A stretch of 64,000 nucleotides of DNA from an uncultured Alphaproteobacteria bacterium (GTDB taxonomy: Bacteria; Pseudomonadota; Alphaproteobacteria; Puniceispirillales; UBA1172), in NCBI GenBank assembly GCA_958431225.1, contig OY288107.1, positions 1,329,501 through 1,393,500 on the forward strand, in the 5' to 3' direction. The translations under genes and the position numbers were made by a program. The notes beneath the pieces were generated by a model, which was not told the DNA's origin, made no database searches, and worked only from the letters and a program-made list of their open reading frames with translations. This document shows, piece after piece, positions 1 to 64,000 of the stretch. How positions within the stretch are numbered: the stretch's first letter is position 1; every line of letters begins with the position of its first letter.

Positions 1-865
1 TGCGTCCCCATGGGGCGCGCAAGGCTTTTTCTGCTAGCCAAAACAGCCCCACCAACACCGCCACAAATAGTGACAGATAACACAATTTAACAATGATAGA
101 TGAGGCATTGGCAAGCGATTGCCCGCTTGTCTCGGCTAGTTGATTGAGCCATGCCTTTTGTTGCAGGTCAATTTCATACGGCACCGGACGCGGCAAACCG
201 CTAACATTTTTCACCCCGCGCGCTAGCCAATCTTCGTTTTTGAGGATGTAAATCATAATCTCCGAAATGCCCAAAGTCGCAATCGCTAAATAGTCCGAGC
301 GCAACCCCAAAGCAATGCGCCCCACCAACATGGCAACGATGCCCGCGACCACCGCCCCTACCGCCCATGACAGCAAAATCGGCAAGCCGAACCCGCCTAG
401 ATAGCCGCTTTTAGCAGGTTCCACCGCCTCAATCGCCACCACCGCCGCATCGGTAATATAACGCACCAGCCCATAACCTAGCACCAAAATCGCCGCCATA
501 ATGATATAACGTGCGCGCCGCGACAGCCTATGTTTCGTCATCCGCCAAAACGCGGTCGCAACGGCAATCACCACCGCCATCACCCCAAAGCCGAGCATCA
601 AACGTCCGCCCCCGGCTTGCCATGCAGCCTCTACCGGCGGCATGGCAATCACCACCGCCGCTAACCCCCCCACGGCAACAAAGCCCATCACGCCAAAATT
701 CACCAGCCCCGCATAGCCCCATTGCATATTCACCCCCAGCGTCATAATCGCCGAAATGACACAGAGATTGAGAATGTTAAACGCCACATTCCAGCTTTGC
801 ACCATGCCGACTATCGCCAGCAAAATGCCCATCAACGCAAACACCGCTATCACGCGCATATTCAT
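1..865 (-). CDS. livM: Branched-chain amino acid-type ABC transporter permease LivM (partial, 3' end outside window)
   Basis: Second membrane permease of a LivHMGF-type importer. The reading frame is open from an ATG at 865 to the window edge (about 288 residues), so the C-terminus is missing. The N-terminal part is hydrophobic and carries the family signature WGYAGLVNFG around residue 48, followed by several membrane segments. The ATG overlaps the stop of livH (ATGA), which points to translational coupling. It is the last visible gene of the livKGFHM operon. Family assignment is firm; the transported substrate (branched-chain amino acids, amides or urea) cannot be told from the permease. Confidence 0.9.
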   Translation of the reverse strand, partial: MNMRVIAVFALMGILLAIVGMVQSWNVAFNILNLCVISAIMTLGVNMQWGYAGLVNFGVMGFVAVGGLAAVVIAMPPVEAAWQAGGGRLMLGFGVMAVVIAVATAFWRMTKHRLSRRARYIIMAAILVLGYGLVRYITDAAVVAIEAVEPAKSGYLGGFGLPILLSWAVGAVVAGIVAMLVGRIALGLRSDYLAIATLGISEIMIYILKNEDWLARGVKNVSGLPRPVPYEIDLQQKAWLNQLAETSGQSLANASSIIVKLCYLSLFVAVLVGLFWLAEKALRAPWGR

Positions 866-1875
866 ATCACCTTCCCCCCGGCAATGCCTGTCGGTTTTAG
901 AATCAGCACCAATACCAGAATCAAAAACGATAAGGCAATTTTGTAATCGGTGCTTAATAACTGCATCAAGCCTTGGGGTTCTAACGATTGCGGGAGCAGA
1001 TACCCCAACACCCGCTTATAGGCAAAGGTGATGGTCAGTTCCGAAAAAGCAATGACAAACCCGCCCAAAATCGCCCCAATCGGTGAGCCTATGCCGCCAA
1101 CAATCGCCGAGGCAAAAATCGGCAACAACAGCGACAGATAGGTGAAAGGTTTATAACTTTTATCCAGCCCATAAAGCGTCCCGGCGAGCGTCACCAGAAA
1201 CGCCGTAATCACCCAAGTCACCAAAATCACCCGTTCGGGATTGATCCCCGAAAGCAAGGCGAGGTCTTCATTATTGGCATAGGCGCGCATAGATTTACCC
1301 GTGCGCGTATGGCGCAGAAACCAAAAAACAAACCCCACCATCAACACCGCGAGAATCAACGTCATGCCTTGGGTGGTTTTGATGGCAAGCCCCTCATTTA
1401 ATCCGGTCATTTCTTTGAATTGGCGCGCGTTGATGATGAAACGTTGCCCGTCAAAAAAATTCTGGTCGTCAGGTCCGATGATAAAGCGAATCAACCCCCC
1501 GAGAAAAAACATCAATCCCATAGACACAATCAACATCGTCACCGGCGGGGCTTTGATGCTGCGGTAATAACGAAACACCAATCGGTCGGCGGTTAAGGTG
1601 AGCGCAATCACCGCCACAATACCAAACGGCAGAGCAAATAACGCCGTCGGCACAGCTCCAAAAGATATGCCTTGTGCCTGCATCCACCATGTCATCAAAA
1701 TCGTTGTCATCGCCCCAAAAGACATCATCTCCCCATGCGCGAAATTGGAAAAGCGCAACACCGAATAAATCATGGTAATCCCCAACGCCCCCAACCCCAA
1801 CTGACAACCATAGGTCAGCCCGGGAACGACAATAAAATTGGCAATCAGCACCAGTGCATTGATAATATCAACCAT
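862..1875 (-). CDS. livH: Branched-chain amino acid-type ABC transporter permease LivH
   Basis: Inner-membrane permease of 337 residues that pairs with LivM to form the translocation channel. The protein is strongly hydrophobic with about eight membrane segments. It carries the LivH signature SNFAHGEM near residue 45 and the conserved cytoplasmic-loop region MRAYANNEDLALLSGIN around residue 195, which contacts the ATPases. A purine-rich stretch (AGGGGGATAGGG) precedes the ATG. The gene lies 2 bases after livF and overlaps livM by 4 bases, so it sits inside one operon. Length is slightly above the usual 290-310 residues. Confidence 0.92.
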   Translation of the reverse strand: MVDIINALVLIANFIVVPGLTYGCQLGLGALGITMIYSVLRFSNFAHGEMMSFGAMTTILMTWWMQAQGISFGAVPTALFALPFGIVAVIALTLTADRLVFRYYRSIKAPPVTMLIVSMGLMFFLGGLIRFIIGPDDQNFFDGQRFIINARQFKEMTGLNEGLAIKTTQGMTLILAVLMVGFVFWFLRHTRTGKSMRAYANNEDLALLSGINPERVILVTWVITAFLVTLAGTLYGLDKSYKPFTYLSLLLPIFASAIVGGIGSPIGAILGGFVIAFSELTITFAYKRVLGYLLPQSLEPQGLMQLLSTDYKIALSFLILVLVLILKPTGIAGGKVI

Positions 1876-1877
1876 CC

Positions 1878-2582
1878 CTATCCCCCTAAAAATGTCTGGC
1901 GCACTTCCCGGTCGGCGAGCAGTGCTTTGCCACTATCGGTAAAACGATTTTCGCCCTGCACCAGCACATAGCCTTTATCGGCAATCTCTAACGCTTGGCG
2001 GGCGTTTTGTTCCACCATCAAAATAGCGATGCCTTGATGGGCTATGTCAATGATGCGGTCAAATAATTCATCCATAACGATGGGGGAGACGCCAGCGGTC
2101 GGCTCATCCAGCATCAGAATTTTCGGCTCCGTCATCAAAGCCCGCCCCACCGCGACTTGTTGGCGTTGCCCGCCTGATAACTCCCCCGCCAGTTGATGAC
2201 GTTTCTCACGCAGAATCGGAAACAATTCAAAAACCTGTTCTTCGGCATCAGCAAAATCATCAGGATGCAGAAACGCCCCCATTTCAAGATTTTCCTCAAC
2301 GCTCAATTCGGTGAATATATTAGCCGTTTGCGGGACGAATCCCATACCTAATTGCACCCGCATCTGTGGTTTGAGGGCACCAATATCCTGCCCATCCATC
2401 ATCACCGCCCCCGATGTCAAATCCAACAAGCCAAAAAGCGCGCGCATAGCCGTAGATTTCCCGGCACCATTGGGCCCAACAATGACGGCAATCTCGCCCT
2501 GTTCCACGCCGATGGTGCAACCCTTTAATATGGTTGCCCCGCCATATCCTGCCACCATATCTTTGCCGATTAGGAAACTCAT
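1878..2582 (-). CDS. livF: Branched-chain amino acid-type ABC transporter ATP-binding protein LivF
   Basis: Cytoplasmic ATPase subunit of 234 residues, the usual LivF length. Walker A is GPNGAGKST near residue 37, the ABC signature LSGGQRQQ near 134, and Walker B ILMLDEPTAG near 154; the histidine-switch region is less distinct. The phrase DEPTAGVSP is typical of LivF rather than LivG. The ATG overlaps the livG stop by four bases. With LivG it should form the ATPase dimer that powers LivHM. Confidence 0.93.
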   Translation of the reverse strand: MSFLIGKDMVAGYGGATILKGCTIGVEQGEIAVIVGPNGAGKSTAMRALFGLLDLTSGAVMMDGQDIGALKPQMRVQLGMGFVPQTANIFTELSVEENLEMGAFLHPDDFADAEEQVFELFPILREKRHQLAGELSGGQRQQVAVGRALMTEPKILMLDEPTAGVSPIVMDELFDRIIDIAHQGIAILMVEQNARQALEIADKGYVLVQGENRFTDSGKALLADREVRQTFLGG

Positions 2583-3358
2583 GCGCGTTGCTTTCTGTGG
2601 CGGCTACCGGTGCCGAGATAGGCTTCTATCACTTGTGGATTGGCTTTGACTTCCTTGGCGGTGCCTTGGGCGAGGACACTGCCCTCTGCCATGACAATGA
2701 CCGGGGCGCACAGGCGGGCGATGAAATCCATATCATGTTCAATCATACAAAACGTATAGCCACGCTCGCGGTTGAGGCGCAAAATAGCATCGCCAATAGT
2801 TTTAAGGAGCGTGCGATTGACCCCCGCCCCGACCTCATCAAGAAAAACAATGCGCGCATCCACCATCATCGTCCGCCCCAATTCCAGCAATTTTTTCTGC
2901 CCGCCCGAAAGATTGCCCGCATATTCATCCGCCAAGCCAGCGAGTTGCAGAAAATCCAGCACATCATTGGCTTTTTGGGCGATGCTATGTTCTTCGGTGC
3001 GGATGCGGCGGGGGCGCAACCACACATTGAGCAGATTTTCCCCGGCTTGCGGAGACGGCACCATCATCAAATTTTCGCGCACGGTCAATGAGCCAAACTC
3101 ATGCGCAATCTGAAACGTCCGCAAAAGCCCACGATGAAATAATTCATGCGGCGGCAAGCCAGTAATATCATCACCGCCAAGCATCACCTGTCCCGCATCG
3201 GGCTGATAGACCCCGGCAACAACATTAAAAAGCGTGGTTTTGCCAGCGCCATTCGGCCCAATCAACCCGGTGATAGACCCTTCGGCAATGGTCATTGATG
3301 CCCCATCCACAGCACGAATACCGCCGAATGTTTTGACCAGATTTTTGACACTAATCAT
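2579..3358 (-). CDS. livG: Branched-chain amino acid-type ABC transporter ATP-binding protein LivG
   Basis: ATPase subunit of about 259 residues with Walker A GPNGAGKTT, signature NLSGGQKKLLELGR and Walker B IVFLDEVGAG. Most LivG proteins have DEPxAG in the Walker B loop, so V in place of P is a small deviation. The ATG at 3358 gives the standard N-terminus (MISVKNLVKTFGG); a TTG at 3379 in the same frame would add seven residues. Neither start has a clear Shine-Dalgarno sequence, which may matter because a hairpin separates this gene from livK. It overlaps livF by 4 bases. Confidence 0.92.
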   Translation of the reverse strand: MISVKNLVKTFGGIRAVDGASMTIAEGSITGLIGPNGAGKTTLFNVVAGVYQPDAGQVMLGGDDITGLPPHELFHRGLLRTFQIAHEFGSLTVRENLMMVPSPQAGENLLNVWLRPRRIRTEEHSIAQKANDVLDFLQLAGLADEYAGNLSGGQKKLLELGRTMMVDARIVFLDEVGAGVNRTLLKTIGDAILRLNRERGYTFCMIEHDMDFIARLCAPVIVMAEGSVLAQGTAKEVKANPQVIEAYLGTGSRHRKQRA

Positions 3359-3380
3359 TGGAGGGTCATCTAAAAGCAAC

Positions 3381-3409
3381 AGGCGATTCGCTAAAAAAAC
3401 GAACCGCCT
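3381..3409 (-). promoter_or_regulatory. Intercistronic hairpin between livK and livG
   Basis: Two 10-base arms (3381-3390 and 3400-3409) can pair throughout with one wobble, around a 9-base loop that is mostly T in the direction of transcription. It sits in the only sizeable gap of the liv operon, just after the livK stop. No long U-run follows in the operon direction, so a complete intrinsic terminator is unlikely. The likely role is partial termination or protection of the livK 3' end, giving more binding protein than ATPases and permeases; that role is inferred. Confidence 0.5.
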
Positions 3410-3425
3410 GTTTTGTGCGTGTAGT

Positions 3426-4658
3426 CTAACGGAATTTAACCGTTACGTTTTCGCCGTTTTGGACTTCAATTTCGCGGTAATTCCCTGCGGATTCGCCGCC
3501 ATTGACTAGCTCAACCGCCGATGCGCCGACATAATCAATCTCGGTGCCTTGGTCGATCATTTTGAGTGCTTTGCCCAACTCGCCGGGATAGACTTTTTCG
3601 CCGGGTGCGTTGGCAATGCCTTCAATATAGCCCTTGAAATCTTGGCTGTTGGTAGATTTGGCTTTCTGCATCGCCAGCATAATGAGCGCGGCGGCATCAT
3701 ACGATTCAGGCGCAAAAGGCCCATCGCCTTTGAAACCCGCATCGCTTGCCATTGATTGGAAAGTCGCCGCCCCAGGGCTATCGGTGCCGGGGAAATCGCC
3801 AATAGACCCATTGAGCGCCGGTCCAATGGCCTCGGGCAGACTATCGCCAATCATGCCATCGGGCATAAAGAAGCGGTCAAACGCCCCATTATCCAGCGAA
3901 GTTTGGATAATGCCCTTACCCCCTTGGTCAAGATAGCCAGCAACGATCAGGATATCGCCCCCAGCTTGTGCCAGCGAACCCACCTCAGCACTATAATCGG
4001 CTTTGCCATCTTCGTGGGGGATGTTGATGGTGATGGTGCCGCCGGCGGCGGTGTAATTCGCCTTAATGCTGTCGGCGAGACCTTTGCCATAATCATTGTT
4101 GGTATAGGTCATTGCCGCGGTTTTAATGCCGCGATCCATGAGGATATCGGTAACAACTTGCCCTTGCCGTGCATCCGAAGGTGCGGTGCGGAAAAATAAG
4201 CCGTCATCTTTCACCGTGGTCAGGGCAGGCGAGGTTGCCGATGGTGAAATCATCACCACGCCATTCGCCAGTGCCACATTTTCCAACATTGCGGTCGTCA
4301 CGCCGGAACAATCACCGCCAACAATAGCGCTAATTTTATCCGAAGTGATAAGGCGTTCGGTGGTTGCGGTAGCGGCTTGCGCATCGGTGCAGGTGGTATC
4401 CCCACGCACGGGCGTTACTTTGAGCCCATCCATAAATGCCCCCGAATCATTGACCTCTTTCATAGCCAATTCCGCCCCCGCTGCCATATCAGGGGTCAGG
4501 GATTCAATAGGTCCAGTATAGCCAAGAATCACACCAATCTTGACATCACGCGCTACTTCAACGCCTCCTTCAGGTTTGTCGTCGCCATGACGACCGAGGA
4601 AGATTATCACCCCTCCAAGGACAATAACCAGCACAACTGCGAGTAGTATCTTCTTCAT
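3426..4658 (-). CDS. livK: Branched-chain amino acid-type ABC transporter substrate-binding protein (LivK family)
   Basis: Substrate-binding protein of 410 residues, first gene of the liv operon. The N-terminus (MKKILLAVVLVIVLGGVIIF) is a hydrophobic signal sequence or membrane anchor without an obvious lipobox. The mature part starts with the type I periplasmic-binding fold pattern VKIGVILGYTGPIES and includes VGGDCSGVTTAMLE, ISPSATSPALT and FRTAPSDARQGQ, all typical of LivK-like receptors. GGAGA sits 6-7 bases before the ATG. The ligand is not determined by the sequence; short-chain amides and other amino acids are also served by this family. Confidence 0.88.
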   Translation of the reverse strand: MKKILLAVVLVIVLGGVIIFLGRHGDDKPEGGVEVARDVKIGVILGYTGPIESLTPDMAAGAELAMKEVNDSGAFMDGLKVTPVRGDTTCTDAQAATATTERLITSDKISAIVGGDCSGVTTAMLENVALANGVVMISPSATSPALTTVKDDGLFFRTAPSDARQGQVVTDILMDRGIKTAAMTYTNNDYGKGLADSIKANYTAAGGTITINIPHEDGKADYSAEVGSLAQAGGDILIVAGYLDQGGKGIIQTSLDNGAFDRFFMPDGMIGDSLPEAIGPALNGSIGDFPGTDSPGAATFQSMASDAGFKGDGPFAPESYDAAALIMLAMQKAKSTNSQDFKGYIEGIANAPGEKVYPGELGKALKMIDQGTEIDYVGASAVELVNGGESAGNYREIEVQNGENVTVKFR

Positions 4659-4695
4659 CGTTCATATTCTCCAAATGGTTAAAGTGTTTGCAGTG

Positions 4696-4724
4696 ATAAT
4701 AAAGTCATGTATCCGATTCTGCAA
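4696..4724 (-). promoter_or_regulatory. Sigma-70-type promoter for the liv operon
   Basis: On the minus strand, TTGCAG (4724-4719) is followed by a 17-base spacer and TATTAT (4701-4696). Transcription would start near 4689, giving a leader of about 30 bases before the livK ATG with its GGAGA ribosome-binding site. The match to the consensus is good and the spacing is ideal. It lies in the divergent region shared with cobW. Confidence 0.6.
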
Positions 4725-4802
4725 ATAGTATTTCTTTGGTTGCTCTTAACGCGCGAATCCCGTATCAGTTTTAAGGTATTTTGGGCGAAAAAGGGGCATA
4801 AA

Positions 4803-5837
4803 GTGGCACAACAACGAATTCCAGCAACGATTATCACCGGCTTTCTTGGGGCGGGTAAGACGACACTCATACGGCATCTGATGACGCAAGCCGTTGATGC
4901 GCGTTTGGCTTTAATCATCAATGAATTCGGCGATGTTGGCGTGGATGGCGCCATAGCCAAAGCATGCGGGGCGGAATCTTGTGATGCTGATAGCATTATT
5001 GAGCTTGCTAATGGCTGTATCTGTTGCACGGTGGCGGATGATTTTTTGCCGAGTATGGAAGCCTTGTTGGAGCGCGACCCGCCGCCGACGCGTATTATTA
5101 TTGAAACTTCGGGGTTGGCTTTGCCGCAGCCTTTGGTGCAAGCCTTTCATTGGCCGTCTATTCGTGCGCGCGTGATGCTTGATGGGGTGGTTAGTGTGGT
5201 GGATGGCGTCGCCCTCAGCCATGGGCGGGTAGCGGCGGATATGGATGCGCTAGAAACCCAGCGTCAGCTAGACCCCGAACTTGACCACCACACGCCCATC
5301 AATGCGCTTTTCCACGACCAGATTTCCGCCGCCAATATCCTCGTGATATCCAAAGCCGATATGATGGCAGAAACGGATATCAAAGCCGTGCGCGAAAAAC
5401 TAACCCGCCTCACCAAAGGCACGACACCGATTTTAGAGGTCAATACCGCCACCGCCCCGCTAGATGCGATTTTCGGATTGGGGCTTGAGGATGAAGCATT
5501 AGCGCGCAGTGAACATGCCCACCATCACCACCACCATGATGAACACGACCATGATGATTTTAAGACGCTGATTCTATCGCTAGATGCGGTGGATGACCCC
5601 GCAGATTTAATCACGGCAATAAAGCAATGCGCCGAAAAACACGGCATTTTGCGCATTAAGGGTTTTGTTCGTGTCAAAGGGAAGGTCGCCCCCCTAGTCG
5701 TGCAAGGGGTCGGTGCGCGGGTTGAACATTACTACGCCCCTCATCCGGCACAAGAGGCCGGGCAATTAGTGGTAATCGGTTATGCGGATATGGATGCGGG
5801 CGCGCTTGCGGTGCGATTAAACGCGCAGCTGCAATGA
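4803..5837 (+). CDS. cobW: CobW-family G3E GTPase (cobalt/zinc metallochaperone)
   Basis: GTPase of about 344 residues from a GTG at 4803, preceded by AAGGGG. An upstream in-frame ATG at 4707 would add 32 residues without family resemblance. It has Walker A GFLGAGKTT near residue 14, the metal-binding CxCC in NGCICC, a guanine-specificity SKAD in place of NKxD, and a His/Asp loop (six consecutive His, then DEHDHDD) around residue 240. CobW_C motifs follow. It is the first gene before cobN, which fits the known association of CobW with cobalt delivery to the CobNST chelatase. No cobalamin riboswitch was found upstream. Confidence 0.9.
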   Translation: MAQQRIPATIITGFLGAGKTTLIRHLMTQAVDARLALIINEFGDVGVDGAIAKACGAESCDADSIIELANGCICCTVADDFLPSMEALLERDPPPTRIIIETSGLALPQPLVQAFHWPSIRARVMLDGVVSVVDGVALSHGRVAADMDALETQRQLDPELDHHTPINALFHDQISAANILVISKADMMAETDIKAVREKLTRLTKGTTPILEVNTATAPLDAIFGLGLEDEALARSEHAHHHHHHDEHDHDDFKTLILSLDAVDDPADLITAIKQCAEKHGILRIKGFVRVKGKVAPLVVQGVGARVEHYYAPHPAQEAGQLVVIGYADMDAGALAVRLNAQLQ

Positions 5838-5855
5838 TGCGGGGGATGCAAAAAC

Positions 5856-8800
5856 ATGCACCTTCTCAATATTGAACAATCGGGCGACCTCTATACAAGC
5901 GGTGAGGCGGTGGATTTAGCCCAAAGCCCCGGACGCATTGTCATCCTCACCGCCGCCGATAGTGAAATCAGCCTGATGGCAGCGGCGGCACGGGCGCGTG
6001 GCTTGGGGGCGGGGGATTTGCGCTTGGCGAATTTATTGGCGCTCAACCATCCGTTTTCGGTGGATACTTATGTGGAAAAAACACTGGCGCAGGCGCAGTT
6101 GATTCTGGTGCGCTTATTAGGCGGGGTGGGGTATTGGGCGTATGGGGTGGAACAATTAAGCAGATTAGCCAAAGAAAAAAACATCCACCTCGCCATGATT
6201 GCCGGGGATGGTCGTCCTGATGCCGAACTGGCAAACTATTCAACCTTGCCCCCTGAAATTTTAGCACAACTCGCGGCGTATTTGGATCATGGGGGTTTGG
6301 ATAATGCCGAGGCGTTGCTGATGGCATTAGACGATATCATAGCGGACACCAACACCGCCCCGCCCCCGCGTCCATTATTGAAAGCGGGGCTATATTGGCG
6401 CGATGCGCGGGTGGTGGATTTTACCGATATGGAAGCGATTTGGCGGGGCGAAAATCTAAACGAAGACGCACCGATTGCGGCGGTGGTGTGCTATCGGGCT
6501 TTGATGCAGGGGGGGCGGTGTGCGCCGATGGACGCGCTAATTTCCGCATTGACGGCTAGGGGGATTCGCGCCTTGCCCCTTTATGCCGCCAGCCTCAAAG
6601 ATGCCGAATCCATTGAGATTATCGCCTCGCTTTTGCGTCAAGCCGATGCGGGGGTGATTATCAACGCCACCAGTTTCGCCGTATCCGACCCCGCCAATAT
6701 GGATGCGCGTTGCGAACAATCATCTTCAAGTCAATCCCCGGGGGCATTCGGCGTCGTGGATGCGCCAGTGATTCAAATCATGCTCAGTGCCAGCACCCAA
6801 GCGCAATGGCAAGACAGCCTCGCCGGTTTGACCCCGCGCGATTTGGCTATGAATGTGGTGCTGCCCGAATTGGACGGGCGCATTATCAGCCGTGCCATTG
6901 GTTTCAAAACCCTGCCAAAACGCGACCCCCTAACCGAAGCCATGACCAGCGATTACGAAGCGCATCAAGGGCGGTGTGCTTGGGTGGCAGAATTGGCAAA
7001 AAATTGGTTAAATTTGCGGGCAAAGCCGCCGACAGAAAAACGCTTGGCGCTAGTGTTGGCGAATTATCCGAACCGCGATGGGCGCCTGGCGAATGGGGTG
7101 GGGCTTGATACGCCGGCGAGTGCTTTGGTGGTTTTGCGGGCATTGGCAGGGGCGGGGTATGTTGTTGGTGATTTGCCTGACGATACAGAAACGCTGATGC
7201 AGACCATATCTACCCGCCCCACCAATAGCGGTATTGAAGGACGTGCGGTGGATGCGTGGCTCCCCTTGGCGGATTATCAACGCCATTTTGCAGCCCTGCC
7301 CAAGCCAACGCAAAAACTGATTCGCGCCCGTTGGGGCGCGGCGAAAAGCGACCCGATGCTTGGCACTGCCCCCGATGGTGCCTCGGCTTTCGCCTTGCCG
7401 GTGGTGATGCAAGGACAAGTCGCCATCGCCATCCAACCAGCACGGGGTTATAATATAGACCCCAAATCCAGCTATCATTCCCCCGACCTGCCGCCCCCGC
7501 ATCATTATCTAGCGTTTTACTTTTGGTGTCGGCATCATCATCAAGCCGATGCGATGATTAGCCTTGGCAAGCACGGCAATTTGGAATGGCTTCCCGGCAA
7601 GGCATTGGCGCTTGATGCTGCATGCCTCCCTGAAATATGCGGCGGGGCAATGCCGCATTTTTATCCCTTTATCGTCAATGACCCCGGCGAGGGCAGCCAA
7701 GCCAAACGGCGGAGCGCGGCAGTGATTCTAGACCACCTCACCCCCCCGATGACGCTAGCCGATAGCCACGGGGTGATGGCAGAACTAGAAGCCAGCATGG
7801 ATGAATATTATGAAGCAATAGGCGTGGATAAACGGCGGCGGGCTTTGCTGATGGAGGATATTTTGGCACAAGCCGAACGCGCCGGACTCGCCCAAGATTG
7901 CGGCATTGTCGCCAGCGATAGCATGGATGAAAAATTATTTAAGCTGGATAATTTTCTTTGCGACATTAAAGAAATGCAGATCCGCGACGGGCTACATATT
8001 TTCGGGCAGATGATGGAAACCCCGCAATTTGTAGATTTGCTAGTGGCGATTCTCCGCATCCCGCGCGGTGATGGTGCGGGGGGGAATCAATCGCTATTGC
8101 GGGCGTTGGCGTGCGATATTTTGGGCGATGCCGAATTTGACCCACTCACCTGCACCCGCGCCGAAAATTGGCAAGGCGCGCGTCCATCGGTGTTGGCGGA
8201 AATGGATGATGCCAAATGGCGCAGTCAAGGCGACACGGCAGAACGCCTGCACCGCCTAGCCCGCCAACTCGTGGCAGATGAACGCACCGCCCCCAAAACA
8301 TGGAAGCAAACGCACCTCGTGCTGAAACACGCCCTCCCCGCATTGCGCCAAGCCATCAGCCAATCCCCCCTTGACGAGGTGCGTTTTTTACTGCGGGGAC
8401 TAGCCGGAAAATACGTGCCAGCAGGCGCATCAGGCGCCCCCACGCGCGGCAAGGTTGAGGTGCTTCCCACCGGGCGTAATTTTTTCTCAGTGGATACGCG
8501 GGCTGTGCCAACCCCGGCGGCGTGGCGCATCGGTTGGGCTTCGGCAGGGGCGATGATTGACCGCTATGTGCAGGACCACGGCAACTATCCCCAATCCATG
8601 GTGCTATCGGTGTGGGGGACGGCAAATATGCGCACAGGGGGCGATGATTTAGCCCAAGCCCTCGCGCTCATGGGCGTGCAACCCAAATGGGAGACCGCCA
8701 GCCGCCGCGTCATCGGTTTTGATATTATGCCGGTGAGTGTGTTAGGGCGTCCAAGGGTGGATATCACTTTGCGCGCATCAGGATTTTTCCGCGATGCCTT

Positions 8801-9698
8801 CCCGAGCCAGATGACGCTTTTTGATAAAGCGGTGCGGGCGGTGGCGGCACTTGACGAATCGGCGGAGGACAACCCGCTAGCGGCAAATTACCGCCGCGAA
8901 TATGGTGCATGTATCAGCGCAGGAATGGGCGATGAGGACGCCACCCGCATTGCCGGCTTCCGCATTTTCAGCACCCCCCCGGGCAGTTATGGTGCCGGCA
9001 TGCAGACGCTCATTGATGAGGGGCTTTGGCAAAGCCGTGCCGATTTCGCCGAGGTGTTTTTGAGTTGGGGCAGCTATGCCTATGGCGCGGAGGAAAGCGG
9101 TGTCGCCGCACAAGGCGCATTCACCCGCCGTCTCAAATCCATAGACGCGGTGCTACACAACCAAGATAACCGCGAGCATGATATTTTAGATTCGGATGAT
9201 TATTACCAATTCGCCGGCGGGCTAGGGGCGACGATTGCTACGCTCAAAGGCGCGGATGTGCCGATTTACCTGGGCGACCATGCATTAGGCGATGCGCCAC
9301 GCGTACGCAGTTTGGGCGAGGAAATCTCGCGCATCATTCGCGGGCGGGCTTCAAACCCGAAATGGATTAGTGGGGTGATGCGCCACGGCTATAAAGGGGC
9401 GTTTGAAATGGCGGCGACTTTGGATTATCTATTCGCCTTCGCCGCGACAACACGGCAGGTGGAAGACCACCATTTTGATGCGCTATTTGATGGCTGGATG
9501 GCGGAGGTGCCGGTGGCAGAATTTATCCAAAAACATAATCCCGCGGCGTGGGATGAAATGCTAAAAAGGTTTCAAGAGGCGGTGGATAGGGGGCTTTGGC
9601 AGCCGAGGCGCAATATGACGCGAGAAACACTAGCGCAATATCAAAAAAACCGCCACAATAAGAGATGCAACCCCGAACCACAAAAGAGGCTAAAATGA
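5856..9698 (+). CDS. cobN: Cobaltochelatase subunit CobN
   Basis: Large porphyrin-chelatase-type subunit of 1280 residues, the usual size for CobN. In the aerobic pathway it binds hydrogenobyrinic acid a,c-diamide and, with ATPases CobS and CobT, inserts cobalt. The diagnostic stretch SLGKHGNLEWLPG is at about residue 568, with further conserved blocks such as LRGLAGKYVPAGASGAPTRG near 850 and WGSYAYG near 1068. It follows cobW by 18 bases and overlaps cobO by ATGA. CobS and CobT are not in this window; they may lie elsewhere, or ChlI/ChlD-like ATPases may substitute. Confidence 0.96.
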   Translation: MHLLNIEQSGDLYTSGEAVDLAQSPGRIVILTAADSEISLMAAAARARGLGAGDLRLANLLALNHPFSVDTYVEKTLAQAQLILVRLLGGVGYWAYGVEQLSRLAKEKNIHLAMIAGDGRPDAELANYSTLPPEILAQLAAYLDHGGLDNAEALLMALDDIIADTNTAPPPRPLLKAGLYWRDARVVDFTDMEAIWRGENLNEDAPIAAVVCYRALMQGGRCAPMDALISALTARGIRALPLYAASLKDAESIEIIASLLRQADAGVIINATSFAVSDPANMDARCEQSSSSQSPGAFGVVDAPVIQIMLSASTQAQWQDSLAGLTPRDLAMNVVLPELDGRIISRAIGFKTLPKRDPLTEAMTSDYEAHQGRCAWVAELAKNWLNLRAKPPTEKRLALVLANYPNRDGRLANGVGLDTPASALVVLRALAGAGYVVGDLPDDTETLMQTISTRPTNSGIEGRAVDAWLPLADYQRHFAALPKPTQKLIRARWGAAKSDPMLGTAPDGASAFALPVVMQGQVAIAIQPARGYNIDPKSSYHSPDLPPPHHYLAFYFWCRHHHQADAMISLGKHGNLEWLPGKALALDAACLPEICGGAMPHFYPFIVNDPGEGSQAKRRSAAVILDHLTPPMTLADSHGVMAELEASMDEYYEAIGVDKRRRALLMEDILAQAERAGLAQDCGIVASDSMDEKLFKLDNFLCDIKEMQIRDGLHIFGQMMETPQFVDLLVAILRIPRGDGAGGNQSLLRALACDILGDAEFDPLTCTRAENWQGARPSVLAEMDDAKWRSQGDTAERLHRLARQLVADERTAPKTWKQTHLVLKHALPALRQAISQSPLDEVRFLLRGLAGKYVPAGASGAPTRGKVEVLPTGRNFFSVDTRAVPTPAAWRIGWASAGAMIDRYVQDHGNYPQSMVLSVWGTANMRTGGDDLAQALALMGVQPKWETASRRVIGFDIMPVSVLGRPRVDITLRASGFFRDAFPSQMTLFDKAVRAVAALDESAEDNPLAANYRREYGACISAGMGDEDATRIAGFRIFSTPPGSYGAGMQTLIDEGLWQSRADFAEVFLSWGSYAYGAEESGVAAQGAFTRRLKSIDAVLHNQDNREHDILDSDDYYQFAGGLGATIATLKGADVPIYLGDHALGDAPRVRSLGEEISRIIRGRASNPKWISGVMRHGYKGAFEMAATLDYLFAFAATTRQVEDHHFDALFDGWMAEVPVAEFIQKHNPAAWDEMLKRFQEAVDRGLWQPRRNMTRETLAQYQKNRHNKRCNPEPQKRLK

Positions 9699-10312
9699 CC
9701 GACAACAAAGACGACATCGCCAAACACAACAGCAAAATGGCAAAAAAGAAAGCCGCCCGCGACCGCATTATGGCGACTAAAACCGAAGAAAAGGGACTCA
9801 TCATCGTGCATACGGGCAAGGGCAAGGGCAAATCCTCGGCGGCGTTCGGTATGATTTTCCGCCATATCGCCCACGGGATTCCCTCGGCGGTGGTGCAGTT
9901 TATTAAGGGCGGGCTTTCCACCGGCGAGCGCGATTTAATCACGCAAAATTTCGCCGATATTTGTGCGTTTCACACCATGGGCGAGGGCTTTACATGGGAA
10001 ACGCAGGATAAAGAACGCGACATCGCCGCCGCCGGGGCCGCGTGGGAGAAAGCCAAAACCCTGATTCGTGATACGCGCTATCGCATGGTGTTGCTTGATG
10101 AGATCAACATCGCTATGCGCTATGGTTATATTGACGAATCTGCGGTGATTGCGTTCCTTAAAGATGAAAAACCGCCCATGACGCATGTGGTGCTAACCGG
10201 ACGCAATGCCAGCGATGCTTTGATAGAATCTGCGGATTTAGCCACGGAAATGACGCTCCTAAAACATCCATTCCGTTCAGGCATCAAGGCACAGATTGGC
10301 GTGGAATACTAA
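9695..10312 (+). CDS. cobO: Cob(I)yrinic acid a,c-diamide adenosyltransferase
   Basis: CobO/CobA/BtuR-type adenosyltransferase of 205 residues that transfers the 5'-deoxyadenosyl group from ATP to cob(I)yrinic acid a,c-diamide. The N-terminal P-loop reads HTGKGKGKSSAAFG, a family variant with S in place of T. LLDEINIAMRYGY and TGRNAS are further typical blocks. The start at 9695 is favoured because it forms an ATGA overlap with the cobN stop and has AGAGG upstream; a farther ATG at 9665 lies inside cobN. The lysine-rich leader before the P-loop is usual for the family. Confidence 0.95.
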   Translation: MTDNKDDIAKHNSKMAKKKAARDRIMATKTEEKGLIIVHTGKGKGKSSAAFGMIFRHIAHGIPSAVVQFIKGGLSTGERDLITQNFADICAFHTMGEGFTWETQDKERDIAAAGAAWEKAKTLIRDTRYRMVLLDEINIAMRYGYIDESAVIAFLKDEKPPMTHVVLTGRNASDALIESADLATEMTLLKHPFRSGIKAQIGVEY

Positions 10313-11778
10313 TGACCCCAAGCATTATGGTGCAAGGGGCGGGGTCTAATGTCGGCAAATCGGTGCTAGTGGCAGGGCTGTGCCGCATATTCGCAAGGCG
10401 TGGGGTGCGGGTGATGCCGTTCAAGCCACAGAATATGTCCAACAATGCCGGGGTGACGGCGGATGGCGGCGAAATCGGGCGGGCGCAAATGTTGCAAGCA
10501 CGAGGGGCAGGGGTTGAACCCCGCACCGATATGAACCCGATTCTGCTCAAGCCCGAAAGCGATAGCGGCGCGCAAATTATCGTCCAAGGGCAACGTTATG
10601 GCACTATGCTAGCGCGCGATTATGGGCAACATAAAACCCGCCTCCTGCCAAAAGTTATGGAAAGTTATGCGCGTATTGCGGGAGATGCGGGGCTGGTAAT
10701 TATTGAAGGTGCGGGAAGCCCTGCCGAGACCAATCTACGTGCGGGCGATATCGCCAATATGGGCTTTGCCGAGGCGGCGGATGTGCCAGTGATTCTAATA
10801 GGCGACATTGACCGCGGCGGGGTGATAGCCAGCCTAGTCGGCACGCATCAAGTATTAGAAGCGACAGATTCCGCACGCATTAAGGGCTTTATCATCAATA
10901 AATTTCGCGGGGATTCGGCGTTGTTCGCTGAGGGGATGCGGGCGATTGCCGAAGCGACCGGCTGGCAAAATTTAGGCATTGTGCCGTGGTTCACGGAAGC
11001 CGCACACCTCCCCGCCGAAGACATTCTTGATCTTACCCCCACCACCCAAGCGACAGGCGCATACCATATCGCCGTGCCAATCCTCCGCCGCATCGCCAAT
11101 TTTGAAGACCTAGACCCACTCATGCAAGACCCGGCTTTTCGCGTGACGTTGGTGGAGGCGGGGATGCCTCTGCCCGCGGATGCCGATATGGTGCTTTTGC
11201 CCGGGTCAAAATCCACCATTGCCGATTTGGAATTTTTACGCGAACAGGGCTGGGATGCGGATATAAAATTCCTCCGCCGCCACGCCAAAGCGGTGGTGGG
11301 ATTGTGCGGGGGCTATCAGATGCTCGGGAAGTGGATTCACGACCCCGATGGCATTGAAGGCAAGGCGGGAAGCGTTGCAGGCTTGGGGTTATTGGATGTG
11401 GAAACCACCTTGCGCGCCGAAAAAATGCTAGGGGCGGTAGCCGGGGTGGAGGTGGCGACAGGTGCCAATGTGCAGGGCTATGAAATCCATCTAGGCGCAA
11501 CCACAGGCAGCGATTGCACCCGCCCGATGCTGATAGATTTATCAGATGGACGCGCGGGGGATGGTGCGGTTAGTGCCGATGGACAGGTGGCGGGATGCTA
11601 TCTGCACGGGCTTTTTGCTAGCGATGAATTGCGCCGTGCATGGCTTGAAAAAGCAGGGGCAGGGGCGAGCGATTTCATTTTTGAAGACCACATAGAGACC
11701 GTGCTAGAACGACTAGCCGACCATTTAGAAGCGCGTTTAGATATAGGGGGCATCGCCAAAATTGCTGGGCTAAACTAG
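10312..11778 (+). CDS. cobQ: Cobyric acid synthase CobQ (glutamine-hydrolysing)
   Basis: Amidates positions b, d, e and g of adenosylcobyrinic a,c-diamide, using glutamine and ATP. The protein has 488 residues in two parts: an N-terminal P-loop synthetase (VQGAGSNVGKSVL, then PFKPQNMSNNA) and a C-terminal class I glutaminase with the catalytic cysteine in VGLCGGYQMLG near residue 336 and the conserved His in CYLHGLF near 434. It starts on the last base of the cobO stop (TAATG) and converges with the next gene with a 4-base overlap of the stops. Confidence 0.96.
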   Translation: MTPSIMVQGAGSNVGKSVLVAGLCRIFARRGVRVMPFKPQNMSNNAGVTADGGEIGRAQMLQARGAGVEPRTDMNPILLKPESDSGAQIIVQGQRYGTMLARDYGQHKTRLLPKVMESYARIAGDAGLVIIEGAGSPAETNLRAGDIANMGFAEAADVPVILIGDIDRGGVIASLVGTHQVLEATDSARIKGFIINKFRGDSALFAEGMRAIAEATGWQNLGIVPWFTEAAHLPAEDILDLTPTTQATGAYHIAVPILRRIANFEDLDPLMQDPAFRVTLVEAGMPLPADADMVLLPGSKSTIADLEFLREQGWDADIKFLRRHAKAVVGLCGGYQMLGKWIHDPDGIEGKAGSVAGLGLLDVETTLRAEKMLGAVAGVEVATGANVQGYEIHLGATTGSDCTRPMLIDLSDGRAGDGAVSADGQVAGCYLHGLFASDELRRAWLEKAGAGASDFIFEDHIETVLERLADHLEARLDIGGIAKIAGLN

Positions 11779-12164
11779 TTAGGCGCAGCTTCTTTTTGCC
11801 GCATCCGCGTGATTTCCGCAGGTGCTATGCCGAGTTTTTTCAACACGGGATGTTTCGCATCAACCACCCGCCAAAACGGCAGAGGCGCATCATCAATACT
11901 GAAAACAGCCAAAACTTCCTCGATGGCGATGCGCAGAAATATCCCCGTGGATAGCGGACAGCTATTATCCGCCCCCATTTTTTTGGCAAGGTCAAAGCGC
12001 ATTTTTTTAGGCGTAATGGTTGTGCCTTTGGGGATTTGCTTGATGTATTTGGCGATTTCCTCGGGGGAGGAGATTAACATTTTGTCGCCAGCATTCATAT
12101 CGCTGAATTTTTTGTTTAATGTTTTGACAATGTTGCGGGATTTGTTGGGGCGGTTCTTTTGCAT
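11775..12164 (-). CDS. Small MGMT-like winged-helix protein, function unknown
   Basis: A basic protein of about 129 residues. The ATG at 12164 is chosen for its GAGG at the right spacing; a longer frame to 12203 would run into cbiB. The central part (IPKGTTITPKKMRFDLAKKMGADNSCPL, residues about 60-85, broken here for description; then STGIFLRI and FWRVVD) resembles the DNA-binding domain of O6-alkylguanine-DNA alkyltransferase-like proteins. The reactive PCHR motif of true repair enzymes is absent; a cysteine occurs in SCPLSTG instead. Functions from DNA binding to damage sensing are possible. It lies directly after cbiB and may be co-transcribed with it. Confidence 0.65.
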   Translation of the reverse strand: MQKNRPNKSRNIVKTLNKKFSDMNAGDKMLISSPEEIAKYIKQIPKGTTITPKKMRFDLAKKMGADNSCPLSTGIFLRIAIEEVLAVFSIDDAPLPFWRVVDAKHPVLKKLGIAPAEITRMRQKEAAPN

Positions 12165-12174
12165 GATATTGACC

Positions 12175-13131
12175 TCAAAATCGTATGAACATAGCGGGCG
12201 CACATAACACCACCATCAACGCGATGAGACGCCAGAAATAGCGGAGGGCTTGGCGTATGTCAAGCACACCCGCCTCGCGTCCTTCGGCGTTGAGGGGGGC
12301 ATCGGTGCTAAAGCGGACGCCGTATTGGCGAGGACCGGCGAGGCGCACATTTAACGCCCCTGCCATCGCCGCTTCGGGGTAGCCGGCATTGGGGGAGCGA
12401 TGTTTTTTTGCATCCCGCCACATGACGCCGAGGGCTTGGCGGGTGCGGGGTATGGATGCTAGGGCTAACAACACGCCACTCAACCGTGACGGAATCAAAT
12501 TCGCCACATCATCCAACCGCGCCGCCCCCCAACCAAACGCCAAAAACCGCGACGACCTATGCCCAATCATACTATCGGCAGTGTTGATGATTTTATAGGC
12601 AATGATGCCCGGCAGACCAAACAGCAGATAGTAAAAAGCAGGTGCGACCACGCCATCGGCTAGGTTTTCGGCGGTGCTTTCAATGCTGGCGCGGGCGATA
12701 GCGGGCGCGTCTAAATTGTCAGGATTGCGCCCGACAATGCGCGCAACTTCTTGGCGGGCATCGGCGAGATTGCCACTAGCGAGCGCGCTTGCAACCGCCC
12801 GCACATGTTGGTCAAGACTCCGCCCCGCCAACAAAATTGCCACCACCAAAACTTCAAACCACACCCCATCAAGCACCAACCCCAAAAGCACCCCCAACAC
12901 CACCAACACGGCAATCGCTACCGCCCCGAGCCAACGGCGATAAATCCCGCGCCAACCCCGCCGATTAAATTTTTTTTCAAGCCCGCCAATGCACCACCCG
13001 AACACCACCACCGGATGCGGAAGCCGCCGCCACAACCAATCAGGGTCGCCAATCACCGCATCAATAACCAACGCCACCGCCAACAAAACGGCGCGTTCAT
13101 CAAAAGCGAAAAAATCAAATACAGCGAGCAT
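12175..13131 (-). CDS. cbiB: Adenosylcobinamide-phosphate synthase CbiB/CobD
   Basis: Membrane protein that attaches aminopropanol (or its phosphate) to adenosylcobyric acid. The ATG at 13131 gives 318 residues, the usual size; a TTG at 13158 in frame would add nine. Family blocks are DAVIGDPDWLWRRLPHPVVVFG near the N-terminus, RIVGRNPDNLDAPAIARASIES in the middle, and HRSSRFLAFGWGAARLDD with NAGYPEAAMAGAL later (long blocks shortened in use to these positions). About five membrane segments are visible. It is transcribed away from the cbiX operon and precedes the MGMT-like gene by 10 bases. Confidence 0.93.
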   Translation of the reverse strand: MLAVFDFFAFDERAVLLAVALVIDAVIGDPDWLWRRLPHPVVVFGWCIGGLEKKFNRRGWRGIYRRWLGAVAIAVLVVLGVLLGLVLDGVWFEVLVVAILLAGRSLDQHVRAVASALASGNLADARQEVARIVGRNPDNLDAPAIARASIESTAENLADGVVAPAFYYLLFGLPGIIAYKIINTADSMIGHRSSRFLAFGWGAARLDDVANLIPSRLSGVLLALASIPRTRQALGVMWRDAKKHRSPNAGYPEAAMAGALNVRLAGPRQYGVRFSTDAPLNAEGREAGVLDIRQALRYFWRLIALMVVLCAPAMFIRF

Positions 13132-13163
13132 AATGTTTTTGATTGCTGGTGCGGTCAATCCGT

Positions 13164-13169
13164 ATTATA
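13164..13169 (-). promoter_or_regulatory. Consensus -10 box (TATAAT) for cbiB, within a divergent promoter region
   Basis: The minus strand reads TATAAT exactly, five bases before the in-frame TTG at 13158. No good -35 box is seen at 17 bases. The same bases read TATTAT on the plus strand, with TTGATT at 13139-13144 (18-base spacer), so a plus-strand promoter for the structured RNA and cbiX genes may overlap it. If the minus-strand box is used, cbiB mRNA would be leaderless or have a leader of about 25 bases. Confidence 0.45.
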
Positions 13170-13189
13170 CCATGTGAAAGGGTTCCTTG

Positions 13190-13293
13190 TTAGAGGCAAG
13201 GTGGAATTGATCTTGGGATGCGGTTGATTCGCTTAAACGTGCGGAAACTAACCCCAAGGCCCGAACATGAAAGCGGTATCCACCTACGCCTAA
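13190..13293 (+). ncRNA. Structured RNA candidate between cbiB and the DUF6732-cbiX operon (6S-like rod or cis-leader)
   Basis: Three nested helices are visible: TTA+GGC (13190-13197, two bases bulged) with GCCTAA (13288-13293); AGGTGGA (13199-13205) with TCCACCT (13279-13285); and CTTGGG (13212-13217) with CCCAAG (13253-13258). The inner asymmetric loop on the 3' side (13259-13278) is 20 bases. A plus-strand -10 (TATTAT, 13163-13168) would start transcription near 13175. A rod with a large internal bubble recalls 6S RNA, and the 3' half loosely resembles it, but I cannot confirm that. A metal- or cobalamin-responsive leader of the downstream genes is the alternative. It does not contain recognisable cobalamin-riboswitch core motifs. 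Confidence 0.45.
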
Positions 13294-13330
13294 AACGCAG
13301 AATTCTATTTGGCAAAAAGGGGCGACCGCT

Positions 13331-13555
13331 ATGAGATATCATTTGTTTTTGACGCTTTTACTGGCAGGATTTCTGCCGCGCTTATCGTATGCACATTTCG
13401 GGCATTTGGGCGAGCTGGCAGGGCATAGCCATTGGGTCGCTGGCGTGGCAGTAGCGGTTGCAGTTGCGGTGCTGTGGGGGCGGATTAAAGCTAAGGCGAA
13501 TCAGGATGATGATGCAGAAGCCCCCGAAACAGAAGGCGAAGAAGCTAATGCCTAA
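13331..13555 (+). CDS. DUF6732-like small membrane protein, possibly metal-related
   Basis: A 74-residue protein with an N-terminal signal or membrane segment (MRYHLFLTLLLAGFLPRLSYA), a short histidine-rich stretch (HFGHLGELAGHSHW, residues 22-35), a second membrane segment of Val/Ala, and an acidic C-terminus (DDDAEAPETEGEE). This arrangement matches small alphaproteobacterial DUF6732 proteins as I recall them. Its stop overlaps the cbiX start by 8 bases, so the two are co-translated. The histidines and the position before a cobalt chelatase suggest cobalt or other divalent metal handling at the membrane; that is inference. Confidence 0.7.
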   Translation: MRYHLFLTLLLAGFLPRLSYAHFGHLGELAGHSHWVAGVAVAVAVAVLWGRIKAKANQDDDAEAPETEGEEANA

Positions 13556-14624
13556 CTCTCCCCCAAAATACGGCGTGATGATTTGCGGGCATGGGAGTCG
13601 TTCGGCTTCGGCGGTGGCGGAATTTGCCGGGCTTGCCGAGGTTTTGCGCGGGTATTTTCCTGATTGGCCGCTGGAATATGGCTATTTGGAATTCGCACAG
13701 CCGATTATCAAAACCGGACTAGATAAATTGCGCGCGCAAGGGGTGGAGCATATTTTGGCGGTGCCGGGGATGCTGTTCGCGGCGGGGCATGCGAAAAATG
13801 ATATTCCTTCGGTGCTCAATCGCTACGCCGCCGAACACGGCATCACCATAGAATACGGACGCGAATTGGCGATTGATTTGAAAATGCTAGCTGCGGCGGG
13901 GGCGCGGGTTGTTGAGGCGTTAGATGAAGCCGATAAAACCGCAGCAATCCCCCGCCATGATACGTGTTTGGTGGTGATAGGACGCGGGGCATCTGACCCT
14001 GATGCCAATTCCAATGTGTCAAAACTGGCGCGCATGTTGGTGGAAAGTCTGGGGCTTGGCTGGGGTGAGGTCGGGTTTTCCGGGGTGACATTTCCGTTGG
14101 TAGAACCGTGCCTCGCGCGTGTAGTAAAATTGGGTTTTTCGCGTATAGTGGTGTTTCCTTATTTTTTATTTTCGGGAATTCTCATTGACCGCATTTATGG
14201 TTTCACCGATGTGGTGGCATCGCGCCACCCCGAAATTGATATCATCAAAGCCCGCTATCTAGGCGACCATCCGCAAGTTTTGGCAAGTTTCAAAGAACGT
14301 GTGCATGAAATTTTGGACGGGCAGAATCTGATGAATTGCGCCCTCTGCAAATACCGCGAGGCAGTGCTAGGTTTTGAAGATGAAGTAGGCGCACCTCAAC
14401 AAAGCCACCACCACCATGTAGAAGGCAAGGGCGGGGCGGCGCACGGATGCAATGTTGATGAATGTAGCCTTTGCGATGATTTCTGCACCGGTGCCTGTCG
14501 CCTAGAATCGCATCACCACCATCATCACGACCACGACCATGACCATGACCATCATCACCATCCTTACCCCCATGCCGACCACCCGCTTGGACCGCGTTCG
14601 GTTTTGGATAAAGACAAAGACTAA
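13548..14624 (+). CDS. cbiX: Sirohydrochlorin cobaltochelatase CbiX (long form, His-rich C-terminus)
   Basis: The long CbiX form (358 residues) inserts cobalt into sirohydrochlorin in the early-insertion route. Two chelatase repeats follow: ICGHGSRSASAV near residue 12 and LVVIGRGASDPDANSN near 145, each with the CbiX/CbiK-type loop. The C-terminal part has CALCKYR and VGAPQQSHHHHVEG, then CSLCDDFCTGAC, and a tail of alternating His and Asp. Bacillus-type CbiX proteins use a comparable Cys motif for an Fe-S cluster. The ATG at 13548 overlaps the preceding gene; longer frames lie in it. It overlaps cobH by TAATG. Confidence 0.9.
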   Translation: MPNSPPKYGVMICGHGSRSASAVAEFAGLAEVLRGYFPDWPLEYGYLEFAQPIIKTGLDKLRAQGVEHILAVPGMLFAAGHAKNDIPSVLNRYAAEHGITIEYGRELAIDLKMLAAAGARVVEALDEADKTAAIPRHDTCLVVIGRGASDPDANSNVSKLARMLVESLGLGWGEVGFSGVTFPLVEPCLARVVKLGFSRIVVFPYFLFSGILIDRIYGFTDVVASRHPEIDIIKARYLGDHPQVLASFKERVHEILDGQNLMNCALCKYREAVLGFEDEVGAPQQSHHHHVEGKGGAAHGCNVDECSLCDDFCTGACRLESHHHHHHDHDHDHDHHHHPYPHADHPLGPRSVLDKDKD

Positions 14625-15280
14625 TGGCGCAATCTGATTATCTCAAAGACCCGGCGGCGATTTACGCGCTATCCTTCGCGCGCGTGCGTGAAGCCGTGCC
14701 GGCACTAACAAAACTCCCGCCGCCCCTAGCATCAGTGCTGACGCGCATCATCCACGCCTCGGCACAAGCTGATGTTATGGAAGATCTAGCATGGAGCGCG
14801 CATGCGGTAGAAAACGCCGTCGCCGCGCTCAAAAAAGGCGCGCCGATTCTATGCGATTGCAGTATGGTAGCGGCAGGCATCACGCAAAAATTTCTACCCG
14901 CCGATAATGCGGTGCTAGTGCCACTAACCGGCGATGGCATCGGCGCCGAAGCCGAACGGCTCAACACCACACGCGCGGCGGCGGCGGTGGAACATTGGCA
15001 AGGCGACCTAGCCGGGGCGATAGCAGTTTTCGGCAATGCCCCGACAGCACTATTTCATCTATTGGAGGGGCTATCGCGGGGCTGGGCGCGTCCGGCGGTG
15101 ATTTTGGGGTTTCCTGTGGGTTTTGTCGGGGCGAGCGAATCCAAAGCCGCGCTAACTGAAAGCGCACACGAATTCATCACCATCAGGGGCAAGCGTGGCG
15201 GCTCTGCTATGGCGGCGGCGGCGGTGAATGCGCTGGCATTGCTGGCACAAGAGGGGGAGGCGCGCGATGATTTGGCTTGA
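14624..15280 (+). CDS. cobH: Precorrin-8X / cobalt-precorrin-8 methylmutase (CobH/CbiC)
   Basis: Moves the methyl group from C-11 to C-12, giving (hydrogeno- or cob-)yrinic acid. The 218-residue protein has the active-site histidine in RIIHASAQADVM near residue 43, CDCSMVAAGI near 86, FGNAPTALFHLLE near 136 and the C-terminal GFPVGFVGASESK block. Length and motifs match the family throughout. It starts on the last base of the cbiX stop and runs 14 bases into cobL. Confidence 0.94.
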   Translation: MAQSDYLKDPAAIYALSFARVREAVPALTKLPPPLASVLTRIIHASAQADVMEDLAWSAHAVENAVAALKKGAPILCDCSMVAAGITQKFLPADNAVLVPLTGDGIGAEAERLNTTRAAAAVEHWQGDLAGAIAVFGNAPTALFHLLEGLSRGWARPAVILGFPVGFVGASESKAALTESAHEFITIRGKRGGSAMAAAAVNALALLAQEGEARDDLA

Positions 15281-16475
15281 TATTATCGGCATCAGCGAGG
15301 CGGGGTTGGATGGGCTAAGCGCAGAACAAATCACCCGCATCAAAAACGCCAAGCACGTCATGACGGCACAACGTTGGCTAGATGCGTTGCAAAAAATGGG
15401 GGTGGCGGCGGAGGCATGGCCTAGCCCCTTTGCCGATGTCTATGCGCGCCTTGAATCGTGGCGGGGCGAGGCGAGCGTCATTCTGGCGACCGGCGACCCG
15501 CTTTGGTATGGGGCGGGGAGCGCGCTAGTGAAAAAATTTCCCATGGATGAAATCCGCATTGACCCCGCCCCGTCAGGCTTTCAACTGGCGGCGAGCCGTA
15601 TGGGTTGGATAATGGATGGCGTGACGACGATGACGCTACATGGGCGCGATATTGCGTTGATTCGGCGCGAGATTATGCCGAGTGCGCGCATTCTGATTCT
15701 AGCCGATGATGCCACCACCCCGCAAAAAACCGCCGCCGAATTAGTGGCATTAGGGGCAGGGGAAGCGGTGCTGTGCGCGCTCCAACATATCGGCGGGGAG
15801 GCGGAAGCACGTGCGGAAGGCACGGCGCGCATCTGGGCAAAAAAACCGCCCAAAATTGCCGATTTCCACGTGTTAGCGGTGGCGTGTCCCGCCGTGATAG
15901 ACGGGTTTTTGGGGCGAGGGGCAGGCTTGCCCGATTCGGCTTATAGGCATGACGGACAACTCACCAAAGCGGAGGTGCGGGCGATGACTCTGGCGCGTCT
16001 GCAACCGGTGGCGGGGCAGTTGCTTTGGGATTTGGGGTGCGGGTCTGGGGCGGTGGGCATTGAATGGATGCGGGGGGCGCATCAAGCCCGTGCCATCGGT
16101 GTTGATTGCCGTGCTGACCGCATCAAAATCGCCACAGCTAACGCACGAAATTTGGGTGTTCCCAACTGGCAAGGCATTGAGGGCGACAATCGCGCGGTGC
16201 TAGGCGAATTGCCGCCGCCTGATGCGGTATTTATCGGTGGCGGCTTATCGCGGGAATTGGTGGAAGATGTGCTGGCACGGCTCAAACAAGGCGCACGATT
16301 GGTGGCAAATGCGGTGACGTTGGAAAGCGAGGGCTTGCTCATCGCCCTGCATCAGCAATATGGCGGGCGGTTGGTGCGCATTGCCATAAGCCATGCCGAA
16401 CCCATAGGCGCGTATCACGGCTGGCGCAGCGCCATGCCGGTAACGCAGTGGCAATGGGTGAAAACCGATGGCTAA
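15267..16475 (+). CDS. cobL: Precorrin-6Y C5,15-methyltransferase (decarboxylating) CobL (CbiET)
   Basis: Bifunctional enzyme of 402 residues that methylates C-5 and C-15 and removes the C-12 acetate carboxyl. The N-terminal CbiE-type tetrapyrrole methylase has ILATGDPLWYGAG near residue 73. The C-terminal CbiT-type domain has the SAM-binding loop LLWDLGCGSGAVGIEWMR near residue 252. The ATG at 15267 is preceded by GGGGGAGG and overlaps cobH by 14 bases; an upstream ATG at 15228 lies inside cobH. Confidence 0.94.
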   Translation: MIWLDIIGISEAGLDGLSAEQITRIKNAKHVMTAQRWLDALQKMGVAAEAWPSPFADVYARLESWRGEASVILATGDPLWYGAGSALVKKFPMDEIRIDPAPSGFQLAASRMGWIMDGVTTMTLHGRDIALIRREIMPSARILILADDATTPQKTAAELVALGAGEAVLCALQHIGGEAEARAEGTARIWAKKPPKIADFHVLAVACPAVIDGFLGRGAGLPDSAYRHDGQLTKAEVRAMTLARLQPVAGQLLWDLGCGSGAVGIEWMRGAHQARAIGVDCRADRIKIATANARNLGVPNWQGIEGDNRAVLGELPPPDAVFIGGGLSRELVEDVLARLKQGARLVANAVTLESEGLLIALHQQYGGRLVRIAISHAEPIGAYHGWRSAMPVTQWQWVKTDG

Positions 16476-17175
16476 AAAGGGCATTTTATTCGGCGTCGGT
16501 GTCGGCACCGGCGACCCTGAATTGGCTACCCGCAAAGCATGGCGTGTGGTGGGCGAAGCCGATGTGGTGGCATACCCCGCCCCGGATGAAGGAGGTAGTT
16601 TCTCACGGCAAATCATGGCGGAGGCAATCAGCCCCGATGCCATTGAAATGCCGATTGTCGTGCCGATGATTGCCGGTGCCGCCCCTGCCCATGCGGTCTA
16701 TGATGCGGCGGCGGCGCGCATCAAAACCTATTTGGATGCGGGGCTAAATGTGGCGGTGTTGTGCGAAGGCGATGCGTTATTTTATGGCTCGTTCATGTAT
16801 GTGTTGGCGCGCCTCAAGGATGAATATCAGGTGGAAATGGTGGCGGGGGTATCGTCTTTGATGGCGGCGGCTTCGGCGGCACAGCAACCTCTGGCGAGCC
16901 GTGCGGATGTGCTTTCGGTGGTGCCGGCGCCCCTTGATGATGCGCGGTTGGAGGCGGCGATTTTGGGCGCGGAATCCGTGGCGATTATCAAATTGGGACG
17001 GCATTTGGCGCGGGTGCGGGGGGTGCTAGAACGGCTAGGGTTTTTGGATGACGCGCTCTATATCAGCCACGCCAGCCTACCGCATCAGCAATTTCTGCCC
17101 CTAGCCGATGCCCCCGCAGACGCGCCCTATTTTTCCATGATTCTGCTGTATAAAGGGGATGCGTTGTGGGGATAG
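16468..17175 (+). CDS. cobI: Precorrin-2 / cobalt-precorrin-2 C20-methyltransferase (CobI/CbiL)
   Basis: SAM-dependent tetrapyrrole methylase of 235 residues, first methylation after the SUMT step. The N-terminal motif is GVGVGTGDPELATRKA, followed by VAVLCEGDALFYGSFMYV around residue 95 and a VAGVSSLMAAAS loop near 128; all are typical. The gene overlaps cobL by 8 bases and the next gene by 10. The sequence alone does not decide between metal-free and cobalt-containing substrate. Confidence 0.92.
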   Translation: MAKKGILFGVGVGTGDPELATRKAWRVVGEADVVAYPAPDEGGSFSRQIMAEAISPDAIEMPIVVPMIAGAAPAHAVYDAAAARIKTYLDAGLNVAVLCEGDALFYGSFMYVLARLKDEYQVEMVAGVSSLMAAASAAQQPLASRADVLSVVPAPLDDARLEAAILGAESVAIIKLGRHLARVRGVLERLGFLDDALYISHASLPHQQFLPLADAPADAPYFSMILLYKGDALWG

Positions 17176-19016
17176 AAAAACCAATCGTCGTCAGCCTCAC
17201 CCGCCACGGCGCCGATTTAGCACGGGGGCTAGGCATGGAATGGCACGCCCGCACAGGCAGTTTTGACGGCGCCAAACCGCACGTTGAATTCGCCGACACG
17301 CCCGCACATTTGCGCGCGATTTTTGCCATGGGGCGTCCGCTGATTGGCATTTGTTCCGTGGGGATTCTGGTGCGCGCATTGTCGGGGCAGTTGGCGGATA
17401 AATGGGCTGAGCCGCCAGTGATTGCCGTGGCGGATGATGGCTCGGCGGTGATTCCAGTGTTGGGCGGGCATCGCGGGGGCAATCATCTAGCACGACAAAT
17501 TGCCGATATTTTAGGGGTCGCCCCCGCCATCACCACCGCCAGCGATTTGCGCTTGGGCGTGAGCCTAGATGCGCCGCCGCCGCCGTTTATGTTGGCGGAT
17601 GCGGAATCGGTGCGGGGGGTTATGGCAAGGCTAAATGACGGGGTGGGGGTGCGTTTAGTTTCTGACCTGCCCGAAAATCTAAAACCGATTAGTGATGCTT
17701 GGTGCGATTGGTTATCATCTCTAAAAAATAAAGAATCCGATGCGGGAGAAATAATTTTGCGCCTAACTTTACACCCGCAAAACCCCACGCCGAATCACCT
17801 AACCTACCACCCAAAAATCGCCTGTTTAGGCGTAGGTGCATCGCGGGGATGCCCGCCTGATGAAATGCGCGCATTGGTGGAAAGCCTACTCAGAGACCAC
17901 GCATTAAGCCCCCATATCATCACCGGCATTTATAGCGTTGATGTCAAAGCCGATGAAATCGCCTTGCACGAATTAGGCGCGCATTTAGACCGCCCCCCAC
18001 GCTTCTACCCCGCCCCCCGCCTTGAAGCCGAAACCCCGCGCGTGGCAGAACCCTCATCAGTGGTATTCAAAGAAATCGGCACCCACAGCGTCGCCGAAGC
18101 TAGTGCCTTGGCGGCGGCGGGGGCAGATGCTTGCATCCTCGCCCCCAAACGCAAAAGCCACCACGCCACCGCCGCCCTCGCCATCAGCCCCATCGGCAAA
18201 AATTTAGGCGCGGAAAGCACGGCACGCGGGCGGTTAATGCTGATAGGGATAGGTCCCGGCAAAGCGGCATGGCGCACGCCTGAAGCCTCGGCGATGGCGC
18301 GCGAAGCCGATGAATTGGTGGGCTATGGGCTTTATCTTGACCTGTTGGGGGCGGATAAACCGCGCAAGGATTTTGCGCTAGGCGAGGAAGAAACACGGGC
18401 GCGTTATGCGTTAGAGGAGGCGGCGCAAGGCAAAAATATCGCGCTGATTTGTTCCGGCGATGCCGGGGTCTATGCGATGGGGGCGTTGGTGTTTGAATTG
18501 CTTGACCGCCCCGAAAATGCCGGCGGGGTTAGCGCATCTGCACGGCGGGTTGAGGTGCAAACCACCCCGGGCATTTCCGCGCATCACGCCGCCGCCGCCA
18601 AAAGTGGGGCGTTGCTCGGGCATGATTTCTGCACGATTTCGCTGTCGGATTTGCTCACCCCATGGGCAGAAATTGAAACCCGCATCACCGCCGCCGCCCA
18701 AGGCGATTTCGTCATTGCTTTTTACAACCCGGTCTCACGCCGCCGCCGCCAAGGACTCGCCAAAGCAAAAGCGATTCTATTAGCCCACCGCCCCGCCACC
18801 ACGCCGGTGATATTGGCATCTAATTTGGGGCGCAAGGAAGAAGCCGTGCGCTTCCGCACCCTCGCCAGCCTTGAAGTGGATGAGGTGGATATGCTGACGT
18901 TGGTGTTAGTAGGGGCATCATCATCGCGGCATTTGCAGGTGGGGATGGAGGACAAAGCCTACACCCCGCGTGGTTATGCCAATAAAGGTGATACCAAAAA
19001 AGGGAGGGACGCATGA
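17166..19016 (+). CDS. Fused CbiG (cobalt-precorrin-5A hydrolase) - CobJ/CbiH (C17-methyltransferase)
   Basis: A 616-residue fusion. Residues about 1-135 match the CbiG N-terminal and central regions (CSVGILVRAL, VLGGHRGGNHLA). Residues about 215-350 match the CbiG C-terminal/CobE domain (ACLGVGASRGCP). From about residue 357 comes a CobJ/CbiH methylase (LIGIGPGKAAWRTPEA, LICSGDAGVYAMG, IAFYNPVSRRRR). CbiG opens the ring delta-lactone in the cobalt-early route; CobJ/CbiH methylates C-17 and contracts the ring. The start is GTG at 17166, inside the cobI end. Such fusions are known, and their substrate coupling (sequential steps) makes sense. Confidence 0.93.
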   Translation: MGIEKPIVVSLTRHGADLARGLGMEWHARTGSFDGAKPHVEFADTPAHLRAIFAMGRPLIGICSVGILVRALSGQLADKWAEPPVIAVADDGSAVIPVLGGHRGGNHLARQIADILGVAPAITTASDLRLGVSLDAPPPPFMLADAESVRGVMARLNDGVGVRLVSDLPENLKPISDAWCDWLSSLKNKESDAGEIILRLTLHPQNPTPNHLTYHPKIACLGVGASRGCPPDEMRALVESLLRDHALSPHIITGIYSVDVKADEIALHELGAHLDRPPRFYPAPRLEAETPRVAEPSSVVFKEIGTHSVAEASALAAAGADACILAPKRKSHHATAALAISPIGKNLGAESTARGRLMLIGIGPGKAAWRTPEASAMAREADELVGYGLYLDLLGADKPRKDFALGEEETRARYALEEAAQGKNIALICSGDAGVYAMGALVFELLDRPENAGGVSASARRVEVQTTPGISAHHAAAAKSGALLGHDFCTISLSDLLTPWAEIETRITAAAQGDFVIAFYNPVSRRRRQGLAKAKAILLAHRPATTPVILASNLGRKEEAVRFRTLASLEVDEVDMLTLVLVGASSSRHLQVGMEDKAYTPRGYANKGDTKKGRDA

Positions 19017-19786
19017 CCGTGTATTTTATCGGTGCCGGTCCCGGCGACCCTGAATTGATTACCATTAAAGGACGCGATTTGATTCGGCGGTGCGGGTGCT
19101 GTCTCTATGCGGGGTCGTTAGTGCCGCCCGAAATTGTCGCCGAAAGCCAAGCCGAAATCATCCGCGACACCGCCCCCATGACGTTGGATGATATTATATA
19201 TTTGATAGTAGAGGCGCATGAAAAGGGCGCGGATATAGCGCGCGTGCATTCCGGCGACCCATCGCTTTATGGGGCCATTGCTGAACAAATTCAACGGTTA
19301 GGGGCGTTGGGGATCGATTATAAAATTGTGCCGGGGGTGCCAGCTTATGCGGCGGCGGCGGCGGAACTTGGCATGGAATTGACGATTCCCAATCTAGCAC
19401 AGACGCTTATTTTAACGCGCTCGGCGATGAAATCATCGCCCATGCCCCCGGGCGAGGAGCTAGAAACCCTAGCCCGCAGTAAAGCCACTTTGGTGATTCA
19501 CCTATCCGTGCGTAATCTGCGTGAAATTGAACGGGTGCTGACGCCGATTTATGGTGCTGATTGTCCGGTGGTGGTGGCGTATCGTGTCGGTTGGAAAGAC
19601 CAGCAATTTTTGTTCGGCGACCTGACCGATATCCGCCAAAAAGTTAGGGATGCGAAAATTACCCGCACGGCATTGATTTTTGTCGGGCGGGGATTAGACC
19701 ATAAGGGCGCGATGCGTTTTTCCGCGCTTTATGATAAAGACCACGTGCATATTTTGCGCCCTAAACCCGGCAATCAAGGCAACTAA
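19013..19786 (+). CDS. cobM: Precorrin-4 / cobalt-precorrin-4 C11-methyltransferase (CobM/CbiF)
   Basis: SAM-dependent methylase of 257 residues acting at C-11. It starts MTVYFIGAGPGDPELITIKG, has ARVHSGDPSLYGAIAEQ near residue 78, and PGVPAYAAAAAELGMEL near 108, all characteristic of CbiF/CobM. The ATG overlaps the preceding fusion gene by 4 bases. It is the last gene of this plus-strand block and converges on cobB with a 4-base overlap. Confidence 0.94.
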   Translation: MTVYFIGAGPGDPELITIKGRDLIRRCGCCLYAGSLVPPEIVAESQAEIIRDTAPMTLDDIIYLIVEAHEKGADIARVHSGDPSLYGAIAEQIQRLGALGIDYKIVPGVPAYAAAAAELGMELTIPNLAQTLILTRSAMKSSPMPPGEELETLARSKATLVIHLSVRNLREIERVLTPIYGADCPVVVAYRVGWKDQQFLFGDLTDIRQKVRDAKITRTALIFVGRGLDHKGAMRFSALYDKDHVHILRPKPGNQGN

Positions 19787-21090
19787 GATGCGGCGATGAG
19801 ATGCGCGTAAGACCCACAAACGCTCCCCCGCACCGAACCTATCGCACCTAAATCCGTGCCGTCTTTATCGCGGGCGGTGAATAGATTTGCGCCTTTTTGT
19901 TCCATACAGGTGGTGTAATGGAATTCATGCCCGAACGCATTTTGCGGTAGCGGCACATTCGCCAAGCACTCCAGTTGCCGATAGCCTAAATGCAATTTGG
20001 TTTCGGCAAAACTAGTGATGACATCCAACAGCCCCAGCATCGGCACACGCACGCCATCCTGCCCGATAATCGCCTGCCCCAACACCATATACCCCCCGCA
20101 CTCGCCATAGATAAAAACCGATTTTTTTGCCAATGCGCGCAAAGATTCCTGCCAGTTTTGATTGGCGGCGAGGCGGTCTAAATGGAGTTCGGGATAGCCC
20201 CCGGGCAAATAAACCATATCGGCAGTCGCATCGGGGGCTTCATCATTGAGGGGCGAGAAGGGCAAAATTTCCGCACCCCCCCGCCGCCAACCATCAAGCA
20301 CATGCGGATAGGCAAACGCAAACGCCGCATCTTGGGCAACCGCAATGCGTTGTGCCGGTGGGGGCAAGGCGGTGATGGCATTATTGGTTGGCGGCGGGGC
20401 GAGGGGCGTGGCTAATGCCAATAGGCGGTCAAGGTCAATATGCGTCTCCATCTGCGCTGAGGCTTCGGCAATAATTCCCGCGAGATTGCCATGTTCCAAC
20501 AATTCCGACGCTTGCACCAACCCCAAATGCCGTGAGGGAATCGCCAATGCCTCCGCACTAGGCAAGCCCCCCAATAAAGGCATCCCCACCGCTTCCATAG
20601 CATCACGAATCATATCTAAATGGCGCGGACTACGGCAATGATTAACAATCACCCCAGCGATGCCAGTATTGGCAAAATGTGTTTTCAGCATCTTATCCAA
20701 CCCCGCCGCTAACATGGCGGCGGTTTCGGCAACCCCCCGCGCATCTATAATCAGAACCATCGGCACGCCTAATATATTGGCGAGGGTAGCCGTGCTAGCC
20801 TTGCCCCCATCGGCAACCCCCATCGCGCCTTCAATGATGAGCGTGTCGCTGTTTTGGCGGTGCGCGAGCTGACGAATCAATCCCGCCCCCATAGCAAAAG
20901 CGTCAAGATTCACCGACACCCCGCCACCGAGCGCAACGCCATGAAAAGCCGGGTCAATATAATCAGGTCCCGCTTTCGCCGCACCCACCGCCACCCCGCG
21001 CGCTTTCAATGCACCGAGCAAACCAAGAGTTATCAAAGTTTTCCCCGCCCCCGAAGCCGCGGCAGTTATCGCCAATCCGCGCTTAACCAT
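19783..21090 (-). CDS. cobB: Cobyrinate/hydrogenobyrinate a,c-diamide synthase (CobB/CbiA)
   Basis: Amidates the a and c side chains with glutamine and ATP. The protein has 435 residues: an N-terminal synthetase with P-loop AAASGAGKTLIT and substrate block PDYIDPAFH, and a C-terminal glutaminase with catalytic cysteine in YGECGGYMVLG near residue 334. It starts on the last base of the cobA stop (TAATG) with GAGGA upstream, so cobA and cobB form a two-gene minus-strand operon between two plus-strand cob blocks. Confidence 0.95.
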   Translation of the reverse strand: MVKRGLAITAAASGAGKTLITLGLLGALKARGVAVGAAKAGPDYIDPAFHGVALGGGVSVNLDAFAMGAGLIRQLAHRQNSDTLIIEGAMGVADGGKASTATLANILGVPMVLIIDARGVAETAAMLAAGLDKMLKTHFANTGIAGVIVNHCRSPRHLDMIRDAMEAVGMPLLGGLPSAEALAIPSRHLGLVQASELLEHGNLAGIIAEASAQMETHIDLDRLLALATPLAPPPTNNAITALPPPAQRIAVAQDAAFAFAYPHVLDGWRRGGAEILPFSPLNDEAPDATADMVYLPGGYPELHLDRLAANQNWQESLRALAKKSVFIYGECGGYMVLGQAIIGQDGVRVPMLGLLDVITSFAETKLHLGYRQLECLANVPLPQNAFGHEFHYTTCMEQKGANLFTARDKDGTDLGAIGSVRGSVCGSYAHLIAAS

Positions 21091-21971
21091 TACGCGCTAT
21101 CCTCACGTTCATGCTCATGGTCACGGCTACCGAGCGGGTCAAGATGGCGCACTTCCTCCCCCGCCATCTGCCCCAACCAATCGAGGCATTGGCGCATTTT
21201 CACAATCTCGCCCACGGCAATAATCGCGGGCGGTTGGATATTATGTTGGCGCACATCTTGGTCGGCTTGCCCTAGCGTCGTTTCAAGCACCTGCATATTG
21301 GGCAGGCTAGCATTGCTGACCACGGCAACCGGCTCCCCCCCATCGCGCCCTCCTTGTATGAGCCGCGCACAAATCTCGCCCAAATGTTTCATCGCCATAT
21401 ACATGATGATGACTTGGCTCCCTTTGGCGATGGCTTGCCAATTCACCGCAGACGGCGTCAGCCCGTGGCGGTCATGCCCGGTCAAAAATGTGACGGCTTG
21501 ATTGATGTCGCGGTGGGTGAGGGGAATCCCCGCATAAGCCAACCCGCCAATCCCTGCCGAAATCCCCGGCAGAATGCGAATTGGAATACCCGCGCGCACG
21601 AGGCTTTGTGCTTCTTCCCCGCCGCGTCCAAACACGAACGGGTCGCCGCCTTTGAGCCGTAATACTTTCCGCCCCGCCCGTGCCAATTCAATCAGGCGCA
21701 AGGAAATATCGCGTTGGTTAGGTGATGGTTTCCCCCCACGTTTCCCGGCATATTCAACCTCCGCATCTTCACGCGCCCAATCAAGAATGCGCGGGTCAAT
21801 CAGCGCATCATAGACAATAAAATCGGCTTGCTGAAGCGCATTAAGCACCTGCAAAGTAATCAGGCTAGGGTCGCCGGGCCCCGCACCCGCCAGCCACACC
21901 CAGCCCGGCAGAAATTCTGGCCATTCCGCATCACGCATAGGCGGTAAGCTTGTATCTGGACGCTGTGGCAT
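21090..21971 (-). CDS. cobA: Uroporphyrinogen-III C-methyltransferase (SUMT)
   Basis: Adds two methyl groups to uroporphyrinogen III to give precorrin-2, the entry to the pathway. The 293-residue protein has the SUMT motifs VWLAGAGPGDPSLITL near residue 25, VLRLKGGDPFVFGRGGEE near 105, and the GIPLTHRD block near 148. It has only the methylase domain, without the oxidase/ferrochelatase part of CysG. The C-terminus ends in a His/Glu-rich tail (DHEHEREDS). Its start nearly abuts cbiD on the opposite strand, so the two share a control region. Confidence 0.93.
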   Translation of the reverse strand: MPQRPDTSLPPMRDAEWPEFLPGWVWLAGAGPGDPSLITLQVLNALQQADFIVYDALIDPRILDWAREDAEVEYAGKRGGKPSPNQRDISLRLIELARAGRKVLRLKGGDPFVFGRGGEEAQSLVRAGIPIRILPGISAGIGGLAYAGIPLTHRDINQAVTFLTGHDRHGLTPSAVNWQAIAKGSQVIIMYMAMKHLGEICARLIQGGRDGGEPVAVVSNASLPNMQVLETTLGQADQDVRQHNIQPPAIIAVGEIVKMRQCLDWLGQMAGEEVRHLDPLGSRDHEHEREDSA

Positions 21972-22005
21972 GAGATATAGATTCCTAAACGATTATGGGC
22001 TAGTC

Positions 22006-22011
22006 TATAAT
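22006..22011 (+). promoter_or_regulatory. TATAAT box immediately upstream of the cbiD ATG
   Basis: TATAAT is seen three bases before the ATG at 22015; TTCCTA (21982-21987) with an 18-base spacer is a poor -35 candidate. If real, transcription would begin at or just inside the start codon, giving a leaderless message or use of a different start. The AT-rich stretch may also simply be part of the cobA promoter on the other strand. Confidence 0.3.
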
Positions 22012-22014
22012 ATA

Positions 22015-23100
22015 ATGAATTCGCGCATCAAAACAACACTTCGCTTTGGTTGGACGACTGGCACTTGTGCGACTGCGGCGGCGGCGGCGGCGTATCAAGC
22101 CATGCTGACAGGGGCTTTTCCTGAAAAAATGCGCGTGGAAACGCCATCGGGCAAACTGGCGGATTTAGCGATTTCCTATAGCGATAGCGATGGCGTGGCC
22201 TATACGGCGGGGGTGATTAAGGATGCCGGGGATGACCCCGATGTGACGCATGGCGCCGAAATTCGCGCGACTATCGCCAAAAATAAAACAGGGGCGGGGA
22301 TTGCATTCATCGGCGGTGTAGGCGTGGGGCAAGTCACGCGCGCCGGGCTTCCCATCCCCGTAGGCGCACCTGCCATCAACCCGGTGCCACGCCAAATGAT
22401 GCACGATGCCATCAACAATCTAGCGGCGGAATTGGGGGGCAGCACCGATATCACCATCACCATCTCCGTGCCAAAGGGCGCCGAACTAGCACAAAAAACA
22501 TGGAATCCGCGCCTAGGCATTGAGGGCGGGATTTCCATTCTAGGCACAAGCGGCGTCGTGCGTCCGTTTTCATGTTCGGCGTGGATAGCCTCCATCCATC
22601 AAGGCATTGATGTCGCGGTTGCAGGAAATTTCACGCATATTGCCGGGGCGACTGGCTCCACTAGCGAATCTGCGGTCAAGGCACGTTACGAGCTACCCGA
22701 TGTGGCGTTGATTGATATGGGGGATTTTGTTGGCGGCATGTTGAAATATCTGCGCCGCCATCCGCTGCCGCGCGTGAGTGTCGCTGGCGGTTTTGGCAAA
22801 ATGATCAAATTGGCACAAGGGGCAATAGACCTACATTCACAGCGGAGCCAAATTGATTTCGGTGCGTTAGGTACATTAGCGGGGGAATTGGACCTGCCCG
22901 AAACCGCCATCACCAACGCCAACACCGCCCTAGAAGTGCTTGAGATATTAGGCGCAAAAAACCAGCATATTTTGACCGAAGCCATCGCCGCCGCTGCGCT
23001 CAAAACCTGTCGGCAGGTGCTAGGCAAATCTGCCGTGCGTTTGGGGGTGGTGTTGGTTAATCGCAACGGCGACATCATCGCTGAGAAAGACGAGACATGA
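22015..23100 (+). CDS. cbiD: Cobalt-precorrin-5B C1-methyltransferase CbiD
   Basis: Methylates C-1 in the cobalt-early route. The 361-residue protein begins close to the family signature RFGWTTGTCATAAA, and contains GGVGVGQVTRAGLP near residue 100, AINPVPRQMM near 119 and GTSGVVRPFSCSAW near 178. An in-frame ATG at 21970 would add 15 residues that do not resemble the family; neither start has a Shine-Dalgarno sequence. CbiD is specific to the anaerobic-type route, where it replaces CobF. ATGA joins it to cobK. Confidence 0.93.
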   Translation: MNSRIKTTLRFGWTTGTCATAAAAAAYQAMLTGAFPEKMRVETPSGKLADLAISYSDSDGVAYTAGVIKDAGDDPDVTHGAEIRATIAKNKTGAGIAFIGGVGVGQVTRAGLPIPVGAPAINPVPRQMMHDAINNLAAELGGSTDITITISVPKGAELAQKTWNPRLGIEGGISILGTSGVVRPFSCSAWIASIHQGIDVAVAGNFTHIAGATGSTSESAVKARYELPDVALIDMGDFVGGMLKYLRRHPLPRVSVAGGFGKMIKLAQGAIDLHSQRSQIDFGALGTLAGELDLPETAITNANTALEVLEILGAKNQHILTEAIAAAALKTCRQVLGKSAVRLGVVLVNRNGDIIAEKDET

Positions 23101-23831
23101 AACAGCATCTATTGATTTTGGGCGGCACATGGGAGGCACGGCAATGCGCCGACTATGCGGCAGAGGCGGGATGGACAGCAACATTTTCGCTAGCAGGGGT
23201 GAGCGCAACGCCTAAACCCGTGCCTATACCCATGCGCGTGGGCGGTTTTGGTGGCGGGGCAGGATTAGCGGCGTGGATGCGAGATGAGGGCATCACGCAT
23301 TTAATAGATGCCACCCATCCTTACGCCGCGAAAATATCGGCAAATGCGGCGGAGGCGGCGGGCTTGGCGGGGGCGAAACGTCTGGCACTATACCGCCCAG
23401 CTTGGCAAGCGGCGGCGGCGGATGATTGGCACGAATTCGCCGATTTCCCCGCGCTTTTCGCGGCAGTTCCCAACACCGCGCATCTATTCCTAGCCGGCGG
23501 GCAAGCGGGGCTTGATGCGCTTCCCCAACATAGAAAATTCCGCACCACCGCCCGCATATTAGAACCCCCAAAAAACCTGCCCCAAGATGTAAATATAATC
23601 CGCGCCCTCCCTTCCACCGATACGGAGGACGAGGTGGCACTATTTCAAAAACTAGGCATCACGCATTTAGCCGCGAAAAATGCCGGGGGGCAGGGGGCAA
23701 GCGCGAAATTATTGGCGGCGCAACATCTAGGAATTCCAGTGTTTTTCCTAGCACGTCCCGCCCCGCCCCCGCCGCCGCTTTTTGCCAGTGTTGATGCGTT
23801 GATTGAAGCATTGCTATCGGATTTCGCGTAA
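23097..23831 (+). CDS. cobK: Precorrin-6A / cobalt-precorrin-6A reductase (CobK/CbiJ)
   Basis: NAD(P)H-dependent reductase of 244 residues reducing the C18-C19 double bond. The N-terminus (LLILGGTWEARQCAD) fits the family's GGTxEAR nucleotide-binding start; LIDATHPYAAKISANA near residue 67 and LAAKNAGGQGASAKLLAA near 192 are further conserved blocks. It shares four bases with cbiD and converges on the aminotransferase gene with an 18-base overlap. Confidence 0.93.
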   Translation: MKQHLLILGGTWEARQCADYAAEAGWTATFSLAGVSATPKPVPIPMRVGGFGGGAGLAAWMRDEGITHLIDATHPYAAKISANAAEAAGLAGAKRLALYRPAWQAAAADDWHEFADFPALFAAVPNTAHLFLAGGQAGLDALPQHRKFRTTARILEPPKNLPQDVNIIRALPSTDTEDEVALFQKLGITHLAAKNAGGQGASAKLLAAQHLGIPVFFLARPAPPPPPLFASVDALIEALLSDFA

Positions 23832-25010
23832 ATCCGCCACCGCCCCCGCCATTAGTTCCATAGCATCTTTAATCTCTTGCGGGTCGGCGGCGTAGGAAAT
23901 GCGAAAATGCCCTGCTGTGCCAAACGCGCTCCCGGGAATCACTGCCACCCCCGCCCCCAGCATATATTGGCAAAAATCCATATCGTTTTTCAGCACTTTA
24001 CCATCGGGGGTTTGCCAGCCCATACGCGCTTGCCATGAGGGAAACACATAAAACGCCCCCATCGGTTTGCTCGTGGTGATGCCATCCATTTTGGCAATAT
24101 GTTCAAGCACAAGGTCGCGGCGGTGGCGGAACTGCTCGCGGCGGTCAGTGAGTAAATTTTGGTCGCCGGTGAGCGCGGCAAGGGCGGCGGCTTGGGCGGG
24201 GGTGGATGTGCCAGCCGTGCCTTGGGCTTGTGCGGTGGTCATGGCGTCAATCAAGGGCGCGGGCGCAACACCATACCCCACGCGCCACCCGGTCATCGCA
24301 TAGGATTTAGACACACCGCTAACAATCAGAGTGCGGTCGGCAAGTTCGGGCAGAACCGCCGCCGCCGAAGCAAAATCTTGCTCATAGGTGATATGTTCAT
24401 AAATCTCATCACTCAAAAGCCAACATTGTGGATGCGCGGCAACAAGCCCACCAATCCCCCGCAAATCATCAGCCGTCAGCACCGCCCCGCTAGGATTACT
24501 AGGGCTATTGACAATCAGCCAACGTGTGCGCGGGGTCATGGCTTTACCGATAGCGTCTAAATCCGGGCGAAAATCAGCATCAGCACGGCACGGCACCACA
24601 ATCGGCACGCCGCCACAAAGCCGAATAATATGCGCATAAGAAACCCAAAAAGGCGCAAGGCAAATCACCTCATCGCCCTGATTGAGGGAAGCCAGCATAG
24701 CATTAAGAAGCGCGTATTTTGACCCGCTAGTGATAATAACATTATCGGCACTGCGCCCGGCATATAAACCCGCCACCGCCTCCCGCAAAGGCATCTTGCC
24801 AGCAATCGGCGGGTATTGCGTATCGTGGGCGCAAATCGCCGCAATCGCCGCCTCATTCGCATGGTCGGGCGTGTTAAAATCAGGCTCACCAATACCAAGA
24901 TCAATAATAAACCGCCCTTCCGTGCGCGCCTCCCGCGCGGCACGGCTCATGCGCACAATGTCCGAAAGTTCCACATCAGCCAAGCGGTCAGCTTTAATAA
25001 ATTGCGCCAT
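23814..25010 (-). CDS. Pyridoxal-phosphate aminotransferase, aspartate aminotransferase type (class I)
   Basis: Fold-type I aminotransferase of 398 residues. The PLP lysine lies in SGVSKSYAMTGWRVGYG near residue 235; IVNSPSNPSGAV near 167 and the C-terminal FRISYA arginine are the other marks of the Igamma subfamily (aspartate aminotransferase and relatives). AAGGA precedes the ATG. Oxaloacetate/aspartate transamination is likely; related enzymes act on prephenate or aromatic amino acids, which cannot be excluded. It separates the cobalamin cluster from the restriction-modification pair. Confidence 0.88.
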   Translation of the reverse strand: MAQFIKADRLADVELSDIVRMSRAAREARTEGRFIIDLGIGEPDFNTPDHANEAAIAAICAHDTQYPPIAGKMPLREAVAGLYAGRSADNVIITSGSKYALLNAMLASLNQGDEVICLAPFWVSYAHIIRLCGGVPIVVPCRADADFRPDLDAIGKAMTPRTRWLIVNSPSNPSGAVLTADDLRGIGGLVAAHPQCWLLSDEIYEHITYEQDFASAAAVLPELADRTLIVSGVSKSYAMTGWRVGYGVAPAPLIDAMTTAQAQGTAGTSTPAQAAALAALTGDQNLLTDRREQFRHRRDLVLEHIAKMDGITTSKPMGAFYVFPSWQARMGWQTPDGKVLKNDMDFCQYMLGAGVAVIPGSAFGTAGHFRISYAADPQEIKDAMELMAGAVADLREIR

Positions 25011-25055
25011 GATGATTGTTCCTTAGCCCGAATTGGGTTTTTAGGGAATGATATA

Positions 25056-25655
25056 CTATTTGTCTCGGGGTTTTGATGCTTCTGAATTAAAATATGCAAT
25101 ATCATGCCAATAACAACCTACGCACGAACCCCTATAAACGCCGTTGCCTTGCACTTGCGATACGTAATAGCCTAGTGTCTTTGCATCAAATCGCTTATTG
25201 GTTTGACGGCATTTTTTACAAACCTGCCTTTTGGCAACATTGGCGGCGCGGGATAGCGGTTGAAAATCATCACTTGTAAGGCTTTCGGGGTCATTATAGC
25301 GCGGGTCATCCCGTCTGCCGTCTTTATGGTCTATCTGTGGCTTGCTAGTGCCTAGCACCGCGCATCGCTTCCCTTTAAGTTCCTTACGGATTCTTGGTGG
25401 TATATTAGTGCCTATTTCCGCCTTGCGAAAGCCGTGTAATGCGATAGCGCCTATGCTATTGCCTTTCGGGATTCGGTGTATGTTGTATTTAGCACCTAAC
25501 CCCACTCCCTCACGGCACCATGAGCCGCCATTGCCTAACTTCAATCCAGCATACCGCCCCTTAAACTCATCAACGGACACGGCTCTAGAAAAGCCTTTAT
25601 CATTAGGCTTGGCTAGTTCTAGAAATAGGCTTGCCTTGCTATCTTTCCTAAACAT
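25056..25655 (-). CDS. HNH-type restriction endonuclease (probable type II)
   Basis: A 199-residue protein with a C-terminal HNH nuclease: QIDHKDGRRDD supplies the first His/Asp, and SRAANVAKR supplies the Asn. It is flanked by a zinc-binding pair of CxxC motifs (VCKKC and SCVGC, around residues 147 and 180), a known feature of ICEA/NlaIII-like and other HNH restriction enzymes. The first half is unassigned and probably holds the specificity part. GGGGGAAG precedes the ATG, which overlaps the methyltransferase stop by 8 bases. Base composition is visibly more AT-rich than its neighbours, suggesting transfer. The recognition sequence cannot be read from the sequence. Confidence 0.78.
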   Translation of the reverse strand: MFRKDSKASLFLELAKPNDKGFSRAVSVDEFKGRYAGLKLGNGGSWCREGVGLGAKYNIHRIPKGNSIGAIALHGFRKAEIGTNIPPRIRKELKGKRCAVLGTSKPQIDHKDGRRDDPRYNDPESLTSDDFQPLSRAANVAKRQVCKKCRQTNKRFDAKTLGYYVSQVQGNGVYRGSCVGCYWHDIAYFNSEASKPRDK

Positions 25656-26469
25656 TGACTTCCCCCAGCCGTAGCCTCGCTTGCTTTACATAGTTAGCAT
25701 CAATATCGCAACCCTTAAACTTGCGCCCTTGCTTGACTGCCGCCAATGCCGTAGTGCCACTGCCTAAAAACGGGTCAATCACCAAATCGCCTTCGTTGCT
25801 GTGCTTCAACACTAAATTGGCAAATAGATCCTCTGGCTTTTGTGTCGGGTGAACCTTGCGCCCGTTATGGCGCGGTATCGGTGCTTCATAAATGCCATTG
25901 TCATATTTACCATTAAAGGTAGGCTTGCCGCCCTTCACGCCTACTACTGCAATCTCACGGCTATTGGATAGGTATGTTGCCGATTGATTTAATGGTACTG
26001 GATTCGTTTTCTGCCAGATAATCAATCGAATCATCTTAAACCCTGCTTTTTTCAGTGCTTGTTCTAATTCGGTGATTTTCCATAAATCATACCAGATAAT
26101 CGCCGTGCCACCAGTTCGCAATGCTTTATAGCAAGCGGTGGCTAGTTTATCCAAATCAATCTGCACATGATCCCACTCGCCAAAATCCATACTAACGGCA
26201 AATCTATCAACCCCGTTTTTCACTTTGGCAAAACCAGTTTCTCGGCTGATGGTATAGGGCGGGTCGGTGAGGATTAAATCCACATTTTCCCCCGCCATGT
26301 CCCGCATGAAGTCTTGCCAGTCGCTTTCCATGATTGCCTCATCATGGCTTGGGATGGGGACAGCAGCTACATCCTTAAGACCTTCATGGGCTTCAGGCTC
26401 TACTTTGAACAACAATTGCATGGCTCTTTTGAACAACGATTGCGTGGTTCTTTTGAGCAACAATTGCAT
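25648..26469 (-). CDS. DNA methyltransferase of a type II restriction-modification system (DPPY, beta class)
   Basis: A 273-residue methyltransferase that should protect the host site from the HNH enzyme encoded downstream. Motif IV is LTDPPYTISRE near residue 67 (DPPY favours N6-adenine) and motif I DPFLGSGTTALAA comes after it near 229, so the motif order is that of the beta class. HPTQKPEDL precedes motif I. The N-terminus is three 8-residue repeats rich in Q, L, F and K, encoded by a 24-bp tandem repeat. GGAG sits before the first ATG, which supports this start; ATG also occurs in the third unit. M precedes R in one operon. Confidence 0.88.
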   Translation of the reverse strand: MQLLLKRTTQSLFKRAMQLLFKVEPEAHEGLKDVAAVPIPSHDEAIMESDWQDFMRDMAGENVDLILTDPPYTISRETGFAKVKNGVDRFAVSMDFGEWDHVQIDLDKLATACYKALRTGGTAIIWYDLWKITELEQALKKAGFKMIRLIIWQKTNPVPLNQSATYLSNSREIAVVGVKGGKPTFNGKYDNGIYEAPIPRHNGRKVHPTQKPEDLFANLVLKHSNEGDLVIDPFLGSGTTALAAVKQGRKFKGCDIDANYVKQARLRLGEVNV

Positions 26470-26475
26470 GGTTCT
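26404..26475 (-). repeat. 24-bp tandem repeat, three copies, at the 5' end of the methyltransferase gene
   Basis: Units at 26404-26427, 26428-26451 and 26452-26475 differ by only a few bases (for example TTTGAACAACAATTGCATGG against TTTGAGCAACAATTGCATGG). Each encodes the eight-residue pattern R-x-x-Q-x-L-x-K. Because 24 is a multiple of three, gain or loss of a unit keeps the frame. The first copy also carries the ribosome-binding site and start region at its outer edge. Confidence 0.9.
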
Positions 26476-26574
26476 CTCCGTTTCAATGGGTCAATCTCCT
26501 CATGCTATATTGTCATTGTAATGATGCCTAGCAGATATTACAATCCTCTTTTAATGATGATGGGGATATTGGCG

Positions 26575-27018
26575 ATGCGCTATTTACATAGTATGGTTCG
26601 GGTGACGGATATTGAGGCGTCTTTGCGTTTTTGGTGTGATGGGTTGGGGTTGGTGGAGGTCTCGCGTAAGGATTACCCGCAAGGGCAATTTACTTTGATT
26701 TTTTTAGCGGCGCCTGTTGATGCCGATGGTGTGGCACGGCATAACGCGCCTGCTTTGGAATTGACGTTTAATTGGCATAGTGATGAGACTTATCAAAGTG
26801 GGCGTTCGTTTGGGCATCTTGCTTATGAGGTGGATGATATTTACGCGCTTTGCCAACATCTAAGCAACATGGGCGTGGTCATCAACCGCCCGCCTCGTGA
26901 TGGGCGGATGGCTTTTGTGCGCTCGCCTGATGGGATTTCGGTGGAATTATTGCAGAAAGGCGATGCCTTACCGCCTTCGGAGATTTGGCGTGATGCGCCG
27001 AATATTGGCGCATGGTGA
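26575..27018 (+). CDS. gloA: Glyoxalase I family protein (probable lactoylglutathione lyase)
   Basis: A 147-residue vicinal-oxygen-chelate protein. The expected metal ligands are present: His in MRYLHSMVRV, Glu in LELTFNW, His in FGHLAYEVDD and Glu in GISVELLQ. These are the glyoxalase I pattern, which converts the methylglyoxal-glutathione adduct to lactoylglutathione. The ATG at 26575 has GGGGA 8 bases upstream; a much longer frame from 26314 reads through the repeat region and is not believable. It overlaps the following MFS gene by 7 bases. Confidence 0.85.
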   Translation: MRYLHSMVRVTDIEASLRFWCDGLGLVEVSRKDYPQGQFTLIFLAAPVDADGVARHNAPALELTFNWHSDETYQSGRSFGHLAYEVDDIYALCQHLSNMGVVINRPPRDGRMAFVRSPDGISVELLQKGDALPPSEIWRDAPNIGAW

Positions 27019-28220
27019 TGCCAAGCAATACCCGCAATGTCGCGCTCCTCGCCGGGGCGCAAGCGGTGTTTATGACCACGGTCAATATCAATGTCATTGT
27101 TACTAGCCTTGTCGGGGTGATGATTGCACCCGAACCTTGGCTGGCGACTTTGCCCCTGTCGGCGATGTTTATTGCCTCTATGATAACGACTTTGCCCGCC
27201 TCTATGTTGATGGGGGTTTTTGGGCGGAAATCGGTGTTTATTTGGGCGGTTTTGGTCGGGATTGTGGCGTGTTTAGCCCAAGGCTTTGCGACCATCTGGG
27301 GGCATTTTCCTATGTATCTGCTGGCATCGGCTCTGTTGGGGATAACCAGCGGCACCGCGCAATTTTATCGCTACGCCGCCACGGATAATGCCGCTGAATC
27401 CGAAAAAGCGCGGGCTTTGTCGCTGGTGCTGGCGGGGGGTATTGCGGCGGCGATTGTCGGGCCTACCCTGTCGCGCATGACCTTTACCATTATTCCCGAG
27501 CATATCTATGCCGGGTGTTTTTTCGCCGCCGCCGCCGTGCAGATGAGCGCGCTATTTTTCCTGCCATTTTTGCGCATCACCCGCGTGGCAACCCCGGAAA
27601 AATCTGCCTTTTCGGTGGGCTGGTTGTTTCGTCAGCCTTATTTTATCGCCGGGCTCACCGCCGCCGCTTTGGGGTATGGTATTATGACCTTTATTATGAC
27701 GGCAACGCCTTTACAGATTGTGCATGGCGAACATATGGGCAACGATAGCAACGCCATTATTATTCAGTGGCACGTGCTGGCGATGTTGGTGCCGTCCTTG
27801 ATAACCGGGAGCCTGATTGTGCGTTATGGGGTGATGCCGATTTTGTGGTGCGGATTGGGGCTTTATCTAGCGATGATGGTGGTGACTTTGGCGGGGACGA
27901 GTTTTTGGCATTATATGATTACGCTGATTTTTTTGGGGCTGGGGTGGAATTTGTTGTTTGTTGGCGGCTCAAGCATCATCGCCCAAGCCTGCCCCCCTGA
28001 AGGGCGCGCCAAAACCCAAGGCATCGCCGATATGATGATTGTCGGTATGGTGGCACTAGCCTCATTGATGGCGGCGTGGTTTCACTATCTTTATGGCTGG
28101 CAAGTGATGATGGGGGTGGCGTTGGTGCTGGTGGGGGTGATTGCCGTGAGCCTCATAGTTGCAATGATTTATCAACCCGCATCTAGTCGCCCCACTAGCC
28201 ATTCCACTAACCGCCCGTAA
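27012..28220 (+). CDS. MFS transporter
   Basis: A 402-residue protein with about 12 membrane segments. The loop between segments 2 and 3 carries a weak MFS motif A ([11 protein letters not shown]), and [14 protein letters not shown] corresponds to the segment 4 region. The C-terminal half contains [20 protein letters not shown], a loop seen in alphaproteobacterial MFS proteins of the riboflavin/uncharacterised groups. Substrate is unknown. The start inside gloA suggests co-translation. The 3' end overlaps moaA by 14 bases in convergent direction. Confidence 0.8.
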
Positions 28221-29211
28221 CGCTCATGTGGCGGGCGGTGGCAGGCTTGTCATGGGTGCGGTCAATGATGAAATCATGCCCTTTGGGTTTGCGCGCGATG
28301 GCATCACAGATGGCGGCGTCTAGTGCTTCCGCCCCGCCCCCCCGCAAAGCATCGCGCAGATTGGCATGATCATCCTGCCCCAAACACATATAGAGCATAC
28401 CGGTGCAGGTCACGCGCACGCGGTTGCAGCTTTCGCAAAAATTATGCGTCATCGGCGTGATGAATCCCAATTTGCGCCCGGTTTCGGCGATGCGTACATA
28501 ACGTGCCGGCCCGCCGGTGCGGTAATCAATTTCTTGCAAAGTAAAACGCTGGCTGAGGCGGGTGCGCAGTTCTGACAGGGGCAGATATTGGTCGTGGCGA
28601 TAAACGCCGTCAAGTTCCCCCATGGGCATGACTTCAATAATGGTCATATCCAAAGCCGCATCCCCGCACCATGCCAGCATATCGCCCAATTCATCTTCAT
28701 TGAAATTTTTGAGCGCAACAGCGTTTATTTTCACCGCCAGCCCGACTTTTTGGGCGGTGCGGATGCCGTTTAAGACTTGGGCTAGGTCGCCGCGGCGGGT
28801 GATGGTGCGGAATTTATCGGCGTTGAGCGTATCAAGCGACACATTCACCCGCCGAACCCCCGCCCCATAAAGCGCCTCCGCCATATTGGCTAACTGACTG
28901 CCATTGGTGGTGATGGTGATTTCGTCCAAATTGCCTTTTTCCACTTCCGCGCCTAGATTTTGGATGAGCGCGATGATGTTGCGGCGGACTAGTGGCTCGC
29001 CACCGGTCAGGCGAATCTTGCGCGTCCCAAAAGCCATAAACCGCCGACACAACAGCTCAATTTCTTCCAAAGACAGCAATTCCGATTTCGGCAAAAACGT
29101 CATATTTTCCGCCATGCAATAAACACAGCGAAAATCACAGCGGTCGGTCACCGATACGCGCAGATAGCTAATCGCACGGCCATATGGGTCAAGGAGAGGT
29201 TTCGTATTCAT
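28207..29211 (-). CDS. moaA: GTP 3',8-cyclase MoaA
   Basis: Radical SAM enzyme of 334 residues that starts molybdenum cofactor synthesis by converting GTP to 3',8-cyclo-GTP. The SAM cluster motif is [10 protein letters not shown] (CxxxCxxC) near residue 25, followed by LTGGEPLVR. The second cluster uses [13 protein letters not shown] and the later Cys in LYMCLG. It ends in the essential GG pair. AGGATAGGG precedes the ATG. No Moco riboswitch-like leader is evident in the short space upstream. Confidence 0.96.
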
Positions 29212-29238
29212 AGCCCTATCCTAAAACATTTCCCGCGA

Positions 29239-29260
29239 AAAGTTTAGCGAAAGTTTAGCG
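29239..29260 (+). repeat. 11-bp direct duplication at the 3' end of gluQ
   Basis: AAAGTTTAGCG is present twice head to tail (29239-29249 and 29250-29260). The second copy contains the gluQ stop codon (minus strand), so the duplication looks like a slipped copy of the stop region. No function is suggested. Confidence 0.7.
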
Positions 29261-30124
29261 ACATTTTACCATAGTTGCGTAAATATCAGCACGGCGCATA
29301 CCATTTTCGCGCATTTGCCGTAGGCTCAGGGCATTTTCGCGCTTGGCTAGACGTGCGCCGTCATGGGTTGTGAGCAGTTGATGATGCACATAGCGGGGGG
29401 CGGGCAAGCCCAATAATTCCTGCAAGATGCGTTGCAACGGCACAGAAGGCAGTAAATCCGCCCCACGACTCACCAAACTGATGCCCATATCCGCATCATC
29501 CAACACCGTGCTGAGATGATAACTCGTGCCAATATCACGGCGGGCAATGACTTCATCGCCTATATTGGTGAGGTCAATGGCAATATCCCCATGCAGTAAA
29601 TCTGTGGCGTTGAGATGGGGGAATTGCGCCCGCACCGCTTCCATCCGCAACCGCCACGCCGGGGCATCGCCTCCTTCTTCACGGCGGGTTTTTTGGCGCG
29701 CATCAATGAGTTCGTCAGTATTTTCGGGCAGATGCGGGGCGGATAGCAACCCCGCCAATTCACGGCGACTGAGATAACACGGATAGATAAATCCTTGGGC
29801 TTTAAGTGCATCAAGCGCCTCACGGCTGGCGTTGAGATGCTGGCTTTGATAGCGAGGTTCGCCATCAAAACCTATGCCCATGAAATCCAAATCTTCAAAA
29901 ATCGCGCCGAAATAACGTTTGCGACAGCGGGTGGTGTCAATATCATCAATGCGGAGGCGTGCCTTGCCCCCGCTAGATTCTGCGAGTTCCACGGCAAATC
30001 GCGCCGAAAACACATGCCCAAGATGCAGATACCCCGAAGGCGAAGGCGCAAAGCGCGTGATTTCGCCAGTTTTGAGTTGCTTGACGAGTCCAGAGGGCAT
30101 AAAGCCATTTTTTGCAAGAATCAT
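29255..30124 (-). CDS. gluQ: Glutamyl-Q tRNA(Asp) synthetase
   Basis: A truncated glutamyl-tRNA synthetase paralogue (289 residues from the ATG at 30124) that attaches glutamate to queuosine in tRNA(Asp). It has FAPSPSGYLHLGH near residue 25 and the KMSKS equivalent ARLAKREN near residue 260, and it lacks the anticodon-binding domain, which defines the GluQRS family. The zinc-binding cysteines of the E. coli type are not all present: only YPCYLSRREL is seen. A start at 30100 is also possible. Longer frames to 30517 run antisense through the esterase gene. Confidence 0.87.
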   Translation of the reverse strand: MILAKNGFMPSGLVKQLKTGEITRFAPSPSGYLHLGHVFSARFAVELAESSGGKARLRIDDIDTTRCRKRYFGAIFEDLDFMGIGFDGEPRYQSQHLNASREALDALKAQGFIYPCYLSRRELAGLLSAPHLPENTDELIDARQKTRREEGGDAPAWRLRMEAVRAQFPHLNATDLLHGDIAIDLTNIGDEVIARRDIGTSYHLSTVLDDADMGISLVSRGADLLPSVPLQRILQELLGLPAPRYVHHQLLTTHDGARLAKRENALSLRQMRENGMRRADIYATMVKCR

Positions 30125-30179
30125 ATCGCCAGCGCGCCTTTTATCAGATAGAGTTCTACTCAAACTGAGTGAGAATACC

Positions 30180-30860
30180 ATGCCAACCATGATTCGCCAA
30201 TTTATCGCTGATTTTAGTGTGCTTATACAAGAGCCAGATAACAAAGCCGACCGCCTAATTATTTTACTACACGGCTGGGGTGCGGATGCTAGTGATTTGA
30301 TGGATTTAGCCCCCGCCTTATCGGCACGCTTCGAAAATGCTATCATCGCCGCCCCCGATGCCCCGCATGCGTGCAGTGCCAATCCCATGGGCAAAGAATG
30401 GTTTGATTTAAGCGGTGATGCTACCAAAATTGATAATGGTCCCGCCCAAGCCTTCCCGGCTTTACAAAAATTGCTAGAAACATTGATGGCACAATTTTCC
30501 CTCCCCCCCGAACGCATAGCACTGATGGGATTCTCCCAAGGCGCGATGATGGCGCTTTATACGAGCCTCCGCCTCACCGCACCTTTAGGGGCGGTGGTGA
30601 GCATGGCCGGGGCGTTGCTTGCAGTGGGCGCGCTAGAAAAAGCCATCACCGCCCGCCCGCCGATATTGCTGATTCACGGGGACGCCGATGAGGTCGTGCC
30701 ACCCCAAGCCATGACAATGGCAGAAACCATATTAAAATCGCAGCAAATTTCGGTAGAAATTATGTCGTGCGCCGGCGTCGGGCATGGCATCGCACCAGAG
30801 GCATTAACGCGCGCACTTGACTTTATCGGGGAAAAATTGGACGATGCTAAACATGGATAG
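30180..30860 (+). CDS. Phospholipase/carboxylesterase family protein (alpha/beta hydrolase)
   Basis: A 226-residue alpha/beta hydrolase of the acyl-protein thioesterase/carboxylesterase family. The oxyanion region is LLHGWGADASDL, the nucleophilic serine is in MGFSQGAMMAL near residue 122, the aspartate in LIHGDADEVVP near 169, and the histidine in GVGHGIAPE near 200. It lacks a signal peptide, so it should be cytoplasmic. The ATG at 30180 has only a weak ribosome-binding site. Natural substrate is unknown; short-chain esters or acylated lipids are typical. Confidence 0.85.
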   Translation: MPTMIRQFIADFSVLIQEPDNKADRLIILLHGWGADASDLMDLAPALSARFENAIIAAPDAPHACSANPMGKEWFDLSGDATKIDNGPAQAFPALQKLLETLMAQFSLPPERIALMGFSQGAMMALYTSLRLTAPLGAVVSMAGALLAVGALEKAITARPPILLIHGDADEVVPPQAMTMAETILKSQQISVEIMSCAGVGHGIAPEALTRALDFIGEKLDDAKHG

Positions 30861-30875
30861 GCAAGGACACATCCC

Positions 30876-31526
30876 ATGCTAGATATTAGCCCCCCCAGCC
30901 CCACTATGCGCGCGCATCAGGGCCTAGCCCCCGCCCTTGCCCTCAACGCCGATTTCCGCCCGCTTAGTTATTTCCCGCTATCCCTGTGGTCGTGGCAGGA
31001 CACCGTCAAGGCGGTGTTTTTGGAACGTGTGATGATTGTGTCGGAATATGAAACGGTGATTCGCTCGCCGACCATGCGCATGCGTCTGCCGAGCGTTATC
31101 GCGCTCAAAGATTACGTCCAGCAGAGCCGTTATCCGGTCTTCACGCGCTTTAATGTGTTTCTGCGCGACCGTTTCACCTGCCAGTATTGCAATCAAGGTT
31201 TTCCTGCCCCGGAATTGACTTTTGATCATGTGATTCCGCGTTCGCGTGGGGGGCGCACGGTTTGGGATAATGTGGTGGCGGCGTGTGGGAGTTGCAATTT
31301 GCAAAAGGCGAATAAACTGCCCGAGCAATGCGGGATGATTCCCCATATCATGCCCGAACGCCCTAGCACGTGGCAGCTGCAAGAAAACGGCAGGTGTTTC
31401 CCGCCTAATTATCTGCACGAAAGCTGGCTTGATTATCTCTATTGGGATAGCGAGCTGCGCGGCGACACCAACGAAACATGGGCAGATGTGGCGGGGGCAG
31501 AGGCAACAGGGGCGGGGCGCAATTAA
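30876..31526 (+). CDS. HNH endonuclease family protein (housekeeping type)
   Basis: A 216-residue protein with an HNH domain in residues about 95-145: CQYCNQGF and CGSCNLQKA give the zinc Cys pairs, and TFDHVIPRSRGGRTVWDNVVAAC, read at residues 115-138, supplies the HNH residues. The N-terminal half (ALNADFRPLSYFPLSLWSWQ and FNVFLRDRF) is shared by a very widespread group found in alphaproteobacteria and cyanobacteria. The group has no firmly established role; DNA repair or RNA processing is possible. It converges on coq7 with a 4-base overlap. Confidence 0.85.
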   Translation: MLDISPPSPTMRAHQGLAPALALNADFRPLSYFPLSLWSWQDTVKAVFLERVMIVSEYETVIRSPTMRMRLPSVIALKDYVQQSRYPVFTRFNVFLRDRFTCQYCNQGFPAPELTFDHVIPRSRGGRTVWDNVVAACGSCNLQKANKLPEQCGMIPHIMPERPSTWQLQENGRCFPPNYLHESWLDYLYWDSELRGDTNETWADVAGAEATGAGRN

Positions 31527-32059
31527 ACCCGTTCCGCTACCTTGATGGCAACACGGCATCCGGCTTGGATGACTCGGCGCATGATGGGATAGCCGATGGC
31601 TTTTTCGCCGTCATGGTCTTTGGCGATGTCGCGGTGTTCCAATTCTTCATCGCGGAAACGTTCTAGCGTTTTGACTAATGCGCCTTCATCTTGGTGCGAT
31701 TTTGGGATGGATTTGGCTTGGCGGTCGTAATGCGTGCCGATGACTTCTTCCACGGCAATCGTGCAAGCCATCGCTGCCTTTGTCCCCATAGCGGCGGTGA
31801 TAGCCCCCAACGCGAATCCCGCCCCATTCCAAAACGGCGACAGCAAGGACGGGCGCACTTCATATTCGTTTAAGAGCGCATCAAACGTGTCTAAATGTTC
31901 TTGTTCTTGGTCGCGCATGTGGCGGATTTCTTGGGCGACCGGGTGATTGCCTAGCACAGCTAACTGCCCTTCATAGATGCGCCTTGCGCCAGTTTCGCCA
32001 GCGTGATCCACGCGCAAGGCACGGCTGATTTCGTGTTGGTCAGAATAATTTTGGGGCAT
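31523..32059 (-). CDS. coq7: Demethoxyubiquinone hydroxylase, COQ7 family
   Basis: Di-iron monooxygenase of 178 residues that adds the C-6 hydroxyl in ubiquinone synthesis. Iron ligands are recognisable in RVDHAGETGARRIYEGQ, RDQEQEHLDTF, IAVEEVIGTHY and FRDEELEHRD, the standard pattern of glutamate and ExxH motifs in a four-helix bundle. The ATG at 32059 shares its first base with the dsbB stop (TAATG) and has AAGGAGA 8 bases upstream. UbiA of the same pathway lies at 54132-55055. Confidence 0.93.
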   Translation of the reverse strand: MPQNYSDQHEISRALRVDHAGETGARRIYEGQLAVLGNHPVAQEIRHMRDQEQEHLDTFDALLNEYEVRPSLLSPFWNGAGFALGAITAAMGTKAAMACTIAVEEVIGTHYDRQAKSIPKSHQDEGALVKTLERFRDEELEHRDIAKDHDGEKAIGYPIMRRVIQAGCRVAIKVAERV

Positions 32060-32547
32060 TAGCGTGTCTCCTTTAAGTGGCAATATGCGCTGATAAAGGC
32101 GAAAATTGCAAGCGCAAAACTTACCACAAAATTCCACCCCGCCATAGACACCCCCAAAAACGCCCAAGCGATTTCATTGCAAGGCACCGGATTGCGCGCC
32201 AGCAAGGCATCAAGCACGGCACTCGTATCGCCCCGCCAATCTATATTACCCGCACAGCCAGTCGGCGGGGCAAGCCAGCCACTTTCAACACCGCTATGCC
32301 ATAAGCCAAGCCCGGCACTGACCAACAGCACCGCCCCCATCAGCCATAACAATTCTTTTTTGCGTAGCACCCAAAACACCGCCAGCAACCCTAGCGCAAC
32401 CCAATGCGGGATGCGTTGCCAATAGCACATCTGACACGGCTCTAAACCGCCAATATATTGAAACCCATAAGCCCCCATCAGCATCAACGCACTGATGAGG
32501 GCGATGCAGAATAGCGCAACATGCGGTTGCATCAGCCCCGCCCTCAT
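32059..32547 (-). CDS. Disulfide bond formation protein B family (DsbB)
   Basis: Inner-membrane protein of 162 residues with four membrane segments. The first redox pair is EPCQMCYWQRIPHW (CxxC near residue 38) and the second PTGC with PVPCNEIAW, as in DsbB, which reoxidises DsbA and passes electrons to quinone. The ATG at 32547 overlaps the YqaA stop by 4 bases; a longer frame lies in that gene. The neighbour coq7 makes the quinone acceptor, a plausible functional link. Confidence 0.88.
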   Translation of the reverse strand: MRAGLMQPHVALFCIALISALMLMGAYGFQYIGGLEPCQMCYWQRIPHWVALGLLAVFWVLRKKELLWLMGAVLLVSAGLGLWHSGVESGWLAPPTGCAGNIDWRGDTSAVLDALLARNPVPCNEIAWAFLGVSMAGWNFVVSFALAIFAFISAYCHLKETR

Positions 32548-33122
32548 AGGGTCAGCACCCACCAGCACATGGCCATCAGCAACAAAAACACGCCCCCTAA
32601 CATGGTCAAGGCGATACGATTTGCCCGATAACGGATGATGGATGCCACCAACAAATAGCGCGTCCCCCGCCCAATGAGCGAGGTGATAATCAACGGCACC
32701 AAACCAACCCCCAAAAACCCGCCGGTAATCACGGTGATTTTATACGGGAACGGCGTATAGGCACCGATGAGAATCAACAGCCAGCCATGCCGATGAAAAC
32801 CTTCGCGCACCACCTCAACCCACTTGGTTTTGCCGAGCCATTCCACCATCAGCAAACCGCTTTCATAGCCAATAAACCACCCCAACACGCCCCCAAGCGT
32901 GGAAAACAGCGTCGCCACCATTGCCAAAAAAACAAAGCGCGACGGACGCGCCAGCACCATCACTGCCAGCATCGGGTCAATGGGGATGGGGAAAAATATA
33001 GATTCGATAAAGGCGAAAAATGCTAGCCACGCCGTCGCCATTTTGCGGCGGGCTAGGGCGAGCATGGTTTCGTTCCAATGGTGCAGACGGCTTTTCATAT
33101 TTGCGATAGATAGATAGGTCAT
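32544..33122 (-). CDS. YqaA/DedA-like membrane protein (SNARE-associated/VTT family)
   Basis: A protein of about 192 residues with the VTT-domain pattern: FAFIESIFFPIPIDPML near residue 35, GGVLGWFIGYESG near 75 and a long segment with PYKITVITGGFLGVG near 128. YqaA/DedA proteins affect membrane phospholipid transport and envelope stability. The start is uncertain (33122 or 33098), with no clear Shine-Dalgarno site. The frame extends upstream to 33224 only because the tRNA-Leu gene happens to be open; that extension must be rejected. Confidence 0.8.
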   Translation of the reverse strand: MTYLSIANMKSRLHHWNETMLALARRKMATAWLAFFAFIESIFFPIPIDPMLAVMVLARPSRFVFLAMVATLFSTLGGVLGWFIGYESGLLMVEWLGKTKWVEVVREGFHRHGWLLILIGAYTPFPYKITVITGGFLGVGLVPLIITSLIGRGTRYLLVASIIRYRANRIALTMLGGVFLLLMAMCWWVLTL

Positions 33123-33143
33123 GTTGCAAAACTCACTTACTAA

Positions 33144-33230
33144 TGGTGCGAGTGGAGAGACTCGAACTCTCAAGGTGTTGCCACCGGTGGATTTTGAATC
33201 CACTGCGTCTACCGATTCCGCCACACTCGC
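33144..33230 (-). tRNA. tRNA-Leu (CAA anticodon)
   Basis: An 87-base tRNA gene including an encoded 3' CCA. The acceptor arms GCGAGTG (33230-33224) and CACTCGC (33154-33148) pair fully. The anticodon stem GTGGA/TCCAC encloses the loop TTCAAAA, with anticodon CAA reading UUG. A long variable arm and the T-loop GTTCGAGTC are present, as expected for class II tRNA-Leu. It lies directly upstream of the YqaA gene and downstream of a strong promoter. Confidence 0.97.
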
Positions 33231-33247
33231 GTTAAAATGAAAAAATA

Positions 33248-33276
33248 ATTCTATGTCCTTTCTTGCAAAAAGTCAA
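33248..33276 (-). promoter_or_regulatory. Sigma-70-type promoter of tRNA-Leu
   Basis: On the minus strand TTGACT (33276-33271), a 17-base spacer and TAGAAT (33253-33248) give a near-consensus promoter. Transcription would begin about 10 bases before the tRNA 5' end. The -35 box overlaps the last codons of chaC. The YqaA-dsbB-coq7 genes downstream may be partly served by the same promoter. Confidence 0.7.
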
Positions 33277-33956
33277 TATCCTACTGAATGAGGATAAGCA
33301 ATAACCGCTTGATAGATGGCTTCAATATAGCGGTCTTTGATGCCTAAATCGCGCAATGCTTGGCGCGTTTCAATGAGGTAATCGCGCGCCGAGCCAGCAA
33401 AGCCACTAGCGGTGGCAATCATGCGCGTTTTTTCCATTAAACAACGTTCGGCAAAATAGCTCGTATGTTGGCGGTTGATGACGAAAGCGATGGCTTGGCA
33501 CGAAATTTCGGGCGCATGAAACCGCACGAAACGCGGCTGATACGAGGCGTTAATCATCTCCCGCCGCCATAGCAGGTCAAGTTCGTGGATGACATCATCC
33601 CCGGCAACTTTCAAAGCCATGCCCACGCACGAGCCGCTATAATCCAGCCCTAGCACTAGCCCCGGATTCCCCGGCGCACCCCGCCCGACCTCGGTTTTGA
33701 GGCAGAAACGGCGGTGATACCCATAAATGCGCCCGAGATATTTTTCGGACACTTGAATCACCGGATTCCACAATAACGAGCCATAGCCAAACACCCAAAT
33801 ATCCCCGCGATAATCATCAGGGATAAGCGTCCGCCTTGATGCTAGTAAATCTTCATCGCTCAAAATGCTATTGTCCGCCCCGCGTTCCCGCACTAATTTC
33901 TGCACGAGTTTATCGTTGAGGGCATCGCGGGTAATAAAATGGCTTTTGGCATCCAT
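33273..33956 (-). CDS. chaC: Gamma-glutamylcyclotransferase, ChaC family
   Basis: A 227-residue protein with the family's substrate loop WVFGYGSLLWNP near residue 55 and the catalytic glutamate region ELDLLWRREM near 128. ChaC enzymes degrade glutathione to 5-oxoproline and Cys-Gly. The last bases of the gene contain the -35 box of tRNA-Leu. Its ATG overlaps the mscS stop by one base (TAATG). The organism's glutathione synthesis gene gshA lies at 55857. Confidence 0.92.
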   Translation of the reverse strand: MDAKSHFITRDALNDKLVQKLVRERGADNSILSDEDLLASRRTLIPDDYRGDIWVFGYGSLLWNPVIQVSEKYLGRIYGYHRRFCLKTEVGRGAPGNPGLVLGLDYSGSCVGMALKVAGDDVIHELDLLWRREMINASYQPRFVRFHAPEISCQAIAFVINRQHTSYFAERCLMEKTRMIATASGFAGSARDYLIETRQALRDLGIKDRYIEAIYQAVIAYPHSVGY

Positions 33957-34789
33957 TATTCGGCACCTTTAATCAGGCGCACTTCGCGTTGCGGGTAGGG
34001 GATGTTGATGCCGGCTTTATCAAGTGTCGGTTTCAATAGGCGCATCATATCCCAATACAGATCCCAATATACATTGACCTCAGCATAAAGGCGCAGGCGC
34101 ACGATGATGGCACTATCGGCATAATTCACCACCAAAAATTGCGGTTCAGGGTCGTCCAAAACCCGCTTATCTTTGGTTAGATTCAAGAGCGCCGATTCTA
34201 CATGCGCGAGGTCGCTTGCGTAATCAATGCCAATATCTAAATCCATACGGCGCGTATTGTGTTTAGAATGGTTGATGATGGTGCTACCCCAAATGGACGA
34301 ATTCGGCACCGAAATATAGATATTGTCAAAGGTATTAATGATGGTGGAAAATAAACCAATCTCATCCACCGTCCCCGAAACGCCGCCGCTTTCAATCCAG
34401 TCGCCCAATTTGAACGGACGCAGAAATAACAGCATCACCCCCGCCGCCACATTAGATAAAGTCCCCTGCAAAGCCAAGCCAATCGCCAACCCCGCCGCAC
34501 CGATGACCGCGATGATGGAGGTGGTTTCAATGCCAAAACTACCCAACCCCGCCACCAATGCCACCAGCAAAATGGCATAGCGCACAATCGCCGCAAACAC
34601 TGGCACCAAGGTGCTGTCAAAACTTTTGACCTTGCCTATTTTACGGCGGATGAGGTTAGCGATGCGCCCGCTTAACCAGATGCCGATGAAAATAATGGCG
34701 ATGCCGGCGGCGAAATCCCCCAAATAGCCAATAATGCTTTCGGCGAATGTTGAGGTCAGTAAGGCTTCCATCTTTTCTAAAATCCCCAT
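33956..34789 (-). CDS. mscS: Small-conductance mechanosensitive channel MscS
   Basis: Channel protein of about 277 residues with three membrane segments and the pore-lining segment rich in Ala and Gly: VIGAAGLAIGLALQGTLSN near residue 95, followed by LRPFKLGDWIE, the classic MscS signature. The beta domain and the C-terminal alpha/beta domain follow. The ATG at 34789 is the best match to family length; longer frames overlap ribF. It protects cells from osmotic downshift. chaC follows directly. Confidence 0.92.
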   Translation of the reverse strand: MGILEKMEALLTSTFAESIIGYLGDFAAGIAIIFIGIWLSGRIANLIRRKIGKVKSFDSTLVPVFAAIVRYAILLVALVAGLGSFGIETTSIIAVIGAAGLAIGLALQGTLSNVAAGVMLLFLRPFKLGDWIESGGVSGTVDEIGLFSTIINTFDNIYISVPNSSIWGSTIINHSKHNTRRMDLDIGIDYASDLAHVESALLNLTKDKRVLDDPEPQFLVVNYADSAIIVRLRLYAEVNVYWDLYWDMMRLLKPTLDKAGINIPYPQREVRLIKGAE

Positions 34790-34914
34790 GAAAAAATGCC
34801 ATCCTAGCGCATATTTTTCGCTATGACTAGCCAAAGCCATTGCTTTACGGCAAATCCTCATTATATTGCCAAAGCAACCCGATTCTTTATTGAGAAATCC
34901 CCGAGAAACTTTTG

Positions 34915-35904
34915 ATGCCCGAATCTTCCACCATGCGCCCTTTAACCCGCCCCGATGCTTGTGAAGTCGTGGATTGGCAGTGCCAGCAACCACCACTAGA
35001 TGGGGCGTTTGCCGCCGCTATCGGCAATTTTGACGGCGTGCATTTAGGACACCGCAAATTGATTGCCGGGGCGATGGCACACGGCAAAGGGCTAGCGCCG
35101 GCAGTGATTACCTTTGCCCCGCATCCAAGACGTTATTTTCGCCCCGATGATGCGCCCTTCGCTTTGACCGATGATGCGGATAAATTGGCGCTATTGGCGG
35201 AATTGGGGGTGGAACGTGTCATCCGTTTGCGTTTTGATGATGCTATGCGCGAGACTAGTGCCGAGGATTTTGTCCGTAAAATTCTGCCCGCTTTAGGCGT
35301 GCGCGCGCTTTATGGGGGGGCGGATTTTACTTTTGGTGCCGGGCGTGGGGGCGATATGGCACTGATGCAAAAACTAGGCGGCGGGGTCGGCATTTCCGCG
35401 CATGAAACCGCACTAGAAAACCATCAAAATGCGGTGCTATCGTCAAGCCGTATCCGCCAAGCCATCAGCCAAGGCGATATGCAAGAGGCGCGCGCTATGC
35501 TAGGTCGTCCCTATATTATAAGCGGTGCGGTGATGCACGGCGATAAACGCGGGGCAGGGTTGGGATTCCCTACGGCGAATCTGCTGATGGGGGATTATCA
35601 ACACCCGCCTTTGGGGGTCTATGCGGTGGCGGTGGCTTTCCCCGAACAGCCACAAAATGCCGTTCTAGCAGGCATCGCCAATATCGGCAAACGTCCCAGT
35701 TTTGATGGTGAGGCAGTGCGCCTAGAAGTGCATCTATTCAATTTTGACCGCGAAATTTACGGACAGAGGCTCAATGTATTCTGCCTAAATTTCATCCGGT
35801 CTGAGCATAAGTTTGACAATGTGGATGCGTTAAGGCATCAAATAGCCCAAGATGTGGAAAGCGCCCATGCCTTTCACGCCCAAACAAATGAACTGAGTGT
35901 ATAG
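34915..35904 (+). CDS. ribF: Bifunctional riboflavin kinase / FAD synthetase RibF
   Basis: A 329-residue enzyme that makes FMN from riboflavin and then FAD. The N-terminal adenylyltransferase has IGNFDGVHLGHRKL near residue 36 and the SSSRIRQAI motif near 182. The C-terminal kinase has GDKRGAGLGFPTANL near 210. The ATG at 34915 is preceded by a TTG; there is only a weak ribosome-binding site. It heads the ribF-ileS-lspA order seen in many proteobacteria. Confidence 0.94.
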   Translation: MPESSTMRPLTRPDACEVVDWQCQQPPLDGAFAAAIGNFDGVHLGHRKLIAGAMAHGKGLAPAVITFAPHPRRYFRPDDAPFALTDDADKLALLAELGVERVIRLRFDDAMRETSAEDFVRKILPALGVRALYGGADFTFGAGRGGDMALMQKLGGGVGISAHETALENHQNAVLSSSRIRQAISQGDMQEARAMLGRPYIISGAVMHGDKRGAGLGFPTANLLMGDYQHPPLGVYAVAVAFPEQPQNAVLAGIANIGKRPSFDGEAVRLEVHLFNFDREIYGQRLNVFCLNFIRSEHKFDNVDALRHQIAQDVESAHAFHAQTNELSV

Positions 35905-35906
35905 CA

Positions 35907-38696
35907 ATGAGTGATGACCTAAAAGCCACGGTGTTTTTGCCAAAGACCGATTTCCCCATGCGTGCGGGGCTTCCCGCTATGGAACCCAAAATCCAAGCGC
36001 TTTGGGCGGATATGGATTTCTTCACGCAATTACGCAAACACCGCCAAGGGGCAGAAAAATTTATCCTGCATGACGGACCGCCCTATGCTAACGGGCATCT
36101 GCATATCGGGCATGCGCTCAATAAAATTTTGAAAGATATGGTCAATCGTTTTCAATCGGGGTTGGGCAAGGATGCGAATTATATCCCGGGTTGGGATTGC
36201 CACGGCTTGCCGATTGAATGGAAAATTGAAGAAACCTACCGCAAAAAAGGCAAAGACAAAGACGATGTGCCAATCGTGGAATTCCGCCAAGAATGCCGTG
36301 ATTTTGCCGCGCATTGGGTCGGGGTGCAGTCGGAAGAATTCCAACGTCTAGGCGTAATGGGAAATTGGGCAACGCCGTATCTGACCATGAGCTATCACGC
36401 CGAAGCCGTCATCGCTGGCGAGATTGGCAAATTTTTGATGAATGGCGCGCTTTATCGTGGCTCAAAGCCGGTCATGTGGTCGGCAGTGGAAAAAACTGCC
36501 CTAGCCGAAGCCGAAATAGAATATTTTGACCGCCGTTCCACCACCATCTACGCCAGATTTCCCGTGCGCCAAACCCCGCATGATTCGTTGAAAGACGCAT
36601 CGGTAATCATCTGGACAACAACCCCTTGGACGATGCCCGGCAATCGCGCCACGGCGTATGGGGCGGATATTGCTTACGGGCTTTATGAGGTGGCGGGATG
36701 TGCCGAAAATTCCCTCGCCAGCAAGGGCGAAAAATTAATCCTCGCCGACAATCTAGCCGAGTCCGTAGCAGAGGCTTGCGGCATAACAAAATGCAATCGC
36801 CTAACCGACATTGCCCCCGCTTTATTCAAAGACACGATTTTGGCGCATCCTTTGGCAGATGCGGGCTACCCCCACCACGTGCCAATGCTAGAAGCCGATT
36901 ACGTCACCACCGAACAAGGCACCGGGCTAGTGCATATCGCCCCGGGGCATGGTGCGGAGGATTACGTATTGGGGCTAGCACACGGCATAGAAGTGCCTGA
37001 CACTATCGGCGCAGATGGGCGGGTTTTGGCGCATCTACCGCTTTTTGGCGGCATGAGCGCGCTCAAGGACAACGAGAAAATCGCTGATATTCTGGCAGAA
37101 AAAGGCGGGCTTATCGGGCGCGGCGATGTCACCCATTCCTACCCGCATTCGTGGCGGAGCCATGCGCCATTAATTTTCCGCAACACCCCCCAATGGTTCA
37201 TTTCTATGGAGGAAACAGGCTTGCGCGCCACGGCGTTGGAGGCATTAGGCAAAACGGCTTTTTATCCCCCAAGCGGGCAGGTGCGCCTCACTAGCATGAT
37301 AGAAACCCGCCCCGATTGGTGCATCAGCCGCCAACGCGCATGGGGGATTCCGCTACCGATTTTCGTGCATAAAGAAACCGGCGAGCCATTGCGCGATGAA
37401 AAAGTCATGGCGCGTATCGTTGAAGCCTTTGAAGCCGAGGGCGCGGATGCATGGTTCGCCTCACCCCCCGCACGATTTTTGGGAACGGACAGGGCGGCAG
37501 ATGATTACGAACAGGTGACGGATATTGTCGATGTGTGGTTCGATTCGGGCTCAACCCACGCCTTCCTTTTAGAAGAAAACCCCGAGATGTCATGGCCGGC
37601 GGATATGTATTTAGAAGGTTCGGACCAACATAGGGGTTGGTTTCATTCCTCACTATTAGAGGCGTGCGGCACCCGCGGGACCGCCCCCTATAAAGCGGTG
37701 CTGACGCATGGTTTTGTTTTGGATGAGGCGGGGCGCAAAATGTCAAAATCCTTGGGCAACACCATCACCCCGCAACAAGTCATTGAACAAAACGGCGCCG
37801 ATATTCTGCGCCTATGGGTGGCGAGTTCGGATTACTATGACGATTTACGCATCGGCAAAGAAATCATCCAACGCCAAGTCGACCGCTATCGGCGTCTGCG
37901 CAATACATTGCGCTATCTATTAGGCAGTCTGCAAGGATTTGAGGAGCGCGAAAAATTGGATTATGCGGACATGCCACCCCTTGAAAAATGGGTGTTGATG
38001 CGCCTATCCGAATTGGATGAAGCGATCAGCACCGCCGCCGCCCAACACGACTATCACCAAATTTTCACCATGTTGCACCATTTCTGCAATAGCGACCTGT
38101 CGGCGTTTTATTTTGATATTCGTAAAGACGTGCTGTATTGCGGGGCGGTGGATGCGTTAGAACGGCGGGCGTGTCGGACGGTGATGGATTTGCTGTTTGA
38201 TAGTTTGGCGATATGGTTCGCACCGATTCTATGTTTCACGGCAGAAGAGGCATGGCAGACCCGCTATCCCAACCCCAAAGATTCGGTGCATTTCCGCACC
38301 TTCCCCAAATTTGACAAAGCATGGCAAGACCTAGAATCCAGCGCGAAATGGAAAATAATCCGCCTAGCCCGAGAAGCCGTCAATGGCGCATTAGAAAAAG
38401 CCCGCGAAAACGGCATGATAAAATCATCCCTGCAAGCCTGCCCAACCCTTTACGCCCCGCAACAGGTGGTGGATGCGTTCAAAGGTTTAGATGCGGCGGA
38501 ATTATTTATCACTTCGGGCGCAAATCTAGTAGTCGGCACCCCGCCATCAGAAGCACATTGCACTGATGATGCCATGGGCGTGGTGGTGGAACTAGCCCAA
38601 GGCGCACGTTGCGACCGCTGTTGGAAAATGCAAGCCGTGAGGCAACACGCCACCCATGCGCTTTGCCAGAGGTGCTATGATGTCGTTTCTAGCTAG
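35907..38696 (+). CDS. ileS: Isoleucyl-tRNA synthetase
   Basis: Class I synthetase of 929 residues, full length. The HIGH motif is in DGPPYANGHLHIGHAL near residue 52, the editing domain carries TTTPWTMPGNRA near 233, and KMSKS is in GRKMSKSLGNTITP near 612. The C-terminal zinc motif CDRCWKM...CQRCYDV is complete. It begins two bases after the ribF stop and overlaps lspA by 17 bases. Confidence 0.98.
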   Translation: MSDDLKATVFLPKTDFPMRAGLPAMEPKIQALWADMDFFTQLRKHRQGAEKFILHDGPPYANGHLHIGHALNKILKDMVNRFQSGLGKDANYIPGWDCHGLPIEWKIEETYRKKGKDKDDVPIVEFRQECRDFAAHWVGVQSEEFQRLGVMGNWATPYLTMSYHAEAVIAGEIGKFLMNGALYRGSKPVMWSAVEKTALAEAEIEYFDRRSTTIYARFPVRQTPHDSLKDASVIIWTTTPWTMPGNRATAYGADIAYGLYEVAGCAENSLASKGEKLILADNLAESVAEACGITKCNRLTDIAPALFKDTILAHPLADAGYPHHVPMLEADYVTTEQGTGLVHIAPGHGAEDYVLGLAHGIEVPDTIGADGRVLAHLPLFGGMSALKDNEKIADILAEKGGLIGRGDVTHSYPHSWRSHAPLIFRNTPQWFISMEETGLRATALEALGKTAFYPPSGQVRLTSMIETRPDWCISRQRAWGIPLPIFVHKETGEPLRDEKVMARIVEAFEAEGADAWFASPPARFLGTDRAADDYEQVTDIVDVWFDSGSTHAFLLEENPEMSWPADMYLEGSDQHRGWFHSSLLEACGTRGTAPYKAVLTHGFVLDEAGRKMSKSLGNTITPQQVIEQNGADILRLWVASSDYYDDLRIGKEIIQRQVDRYRRLRNTLRYLLGSLQGFEEREKLDYADMPPLEKWVLMRLSELDEAISTAAAQHDYHQIFTMLHHFCNSDLSAFYFDIRKDVLYCGAVDALERRACRTVMDLLFDSLAIWFAPILCFTAEEAWQTRYPNPKDSVHFRTFPKFDKAWQDLESSAKWKIIRLAREAVNGALEKARENGMIKSSLQACPTLYAPQQVVDAFKGLDAAELFITSGANLVVGTPPSEAHCTDDAMGVVVELAQGARCDRCWKMQAVRQHATHALCQRCYDVVSS

Positions 38697-39171
38697 ATAT
38701 TGGCGCGAAATTGCCGTGTTCACCGGCGGGTTGGCGTTGGACCAAGCGAGCAAAATCATCATGCACGCCTTAATTTTCAACCCCCCCCGCCAAATCGTGC
38801 TTCTGCCATTTTTGAATTTCAGCCCCGCCTATAATACCGGTGTCAGTTTCGGGCTTTTCGGCGGCAGTGGTGAGGCGGTGCGGATTGCCTTGACGCTATT
38901 TGCCATTGCCGTAGCGGCAGCTTTGCCGTATATTTCACGCGAATGGTTGCCAATCCCCCGCTATGGTGCCATCATGTTGGCAAGCGGTGCGCTCGGCAAT
39001 GCGATTGACCGCATCTATCTAGGTAAGGTGATTGATTTTATTGATGTGCATGTGGCGGGGTGGCATTGGCCAGCGTTTAATGTGGCGGATAGTTTTATTG
39101 TTGTCGGGGTTGCTATGATTATTCTCAGCACATGGTTACATGGTGATGGACGAAAGGGGAATACGAAATGA
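38680..39171 (+). CDS. lspA: Lipoprotein signal peptidase LspA
   Basis: Inner-membrane aspartyl protease of 163 residues, with four membrane segments, that cleaves the signal peptide of prolipoproteins. The two catalytic aspartates are in GNAIDRIYLGKVIDFIDVH near residue 107 and AFNVADSFIVVGV near 133. The ATG at 38680 has AGAGG at 6 bases and is preferred over the ATG three bases upstream. The next gene codes for a lipoprotein, a probable substrate. Confidence 0.95.
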   Translation: MSFLARYWREIAVFTGGLALDQASKIIMHALIFNPPRQIVLLPFLNFSPAYNTGVSFGLFGGSGEAVRIALTLFAIAVAAALPYISREWLPIPRYGAIMLASGALGNAIDRIYLGKVIDFIDVHVAGWHWPAFNVADSFIVVGVAMIILSTWLHGDGRKGNTK

Positions 39172-39701
39172 TGATGACGGCACAAAAAGCATGGATTGGC
39201 GTGTTGCTATTGGCGGCGTTGGCGCTCACGGCGTGTAGCGGCGGCAATGCCCTTAACGGCAGAAAAACCTCCCCCGATGCCTTTGAGGTGGTGGTGCGTC
39301 CGCCTTTGACTTTGCCGCCGAATTTTGCCGTGCGTCCCAATGCTGATGGCGGTGATGATATTGCCCCCCCACCTAGCGTTATAGAGGCGGTGGAACAAGC
39401 CGAGCAAGTATTAGGCACGACCCCTACCCAAACCGCTAGCGATTTTGATGCGCTATTCGGCACGCACCGCATCGTGCCGAATATCCGCAGGCTGATTGAT
39501 GAAGAAACTTTGGGGCTTCAACTGGATAGCCGTATTCCGATTCAGGAACTTTTCGGCGGCGCACCTGAAATCGGCCCCGATTTAGATGCCGGGCGTGAAG
39601 CCTATCGCATCCGCCGTGCCATCATTGACGGCAAGCCCCTCACCGACACGCCGAGCGTTGGTTTTGATCCGATTTCCCGCGAATCAATCAGCCTTGAATG
39701 A
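39168..39701 (+). CDS. DUF3035 lipoprotein (BamF-like)
   Basis: A 177-residue lipoprotein. The signal peptide ends in the lipobox LTAC (cysteine near residue 23). Next comes the family stretch PDAFEVVVRPPLTLPPNF near residue 35, typical of DUF3035. In alphaproteobacteria a DUF3035 member has been described as BamF, a component of the outer-membrane protein assembly complex; whether this one does the same is inference. It overlaps lspA by ATGA. A C-terminal segment of charged residues follows. Confidence 0.82.
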   Translation: MMMTAQKAWIGVLLLAALALTACSGGNALNGRKTSPDAFEVVVRPPLTLPPNFAVRPNADGGDDIAPPPSVIEAVEQAEQVLGTTPTQTASDFDALFGTHRIVPNIRRLIDEETLGLQLDSRIPIQELFGGAPEIGPDLDAGREAYRIRRAIIDGKPLTDTPSVGFDPISRESISLE

Positions 39702-39716
39702 TGCGCCTCTGAAGTG

Positions 39717-41552
39717 ATGCCAATGATAAGGGTGCTTCCTGACCACATCATCAACCAAATCGCCGCCGGCGAGGTGGTGGAACGCCCGGCGAGTGCGGTC
39801 AAAGAATTGGTAGAAAACGCCATTGATGCCGGGGCAACACGCATTGAGGTGGCGCTTGCGGATGGTGGGCGAAAGATGCTGGCGGTGGATGATGATGGGG
39901 CGGGGATGGATGCGGATGCGCTCAAATTGGCGGTGCAACGCCATGCGACCTCCAAAATTTCCGGCGATGATATTATGGCGCTTCACCATCTAGGGTTTCG
40001 CGGTGAGGCACTGCCCTCTATCGGCTCGGTGAGTCGTATGACGATTACTAGTCGTGGCGCACAAGACGCGCATGGCTGGGTGTTGGTGGTGGAACACAGC
40101 AAATTGGGCGCGATGCGCCCGGCTTCACGGCAAAAAGGCACGCGGGTGGTGGTGGAAGATTTATTCGCATCCGTGCCAGCGCGCTTAAAATTCCTCAAAA
40201 CCGACCGCACCGAAACCGCACAAGTGCTGGATATTGTGCGGCGCATCAGCATGGCGCATCCGCATATTGGCTTTGCGGTGAGCGATAGCGGACGCCAGAG
40301 TATGAACCTGCCCCCGCGTGACAAAAATGATTCAAGGGGGGACGATTTAAGGGGGCGCATCCGTGATGCTATGGGGGCGGATTTTGCCGATGATGCGCTT
40401 GCCATTGATGCCAAGCGTGATGCGGCGGCACTAACGGGATTGGTGGGCTTGCCGAGTTTTCATAAATCTACTGCTACGGCGATTCATCTTTATGTCAATG
40501 GGCGGGCGGTGCGCGACCGCGTTTTGGTGGGTGCCGTGCGCGCGGCGTATGCCGATACTCTGCCGCGAGGACGGCATCCGGTGGTGGTGCTTTTCATCAC
40601 GCTCCCCCCTGAAGATGTGGATGTCAATGTGCATCCCGCCAAGGCAGAGGTGCGGTTTCGTGATGCCGCGCTGATTCGCTCATTGATTATCAATGCCTTG
40701 CGTGAGGTGATAGGTATAGCGCCGGTGAGTGGCGGGCATCTATCGCGCCAAGCCTTAAATATGGGGCGGCGTTTTGGCGGCGGGGGCAGTGGTAGTAGTG
40801 GGGGCATTGATTGGCAAGCCCCCCAACATTATCAACAGCATTACCACCAACCGCTACCCATGCACGACGCCCCGCCCGATGCGCGCCAAGCCGGGGAACA
40901 ACACGCAGAATTCAACCCCGACACAGCCCCAAACCAAGATTCCGGGCAACCGCCAGAAATAGTCGCCGCGGATTACCCGCTTGGTGCGGCGAAAGCACAA
41001 CTGCATAAAACCTATATTATTGCCGAAACCGCCGAGGGCATCGTGCTGATAGACCAACACGCTGCCCATGAACGTTTGGTGTTGGAACGCATCAAGGCAG
41101 AACACGCAGGCGGGTCGGTGGAACGGCAGATTCTGTTAGTGCCTGAGGTGGTGGAGGTGGATGCGGCGGGGTTGGCGGTGTTGCTAGAACACACGGAAAT
41201 GTTGGCAAAGCGCGGTTTGGTGTTAGAAGCCTTTGGCGACGGTGCGCTATTGGTGCGCGAAGTGCCAGCGATTTTGGGGCAGTTTGATATGCAACGGCTC
41301 GTGCGCGACACCGCCGAAGAATTGCTTGAAAGCGATGACAGCAAAAATTTAGAAGACCGCATCAATCACGTGTGGGCGACGATTTCGTGCTATGGTTCGG
41401 TGCGGGCGGGGCGTGTGCTTAATGCCAGCGAGATGAACGCGCTCCTGCGTGATATGGAAGCCACCCCACGTTCAGGGCAATGCAATCACGGACGCCCAAC
41501 TTTCGTCACGCTGAGCCTGCACGATATTGAAACCCTATTCCGCCGCCGTTAG
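39717..41552 (+). CDS. mutL: DNA mismatch repair protein MutL
   Basis: A 611-residue MutL. The GHKL ATPase motifs are QIAAGEVVERPASAVKELVENAIDAGA near residue 9 (several motifs in one block), DDDGAGMD and LGFRGEALPSI. A Gly/Ser/Gln/His-rich linker (about 350-415) joins the C-terminal dimerisation domain. That domain has DQHAAHERLVLE near 445, the metal-binding endonuclease motif DQHA(X)2E(X)4E, and QCNHGRP near 590. It is therefore predicted to be a nicking MutL, as in bacteria without MutH. The ATG at 39717 or 39723 is possible. Confidence 0.95.
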   Translation: MPMIRVLPDHIINQIAAGEVVERPASAVKELVENAIDAGATRIEVALADGGRKMLAVDDDGAGMDADALKLAVQRHATSKISGDDIMALHHLGFRGEALPSIGSVSRMTITSRGAQDAHGWVLVVEHSKLGAMRPASRQKGTRVVVEDLFASVPARLKFLKTDRTETAQVLDIVRRISMAHPHIGFAVSDSGRQSMNLPPRDKNDSRGDDLRGRIRDAMGADFADDALAIDAKRDAAALTGLVGLPSFHKSTATAIHLYVNGRAVRDRVLVGAVRAAYADTLPRGRHPVVVLFITLPPEDVDVNVHPAKAEVRFRDAALIRSLIINALREVIGIAPVSGGHLSRQALNMGRRFGGGGSGSSGGIDWQAPQHYQQHYHQPLPMHDAPPDARQAGEQHAEFNPDTAPNQDSGQPPEIVAADYPLGAAKAQLHKTYIIAETAEGIVLIDQHAAHERLVLERIKAEHAGGSVERQILLVPEVVEVDAAGLAVLLEHTEMLAKRGLVLEAFGDGALLVREVPAILGQFDMQRLVRDTAEELLESDDSKNLEDRINHVWATISCYGSVRAGRVLNASEMNALLRDMEATPRSGQCNHGRPTFVTLSLHDIETLFRRR

Positions 41553-41562
41553 ATTTTACCCA

Positions 41563-42120
41563 CTAGAATTTGCGTAGGAATGCGATTCCCGCGCGCCCAA
41601 TTTTGCGCATCTCCAAAAAATTCCAGCCGTCAGGGGTGGCAAGAGACAGGCGCGAATCATGTTCAATTATGGCAAGGGCTTGCGGGGCAATAGCACCGGC
41701 TTTATCAAGGTTCAGTAATGCGCGCATGGCAAAATCACTTTCGCGCCAAGGCGGGTCAAGGAACAGCACCCCCGCCTTACCGTGATTCCAGCGTATCGTT
41801 TTAGTCAAATCAGCATTGATAATCGTGCAATCCGCATCCGCGCCTAAATGCGCGATATTGCGGGTGATGGCGCGGATAGATGCGGCGGCGTTATCAATAA
41901 AAATGACGGATTCTGCCCCCCGCGACCACGCCTCCAACCCCCACGCCCCGCTACCGGCAAAGCCATCAATCATCAAGGGCGCCTCCCGCCAAGCGCCATA
42001 ACGCCCGCCGTCAAGAATGTTAAAAATACTCTCGCGGGTGCGGTCTGTGGTGGGGCGGGTGGCTTGGCTAGGCGGGGCGGTGAGTTTTGCCCGGCGTTTT
42101 TTTCCGCTTATGATTCGCAT
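41563..42120 (-). CDS. rsmD: 16S rRNA (guanine966-N2)-methyltransferase RsmD
   Basis: A 185-residue methylase of the small ribosomal subunit. It begins MRIISGKKRRAKL and has RPTTDRTRESIFNIL, the SAM site DGFAGSGAWGLEAWSRGA near residue 52 and the catalytic DPPW (most relatives have DPPY). GAGG sits before the ATG. Its first 53 bases lie inside the 3' end of the upstream pseudouridine synthase gene, an unusually long overlap. Confidence 0.93.
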   Translation of the reverse strand: MRIISGKKRRAKLTAPPSQATRPTTDRTRESIFNILDGGRYGAWREAPLMIDGFAGSGAWGLEAWSRGAESVIFIDNAAASIRAITRNIAHLGADADCTIINADLTKTIRWNHGKAGVLFLDPPWRESDFAMRALLNLDKAGAIAPQALAIIEHDSRLSLATPDGWNFLEMRKIGRAGIAFLRKF

Positions 42121-42907
42121 GTTTTGCCTCGGTTGTGTTGAATCCTAATTGGTCGCGCAAGATGGCGGGTTTGACCTCCAACATAGTAGATTCCTCCAAG
42201 CGCGCCAGCGTGAACGGGCCAAAAGACGTGCGGATAAGACGGCTAACCTCATAGCCAAAATGCCGCATCAAATTCCGAATCTCGCGGTTTTTGCCTTCGC
42301 TGAGGGCGAGGCTAATCCACGCATTGCTAGTGCTTTGGCGGTCAAGGGAAGCGACCACCGGACGATAGCGGATGCCGTCAATGGTGATGCCTTGCCCTAG
42401 TGCTTTAAGATGTTCGGCTTGCACCTGCCCCCGCACCCGCACCCGATATTTGCGCGTCCAGCCCGTTGCGGGCAATTCCAAATAGCGCGCCAACACGCCA
42501 CTATTGGTGAGCAAAAGCAAGCCTTCGGAATCCAAATCAAGCCGTCCAACACTAATCAGGCGCGGGAGGGTATCGCTGTATTTCTCGCGGATGGCATCAA
42601 AAATAGTCGCACGATTTTTCTCATCGCGGTGGCTCACGACAAGCCCGCGCGGTTTGTAATAACGCCATAGGCGCGGGGGGGCGATTTGCGGCAAGACCTT
42701 ATCATCAACGCTGATATTATCCGATGCGCCCACATTGATGGCGGGGCTAGTTTGCAATGCGCCATTGATTTTGACCCGCCCTGCGCCAATCCATGCTTCG
42801 GCTTGACGCCGCGAACATAGCCCCGCCCCGGCGATGCGTTTGGCTAAACGTTCGGGGGCGGTGTTGGCGGTAAATAATGCCGTGAGGTTTTGCTTGGCAT
42901 CGGTCAT
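42068..42907 (-). CDS. 23S/16S rRNA pseudouridine synthase, RsuA/RluB/E/F family
   Basis: A 279-residue enzyme with an N-terminal S4 RNA-binding domain (RLAKRIAGAGLCSRRQAEAWI) and the catalytic RsuA-type block GRLDLDSEGLLLLTN, with the nucleophilic aspartate, near residue 122. GKNREIRNLMRHFG follows near 215. RluB (23S U2605) is the likeliest match because of the single S4 domain and size. The tail is basic (KRKKTPGKTHRPA) and is encoded by bases that are also the start of rsmD. The ATG at 42907 is preferred to 42958, which overlaps tadA. Confidence 0.88.
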   Translation of the reverse strand: MTDAKQNLTALFTANTAPERLAKRIAGAGLCSRRQAEAWIGAGRVKINGALQTSPAINVGASDNISVDDKVLPQIAPPRLWRYYKPRGLVVSHRDEKNRATIFDAIREKYSDTLPRLISVGRLDLDSEGLLLLTNSGVLARYLELPATGWTRKYRVRVRGQVQAEHLKALGQGITIDGIRYRPVVASLDRQSTSNAWISLALSEGKNREIRNLMRHFGYEVSRLIRTSFGPFTLARLEESTMLEVKPAILRDQLGFNTTEAKHANHKRKKTPGKTHRPA

Positions 42908-42944
42908 AGCCCACAAAGCATAGCCGAAAAGGCAAAAATATGCG

Positions 42945-43430
42945 ATGTTATTCGCCATGAAGGGCGCGAATGAAAATCATTATGCAAATCACATGCCAAC
43001 GGCTTTAGCGGCGGCGGCGGATGCGATGGCGGCGGGCGAAGTGCCGGTGGGTGCCGTCGTGGTGGCGGCGGATGGGCGCATTGTCGCGGTGGCAGAAAAC
43101 CAAATGCACCGCAGCAAAGACCCAACCGCCCATGCCGAGATGTTGGCTTTGCGTGAGGCGTGTCGTGTGTTGGATGCTTCGCGCCTTGAGGATTGCGATT
43201 TATGGGTGACGTTAGAACCCTGTGCCATGTGCGCCGGCGCCATTGCTCACGCTAGAATCAGACGCCTCTATTTCGCGGCGTTGGATGAAAAATCAGGGGG
43301 CGTATTGCATGGCGCAAAAGTATTTCAGCACCCCCAATGCCACCACAGACCCGAAATTTATGATGGCATCATGGCAGACGAAGCAAGCCAATTATTAAAA
43401 CAATTTTTCGCCGAAAGACGCCAGAAATAG
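42945..43430 (+). CDS. tadA: tRNA-specific adenosine deaminase TadA
   Basis: Zinc-dependent deaminase converting A34 to inosine in tRNA(Arg). The catalytic motif PTAHAEMLALREA near residue 61 has the zinc His and catalytic Glu, and LEPCAMCAGAIAHARI near 90 has the two zinc cysteines. The protein has up to 161 residues; ATG codons at 42957 and 42993 are alternative starts because the first 16 residues do not resemble the family. It diverges from the pseudouridine synthase gene and converges on purD. Confidence 0.92.
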   Translation: MLFAMKGANENHYANHMPTALAAAADAMAAGEVPVGAVVVAADGRIVAVAENQMHRSKDPTAHAEMLALREACRVLDASRLEDCDLWVTLEPCAMCAGAIAHARIRRLYFAALDEKSGGVLHGAKVFQHPQCHHRPEIYDGIMADEASQLLKQFFAERRQK

Positions 43431-43437
43431 CCGTTAA

Positions 43438-44685
43438 TTACCCGCCAATATCGCGCCGATAAAATACCCCATCCCAAGCAATCGTGCCAACGCGCGCATA
43501 GGCATTTTTTCGCGCTTCGGTTTGATTCGCGCCCAGCCCCGTCACCGCCAAAACCCGCCCGCCACTCGCAATAATATCCGCCCCCGCTTGCGTTGTGCCA
43601 GCGTGAAAGACCAGCGTATTGGGTGCGGATTCCGCAAGCCCGTTTATCACCGCCCCGCTAACCGCTTTTTCCGGATAGCCCTGATTCGCCATAACCACCA
43701 CTACGGCTACATTATCTTGCAAGGATAGCGATGTTTTTTCCAGATTGCCCCCGAGATTACCTTGCGAAGCATCGCGCATGGCGGCGAGCAAATCCCCCTC
43801 AATGCGTGGCAGAATCGCTTGGGCTTCGGGGTCGCCGAAGCGGCAGTTGAATTCAATCACCTTAATGCCGTCCGCCGTCAGCATCAGCCCCGCATAAAGA
43901 AACCCCTGATACGGCATGGATTCCGCACGCATTCCGGCGATGGTTTTTTCCACCACCTCACGCCAAGCCTCCTCCGTTAATTCCGCGGTCAGGGCAGGGG
44001 CGGGCGATACGGCACCCATGCCCCCGGTATTCGCACCCTTATCGCCATCATAAGCGCGTTTGTAATCTTGCGCCGTGCCGATAAACACCGCATTGGTGCC
44101 ATCGGCAATAGCAAAAAGCGACGCCTCAACCCCGCTAATACGCTCCTCAATCACAACCCCCGCCCCGTCCTCATCCGTCAGCAGAGTGTTGATGGCGGCG
44201 ATAGTTTCGGCTTTGTCATCGGCAACAATCACGCCCTTCCCCGCCGCCAGCCCATCGGCTTTGACCACGTGTGCGGCATCGGTGTGGTTTTCAACATAGG
44301 CGATAGCATCAGCGCGTTTGCGGAAATGCCGCCAAGCCGGTTGCGGGATGTTATGGCGGTCGCAAAATTCGCGCGCAAAAGCCTTAGAGCCTTCAAGCAT
44401 CGCCGCGCGTTGGCTAGCTCCAAACACCGCCACCCCCGCCGCGCCTAGCCTATCCGCCAAGCCATCCACCAAAGGCGCTTCCGGACCTATCACCACCAAA
44501 TCCACGCCCTCAATTTCAATGGCATCAAATAACGCAGATTCATCCGCGCAATCAAGACAGCGCGCATATTCCGCAATGCCCGCATTGCCGGGATGCGCCA
44601 GCAATTCATCAAGCAAGGGCGACCGCGCAATAGCCGCCGCCAAAGCATGTTCCCGCCCACCGCTACCGATTAAAAGCACTTTCAT
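43438..44685 (-). CDS. purD: Phosphoribosylamine-glycine ligase PurD
   Basis: Purine pathway ATP-grasp enzyme of 415 residues. It begins MKVLLIGSGGREHALA, has IGPEAPLVDGLAD near residue 75, KADGLAAGKGVIVAD near 145 and NCRFGDPEAQAILPR near 285, all conserved in PurD. The ATG at 44685 fits the family start; the frame extends eight residues more. AAGGG lies about 10 bases upstream. The gene diverges from xseA. Confidence 0.96.
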   Translation of the reverse strand: MKVLLIGSGGREHALAAAIARSPLLDELLAHPGNAGIAEYARCLDCADESALFDAIEIEGVDLVVIGPEAPLVDGLADRLGAAGVAVFGASQRAAMLEGSKAFAREFCDRHNIPQPAWRHFRKRADAIAYVENHTDAAHVVKADGLAAGKGVIVADDKAETIAAINTLLTDEDGAGVVIEERISGVEASLFAIADGTNAVFIGTAQDYKRAYDGDKGANTGGMGAVSPAPALTAELTEEAWREVVEKTIAGMRAESMPYQGFLYAGLMLTADGIKVIEFNCRFGDPEAQAILPRIEGDLLAAMRDASQGNLGGNLEKTSLSLQDNVAVVVVMANQGYPEKAVSGAVINGLAESAPNTLVFHAGTTQAGADIIASGGRVLAVTGLGANQTEARKNAYARVGTIAWDGVFYRRDIGG

Positions 44686-44713
44686 TTTATCGCACCCTTT
44701 CCGCATCAAGTTG

Positions 44714-44743
44714 TTGGCACTGCATCCGCGACTATGGCATAAT
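44714..44743 (+). promoter_or_regulatory. Promoter-like sequence ending five bases before the xseA ATG
   Basis: TTGGCA (44714-44719), an 18-base spacer and CATAAT (44738-44743) are followed by ACGGC and the ATG at 44749. The expected transcription start is at or within a base or two of the ATG, so the xseA message may be leaderless. No Shine-Dalgarno sequence is present, which agrees with that reading. Confidence 0.45.
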
Positions 44744-44748
44744 ACGGC

Positions 44749-46116
44749 ATGGAGTCAAAAGACCAAATCACAGCTGAAAGCGATAATCGTGCGGTCTATA
44801 CGCTTGCCGAATTATCGCAAGCGATTAAACGTGCGGTGGAAAGTTTTGATGTCATCCGCGTGCGTGCAGAGGTTGCGGAATGTCGGCAATGGTCGTCGGG
44901 GCATATCTATTTCAAATTGCGCGATGCCGACCATATCCTTGAGGCGGTGATTTGGAAACATACGGCATCAAGGCTCAAAACATTACCCGAAGACGGCTTA
45001 GAGGTTGAGGTCAAGGGCAAACTCACCACCTATGCGCGCCAATCGCGCTATCAGCTCGTGGTCGAATCGTTTGAACTAGCGGGGGAAGGCGCGTTTTTGA
45101 AACAGCTTGAAGACCGCCGCCAACGGCTCTTAGCCGAAGGGCTATTTGATAGCGAGCGCAAAAAACCCATCCCGACCATGCCGCGCATCATCGGCGTCAT
45201 CACAAGCCCCAAAGGGGCGGTGATTCGGGATATTCTGCACCGCCTCCGCGACCGCTTCCCGTTGCACGTATTGGTGTGGCCGGTATTGGTGCAAGGCGAC
45301 CACGCACCCAAAGAAATCACCGCCGCGATAAGAGGTTTTGATAAGTTAGAGGCGGGAGGTGCAATCCCCCGCCCGGATGTCGTCATCGTCGCAAGGGGGG
45401 GCGGTAGTTTAGAGGATCTCATGGCGTTCAATGATGAGGAAGTCGTGCGCGCCATTGCCGCATCAACCCTGCCGATTATTTCTGCGGTCGGGCATGAAAC
45501 CGACACTTCCTTGAGCGACCACGCCGCCGATTTACGCGCCCCCACACCGACGGCGGCGGCGGAATTGGCAGTGCCACATCGCCACGAATTGCATCAGCGC
45601 ATCGGCGAGCGCACCTTGCGCCTTGATAATAAAATCGCGCAAATGTTGGAACAAAAAACCGATAAAATCACGGCGCTGATGCGGATTCTTGGCGAGCCTG
45701 AAAAAATCCTCGCCCTGCCCCGCCAACGCCTAGACACGTGCGAGGCAAATTATATCCGCGTGATGAAACATCGTTTGGATGCGTTGGCACAGCGCATCAA
45801 TGCGGTGCATCTACCCACCCCCGCCAGCCAAATTGCTGACCGCCAACATAAATTGGCACTATGGGGCGAGAGATTAGGCAATCAAAGCGGGCAAATTCTA
45901 GCAAAGCACACCACCCGCTTCACGCAATTAGCACGGCTTTTGGAGGCGTCCTCATACCAAAATATGTTGGCAAAGGGCTTCGCTTTGGTGAGCCATGCCC
46001 AAAATGGAACACTCATAAAATCCGTAAGCGATGCGCCACCAAACAGCGACATCCACCTCAAATTCGCCGATGGCAGTGCCGATGCCACCATCACCGCCTC
46101 AAAACCCAAAGGCTAA
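44749..46116 (+). CDS. xseA: Exodeoxyribonuclease VII large subunit XseA
   Basis: Catalytic subunit of 455 residues. The N-terminal OB fold (VRAEVAECRQWSSGHIYFKLRD, around residue 36-57) binds single-stranded DNA. The nuclease domain begins with PRIIGVITSPKGAVIRDI near residue 144, and VVIVARGGGSLEDLMAFNDE with SAVGHETD near 210-250 are the catalytic blocks. A coiled-coil region follows. The small subunit XseB is not in this window. It converges on the lpxL-like gene with a 4-base overlap. Confidence 0.96.
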   Translation: MESKDQITAESDNRAVYTLAELSQAIKRAVESFDVIRVRAEVAECRQWSSGHIYFKLRDADHILEAVIWKHTASRLKTLPEDGLEVEVKGKLTTYARQSRYQLVVESFELAGEGAFLKQLEDRRQRLLAEGLFDSERKKPIPTMPRIIGVITSPKGAVIRDILHRLRDRFPLHVLVWPVLVQGDHAPKEITAAIRGFDKLEAGGAIPRPDVVIVARGGGSLEDLMAFNDEEVVRAIAASTLPIISAVGHETDTSLSDHAADLRAPTPTAAAELAVPHRHELHQRIGERTLRLDNKIAQMLEQKTDKITALMRILGEPEKILALPRQRLDTCEANYIRVMKHRLDALAQRINAVHLPTPASQIADRQHKLALWGERLGNQSGQILAKHTTRFTQLARLLEASSYQNMLAKGFALVSHAQNGTLIKSVSDAPPNSDIHLKFADGSADATITASKPKG

Positions 46117-47000
46117 ATTTTCCACCGCCGATGCAACCATAGCCATTGTTCCGGGCATTCGCGCACCCAGCTTTCAAAAATCGCATTGATGGCGGTAGCG
46201 ATGGCGATGATTGGGTCTTTGTTGGGGTTGGCTTTGATGATGCTGGTGTAGTCTAGGCGTTTAATTTCTACGAAACACGCGCTGGCTTTGCCGCGTTTTA
46301 CCCGCGCCATATAGATGGGAAAATCGTGTTTTAGTGCGGCTTTGATATAGGATACAGGCGTTGGCACTTCGCGTCCAAAAAATGCAATTTTTTTGCCTTC
46401 GCGCAGTTTTTGGTCGGCATTGATGATGAGGATGCGTTTCTTGCGGGGGGTTTCCACGATGGCACGGGCGGAAGGTGCGCCTTTGGGGAATGCGTGTTCG
46501 GCAATCTGTGCGCGCCGATTCAATAGATGATTCGCCAAAGGATTATTGAACGGACGATAAATCACCGAAACCGGTATATCGTGTTGCGCAAAGGCAATGC
46601 CAAGCATCTCCCAATTCGCAAAATGCCCGCAGATGACAAAACCGCCATGCTGTTGCATCTCGCGCATGGCATCGCCGCCAGTGAGCGCAATCCCCGCGTC
46701 TTTACTCCCCCCTTTAACTATGGTGCGGATATAAGGATATTCGCCAACATTGCGCCCGAGATTGACCCACATTGCCCGCAGGATGCGCTTTTGTTCGGCG
46801 GCGGTGAGTTCGGGCATGGCTAGTTGCAGATTGGCTTTTGCACGTTGATGCCATTTCGTCCAAGGGGCAACAAGCGGGGCTAAAAAACCCATCAGCGCAC
46901 TCATCCAACGCATCGGCATCAACAAATGCAACGCCAGCAACACATAAATCGGCACCGACACCAAAAGCCACATCAGCCATTTCCGCCATTTCCGCATCAT
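46113..47000 (-). CDS. Lipid A biosynthesis acyltransferase (LpxL/HtrB family)
   Basis: A 295-residue inner-membrane enzyme that adds a secondary acyl chain to the lipid A precursor. After an N-terminal membrane segment it has the catalytic H(X)4E motif GHFANWEMLGIA near residue 126, and RPFNNPLANHLL and INADQKLREGKKIAFFG later. The ATG at 47000 overlaps the lpxK stop (ATGA). Placement after lpxK and waaA supports the lipid A role; which acyl position is modified is not determined. Confidence 0.9.
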   Translation of the reverse strand: MMRKWRKWLMWLLVSVPIYVLLALHLLMPMRWMSALMGFLAPLVAPWTKWHQRAKANLQLAMPELTAAEQKRILRAMWVNLGRNVGEYPYIRTIVKGGSKDAGIALTGGDAMREMQQHGGFVICGHFANWEMLGIAFAQHDIPVSVIYRPFNNPLANHLLNRRAQIAEHAFPKGAPSARAIVETPRKKRILIINADQKLREGKKIAFFGREVPTPVSYIKAALKHDFPIYMARVKRGKASACFVEIKRLDYTSIIKANPNKDPIIAIATAINAIFESWVRECPEQWLWLHRRWKI

Positions 47001-47980
47001 CGCCCCCCCGCTAGCAATTCCATCACCCAAGCCGTATCTGATAGCACAAGCCGAAGCGGTAGGGGTATCACTTTCCGCCGCTGTTCGGCATCAAGGCGCA
47101 TGTAATCTTTCTCTGTGGTTATCAGTGTGGCCTTGTGTTCCTTTGCGGTGGCAATAATGCGCGCCCAATCCGCGTCGGTGTAGTGATGGTGGTCGCCAAA
47201 ATCCATGCGCGCAACCACATCGCCGCCATGCGCGGCGACGCTGTTAAAAAATCCTTCCGCATTACCTAGCCCGGCGAACACCGCCAATTTGCCGCTAGAT
47301 TTGATGCGTCGGCAGGTTACGGCATCGTAAGTTTTCTCGGCATAATGGATGCGAATATGCGGGGCTAGGGCGGTGATGCGCTTGGCTAATTGGTGCCTAT
47401 CCGTTCCGATAATGAGCGCATCTTGGGCGCGTTTCAACCCCGCCGCCATCGGCTCACGCATGGGACCGCTAGGGATAATCTGCCCGTTGCCGATGCCCCT
47501 TGCGCCATCAAAAACCAAAATCGCGTGATGCGGTTTCATGTGCGGGTTTTGGAATCCATCATCCATAATGATACAATCGCCTAGATGTGCGCGTTCAATA
47601 TGGCGCACGGCTAAATGGCGTTTGCGCGCCACCACCACCGGACAGATGGCGCGCAATTCCAACGCTTCATCGCCGACTAGCCGTGCTTGGTGGTGGGGTG
47701 CGACTTCCACCACGCCGCGATACCTGCCCCCATAACCGCGACTGATGATGACCGGCGCATATCCTGCCTTGATTGCTAGGCGTGCGCATTGTTGGACGAG
47801 GGGGGTTTTGCCGACTCCGCCGACAGTGAGATTGCCGATTAAAAATGTCGGTAGCACCGAGCGATACGGACGCACGATGCGCCAGCGGAGCCATGTCGCT
47901 AACCGCCATAGCCAACTCAACGGCAATAACAACCGCACGAGAGGCGATGAAGAAGCATACCAAAATTCGGGCGCGCGCAT
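46997..47980 (-). CDS. lpxK: Tetraacyldisaccharide 4'-kinase LpxK
   Basis: Membrane-associated P-loop kinase of 327 residues, making lipid IVA by 4'-phosphorylation. The P-loop is GGVGKTPLVQ near residue 55, followed by ISRGYGGRYRG, the GDEALELRA block and DDGFQNPHMKPHHAILVFDG near 140. TEKDYMRL near the end is also conserved. It overlaps waaA by one base (TGATG) or, from a GTG at 47983, by four. Confidence 0.95.
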   Translation of the reverse strand: MRAPEFWYASSSPLVRLLLPLSWLWRLATWLRWRIVRPYRSVLPTFLIGNLTVGGVGKTPLVQQCARLAIKAGYAPVIISRGYGGRYRGVVEVAPHHQARLVGDEALELRAICPVVVARKRHLAVRHIERAHLGDCIIMDDGFQNPHMKPHHAILVFDGARGIGNGQIIPSGPMREPMAAGLKRAQDALIIGTDRHQLAKRITALAPHIRIHYAEKTYDAVTCRRIKSSGKLAVFAGLGNAEGFFNSVAAHGGDVVARMDFGDHHHYTDADWARIIATAKEHKATLITTEKDYMRLDAEQRRKVIPLPLRLVLSDTAWVMELLAGGR

Positions 47981-49245
47981 CACGATTCCTTGATTTGTTT
48001 GAGGATGCGTAGTGCCACCGCATCAACTTGTTCGGTGAAAGATTGAAAGGCGCGCACCGCCCCGCGATTGATGGCTTTACGGCGTTTGGGGGAGGCGACT
48101 AATCGCGTGAGGGCGGTGCGAATCTCATCCATGCTATCCGCCCAAATCACGCCGCCGCATGCATCAAGCCGTGCATAAATCGCGGCGTTTTTGTGGATTT
48201 TCGTGCCACTAATAACGCCCTTGCCTAGCGCCGCCGGCTCCATAGGATTATGCCCCCCATACGCGCCGAATCCGCCCCCCATAATGACGATATCGGCACG
48301 GCGATAAAAATGCCCCATCTGCCCCATGCTATCGGCGATGCAAATCGCGGCGTTGGTAGTGCCATCACGACTAAGCAGGTTGATTTTCAACCCGTATTTT
48401 TTGAGACTTGTCAGCAGTGATGGGGCGCGGTGGATGTGGCGGGGGGCGATGAGCAAGAGGCTCGGCGTTTTGGGTGCGAGGGCTTTATAGGCTTCAACGA
48501 CACGTGCTTCCTCATCGGCGTGGCTAGATGCCAGCAGAATCATTAAGCGTCCATCACGCCCGGGGGCAGGCAGGGGCGTTTTGCCGGTGATTATTGGCAC
48601 GGCAGAGGCTTTAATCGGCCCGCTAATGCCAATCTGCGTCCAATTCGGGGCGATACATTGGCGAAAGCGGTCAGCGTTTTCCGCATCCACCGCCTCAATG
48701 CGCGCGAGGGCAGAGAACAGGTTTTGGCGGGTAGCCACGCTTTGGCGCATCCAACGTTTGTGCGTACGCGGCGACATTTGCGCCGATACTAGCACCGGGT
48801 TGATGCCGTGGGCGTGGGTTTCTAAAATCATCGCCGGCCAAATATCGCTTTCCATTGAAATGAGCGCATCCACCCGCCAATGCCGCAAGAATCGCCGTAA
48901 GATACGCGGAGAATCTAGGGGCTGCATCTGATGGATGATGCGGGCATTGATGCGGGGATGTGCGCCCACCATGCGCGCGGCGGTGATGGTTGCGGTGGTC
49001 ATGAGGATGGTTAGTTTTTCATGCGCGCCTAATGCTTTTGCCAATGCTAATGCCGCGACCGCCTCACCAACACTCGCCGCGTGAATCCACACCACCCGCC
49101 CTTTAGGACGCGGTGCGGAAGCCACGCCAAAACGTTCGGGCAAACGCGCGGCAATTTCCTTACCCCGCACCACCCGCCAGCGCAAATGCACATACATAAA
49201 AGGCGTAAGCACCACCCACAACATGCTATAGAGACGATACATCAT
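47980..49245 (-). CDS. waaA: 3-deoxy-D-manno-octulosonic acid transferase WaaA (KdtA)
   Basis: GT-B glycosyltransferase of 421 residues that attaches Kdo to lipid A. An N-terminal membrane segment is followed by RLPERFG with the proposed catalytic glutamate, WIHAASVGE near residue 53, SMESDIWP near 129 and the C-terminal GGGFGAYGGHNPMEPAALGKG near 322. It is the first gene of the waaA-lpxK-lpxL minus-strand operon and diverges from msbA at 49274. Confidence 0.95.
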   Translation of the reverse strand: MMYRLYSMLWVVLTPFMYVHLRWRVVRGKEIAARLPERFGVASAPRPKGRVVWIHAASVGEAVAALALAKALGAHEKLTILMTTATITAARMVGAHPRINARIIHQMQPLDSPRILRRFLRHWRVDALISMESDIWPAMILETHAHGINPVLVSAQMSPRTHKRWMRQSVATRQNLFSALARIEAVDAENADRFRQCIAPNWTQIGISGPIKASAVPIITGKTPLPAPGRDGRLMILLASSHADEEARVVEAYKALAPKTPSLLLIAPRHIHRAPSLLTSLKKYGLKINLLSRDGTTNAAICIADSMGQMGHFYRRADIVIMGGGFGAYGGHNPMEPAALGKGVISGTKIHKNAAIYARLDACGGVIWADSMDEIRTALTRLVASPKRRKAINRGAVRAFQSFTEQVDAVALRILKQIKES

Positions 49246-49273
49246 GCCTAATTATGCCTTTGAATCCTAACGG

Positions 49274-51139
49274 ATGCAAAAGCTAAACGATATTTTGGCG
49301 CGGTTTTCGGTTGTTCCGCCCAAGGATTTCGCTTATTTTGAGGGCATGAGTGCATCATCCCCACCATCTCCACAACATTCGCGGCAGGATTCTCCGCAGA
49401 ATTCTCCGCAGAATTCAATAGTGCCGCTATTCAAGCGTCTTTGGCACGTTTGGGGGCGGCAAGAATTGCGCGGGTTGTTGCTTGCCTTCTTTTTCATGGC
49501 GGTGGTAGCGGTATTGTCGGGGGCTTATCCGACCATGATTCAGCACGTATTTAATGCGCTCAGTGCAGAAAATCCGCACGTGATTTGGCAGATGCCGCCA
49601 CTGATTATCGGGGTGGCACTGATTCGCGGGGTGGCGATGTATGGGGTGGCGCGCCAGATGTCGGTGCTGTCGTTGCGGGTTATGTTGCGGATTCAGAAAA
49701 CATTAGTCACGCATCTCATTTTCGCGGATTTGCGGTTGCTGATGGCATCGCCTGCCGGGCATTTTGTTAGCCGCCTGACGCATGATGTGCATATTATCCG
49801 CGATGTGTTGGTGCGGATGGCGAATAACCTAGTGCGCGATGGTTTGACGGTGTTGGTGTTGTTGGGGGTGATGATGTGGTTTGATTGGTTATTAACGCTA
49901 TTGGTGTTGTTGATTTATCCGTTAGCGATGGGACCCATCCTTGCCATCGGACGCCGCCAGCATCGGCTATCGCGGCAATTACAAGAACAGACCGGCGAGA
50001 CCACCGCTTTGCTCCACGAAAGCATCAAGGGCGGGCGGATGATTCGCGCCTATGGGCTTGAAGCGTATGAACAAAGCCGCAGCACCAAAATGCTGACATG
50101 GCTTCTGCAAAGCCAGCGCGAATTGGCATTAGGACGGGCGCGCATCGCCCCTTTGCTTGAAGCCCTAGCCGGGGTGGTGATGGCGGTGATTGTTGGGCTT
50201 GCCGGGTGGCGGGTGCTTTCGGGGGCGGTGGATGTTGGCGATATAGCCGGTTTCATTTCGGCTTTGTTGATGTTGGTGCAACCGGTGCGTGCTTTGGGGA
50301 CGCTCAACACCATCGTGCAGGAGGCAGGGGCGGCACTGATACGGCTCTACACGCTATTGGATACACCGCCGGCGGTGGTGTCGCCGCCAGAACCGCTGAT
50401 GCTGAAAGATATAAAAGGACGGCTGGATTTTGAAGCCGTCAATTTCCGCTACGACCAAGCCCTAACCTTAACCGATGTTAGTTTTTCGGTAAAGCCCGGG
50501 CAGATTCTAGCCCTAGTCGGCGCAAGCGGTAGCGGCAAAAGCACCATCATCAATCTAATCCCCCGCCTTTATGACCCATCTTCGGGGGTGATCCGCCTTG
50601 ATGGGCATGATTTGCGCGAACTGGATATCACGCAACTCCGCGATTCCATTGCGTTGGTGAGCCAAGATAGCCTGATGTTTAATGATAGCGTCCGTGCCAA
50701 TATCGCTTTTGGACGGCTGGATGCTGATGAGGCGGAAATTATCGCGGCGGCAATTGCTGCGGCGGCGCATGAATTTATTATGGAACTAGAAGACGGCTAT
50801 GACACCATGTTGGGCGAGGAGGGCAATCGGCTCTCAGGCGGTCAGCGTCAGCGCATTGCCATCGCCCGTGCCATATTGCGCGATGCGCCGATTTTGTTGC
50901 TTGATGAGCCAACGAGCGCCCTTGATGCCGTCACCGAAAAGCAAATCCAAGCTGCTATCAAGAAACTTTCGGTGGGACGCACGACGCTCATTGTCGCGCA
51001 TCGGCTCATCACCGTGCAACATGCTGAACAGATTTTGGTGATAGACCAAGGGCGCGTGGTCGAATCGGGCAACCATAAAGAATTGTTGGAAAAAGGCGGG
51101 CTTTATGCCGAATTATGCCGTAGCCAGCATTTTTACTAG
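49274..51139 (+). CDS. msbA: ABC exporter, MsbA-like (lipid A flippase)
   Basis: Half-transporter of up to 621 residues: an N-terminal low-complexity tail rich in Ser, Pro and Gln (residues 25-50), six membrane segments, and an ATPase with Walker A GASGSGKST near residue 413, signature RLSGGQRQRIAIARA near 519 and Walker B ILLLDEPTSALD near 540. Context beside waaA, lpxK and lpxL points to MsbA, which flips core-lipid A. ATG at 49274 lacks a good ribosome-binding site; an ATG at 49346 preceded by GAGGG is an alternative. Confidence 0.88.
   Translation: MQKLNDILARFSVVPPKDFAYFEGMSASSPPSPQHSRQDSPQNSPQNSIVPLFKRLWHVWGRQELRGLLLAFFFMAVVAVLSGAYPTMIQHVFNALSAENPHVIWQMPPLIIGVALIRGVAMYGVARQMSVLSLRVMLRIQKTLVTHLIFADLRLLMASPAGHFVSRLTHDVHIIRDVLVRMANNLVRDGLTVLVLLGVMMWFDWLLTLLVLLIYPLAMGPILAIGRRQHRLSRQLQEQTGETTALLHESIKGGRMIRAYGLEAYEQSRSTKMLTWLLQSQRELALGRARIAPLLEALAGVVMAVIVGLAGWRVLSGAVDVGDIAGFISALLMLVQPVRALGTLNTIVQEAGAALIRLYTLLDTPPAVVSPPEPLMLKDIKGRLDFEAVNFRYDQALTLTDVSFSVKPGQILALVGASGSGKSTIINLIPRLYDPSSGVIRLDGHDLRELDITQLRDSIALVSQDSLMFNDSVRANIAFGRLDADEAEIIAAAIAAAAHEFIMELEDGYDTMLGEEGNRLSGGQRQRIAIARAILRDAPILLLDEPTSALDAVTEKQIQAAIKKLSVGRTTLIVAHRLITVQHAEQILVIDQGRVVESGNHKELLEKGGLYAELCRSQHFY
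49389..49416 (+). repeat. 12-bp tandem repeat in the 5' part of msbA
   Basis: ATTCTCCGCAGA occurs twice in tandem (49389-49400, 49401-49412) followed by a partial ATTC. It encodes repeated S-P-Q-N residues in the low-complexity leader. Change in copy number would keep the frame. Confidence 0.75.
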
Positions 51140-51143
51140 AACG

Positions 51144-51794
51144 CTATTGGCGGCGGAGCGCGCCATGCATCAGCCACGGGGTTTTTTGAAATTTGCGGGT
51201 GATGGCGGCGGGGTCAAGGTGATGTTCCGCCCAATCCAAAAACCGCATATTGCGCGCCTCAAAACCCCGATATTCATCCAAAAACGCATCAAGCAAGCCG
51301 GTTTTGGTATGGCGAAAATGCAGAAACCGCCACGATAATTGGCGCGCGGCGGCATCAACATTGCCGCGCTCACGCAATAAAACATAAAGCGCCGCCATCA
51401 TCCCCACCCTATCGGCACCCGATTTACAATGCATCAAAATCGGATATTCCACGCGGTCAAATAAATCGCGCGCATCAAAAATTTGGCTTTTATCAGGCAC
51501 GGCGCGCGAACGTAATTTGAAATGTTCCAAAGCAATATCGTGGTCGTTGCAGGCTTCGTTTTCTAGGTGCCAAACGCCATTATCATGCTTGCCCCGCAGA
51601 TTGATGATGGTCTTGATACCCATGCGCGCGGCGGCGGCGATGCGGTGGGGGGTCGGCTGACCGCTTCGCCATGCCTCGGGAGAAATACGATGAAAATTAT
51701 GATAGCAGAGGCGCAAAGCCCCATGGTCGCGCAACATTAAATCGCACCAATTTTTGAGCGCGTGGCTGGCGCGGATGTTGGGTGTTTTAACCAC
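51144..51794 (-). CDS. Tyrosine phosphatase family protein (dual-specificity type)
   Basis: A 216-residue protein with the phosphatase signature in ILMHCKSGADRVGMMA (C-x5-R, near residue 122). The general-acid part and the fold are those of COG2365-type bacterial phosphatases, where the N-terminal INLRGKHDNGVWHLENEAC region is also conserved. No signal peptide is seen. It ends 4 bases from msbA and overlaps pmbA by 8 bases. The nearby lipid A genes raise the idea of a lipid or sugar-phosphate substrate, but protein or nucleotide substrates are as likely. Confidence 0.82.
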   Translation of the reverse strand: MVKTPNIRASHALKNWCDLMLRDHGALRLCYHNFHRISPEAWRSGQPTPHRIAAAARMGIKTIINLRGKHDNGVWHLENEACNDHDIALEHFKLRSRAVPDKSQIFDARDLFDRVEYPILMHCKSGADRVGMMAALYVLLRERGNVDAAARQLSWRFLHFRHTKTGLLDAFLDEYRGFEARNMRFLDWAEHHLDPAAITRKFQKTPWLMHGALRRQ

Positions 51795-53124
51795 TAGCGA
51801 TCGTCATCCCATCCACGCGCAAAGTCGGGGTGATATTGGCACGGCAAAAATCTAAATCATCCGCAGGGGTCAGTGTCATCAACATATCGGTGAGATTCCC
51901 GGCAATAGTCGCTTCGGTAACAGGATAGGCAATTTCGCCATTTTTAATCCAAAACCCCGCCGCCCCGCGACTATAATCGCCGGTGATGAGATTGACCGAT
52001 GAGCCTATCAGTTCGGTCACCAATAACCCTTCTTCCACCCCGGCGATGAGGTCATCGCGGCTAACTTGCCCCGCCGTCATGATCCAGTTGCTAGTGCTAG
52101 GGCGAGGGGCGGAGCTGATGCCGCGACTGGCATGACCTGTGGGGGGAAGCCCTAATTGGCGCGCGCTGGCGAGGTCAAGTAGCCAGCCTTGCAACACACC
52201 ATCTTTTACCAGCACCGATGTTTGTTTCGGCAAGCCTTCATCATCAAAACTAGCCGAGGCTAACCCGCGCTTGCGTAGAGGTTCATCGGTGAGCGTGATG
52301 CTCGCATGCGCGATTTGCGCCCCCAATTTATCTTTGAGAAAACTAGTGCCACGTGCCACCGCCGCCCCGCTAATGGCGCTGGCGATATGTCCGCTAATGG
52401 ATGCCGAAACGCGCTGGTCATAGATGACCGGGAATGTCCCGGTTTTGGCTTTTTTAGCACCGATTCGCGCCAATACCCGCGCCGCCGCTTTTGCCCCGAC
52501 GTCTTGGGAACTACGTAAATCATTGAAATGCACGGCAGAGCTGAAATCATAATCATTTTCCATCATGCCGTCCGATTCGGCTAGCACACAAGCCGAGATG
52601 CTGAAACCGCTTCGTTCAAAATCTGCGGCGAAACCATTGCTGGTGGCTAACATAACGGCGCTAGTGCTATACGATGCGCTACCGCCTTCGGAATTGGTGA
52701 TGCCCTCCACGGAGATGGCGGCATCTTCGGTGGCGGTGGCGAGTTCAATGAGTTGGTCGCTACTAGGCGTGGTGCGGTCCATTAAATCAAGGTCAGGGAA
52801 TTCTGTGGCGAGTTGCGATGCTTCCGCCAATCCCGCATAAGGGTCTTGGGGGGCGATGCGCGCCATGGCAACCGCACGTTCCGCCAATGTGTCAATGCTG
52901 GCTTTATCGGTGCTGGCGGTGGAAATGACGGCGTTGCGCCCATCCACGAACACCCGCAAGCCAATGGCGCGGTCTTCGGCGCGTTCCATGGATTCTAATT
53001 TGCCAAAACGGACGCAGACTTCTTCGGATACACCGCCGGCAACGATGGCATCGGCGGCGTCCGCCCCGGCACGTTTCGCGCTTTCCAGCAACATGGTCAT
53101 GGTGGTTTCAATGGATTTGCTCAT
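51787..53124 (-). CDS. pmbA: TldE/PmbA family metalloprotease subunit
   Basis: A 445-residue PmbA (TldE) subunit. It has the structural features of the family: RAEDRAIGLRVFVDGR near residue 48, the ATEDAAISVEGITNSEGG block, and a C-terminal NLITGDYSRGAAGFWIKNG near 380. It lacks the HExxxH site, as expected because the catalytic metal is in TldD. With TldD (59179-60618) it forms a heteromeric protease that processes modified peptides and antitoxins. It overlaps the downstream phosphatase gene by 8 bases. Confidence 0.93.
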   Translation of the reverse strand: MSKSIETTMTMLLESAKRAGADAADAIVAGGVSEEVCVRFGKLESMERAEDRAIGLRVFVDGRNAVISTASTDKASIDTLAERAVAMARIAPQDPYAGLAEASQLATEFPDLDLMDRTTPSSDQLIELATATEDAAISVEGITNSEGGSASYSTSAVMLATSNGFAADFERSGFSISACVLAESDGMMENDYDFSSAVHFNDLRSSQDVGAKAAARVLARIGAKKAKTGTFPVIYDQRVSASISGHIASAISGAAVARGTSFLKDKLGAQIAHASITLTDEPLRKRGLASASFDDEGLPKQTSVLVKDGVLQGWLLDLASARQLGLPPTGHASRGISSAPRPSTSNWIMTAGQVSRDDLIAGVEEGLLVTELIGSSVNLITGDYSRGAAGFWIKNGEIAYPVTEATIAGNLTDMLMTLTPADDLDFCRANITPTLRVDGMTIASG

Positions 53125-53184
53125 GAGCGATGCTTACCCGATAATGACTTGTTCTGCAACCAGACAAAAGGTATGACTGCACCT

Positions 53185-54135
53185 ATGACGCATAAAGTTT
53201 TTATTGATGGCGAGGCCGGCACGACAGGGCTTGAGGTGCAGGGGCGGTTATTGGCACACCCCGACATCACGCTGATTCAGCTAGATGCCAGCCAGCGTAA
53301 AGATACGGACGCACGGCGTCAGGCGATGGCGGCGGCGGATGCGGTGATTCTGTGCCTGCCCGATGCTAGTGCGGTTGCGGCGGCGCAAATGGCGGCGGAA
53401 GTAAATGTGCCAGTTATAGACGCTTCCACAGCGCATCGGGTGGCGGCAGATTGGGTCTATGGCTTCCCGGAACTCACCGCCAAGCAACGCGGGGCGATTC
53501 AATCCAGCCGTCAGATTGCCAATGTCGGCTGCTATGCGTCGGCGATGATTGCCATGCTGCGCCCGTTGCGTGAGGCGGGGTTGTTGGGTGCGGATGCGGA
53601 TGTCGGCTTTTCCGCCATTAGCGGTTATAGCGGCGGCGGCAAGGATTTAATCGCTTATATGCAGGCGGGGGAGAAGCCACGCAATTTCGCCTATGCGCTA
53701 AATCTAGCGCATAAACATCTGCCTGAAGTTCTAGCGCATGGGGATTTGGCAAAGCCACCGATTTTCACGCCGATGGTCGGGGATTTCTATGCGGGAATGT
53801 TGGTGATAATGCCGCTTCACTTGCGGGTATTTCGCAAAAATATAACTATCAATGATATTCATAACGCGCTGGCGGAACATTATGCGGATAGCCCGTTTAT
53901 ACGCACGCATGCGCCGAATGATGCGCCGGCGATGCATGCGCGGGGGTTTTTGGGGGTGGATGATTTAATCGGCACAAATTATATGGATTTGCACCTGTTT
54001 CATCCTGAAGGCAACACGGGGGATATCGGGGTTTTATTGGCGCGGTTGGACAATCTAGGCAAGGGGGCGTCGGGTTCGGCGGTGCAGAATCTAAATCTAA
54101 TTTTGGGAATTGATGAAACCACCGCCCTCATTTAG
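53185..54135 (+). CDS. argC: N-acetyl-gamma-glutamyl-phosphate reductase ArgC (short type)
   Basis: Arginine pathway reductase of 316 residues. KVFIDGEAGTTGLEVQGRL near the start is the NADPH-binding signature of type 2 ArgC, and the catalytic cysteine is in IANVGCYASAMI near residue 118. The starts at 53173 and 53185 both have a poorly placed AAAGG; 53185 (MTHKVFIDG) fits the family best. It is convergent with ubiA, with a 4-base overlap. Confidence 0.93.
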   Translation: MTHKVFIDGEAGTTGLEVQGRLLAHPDITLIQLDASQRKDTDARRQAMAAADAVILCLPDASAVAAAQMAAEVNVPVIDASTAHRVAADWVYGFPELTAKQRGAIQSSRQIANVGCYASAMIAMLRPLREAGLLGADADVGFSAISGYSGGGKDLIAYMQAGEKPRNFAYALNLAHKHLPEVLAHGDLAKPPIFTPMVGDFYAGMLVIMPLHLRVFRKNITINDIHNALAEHYADSPFIRTHAPNDAPAMHARGFLGVDDLIGTNYMDLHLFHPEGNTGDIGVLLARLDNLGKGASGSAVQNLNLILGIDETTALI

Positions 54136-55055
54136 AGCGCGCGCAAATAATCCGCCACCGCCCCTGCCACGAGAATCAGCCCGAGATTACGATTGCTACG
54201 GAATATCCGCCCGGCACCTAGTGCGTCCGCCCCATCAATACGCGCCACTTGCCAGCAGAAATGCCCCGCCCCTACCGCAACCGCTAGCAAAAATGCGGGG
54301 GTATCACTCATCACGCCAAAACCAATCCATCCCGCCACCGCCAAACCATAACTCACCCCGACACCGAATCGCAACCGCCCCCCTAACCACAGAGCCGATG
54401 AGCCTATGCCGATGCGGCGGTCGTCCGCCATATCTTGAATCGCATAAATGGTATCATAGCCAAAAATCCAAAACACCACCCCCCCATAAAGCCAAAACAC
54501 GCGCATATCAGGGTAAGCACCAAACGCCCCCCAACCCAACAACACCCCCCAAGCGAAGGTCAAACCGAGTACGATTTGCGGCAGATTGGTAAAACGTTTC
54601 GCCAAGGGATAGGTGCTGATGAAGGGCAGGGAGGCGATGCCAATCATCACCGCTTCCATGGGAAGTTGCATCAACACAGCTAAGCCAATCCCCCCCAACA
54701 CCGCTAGCAGAATCAGTGCCGAAAATACGCTAATGCGTCCGCTAGCAAGGGGGCGATTTGCCGTGCGCGCGACAGATTTATCAATGTTGCGGTCGCATAA
54801 ATCATTGATGACGCACCCGCCCCCCCGCATCACCACCGCACCGATGAAAAATAGCCCCATTAAACCTACTAAATGCCCGATACCCGCCCCGGCATCGCGC
54901 GCCCCTATGGGCATCACCACCCACGCCGGCAGGAGCAACAGCCACCAACCAATCGGGCGGTCAAAGCGCATCAGAATCGCAATATCGCGGGGCTTTGGCG
55001 GGAGGAATCGCCAAATGCCGTTCGGGTCTATATCGTCAAGCGGTGCCGGTGTCAT
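54132..55055 (-). CDS. ubiA: 4-hydroxybenzoate polyprenyltransferase UbiA
   Basis: Integral membrane prenyltransferase of about 307 residues with about nine membrane segments. The first aspartate motif is GGGCVINDLCDRNIDKSV near residue 85 (NDxxDxxxD) and the second is YDTIYAIQDMADD near 206 (DxxxD region). The ATG at 55055 has AGGGG upstream. It makes the prenylated benzoate precursor of ubiquinone; coq7 at 31523 acts later in the same pathway. Confidence 0.93.
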   Translation of the reverse strand: MTPAPLDDIDPNGIWRFLPPKPRDIAILMRFDRPIGWWLLLLPAWVVMPIGARDAGAGIGHLVGLMGLFFIGAVVMRGGGCVINDLCDRNIDKSVARTANRPLASGRISVFSALILLAVLGGIGLAVLMQLPMEAVMIGIASLPFISTYPLAKRFTNLPQIVLGLTFAWGVLLGWGAFGAYPDMRVFWLYGGVVFWIFGYDTIYAIQDMADDRRIGIGSSALWLGGRLRFGVGVSYGLAVAGWIGFGVMSDTPAFLLAVAVGAGHFCWQVARIDGADALGAGRIFRSNRNLGLILVAGAVADYLRAL

Positions 55056-55113
55056 AGCCCCTATAAACATATTTTTATTGCGCGCCGTCAAGGGCGTATG
55101 TAATGAAAAGGGC

Positions 55114-55860
55114 ATGACTGCGCGCAATCCCCCACGCCTTTATATGTCGGCACCGCTTGAGCCCCGCGCGGATATTACGCCCACGGACGACCAACAACAT
55201 TATCTTTTGCGGGTGTTGCGGTTAAAAGCGGGGGATGCGGTGTTGGTGTTTAATGGCGCGGATGGCGAATTTTTGGCGCGAGTGGTTGCGGCGGGGGCGA
55301 AACGCATCACGTTGAAATTAGAATCGCAACAACGCCCGCCTGAAGCTGCGGGGGATTTGACATTGGCATTTGCGCCTCTACGCCGTCATCGCTTGGAATC
55401 TATGCTGGAAAAAGCGTGTGAGTTGGGGGTGGCGCGCCTCTGCCCTGTCATTACCGAATTCACGCAGAATCCGCGCCTTAATATCCCGCGCCTCACCGCG
55501 ATTACCCGCGAAGCCTCAGAACAATCGGCGCGGGTTTCGGTGCCTGTGCTTGAAGATGCACGGGTTTTTGCGGAATTTATTGCAGATGCCGAGGGCGTGA
55601 TTTGGTGCGATGAGGCTTTAGCGGGGGACAATTCTACGCATTTCCTCACCCGCATGGCTGAACTGCCCCAACTGCCCACGACAATTTTAATCGGTCCTGA
55701 AGGCGGGTTTTCGGATGCGGAACGGCGTTTATTGTTGGCAAAGGAGGGGGTTTATGGGGTATCATTGGGGGGCGGGGTTTTACGCGCGGACACTGCGGCG
55801 GTGGTTGCTCTTGCTCTGTGGCAAGGATTTTATACAAAGCGATTGGAAAATGAATCATGA
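55114..55860 (+). CDS. rsmE: 16S rRNA (uracil1498-N3)-methyltransferase RsmE
   Basis: SPOUT-class methylase of 248 residues. An N-terminal PUA-like domain (HYLLRVLRLKAGDAV) is followed by LEKACELGVARLCPV, IGPEGGFSDAERRLL near residue 193 and the knot region VSLGGGVLRADTAAVVALA near 218. The ATG at 55114 with AAAAGGG just upstream fits; a longer open frame from 54613 runs antisense to ubiA and is rejected. ATGA joins it to gshA. Confidence 0.93.
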   Translation: MTARNPPRLYMSAPLEPRADITPTDDQQHYLLRVLRLKAGDAVLVFNGADGEFLARVVAAGAKRITLKLESQQRPPEAAGDLTLAFAPLRRHRLESMLEKACELGVARLCPVITEFTQNPRLNIPRLTAITREASEQSARVSVPVLEDARVFAEFIADAEGVIWCDEALAGDNSTHFLTRMAELPQLPTTILIGPEGGFSDAERRLLLAKEGVYGVSLGGGVLRADTAAVVALALWQGFYTKRLENES

Positions 55861-57212
55861 CAGAACACGCACCCCTTACACGCGATGCGATGGTGCAATA
55901 CTTTGCCGATGGTGAAAAGCCGCGTGCGAAGTGGGGCATCGGCACGGAACACGAAAAATTGCTATTTGATTGCCAAAGCCACCGCCGTCCTAGTTATGAA
56001 GAATCAGGGGGCATTGGTGCTATTTTGGGGCGCATCGCTGAACTAGATGGCTGGACGCCGATTACCGAACAGGGGCATATCATTGCGCTCAAATATAGCG
56101 ATGGGGCTTCCATTACGCTTGAACCCGGGGGGCAGTTTGAATTATCCGGGGCGGTGTTGCAGAATCTACATCAGACTTGTGCCGAGACCGCCTCGCATCT
56201 GCAACTGATGACGGAGATTATGGACGGCGATTGTATTTGGATGTTGGGGATAGGTTTTGACCCGGTTTGGGCGCGCGATGACATTCCGTGGATGCCCAAA
56301 GGGCGCTATCAAATCATGCGCGATTATATGCCCAAGGTCGGCACCAAGGGGCTGGATATGATGCTCCGCACTTGCACGATTCAGGTGAATCTGGATTTTT
56401 CCAGCGAAGCCGATATGGCAAAAAAATTCCGCACGGCGCTGGCGTTGCAACCTTTGGCGACGGCGATTTTTGCCAATTCGCCCTTTATTGAGGGCAAGCC
56501 ATCGGGGTATTTGTCGGCACGGGCTGCTGCTTGGGTGGATACGGATAGCGCGCGTTCTGGCGTGCCGAGGGCGGTGTTTGATGCGGGGTTTGGCTATGAG
56601 CAATGGGTGGATTATCTGTTGGATGTGCCGATGTATTTTATCCATGACGGCGATTGCTATCGGGATGTTGCAGGCGAATCATTTAGGGATTTTCTGGCGG
56701 GGAATCTGCGCGGGTTTGAAGGACGCTTGCCTAATTTAGCGGATTGGGAAGACCATACGACCACGGCTTTCCCCGAGGTGCGGTTGAAGCGGTTTTTGGA
56801 AATGCGCGGGGCTGATGGCGGTGATTGGGGGATGATTTGCGCGCTCCCCGCCTTTTGGGTAGGGTTGCTTTATGACGATGAGGCATTAGATGAAGCAAGT
56901 GCGCTAGTGAAAAATCTAGGCGCGGAAGATGTGCTGAACGGACGGATGAGCGCGGCGAAAGACGGCTTAAAGGGGCAGTTGGGCGGCTATGATATGGCGC
57001 AACTTGCAGGAGAGGTGCTGAATCTAGCGGAGGCAGGTTTGCGTAGGCGGGGGTGCATCAATGATAGCGGTGATGATGAGAGCCTTTATCTGCAACCCAT
57101 AAAAAGCCTGATAGATAAAGGCGAGACCCAAGCCGACCGACTATTGGCAGAGTATTATGATGCGTGGAATCAAGATGTGCGTCCGCTATATGACGCGCAT
57201 CGCCTGAAATAG
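55857..57212 (+). CDS. gshA: Glutamate-cysteine ligase, plant/alphaproteobacterial class
   Basis: First enzyme of glutathione synthesis, 451 residues, of the class II (GCS2-like) type found in plants and alphaproteobacteria. Visible features are KWGIGTEHEKLLFD near residue 24, LEPGGQFELSG near 85 (metal and substrate glutamates), MLRTCTIQVNLDF near 165 and the WADHLTT-equivalent DWEDHTTTAFPEVRLK near 296. It overlaps rsmE by four bases. chaC at 33273 would degrade the product. Confidence 0.93.
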   Translation: MTEHAPLTRDAMVQYFADGEKPRAKWGIGTEHEKLLFDCQSHRRPSYEESGGIGAILGRIAELDGWTPITEQGHIIALKYSDGASITLEPGGQFELSGAVLQNLHQTCAETASHLQLMTEIMDGDCIWMLGIGFDPVWARDDIPWMPKGRYQIMRDYMPKVGTKGLDMMLRTCTIQVNLDFSSEADMAKKFRTALALQPLATAIFANSPFIEGKPSGYLSARAAAWVDTDSARSGVPRAVFDAGFGYEQWVDYLLDVPMYFIHDGDCYRDVAGESFRDFLAGNLRGFEGRLPNLADWEDHTTTAFPEVRLKRFLEMRGADGGDWGMICALPAFWVGLLYDDEALDEASALVKNLGAEDVLNGRMSAAKDGLKGQLGGYDMAQLAGEVLNLAEAGLRRRGCINDSGDDESLYLQPIKSLIDKGETQADRLLAEYYDAWNQDVRPLYDAHRLK

Positions 57213-57240
57213 GTTTTGAAAATAGGTTTTGAAATAGGTG
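57206..57240 (+). repeat. Three imperfect direct repeats at the gshA end
   Basis: GAAATAGGTTTT, GAAAATAGGTTTT and GAAATAGGTG follow each other (57206-57217, 57218-57230, 57231-57240). The first includes the gshA stop codon, and the third supplies an AGGTGG that may serve as the ribosome-binding site of the next gene. It looks like local slippage duplication. Confidence 0.7.
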
Positions 57241-57250
57241 GTGTAGTGCA

Positions 57251-58459
57251 ATGATGCCCGGATTATTATTGGTAGTGTTCGTGAATTTCATCGGTGTCGG
57301 TGCGTTGATTCCGGTGCTTCCCTATGCGGTGATTGATGAGGCGGGGGCGAGCGAGACCGTGATGACATTGTTATTGGCATCATTTGCCTTGGCGATGATG
57401 GTTGGTGCGCCGATTCTGGGGCGCCTGTCGGATTATTTCGGGCGGCGGCAGGTGTTGCTGACCTCCATTTTATTGAGCGCGCTTGGGCATATTTGTTTCG
57501 CGCTGACTACGGATATTACGTTGATGTTTATGGCACGGATTCTGACCGGGCTAGCCTCGGGGAGTATCGGCGTCATCCAAGCCATCATCACCGACACCAC
57601 CCCGCCCGAAGAACGTTCAAGGGCGATTGGTTTGTTGGGGGCGTTTGTTGGGTTGGGGTTTGTTGCGGGTCCGGCTTTTGGTGGGTTGCTGTCGGGTTAT
57701 GGCGGGGCGGTGCATACGATTCCTTTTTTGCTGGCAGGAGGGTTAGCGTTTATCGGGTTTTTGATCGCGCTTTATGCCGTGCCTGAGAGCAAAGGCGAAA
57801 GCCGCCCGCGTCCGCTTTCGTGGTTTAGGCGGTTCGTGTTGTTGCGGGTGAGTGGGCTATTTATGTTCGGTTTGGCGGTGTTTTTGTTGAATCTAGCCTT
57901 CGCACAAATTGAGGCATCATTCACCTTAGTATTAAAAGATGTCATGGCATATACGAGCCGTCATACCGGCTATGTGTTCACGTGGGTGGGGGTGGTCATC
58001 ATCGTCGTGCAGGGCGTTTTTATCGGGCGCATCACGCGCAGATTTTCGGAATTGGGGGCATCGACCACCGGGGCGTTTTTATTGGTGGTGGGGCAGGTGC
58101 TGACGATGCTGATGGTGGGGAGTGCGTTGTGGTTTTTCCTGCCATCTTTATGGCCGATGATGATCTGCACGACTTTGGTGTGTGTAGGTTTTGCGCTAGC
58201 CAATCCAACCCTAACTTCCGCCGCGAGTCAGGTGATTCGCAAAGGCGAAATCGGCAGTATTATGGGGGCGATTCAATCCATGGGCTCGCTAGGGCAGGTG
58301 CTAGGTTTGGTGATAGCAGGACCGCTTTATGAACTAGGCGGCGGGGTCATGACGTTTGGTTTCGGCAGTTTCATCAGTTTTTTGTTGTTGCTAGTGATGA
58401 GTAATATGCTGTTTTATCCACGCCGCCGCCGTCACCACGCAAAACCTCTTTTGAAATAA
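57251..58459 (+). CDS. MFS transporter, TetA-like drug:H+ antiporter subfamily
   Basis: A 402-residue protein with 12 predicted membrane segments. Motif A between segments 2 and 3 is GRLSDYFGRRQVLL near residue 57, ARILTGLASGSIGVIQAIITD near 97 matches the segment 4-5 region of drug exporters, and VGLGFVAGPAFGGLLSGYG near 137 matches antiporter motif C. These are TetA-type features, but the natural substrate is unknown and no resistance can be claimed. The ATG at 57251 is followed by another at 57254. A structured RNA candidate lies just downstream. Confidence 0.85.
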   Translation: MMPGLLLVVFVNFIGVGALIPVLPYAVIDEAGASETVMTLLLASFALAMMVGAPILGRLSDYFGRRQVLLTSILLSALGHICFALTTDITLMFMARILTGLASGSIGVIQAIITDTTPPEERSRAIGLLGAFVGLGFVAGPAFGGLLSGYGGAVHTIPFLLAGGLAFIGFLIALYAVPESKGESRPRPLSWFRRFVLLRVSGLFMFGLAVFLLNLAFAQIEASFTLVLKDVMAYTSRHTGYVFTWVGVVIIVVQGVFIGRITRRFSELGASTTGAFLLVVGQVLTMLMVGSALWFFLPSLWPMMICTTLVCVGFALANPTLTSAASQVIRKGEIGSIMGAIQSMGSLGQVLGLVIAGPLYELGGGVMTFGFGSFISFLLLLVMSNMLFYPRRRRHHAKPLLK

Positions 58460-58500
58460 TTGTGCTTTCCAAATTGTTGTGGGTGCTATAAAGTCGCCCT

Positions 58501-58627
58501 TGCCAGAATCACTAGTAGTGAGCCGTCTGTCGGGTTGCTCACTAAATACAACACCCCTTGGGGGAATAGGTGGGACTTGTCTTAGCTACTAGTGTTCTGG
58601 CGAAACAGCCCGGCGCTTTGCGTCGGG
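58501..58627 (+). ncRNA. Structured RNA candidate upstream of the secreted nuclease gene
   Basis: A long closing helix is visible: GCCAGAA (58502-58508) and CACTAGTAG (58510-58518) pair with CTACTAGTG (58586-58594) and TTCTGGC (58595-58601), 16 pairs with one bulged T. Inside are a hairpin GTGAGC/GCTCAC (58518-58523 with 58537-58542) and a second interrupted one, ACAA-CACC with GGTG-TTGT (58548-58555 with 58569-58580). A third hairpin, CCCGGCGC-TTT-GCGTCGGG (58609-58627), follows. An extended -10 (TGcTATAAA, 58484-58492) would start transcription near 58499. No known riboswitch class is recognised. It may be a cis-acting leader of the nuclease gene or a free small RNA. Confidence 0.55.
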
Positions 58628-58654
58628 AAAACGTAGCAACAGAAGGACAAGACA

Positions 58655-59182
58655 ATGCGACTTTTCATTATTACCATTACCGCCCTATGCGTTTTCACCG
58701 CCTCCGCCCATAGTGCCGAGCCTCTGGTTTTGAATTCAAAAAATTGGCGCATTATTGATGGCGATACGATTTATGTTGATGACTATAAAATTCGCTTGAT
58801 AGGCATTGAAGCCCCGGAACGCACGCAGAATTGTCGTGATGCTGATGGTAAAAAATGGGCTTGTGGTAAGCGGGCGGGGGATGCTGTTCGGGAGATTTTG
58901 GAGAAGCACGGACAGGGAATTCAATGCACGATTCATGGTGGCGGGTATTATGGACGGCTTTTGGGGGAATGCTTTGCTGGGGATTCTGGGGATGGGGTGG
59001 ATTTGCAAAAAATGCTGGTGCGTCAGGGTTTGGCTCTATCATCGCGGGGGCGGTATGATGATGAGGAAATCCACGCCCAAAAACTTTGCCTCGGTATGTG
59101 GGCGGGGGCGTTTGCTGAACCTAAAGAATGGCGCAATGGCAATCGGCGCATGCACGACCGCGCACCCGAACATTGCCCCTAG
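58655..59182 (+). CDS. Secreted thermonuclease-like protein (SNase domain)
   Basis: A 175-residue protein with an N-terminal signal peptide ending about residue 20 (TASAHSA). The staphylococcal nuclease fold follows: DGDTIYVDDYKIRLIGIEAPE (around residues 35-55, quoted in part) carries the Ca2+-binding aspartate, the first arginine and the catalytic glutamate, and YYGRLLGECF the second arginine. The usual second metal aspartate (IDAPE) is replaced by Glu (IEAPE). Cysteines near the C-terminus suggest disulfides. AGAAGGA lies 8 bases before the ATG, and the structured RNA just upstream may control it. Stops of this gene and tldD overlap by 4. Confidence 0.88.
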   Translation: MRLFIITITALCVFTASAHSAEPLVLNSKNWRIIDGDTIYVDDYKIRLIGIEAPERTQNCRDADGKKWACGKRAGDAVREILEKHGQGIQCTIHGGGYYGRLLGECFAGDSGDGVDLQKMLVRQGLALSSRGRYDDEEIHAQKLCLGMWAGAFAEPKEWRNGNRRMHDRAPEHCP

Positions 59183-60618
59183 CCTATATCAGTTCCGCCA
59201 ATGGTGATACCCCCCATTTTCAGCGTCGGTTGCCCGACACCAACAGGCACGCCCTGACCCGCCTTACCGCAGGTGCCAACGCCATTATCCAATTTGAGAT
59301 TATCGCCTATCATCGTAATTTTACTCATCGCATCAGGACCATTGCCGATTAGCGTTGCGCCCTTTACCGGCGCACCGATTTTGCCATTTTCAATTAAGTA
59401 GGCTTCGGATGCCGAAAACACGAATTTCCCGCTGGTAATATCCACCTGACCGCCCCCGAAATTCACCGCATACAGCCCCTTTTTCACCGATTGGATGATT
59501 TCCTCATGGCTATGGTTGCCACTCATCATAAAGGTATTCGTCATACGTGGCATCGGGGCGTGGGCGAATGATTCGCGCCTGCCATTGCCGGTCGGCTCTA
59601 CCCCCATTAGCCTTGCATTTTGGCGGTCCTGCATATAGCCGACCAAGATGCCGTCCTCAATCAGCACATTGCGCCTTGATGCCGTGCCTTCATCGTCTAT
59701 CGTAATAGAACCCCGACGATTTTCTATGGTGCCGTCATCCACGACGCTGACGCCTTTGGATGCCACTTGTTCGCCCATGCGTCCGCTAAATAGGGAAGTG
59801 CCTTTGCGGTTGAAATCGCCCTCAAGCCCATGCCCTACCGCCTCGTGCAACATCACCCCGGGCCAGCCCGAACCTAGCACCACCTCTAATTCGCCGGCCG
59901 GGGCAGCGATGGATTCTAGATTGACACGGGCTTGGCGGATGGCTTCATCTATCTCGGCTTGCCATGCTTTTGGGTCTAGCCATTGGTCAAACATGACGCG
60001 CCCGCCGGCACCGCTTGACCCGCCCTCCATGCGTCCGTTTTTTTCCATCACCACCGATACATTTAAGCGCACTAGGGGGCGAATATCGGCAGCCTGAAAC
60101 CCATCAGGACGCATGATGCGAATCGCCCGCCATTCGCTTGCGATGCTGATGCTCACCTGTTTCACCAAAGGGTCGCGCCCCCTTGCGTAGGCATCCATTT
60201 CCTCAATCAATTTGACTTTTGCCGTGAAATCGGTGGCTTCTAGGGGGTTTTCGTCACTATAAAGGGGCGTGTTGTGTCCGCCCTCGGGGGCTAGGTTGAA
60301 TGTGCCACCATAGCCCTGATTTACCGCCTTAATCGTGTTGCTCGCGCGTTTTATAGCGTCTAGCGTCATGGCATCCGAATGCGCGTAGCCGTGGGCTTCC
60401 CCGGCTAGCCCCCGCAAGCCGAAACCTAGCGAACGATCATAATTGCTCGCCTTCATGCGTCCATCATCAAAGGCTAGGGATTCGCTGTGGCTTTCTTCCA
60501 AAAATAACTCGCCATCATCACCCCCCGCCAACGCATCGCTGACCAACGGCATGACGCTTTCTTCCGTCAATTCGGTGTTGTCAAAAAATAACGTGTTGGT
60601 TTTACTAATCGCATCCAT
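59179..60618 (-). CDS. tldD: Metalloprotease TldD
   Basis: Catalytic subunit of 479 residues. The zinc site is HEAVGHGLEGD near residue 260 (HExxxH) with the third ligand, a cysteine, in GVGTCGKAGQGVPVG near 450. The N-terminal ESHSESLAFDDGRMK and GFGLRGL blocks are family features. With PmbA (51787-53124) it forms the heterodimeric protease involved in peptide maturation and antitoxin turnover. The gene is divergent from coxB, with 185 bases between them. Confidence 0.95.
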   Translation of the reverse strand: MDAISKTNTLFFDNTELTEESVMPLVSDALAGGDDGELFLEESHSESLAFDDGRMKASNYDRSLGFGLRGLAGEAHGYAHSDAMTLDAIKRASNTIKAVNQGYGGTFNLAPEGGHNTPLYSDENPLEATDFTAKVKLIEEMDAYARGRDPLVKQVSISIASEWRAIRIMRPDGFQAADIRPLVRLNVSVVMEKNGRMEGGSSGAGGRVMFDQWLDPKAWQAEIDEAIRQARVNLESIAAPAGELEVVLGSGWPGVMLHEAVGHGLEGDFNRKGTSLFSGRMGEQVASKGVSVVDDGTIENRRGSITIDDEGTASRRNVLIEDGILVGYMQDRQNARLMGVEPTGNGRRESFAHAPMPRMTNTFMMSGNHSHEEIIQSVKKGLYAVNFGGGQVDITSGKFVFSASEAYLIENGKIGAPVKGATLIGNGPDAMSKITMIGDNLKLDNGVGTCGKAGQGVPVGVGQPTLKMGGITIGGTDIG

Positions 60619-60803
60619 AGGCGCAGTTATACGCTATGCACCCGCAAAATCAAAAGCAAAAATATACCGCGAAAAATAGGTGCGACTTTTTCTCGCGGGG
60701 GGGGCGGTGGTTTTTTCTTGCCAAAAGCGTTATATTTTGTGGCATCATTGCGCCTTAAATGCTAGGAATGGAATCTGTAATGTTTTTTGAAGGGGGCTAG
60801 ATA

Positions 60804-61595
60804 ATGGCGATGAAACGATGGATGCTTGGTTTTTGCTTTATACTGCTGGCTGGTTCGGCGTATGGGGCAGTGCCTGAACCTTGGCAGATTGGCTTGCAAC
60901 CGCCCGCCGGGTCGGTCGCCGAGAAAGCCAATGATTTACACAATCTGCTCCTAGTCATTACCGGGGCGATTTGTGTTTTGGTGTTGGGGCTTTTGGTCTA
61001 TATCGGCGTGCGTTTTCGGGCGGATAGGAATCCCACCCCGTCTAAAACCACGCATAATCCGATTCTTGAAGTAGTCTGGACGGTGATTCCGGTGATTATT
61101 TTGGTGGTTATTGCCGTGCCGTCATTCCGTCTGCTATATTATCAAGACCGCACCGATGCCACCGATATGACCATCAAAATCACCGGCGCGCAATGGTATT
61201 GGAATTACGAATACCCCGATGAAGGCATCGCTTTTGACAGCTATATGATTGACGAATCAGAACTCGCAGACGGGCAGAAACGCTTGCTTGATGTGGATAA
61301 TCCGATGGTCGTCCCCGAAGGCACGCGCATTAAATTTTTGATTGTTGGCGTGGATGTTATGCACTCATTTTTCGTGCCGTCCTTGGGGGTGCAGAAATAC
61401 ACCGTGGTCGGACGCACCAATGAGGCTTGGGTGGATGTGCCGCCGGGCGCGAAAACTTACTACGGGCAGTGCAATCAGATTTGCGGGACGAATCACGCCT
61501 ATATGCCGATTGTCATTGAGGCGGTATCCGAGGCGGATTATCAAACTTGGCTGGCTCGGGCGAAACAAGATTTCACCCTCGCATCAGTGCAATAA
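60804..61595 (+). CDS. coxB: Cytochrome c oxidase subunit II CoxB
   Basis: A 263-residue subunit with an N-terminal signal peptide (to about residue 22), two membrane segments and a periplasmic cupredoxin domain. The CuA site is GVDVMHSFFVPSLG near residue 183 and YGQCNQICGTNHAYMPI near 220, with both cysteines, the histidines and methionine in place. AAGGGGG lies 9 bases before the ATG. It starts the coxB-coxA-ctaB operon of an aa3-type oxidase. Cytochrome c is the likely donor. Confidence 0.97.
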   Translation: MAMKRWMLGFCFILLAGSAYGAVPEPWQIGLQPPAGSVAEKANDLHNLLLVITGAICVLVLGLLVYIGVRFRADRNPTPSKTTHNPILEVVWTVIPVIILVVIAVPSFRLLYYQDRTDATDMTIKITGAQWYWNYEYPDEGIAFDSYMIDESELADGQKRLLDVDNPMVVPEGTRIKFLIVGVDVMHSFFVPSLGVQKYTVVGRTNEAWVDVPPGAKTYYGQCNQICGTNHAYMPIVIEAVSEADYQTWLARAKQDFTLASVQ

Positions 61596-61601
61596 TTTTA
61601 A

Positions 61602-63206
<1,605 letters not shown>

Positions 63207-63217
63207 GAGGAGGGGCG

Positions 63218-64000
63218 ATGACACCGGCAACCGCATCCACCGCCTATCTAGCCGCACCCGAAGACTATCTAGCGTTGATGAAACCGCGCGTGATGAGTCT
63301 GGTGATTTTCACCGCGCTCATTGGCATGGTGCTGGCACCGATGACCACGCATCCGCTTCTGTTGGTGATTTCCTTGCTGGCGATTGCGGCGGGGGCAGGC
63401 GCGGCGGGCGCGCTCAATCAATGGTATGACCGCGATATTGACGCGCTGATGACGCGCACGGCGCACCGCCCCTTGCCAAAAGGCTTGGTGCATGCTGATG
63501 AAGCTTTGAGCCTTGGGGTGGTGGTTGGGTTGTTGTCGGTGTTGGTGTTGGGCTTTGCTGGGGGGTTCGGTGCGGCGGCATTGTTGGGTTTTACCATTTT
63601 CTTTTATAGCGTCATTTACACGATTTGGCTTAAACGTAGCACCGCGCAAAACATAGTCATTGGCGGGGCGGCGGGGGCGTTTCCGCCGGCGATTGGCTGG
63701 CTGGCGGCGGGGGGCGGTATTGGCGTTGAACCTTTATTGCTGTTTTTGATGATTTTCGCATGGACGCCGCCGCATTTCTGGGCGTTGGCACTGGTGCGGA
63801 ATGACGATTATAGCCGTGCCAATGTGCCGATGTATCCGGTGGTGCATGGGTCTCGTGCCACCAAGAATCAGATTGTGTTTTATGCGGTGCTGACGGCTTT
63901 GGCAGGAATCGCCCCGGCATTTGTCGGCATGGCAGGGGGGGCGTATTTGGCTTTGGCATCGGTGTTGGGATTGCGTTTTGTGCAGTTGGCGGTGCTGTGT
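63218..64000 (+). CDS. ctaB: Protoheme IX farnesyltransferase CtaB (partial, 3' end outside window)
   Basis: Membrane prenyltransferase that makes heme O from heme B for the oxidase. The visible 261 residues contain [21 protein letters not shown] near residue 67 (the NxxxDxxxD motif) and the later [16 protein letters not shown] near 206 (second aspartate region) among about seven membrane segments. A strong ribosome-binding site (GAGGAGGGG) precedes the ATG at 63218. The reading frame is open to the window end. Confidence 0.96.

Follow-up and report, generated by a model that had tools for sequence, protein, structure and literature searches.

What is the long, strongly folded RNA that stands directly before the gene of a secreted nuclease in an uncultured alphaproteobacterium, and what does it do to that gene? 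The gene lies at 58655–59182 (+) of the window, i.e., the whole stretch of 64,000 nucleotides that was analysed, and encodes an SNase-family protein (Pfam PF00565, E=1.1e-8) with an N-terminal signal-like stretch; it is the gene that we propose to be regulated. The initial annotation of this region described a novel three-helix RNA, starting at an extended -10 box, that could act on the ribosome site of the nuclease gene.

The leader upstream of the SNase-family gene has a minimum free energy of -60.5 kcal/mol (z = -3.0), and none of 200 shuffled sequences was as stable, in agreement with the annotated view that such pairing is unlikely to arise by chance. All of its parts are on the + strand. 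The extended -10 promoter box, TGCTATAAA, is present in the sequence at 58484–58492, with a predicted start at about 58499 from which the leader would be transcribed. The closing helix, named P1 here, joins its 5′ arm (58502–58518) to its 3′ arm (58586–58601), both in the sequence and in the fold, and a 3′ hairpin occupies 58609–58627, exactly where it had been placed. Of the two inner hairpins, both present, the one annotated at 58518–58542 is private to the window copy; the elements of that region that recur throughout the family are instead the core hairpin P3 (58538–58574, with 58538–58542 pairing with 58570–58574), which encloses the internal loop AAUANAACACC / GGRAAUAR, and a 9-bp crossing, or pseudoknot, helix formed by GUCGGGUUG at 58529–58537 and CAGCCCGGC at 58606–58614. 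The three-helix model had missed both of them, and a nested fold cannot display the crossing helix together with P1. The complete crossing-helix fold of the window RNA has its 3′ end at 58614, and the 3′ hairpin competes for the 3′ strand of this helix.

Regarding known RNA families, Rfam searched at the gathering score over the whole window found only a tRNA-Leu (CAA) at 33144–33230 and nothing at the leader, so that the absence of any known riboswitch is upheld by the Rfam models. A lenient search of the leader gave one meaningful match, to sRNA-Xcc1 (RF02221), with 31.4 bits and E=9.3e-4, which is below the curated cut-off of 53 bits, as are the scores of other P1-bearing members (42.5 for L050 and 35.2 for L051). 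The RNA is thus novel in that it reaches the curated threshold of no Rfam family, but not in its core, which is a distant relative of RF02221: the two share a core hairpin with the AAUACAA-ACCC...GGGGAAUA loop, a closing helix, which corresponds to the crossing helix here, and a position upstream of a gene.

The source genome holds three copies, including that of the window, as found by nucleotide search, the two others being upstream of lipoprotein-like genes that start MKNRTEENRRNLEMIAPTW...ACGGGG. Relatives in two further genomes (G010 and G045) were recovered twice, by the DNA search and again by that with RF02221, and a search with the core pattern added copies in Alpha- and Gammaproteobacteria. 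A covariance model, R1, was then built from nine sequences; it spans the crossing helix as well as the core hairpin and leaves out the 5′ arm of P1. Within the order it matched 12 of 136 genomes, and within the class 29 of 385, a single genome holding as many as six copies; a total of 94 matches were aligned. A broader model with weaker E-values, R2, was used in one search. Although built only from the new class, R1 retrieves true RF02221 matches, and intermediate relatives bridge the window class and the full RF02221 matches. Tandem copies occur in G010 and G126; in the former (L006:1190-1740) two copies with unrelated P1 arms are located between an MFS gene and an SNase gene, and only the second directly adjoins the SNase gene. 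Some pattern matches were discarded as chance: all those that the first DNA pattern gave in viral contigs, and 6 of 11 in genome contigs, which fell inside unrelated sequence. The RNA family is widespread and largely undescribed.

The alignment of these 94 relatives confirms a structured, conserved RNA with covarying helices. In it, 98.7% of cells are paired, 12 of 16 pairs are doubly changed, and doubly changed cells number 202 vs 43 in shuffles, with slid controls paired at 28–51%, although the alignment was fitted to R1 and these counts therefore lean to the model. The crossing helix is paired in 98.2% of cells, with changes on both sides in five of its nine pairs, and P3 shows both-side covariation in all five of its pairs; most letters of the core internal loop are invariant among the nine seed sequences. 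The family consensus of the crossing helix is GUCGGGUYG pairing with CRGCCYGRC, and members share one order of parts: promoter, P1 5′ arm, GUCGGGUYG, P3 hairpin, variable segment, CRGCCYGRC, 3′ hairpin and ribosome site. Of about 50 members, 16 have their best -10-like hexamer ending 6 nt ahead of P1, and 36 have it ending 5–14 nt ahead. P1 itself is found in 72 class members, the window included, with unrelated sequences. When 58 non-redundant members were compared, the 5′ arm paired with its own 3′ strand at a mean of -31.1 kcal/mol, vs -13.8 kcal/mol with swapped partners (z=-33.5), a pairing that is independent of the search model because the 5′ arm was never part of R1.

The variable segment, which in the window spans 58575–58605 and overlaps the 3′ arm of P1, is complementary to the ribosome site of its own gene. 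Within it, b′ (CUUGUCUU, 58576–58583) pairs over 8 bp with AGGACAAG at 58644–58651, a b2-like target across the Shine-Dalgarno region (58643–58651), and a′ (GCUAC, 58585–58589) is the complement of an a2-like target, GUAGC, at 58633–58637. The pairing of the whole segment with its own leader amounts to -23.7 kcal/mol, a value reached by 4 of 2000 shuffles, and when the three antisense segments of the source genome are compared, the best partner of each is its own leader. In the P1-bearing class as a whole, the segment pairs with its own downstream 90 nt at -22.4 kcal/mol, vs -18.5 kcal/mol when swapped (z=-9.6, 0 of 5000 permutations), and with the PK-to-start region at z=-8.3 (controls: +0.9 for the reverse complement, -0.4 for the same sense); the longest complementary run with the own leader gives z=7.9, although no more than 10 members have their own target ranked first among all 58. 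The RF02221-type set behaves alike (z=-4.8), the permutation controls being near zero for the P1-bearing class and about -1.5 for this small set, and in L073, L074 and L079 the stretch that follows the core hairpin complements the Shine-Dalgarno sequence and a site directly 3′ of the RNA. The relatives from some genomes are paralogues, but segments that were almost identical had been taken out before these tests and before that of the phage loci below; the start codons of the downstream genes were assigned by rule.

An independent set comes from viruses, where at least 120 loci were found and 80 are listed (L134–L213). Among the matches listed, 65 non-redundant phage RF02221-type loci give z=-15 (control -0.2), with b′ falling on the Shine-Dalgarno sequence and a′ on the site just 3′ of the RNA. 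Looking through the phage RNAs of this list, b′ is mostly antisense to the Shine-Dalgarno sequence of the next gene, and a′ often reads UUUCGAA; examples are L152:1797-1873, L185:10383-10456 and L211:682-755.

We consider it probable that the window RNA forms the 5′ leader of SNase mRNA, that an expanded sRNA-Xcc1 (RF02221) superfamily includes it, and that it acts as a C4-like same-strand antisense on the next gene. The annotated reading as a leader of the nuclease gene, with probable control of the ribosome site, is kept in this conclusion. A riboswitch, with which the element had been compared, is not needed, since a segment that is antisense to its own ribosome site throughout the family is a better account of the anatomy. 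Were it a riboswitch, the invariant internal loop would bind a small molecule, while the competition among P1, the crossing helix and the 3′ hairpin, together with the antisense complementarity, would serve as the expression platform; the strongly conserved loop letters, the alternative helices close to the ribosome site and the varied gene contexts, as known for second-messenger riboswitches, are all consistent with it. We nevertheless regard this as unlikely, given that the core is also found in phage C4-like RNAs, whose layout antisense action already explains, that the downstream genes have no metabolic theme, and that no riboswitch of Rfam is matched.

Another possibility, suggested by the literature on sRNA-Xcc1, where it appears as a trans-acting or virulence-linked sRNA with many predicted targets, is that the RNA is mainly a stand-alone trans-acting sRNA whose position before a gene is secondary. 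The cloned sRNA-Xcc1 transcript, which measures 88 nt and has had its ends mapped (PMC2996969), and the fact that the complete fold of the window RNA finishes at 58614 agree with this idea. It is quite unlikely, however, to be the main role, as the antisense segments fit their own downstream gene and not random genes, each segment of the source genome is specific to its own leader, and the promoter spacing is conserved.

The superfamily falls into two classes, which differ in P1 and in the genes that follow. RF02221-type members, which were described as trans-acting sRNAs, come here mostly from phages, prophages or integron cassettes and, unlike the window class, have no P1: those that pass the RF02221 threshold (e.g., L073, L074 and L071) are without the helix, and their upstream flank does not pair with the antisense segment in this way (z=-1.6; z=-1.7 in the phage set). 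The collected phage RNAs of this type mostly precede antirepressor-like genes, and the next genes of RF02221-type RNAs include those with KilA-N, Bro-N, Rha-like and P22_AR_N (P22 antirepressor N domain) domains and SymE. As for the P1-bearing members, 70% of the genes after them have an export-type hydrophobic start, vs 22% of the other ORFs of the same loci, by a rough measure. SNase-like genes recur among them, in the window, in G010 and, in another family, at L063 and L096; the RNA is nevertheless not the conserved leader of SNase genes in relatives that the initial annotation had led one to expect, as SNase orthologues in six species of the genus are without it. At the orthologous loci of the genus and family (L122–L129), some of which are still behind the MFS gene, the RNA is missing, and it was therefore gained or lost at the window locus. 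Lipoproteins with ACGGGGG starts are downstream of the RNA at L021, L091, L092, L097 and L103, in Alpha- and Gammaproteobacteria, and several of these carry a GSVTQSSN-like stretch, so perhaps they form a common surface-protein family. Several copies within one family (L049, L053, L083 and L104, from G405 and G310) are followed by a common stretch that has no clear gene and an open frame reading 'LPKTLRY', and that may be a repeat or a mobile unit.

That the element works only as DNA, as the hairpin of a mobile element such as an integron attC-like site or a palindromic repeat, with no RNA role, is highly improbable: its patchy occurrence, with orthologous SNase loci of the genus lacking it, and the RF02221 relatives carried on integron cassettes upstream of symE (PMC12444791) would suit such an origin, but the long arms differ wholly between copies, G-U pairs and covariation are present, and the orientation and the spacing to promoter and start codon are consistent.

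Among the closest known systems, beside sRNA-Xcc1, is C4 of phages P1 and P7 (RF01695; c4-a1b1, RF03163), whose antisense mechanism is summarised in PMC5320573. Like C4, the RNAs discussed here are on the same strand as their target and just upstream of it, b′ falls on the ribosome site with a′ beside it, a copy of the target sites stands upstream, and the layout has three stems. In annotated phage P1 the order is a1/b1 upstream, c4, and then a2/b2 and icd-ant, with b2 adjoining the ribosome site; the corresponding feature, a′ and b′ complementary to the same-strand ribosome-site region of the next gene, is found in the window class. Unlike C4, the decoy arm is here contiguous with the RNA as the P1 helix, and the targets are mostly exported host proteins. 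Direct homology was rejected, as R1 scores phage P1 c4 at 2 bits, and the RF01695 model gave no match in the window up to E=10; with no match either way, the likeness to C4 is one of layout and function, not of sequence. Rfam places C4 and c4-a1b1 in clan CL00128 and RF02221 in none. From the phage members, sRNA-Xcc1 itself has the look of an antisense RNA of the C4 type that serves antirepressor operons, and none of the papers searched mentions it alongside an antirepressor. A likeness to the SymE/SymR type I toxin-antitoxin systems comes from one RF02221-type relative (L076), which precedes a SymE gene (Pfam SymE_toxin); SymR, however, is an antisense RNA of the opposite strand (PMC12444791), whereas the antisense segment here is upstream on the same strand.

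Taken together, the sequence comparisons point most likely to a C4-like leader that carries its own decoy arm and toggles the translation of mostly exported proteins. In a first state, the 5′ arm of P1 (58502–58518), being transcribed first, would pair with the antisense segment and hide it, the 3′ hairpin would form, as the 3′ strand of the crossing helix can do in 68 of 72 P1-bearing members, and the ribosome site would be free, presumably the ON state. In the second, the crossing helix would close the C4/Xcc1-like fold, which presents the antisense segment in the phage members; P1 would be open, and the antisense segment (58576–58589) would pair with the Shine-Dalgarno region (58633–58651), presumably the OFF state, either in cis or, after a putative processing step, which in C4 is made by RNase P and yields a short active RNA, in trans. 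The two states are probably mutually exclusive, and P1 and the crossing helix probably alternate, since the strand that joins them measures 0–2 nt in 64 of 72 members and P1 about 20 bp; for the same reason a simple pseudoknot in which both form together is unlikely, although the two helices might coexist packed side by side. P1 is expected to give the ON state because it is made first during transcription, and, as it is stronger than the pairing of the antisense segment with the ribosome site (means of -31 vs -22 kcal/mol), the OFF state would need some trigger.

If the antisense reading is true, RF02221 RNAs, which Rfam lists as an sRNA without a clan, would have a mechanism that is testable gene by gene, with the next gene as the first candidate target. 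The long arms vary freely, yet their complementarity, both mutual and with the ribosome site, is retained. Whether a phage-type C4-like control was domesticated and spread over the chromosomes of Alphaproteobacteria, serving there as a modular switch for the translation of secreted and surface proteins, the decoy arm turning it into a self-contained two-state leader, is a proposal for which we hold the chances to be even. In the chromosomal class, whose copies number up to six in one genome, genes of lipoproteins and secreted proteins apparently are under a phage-type on/off device.
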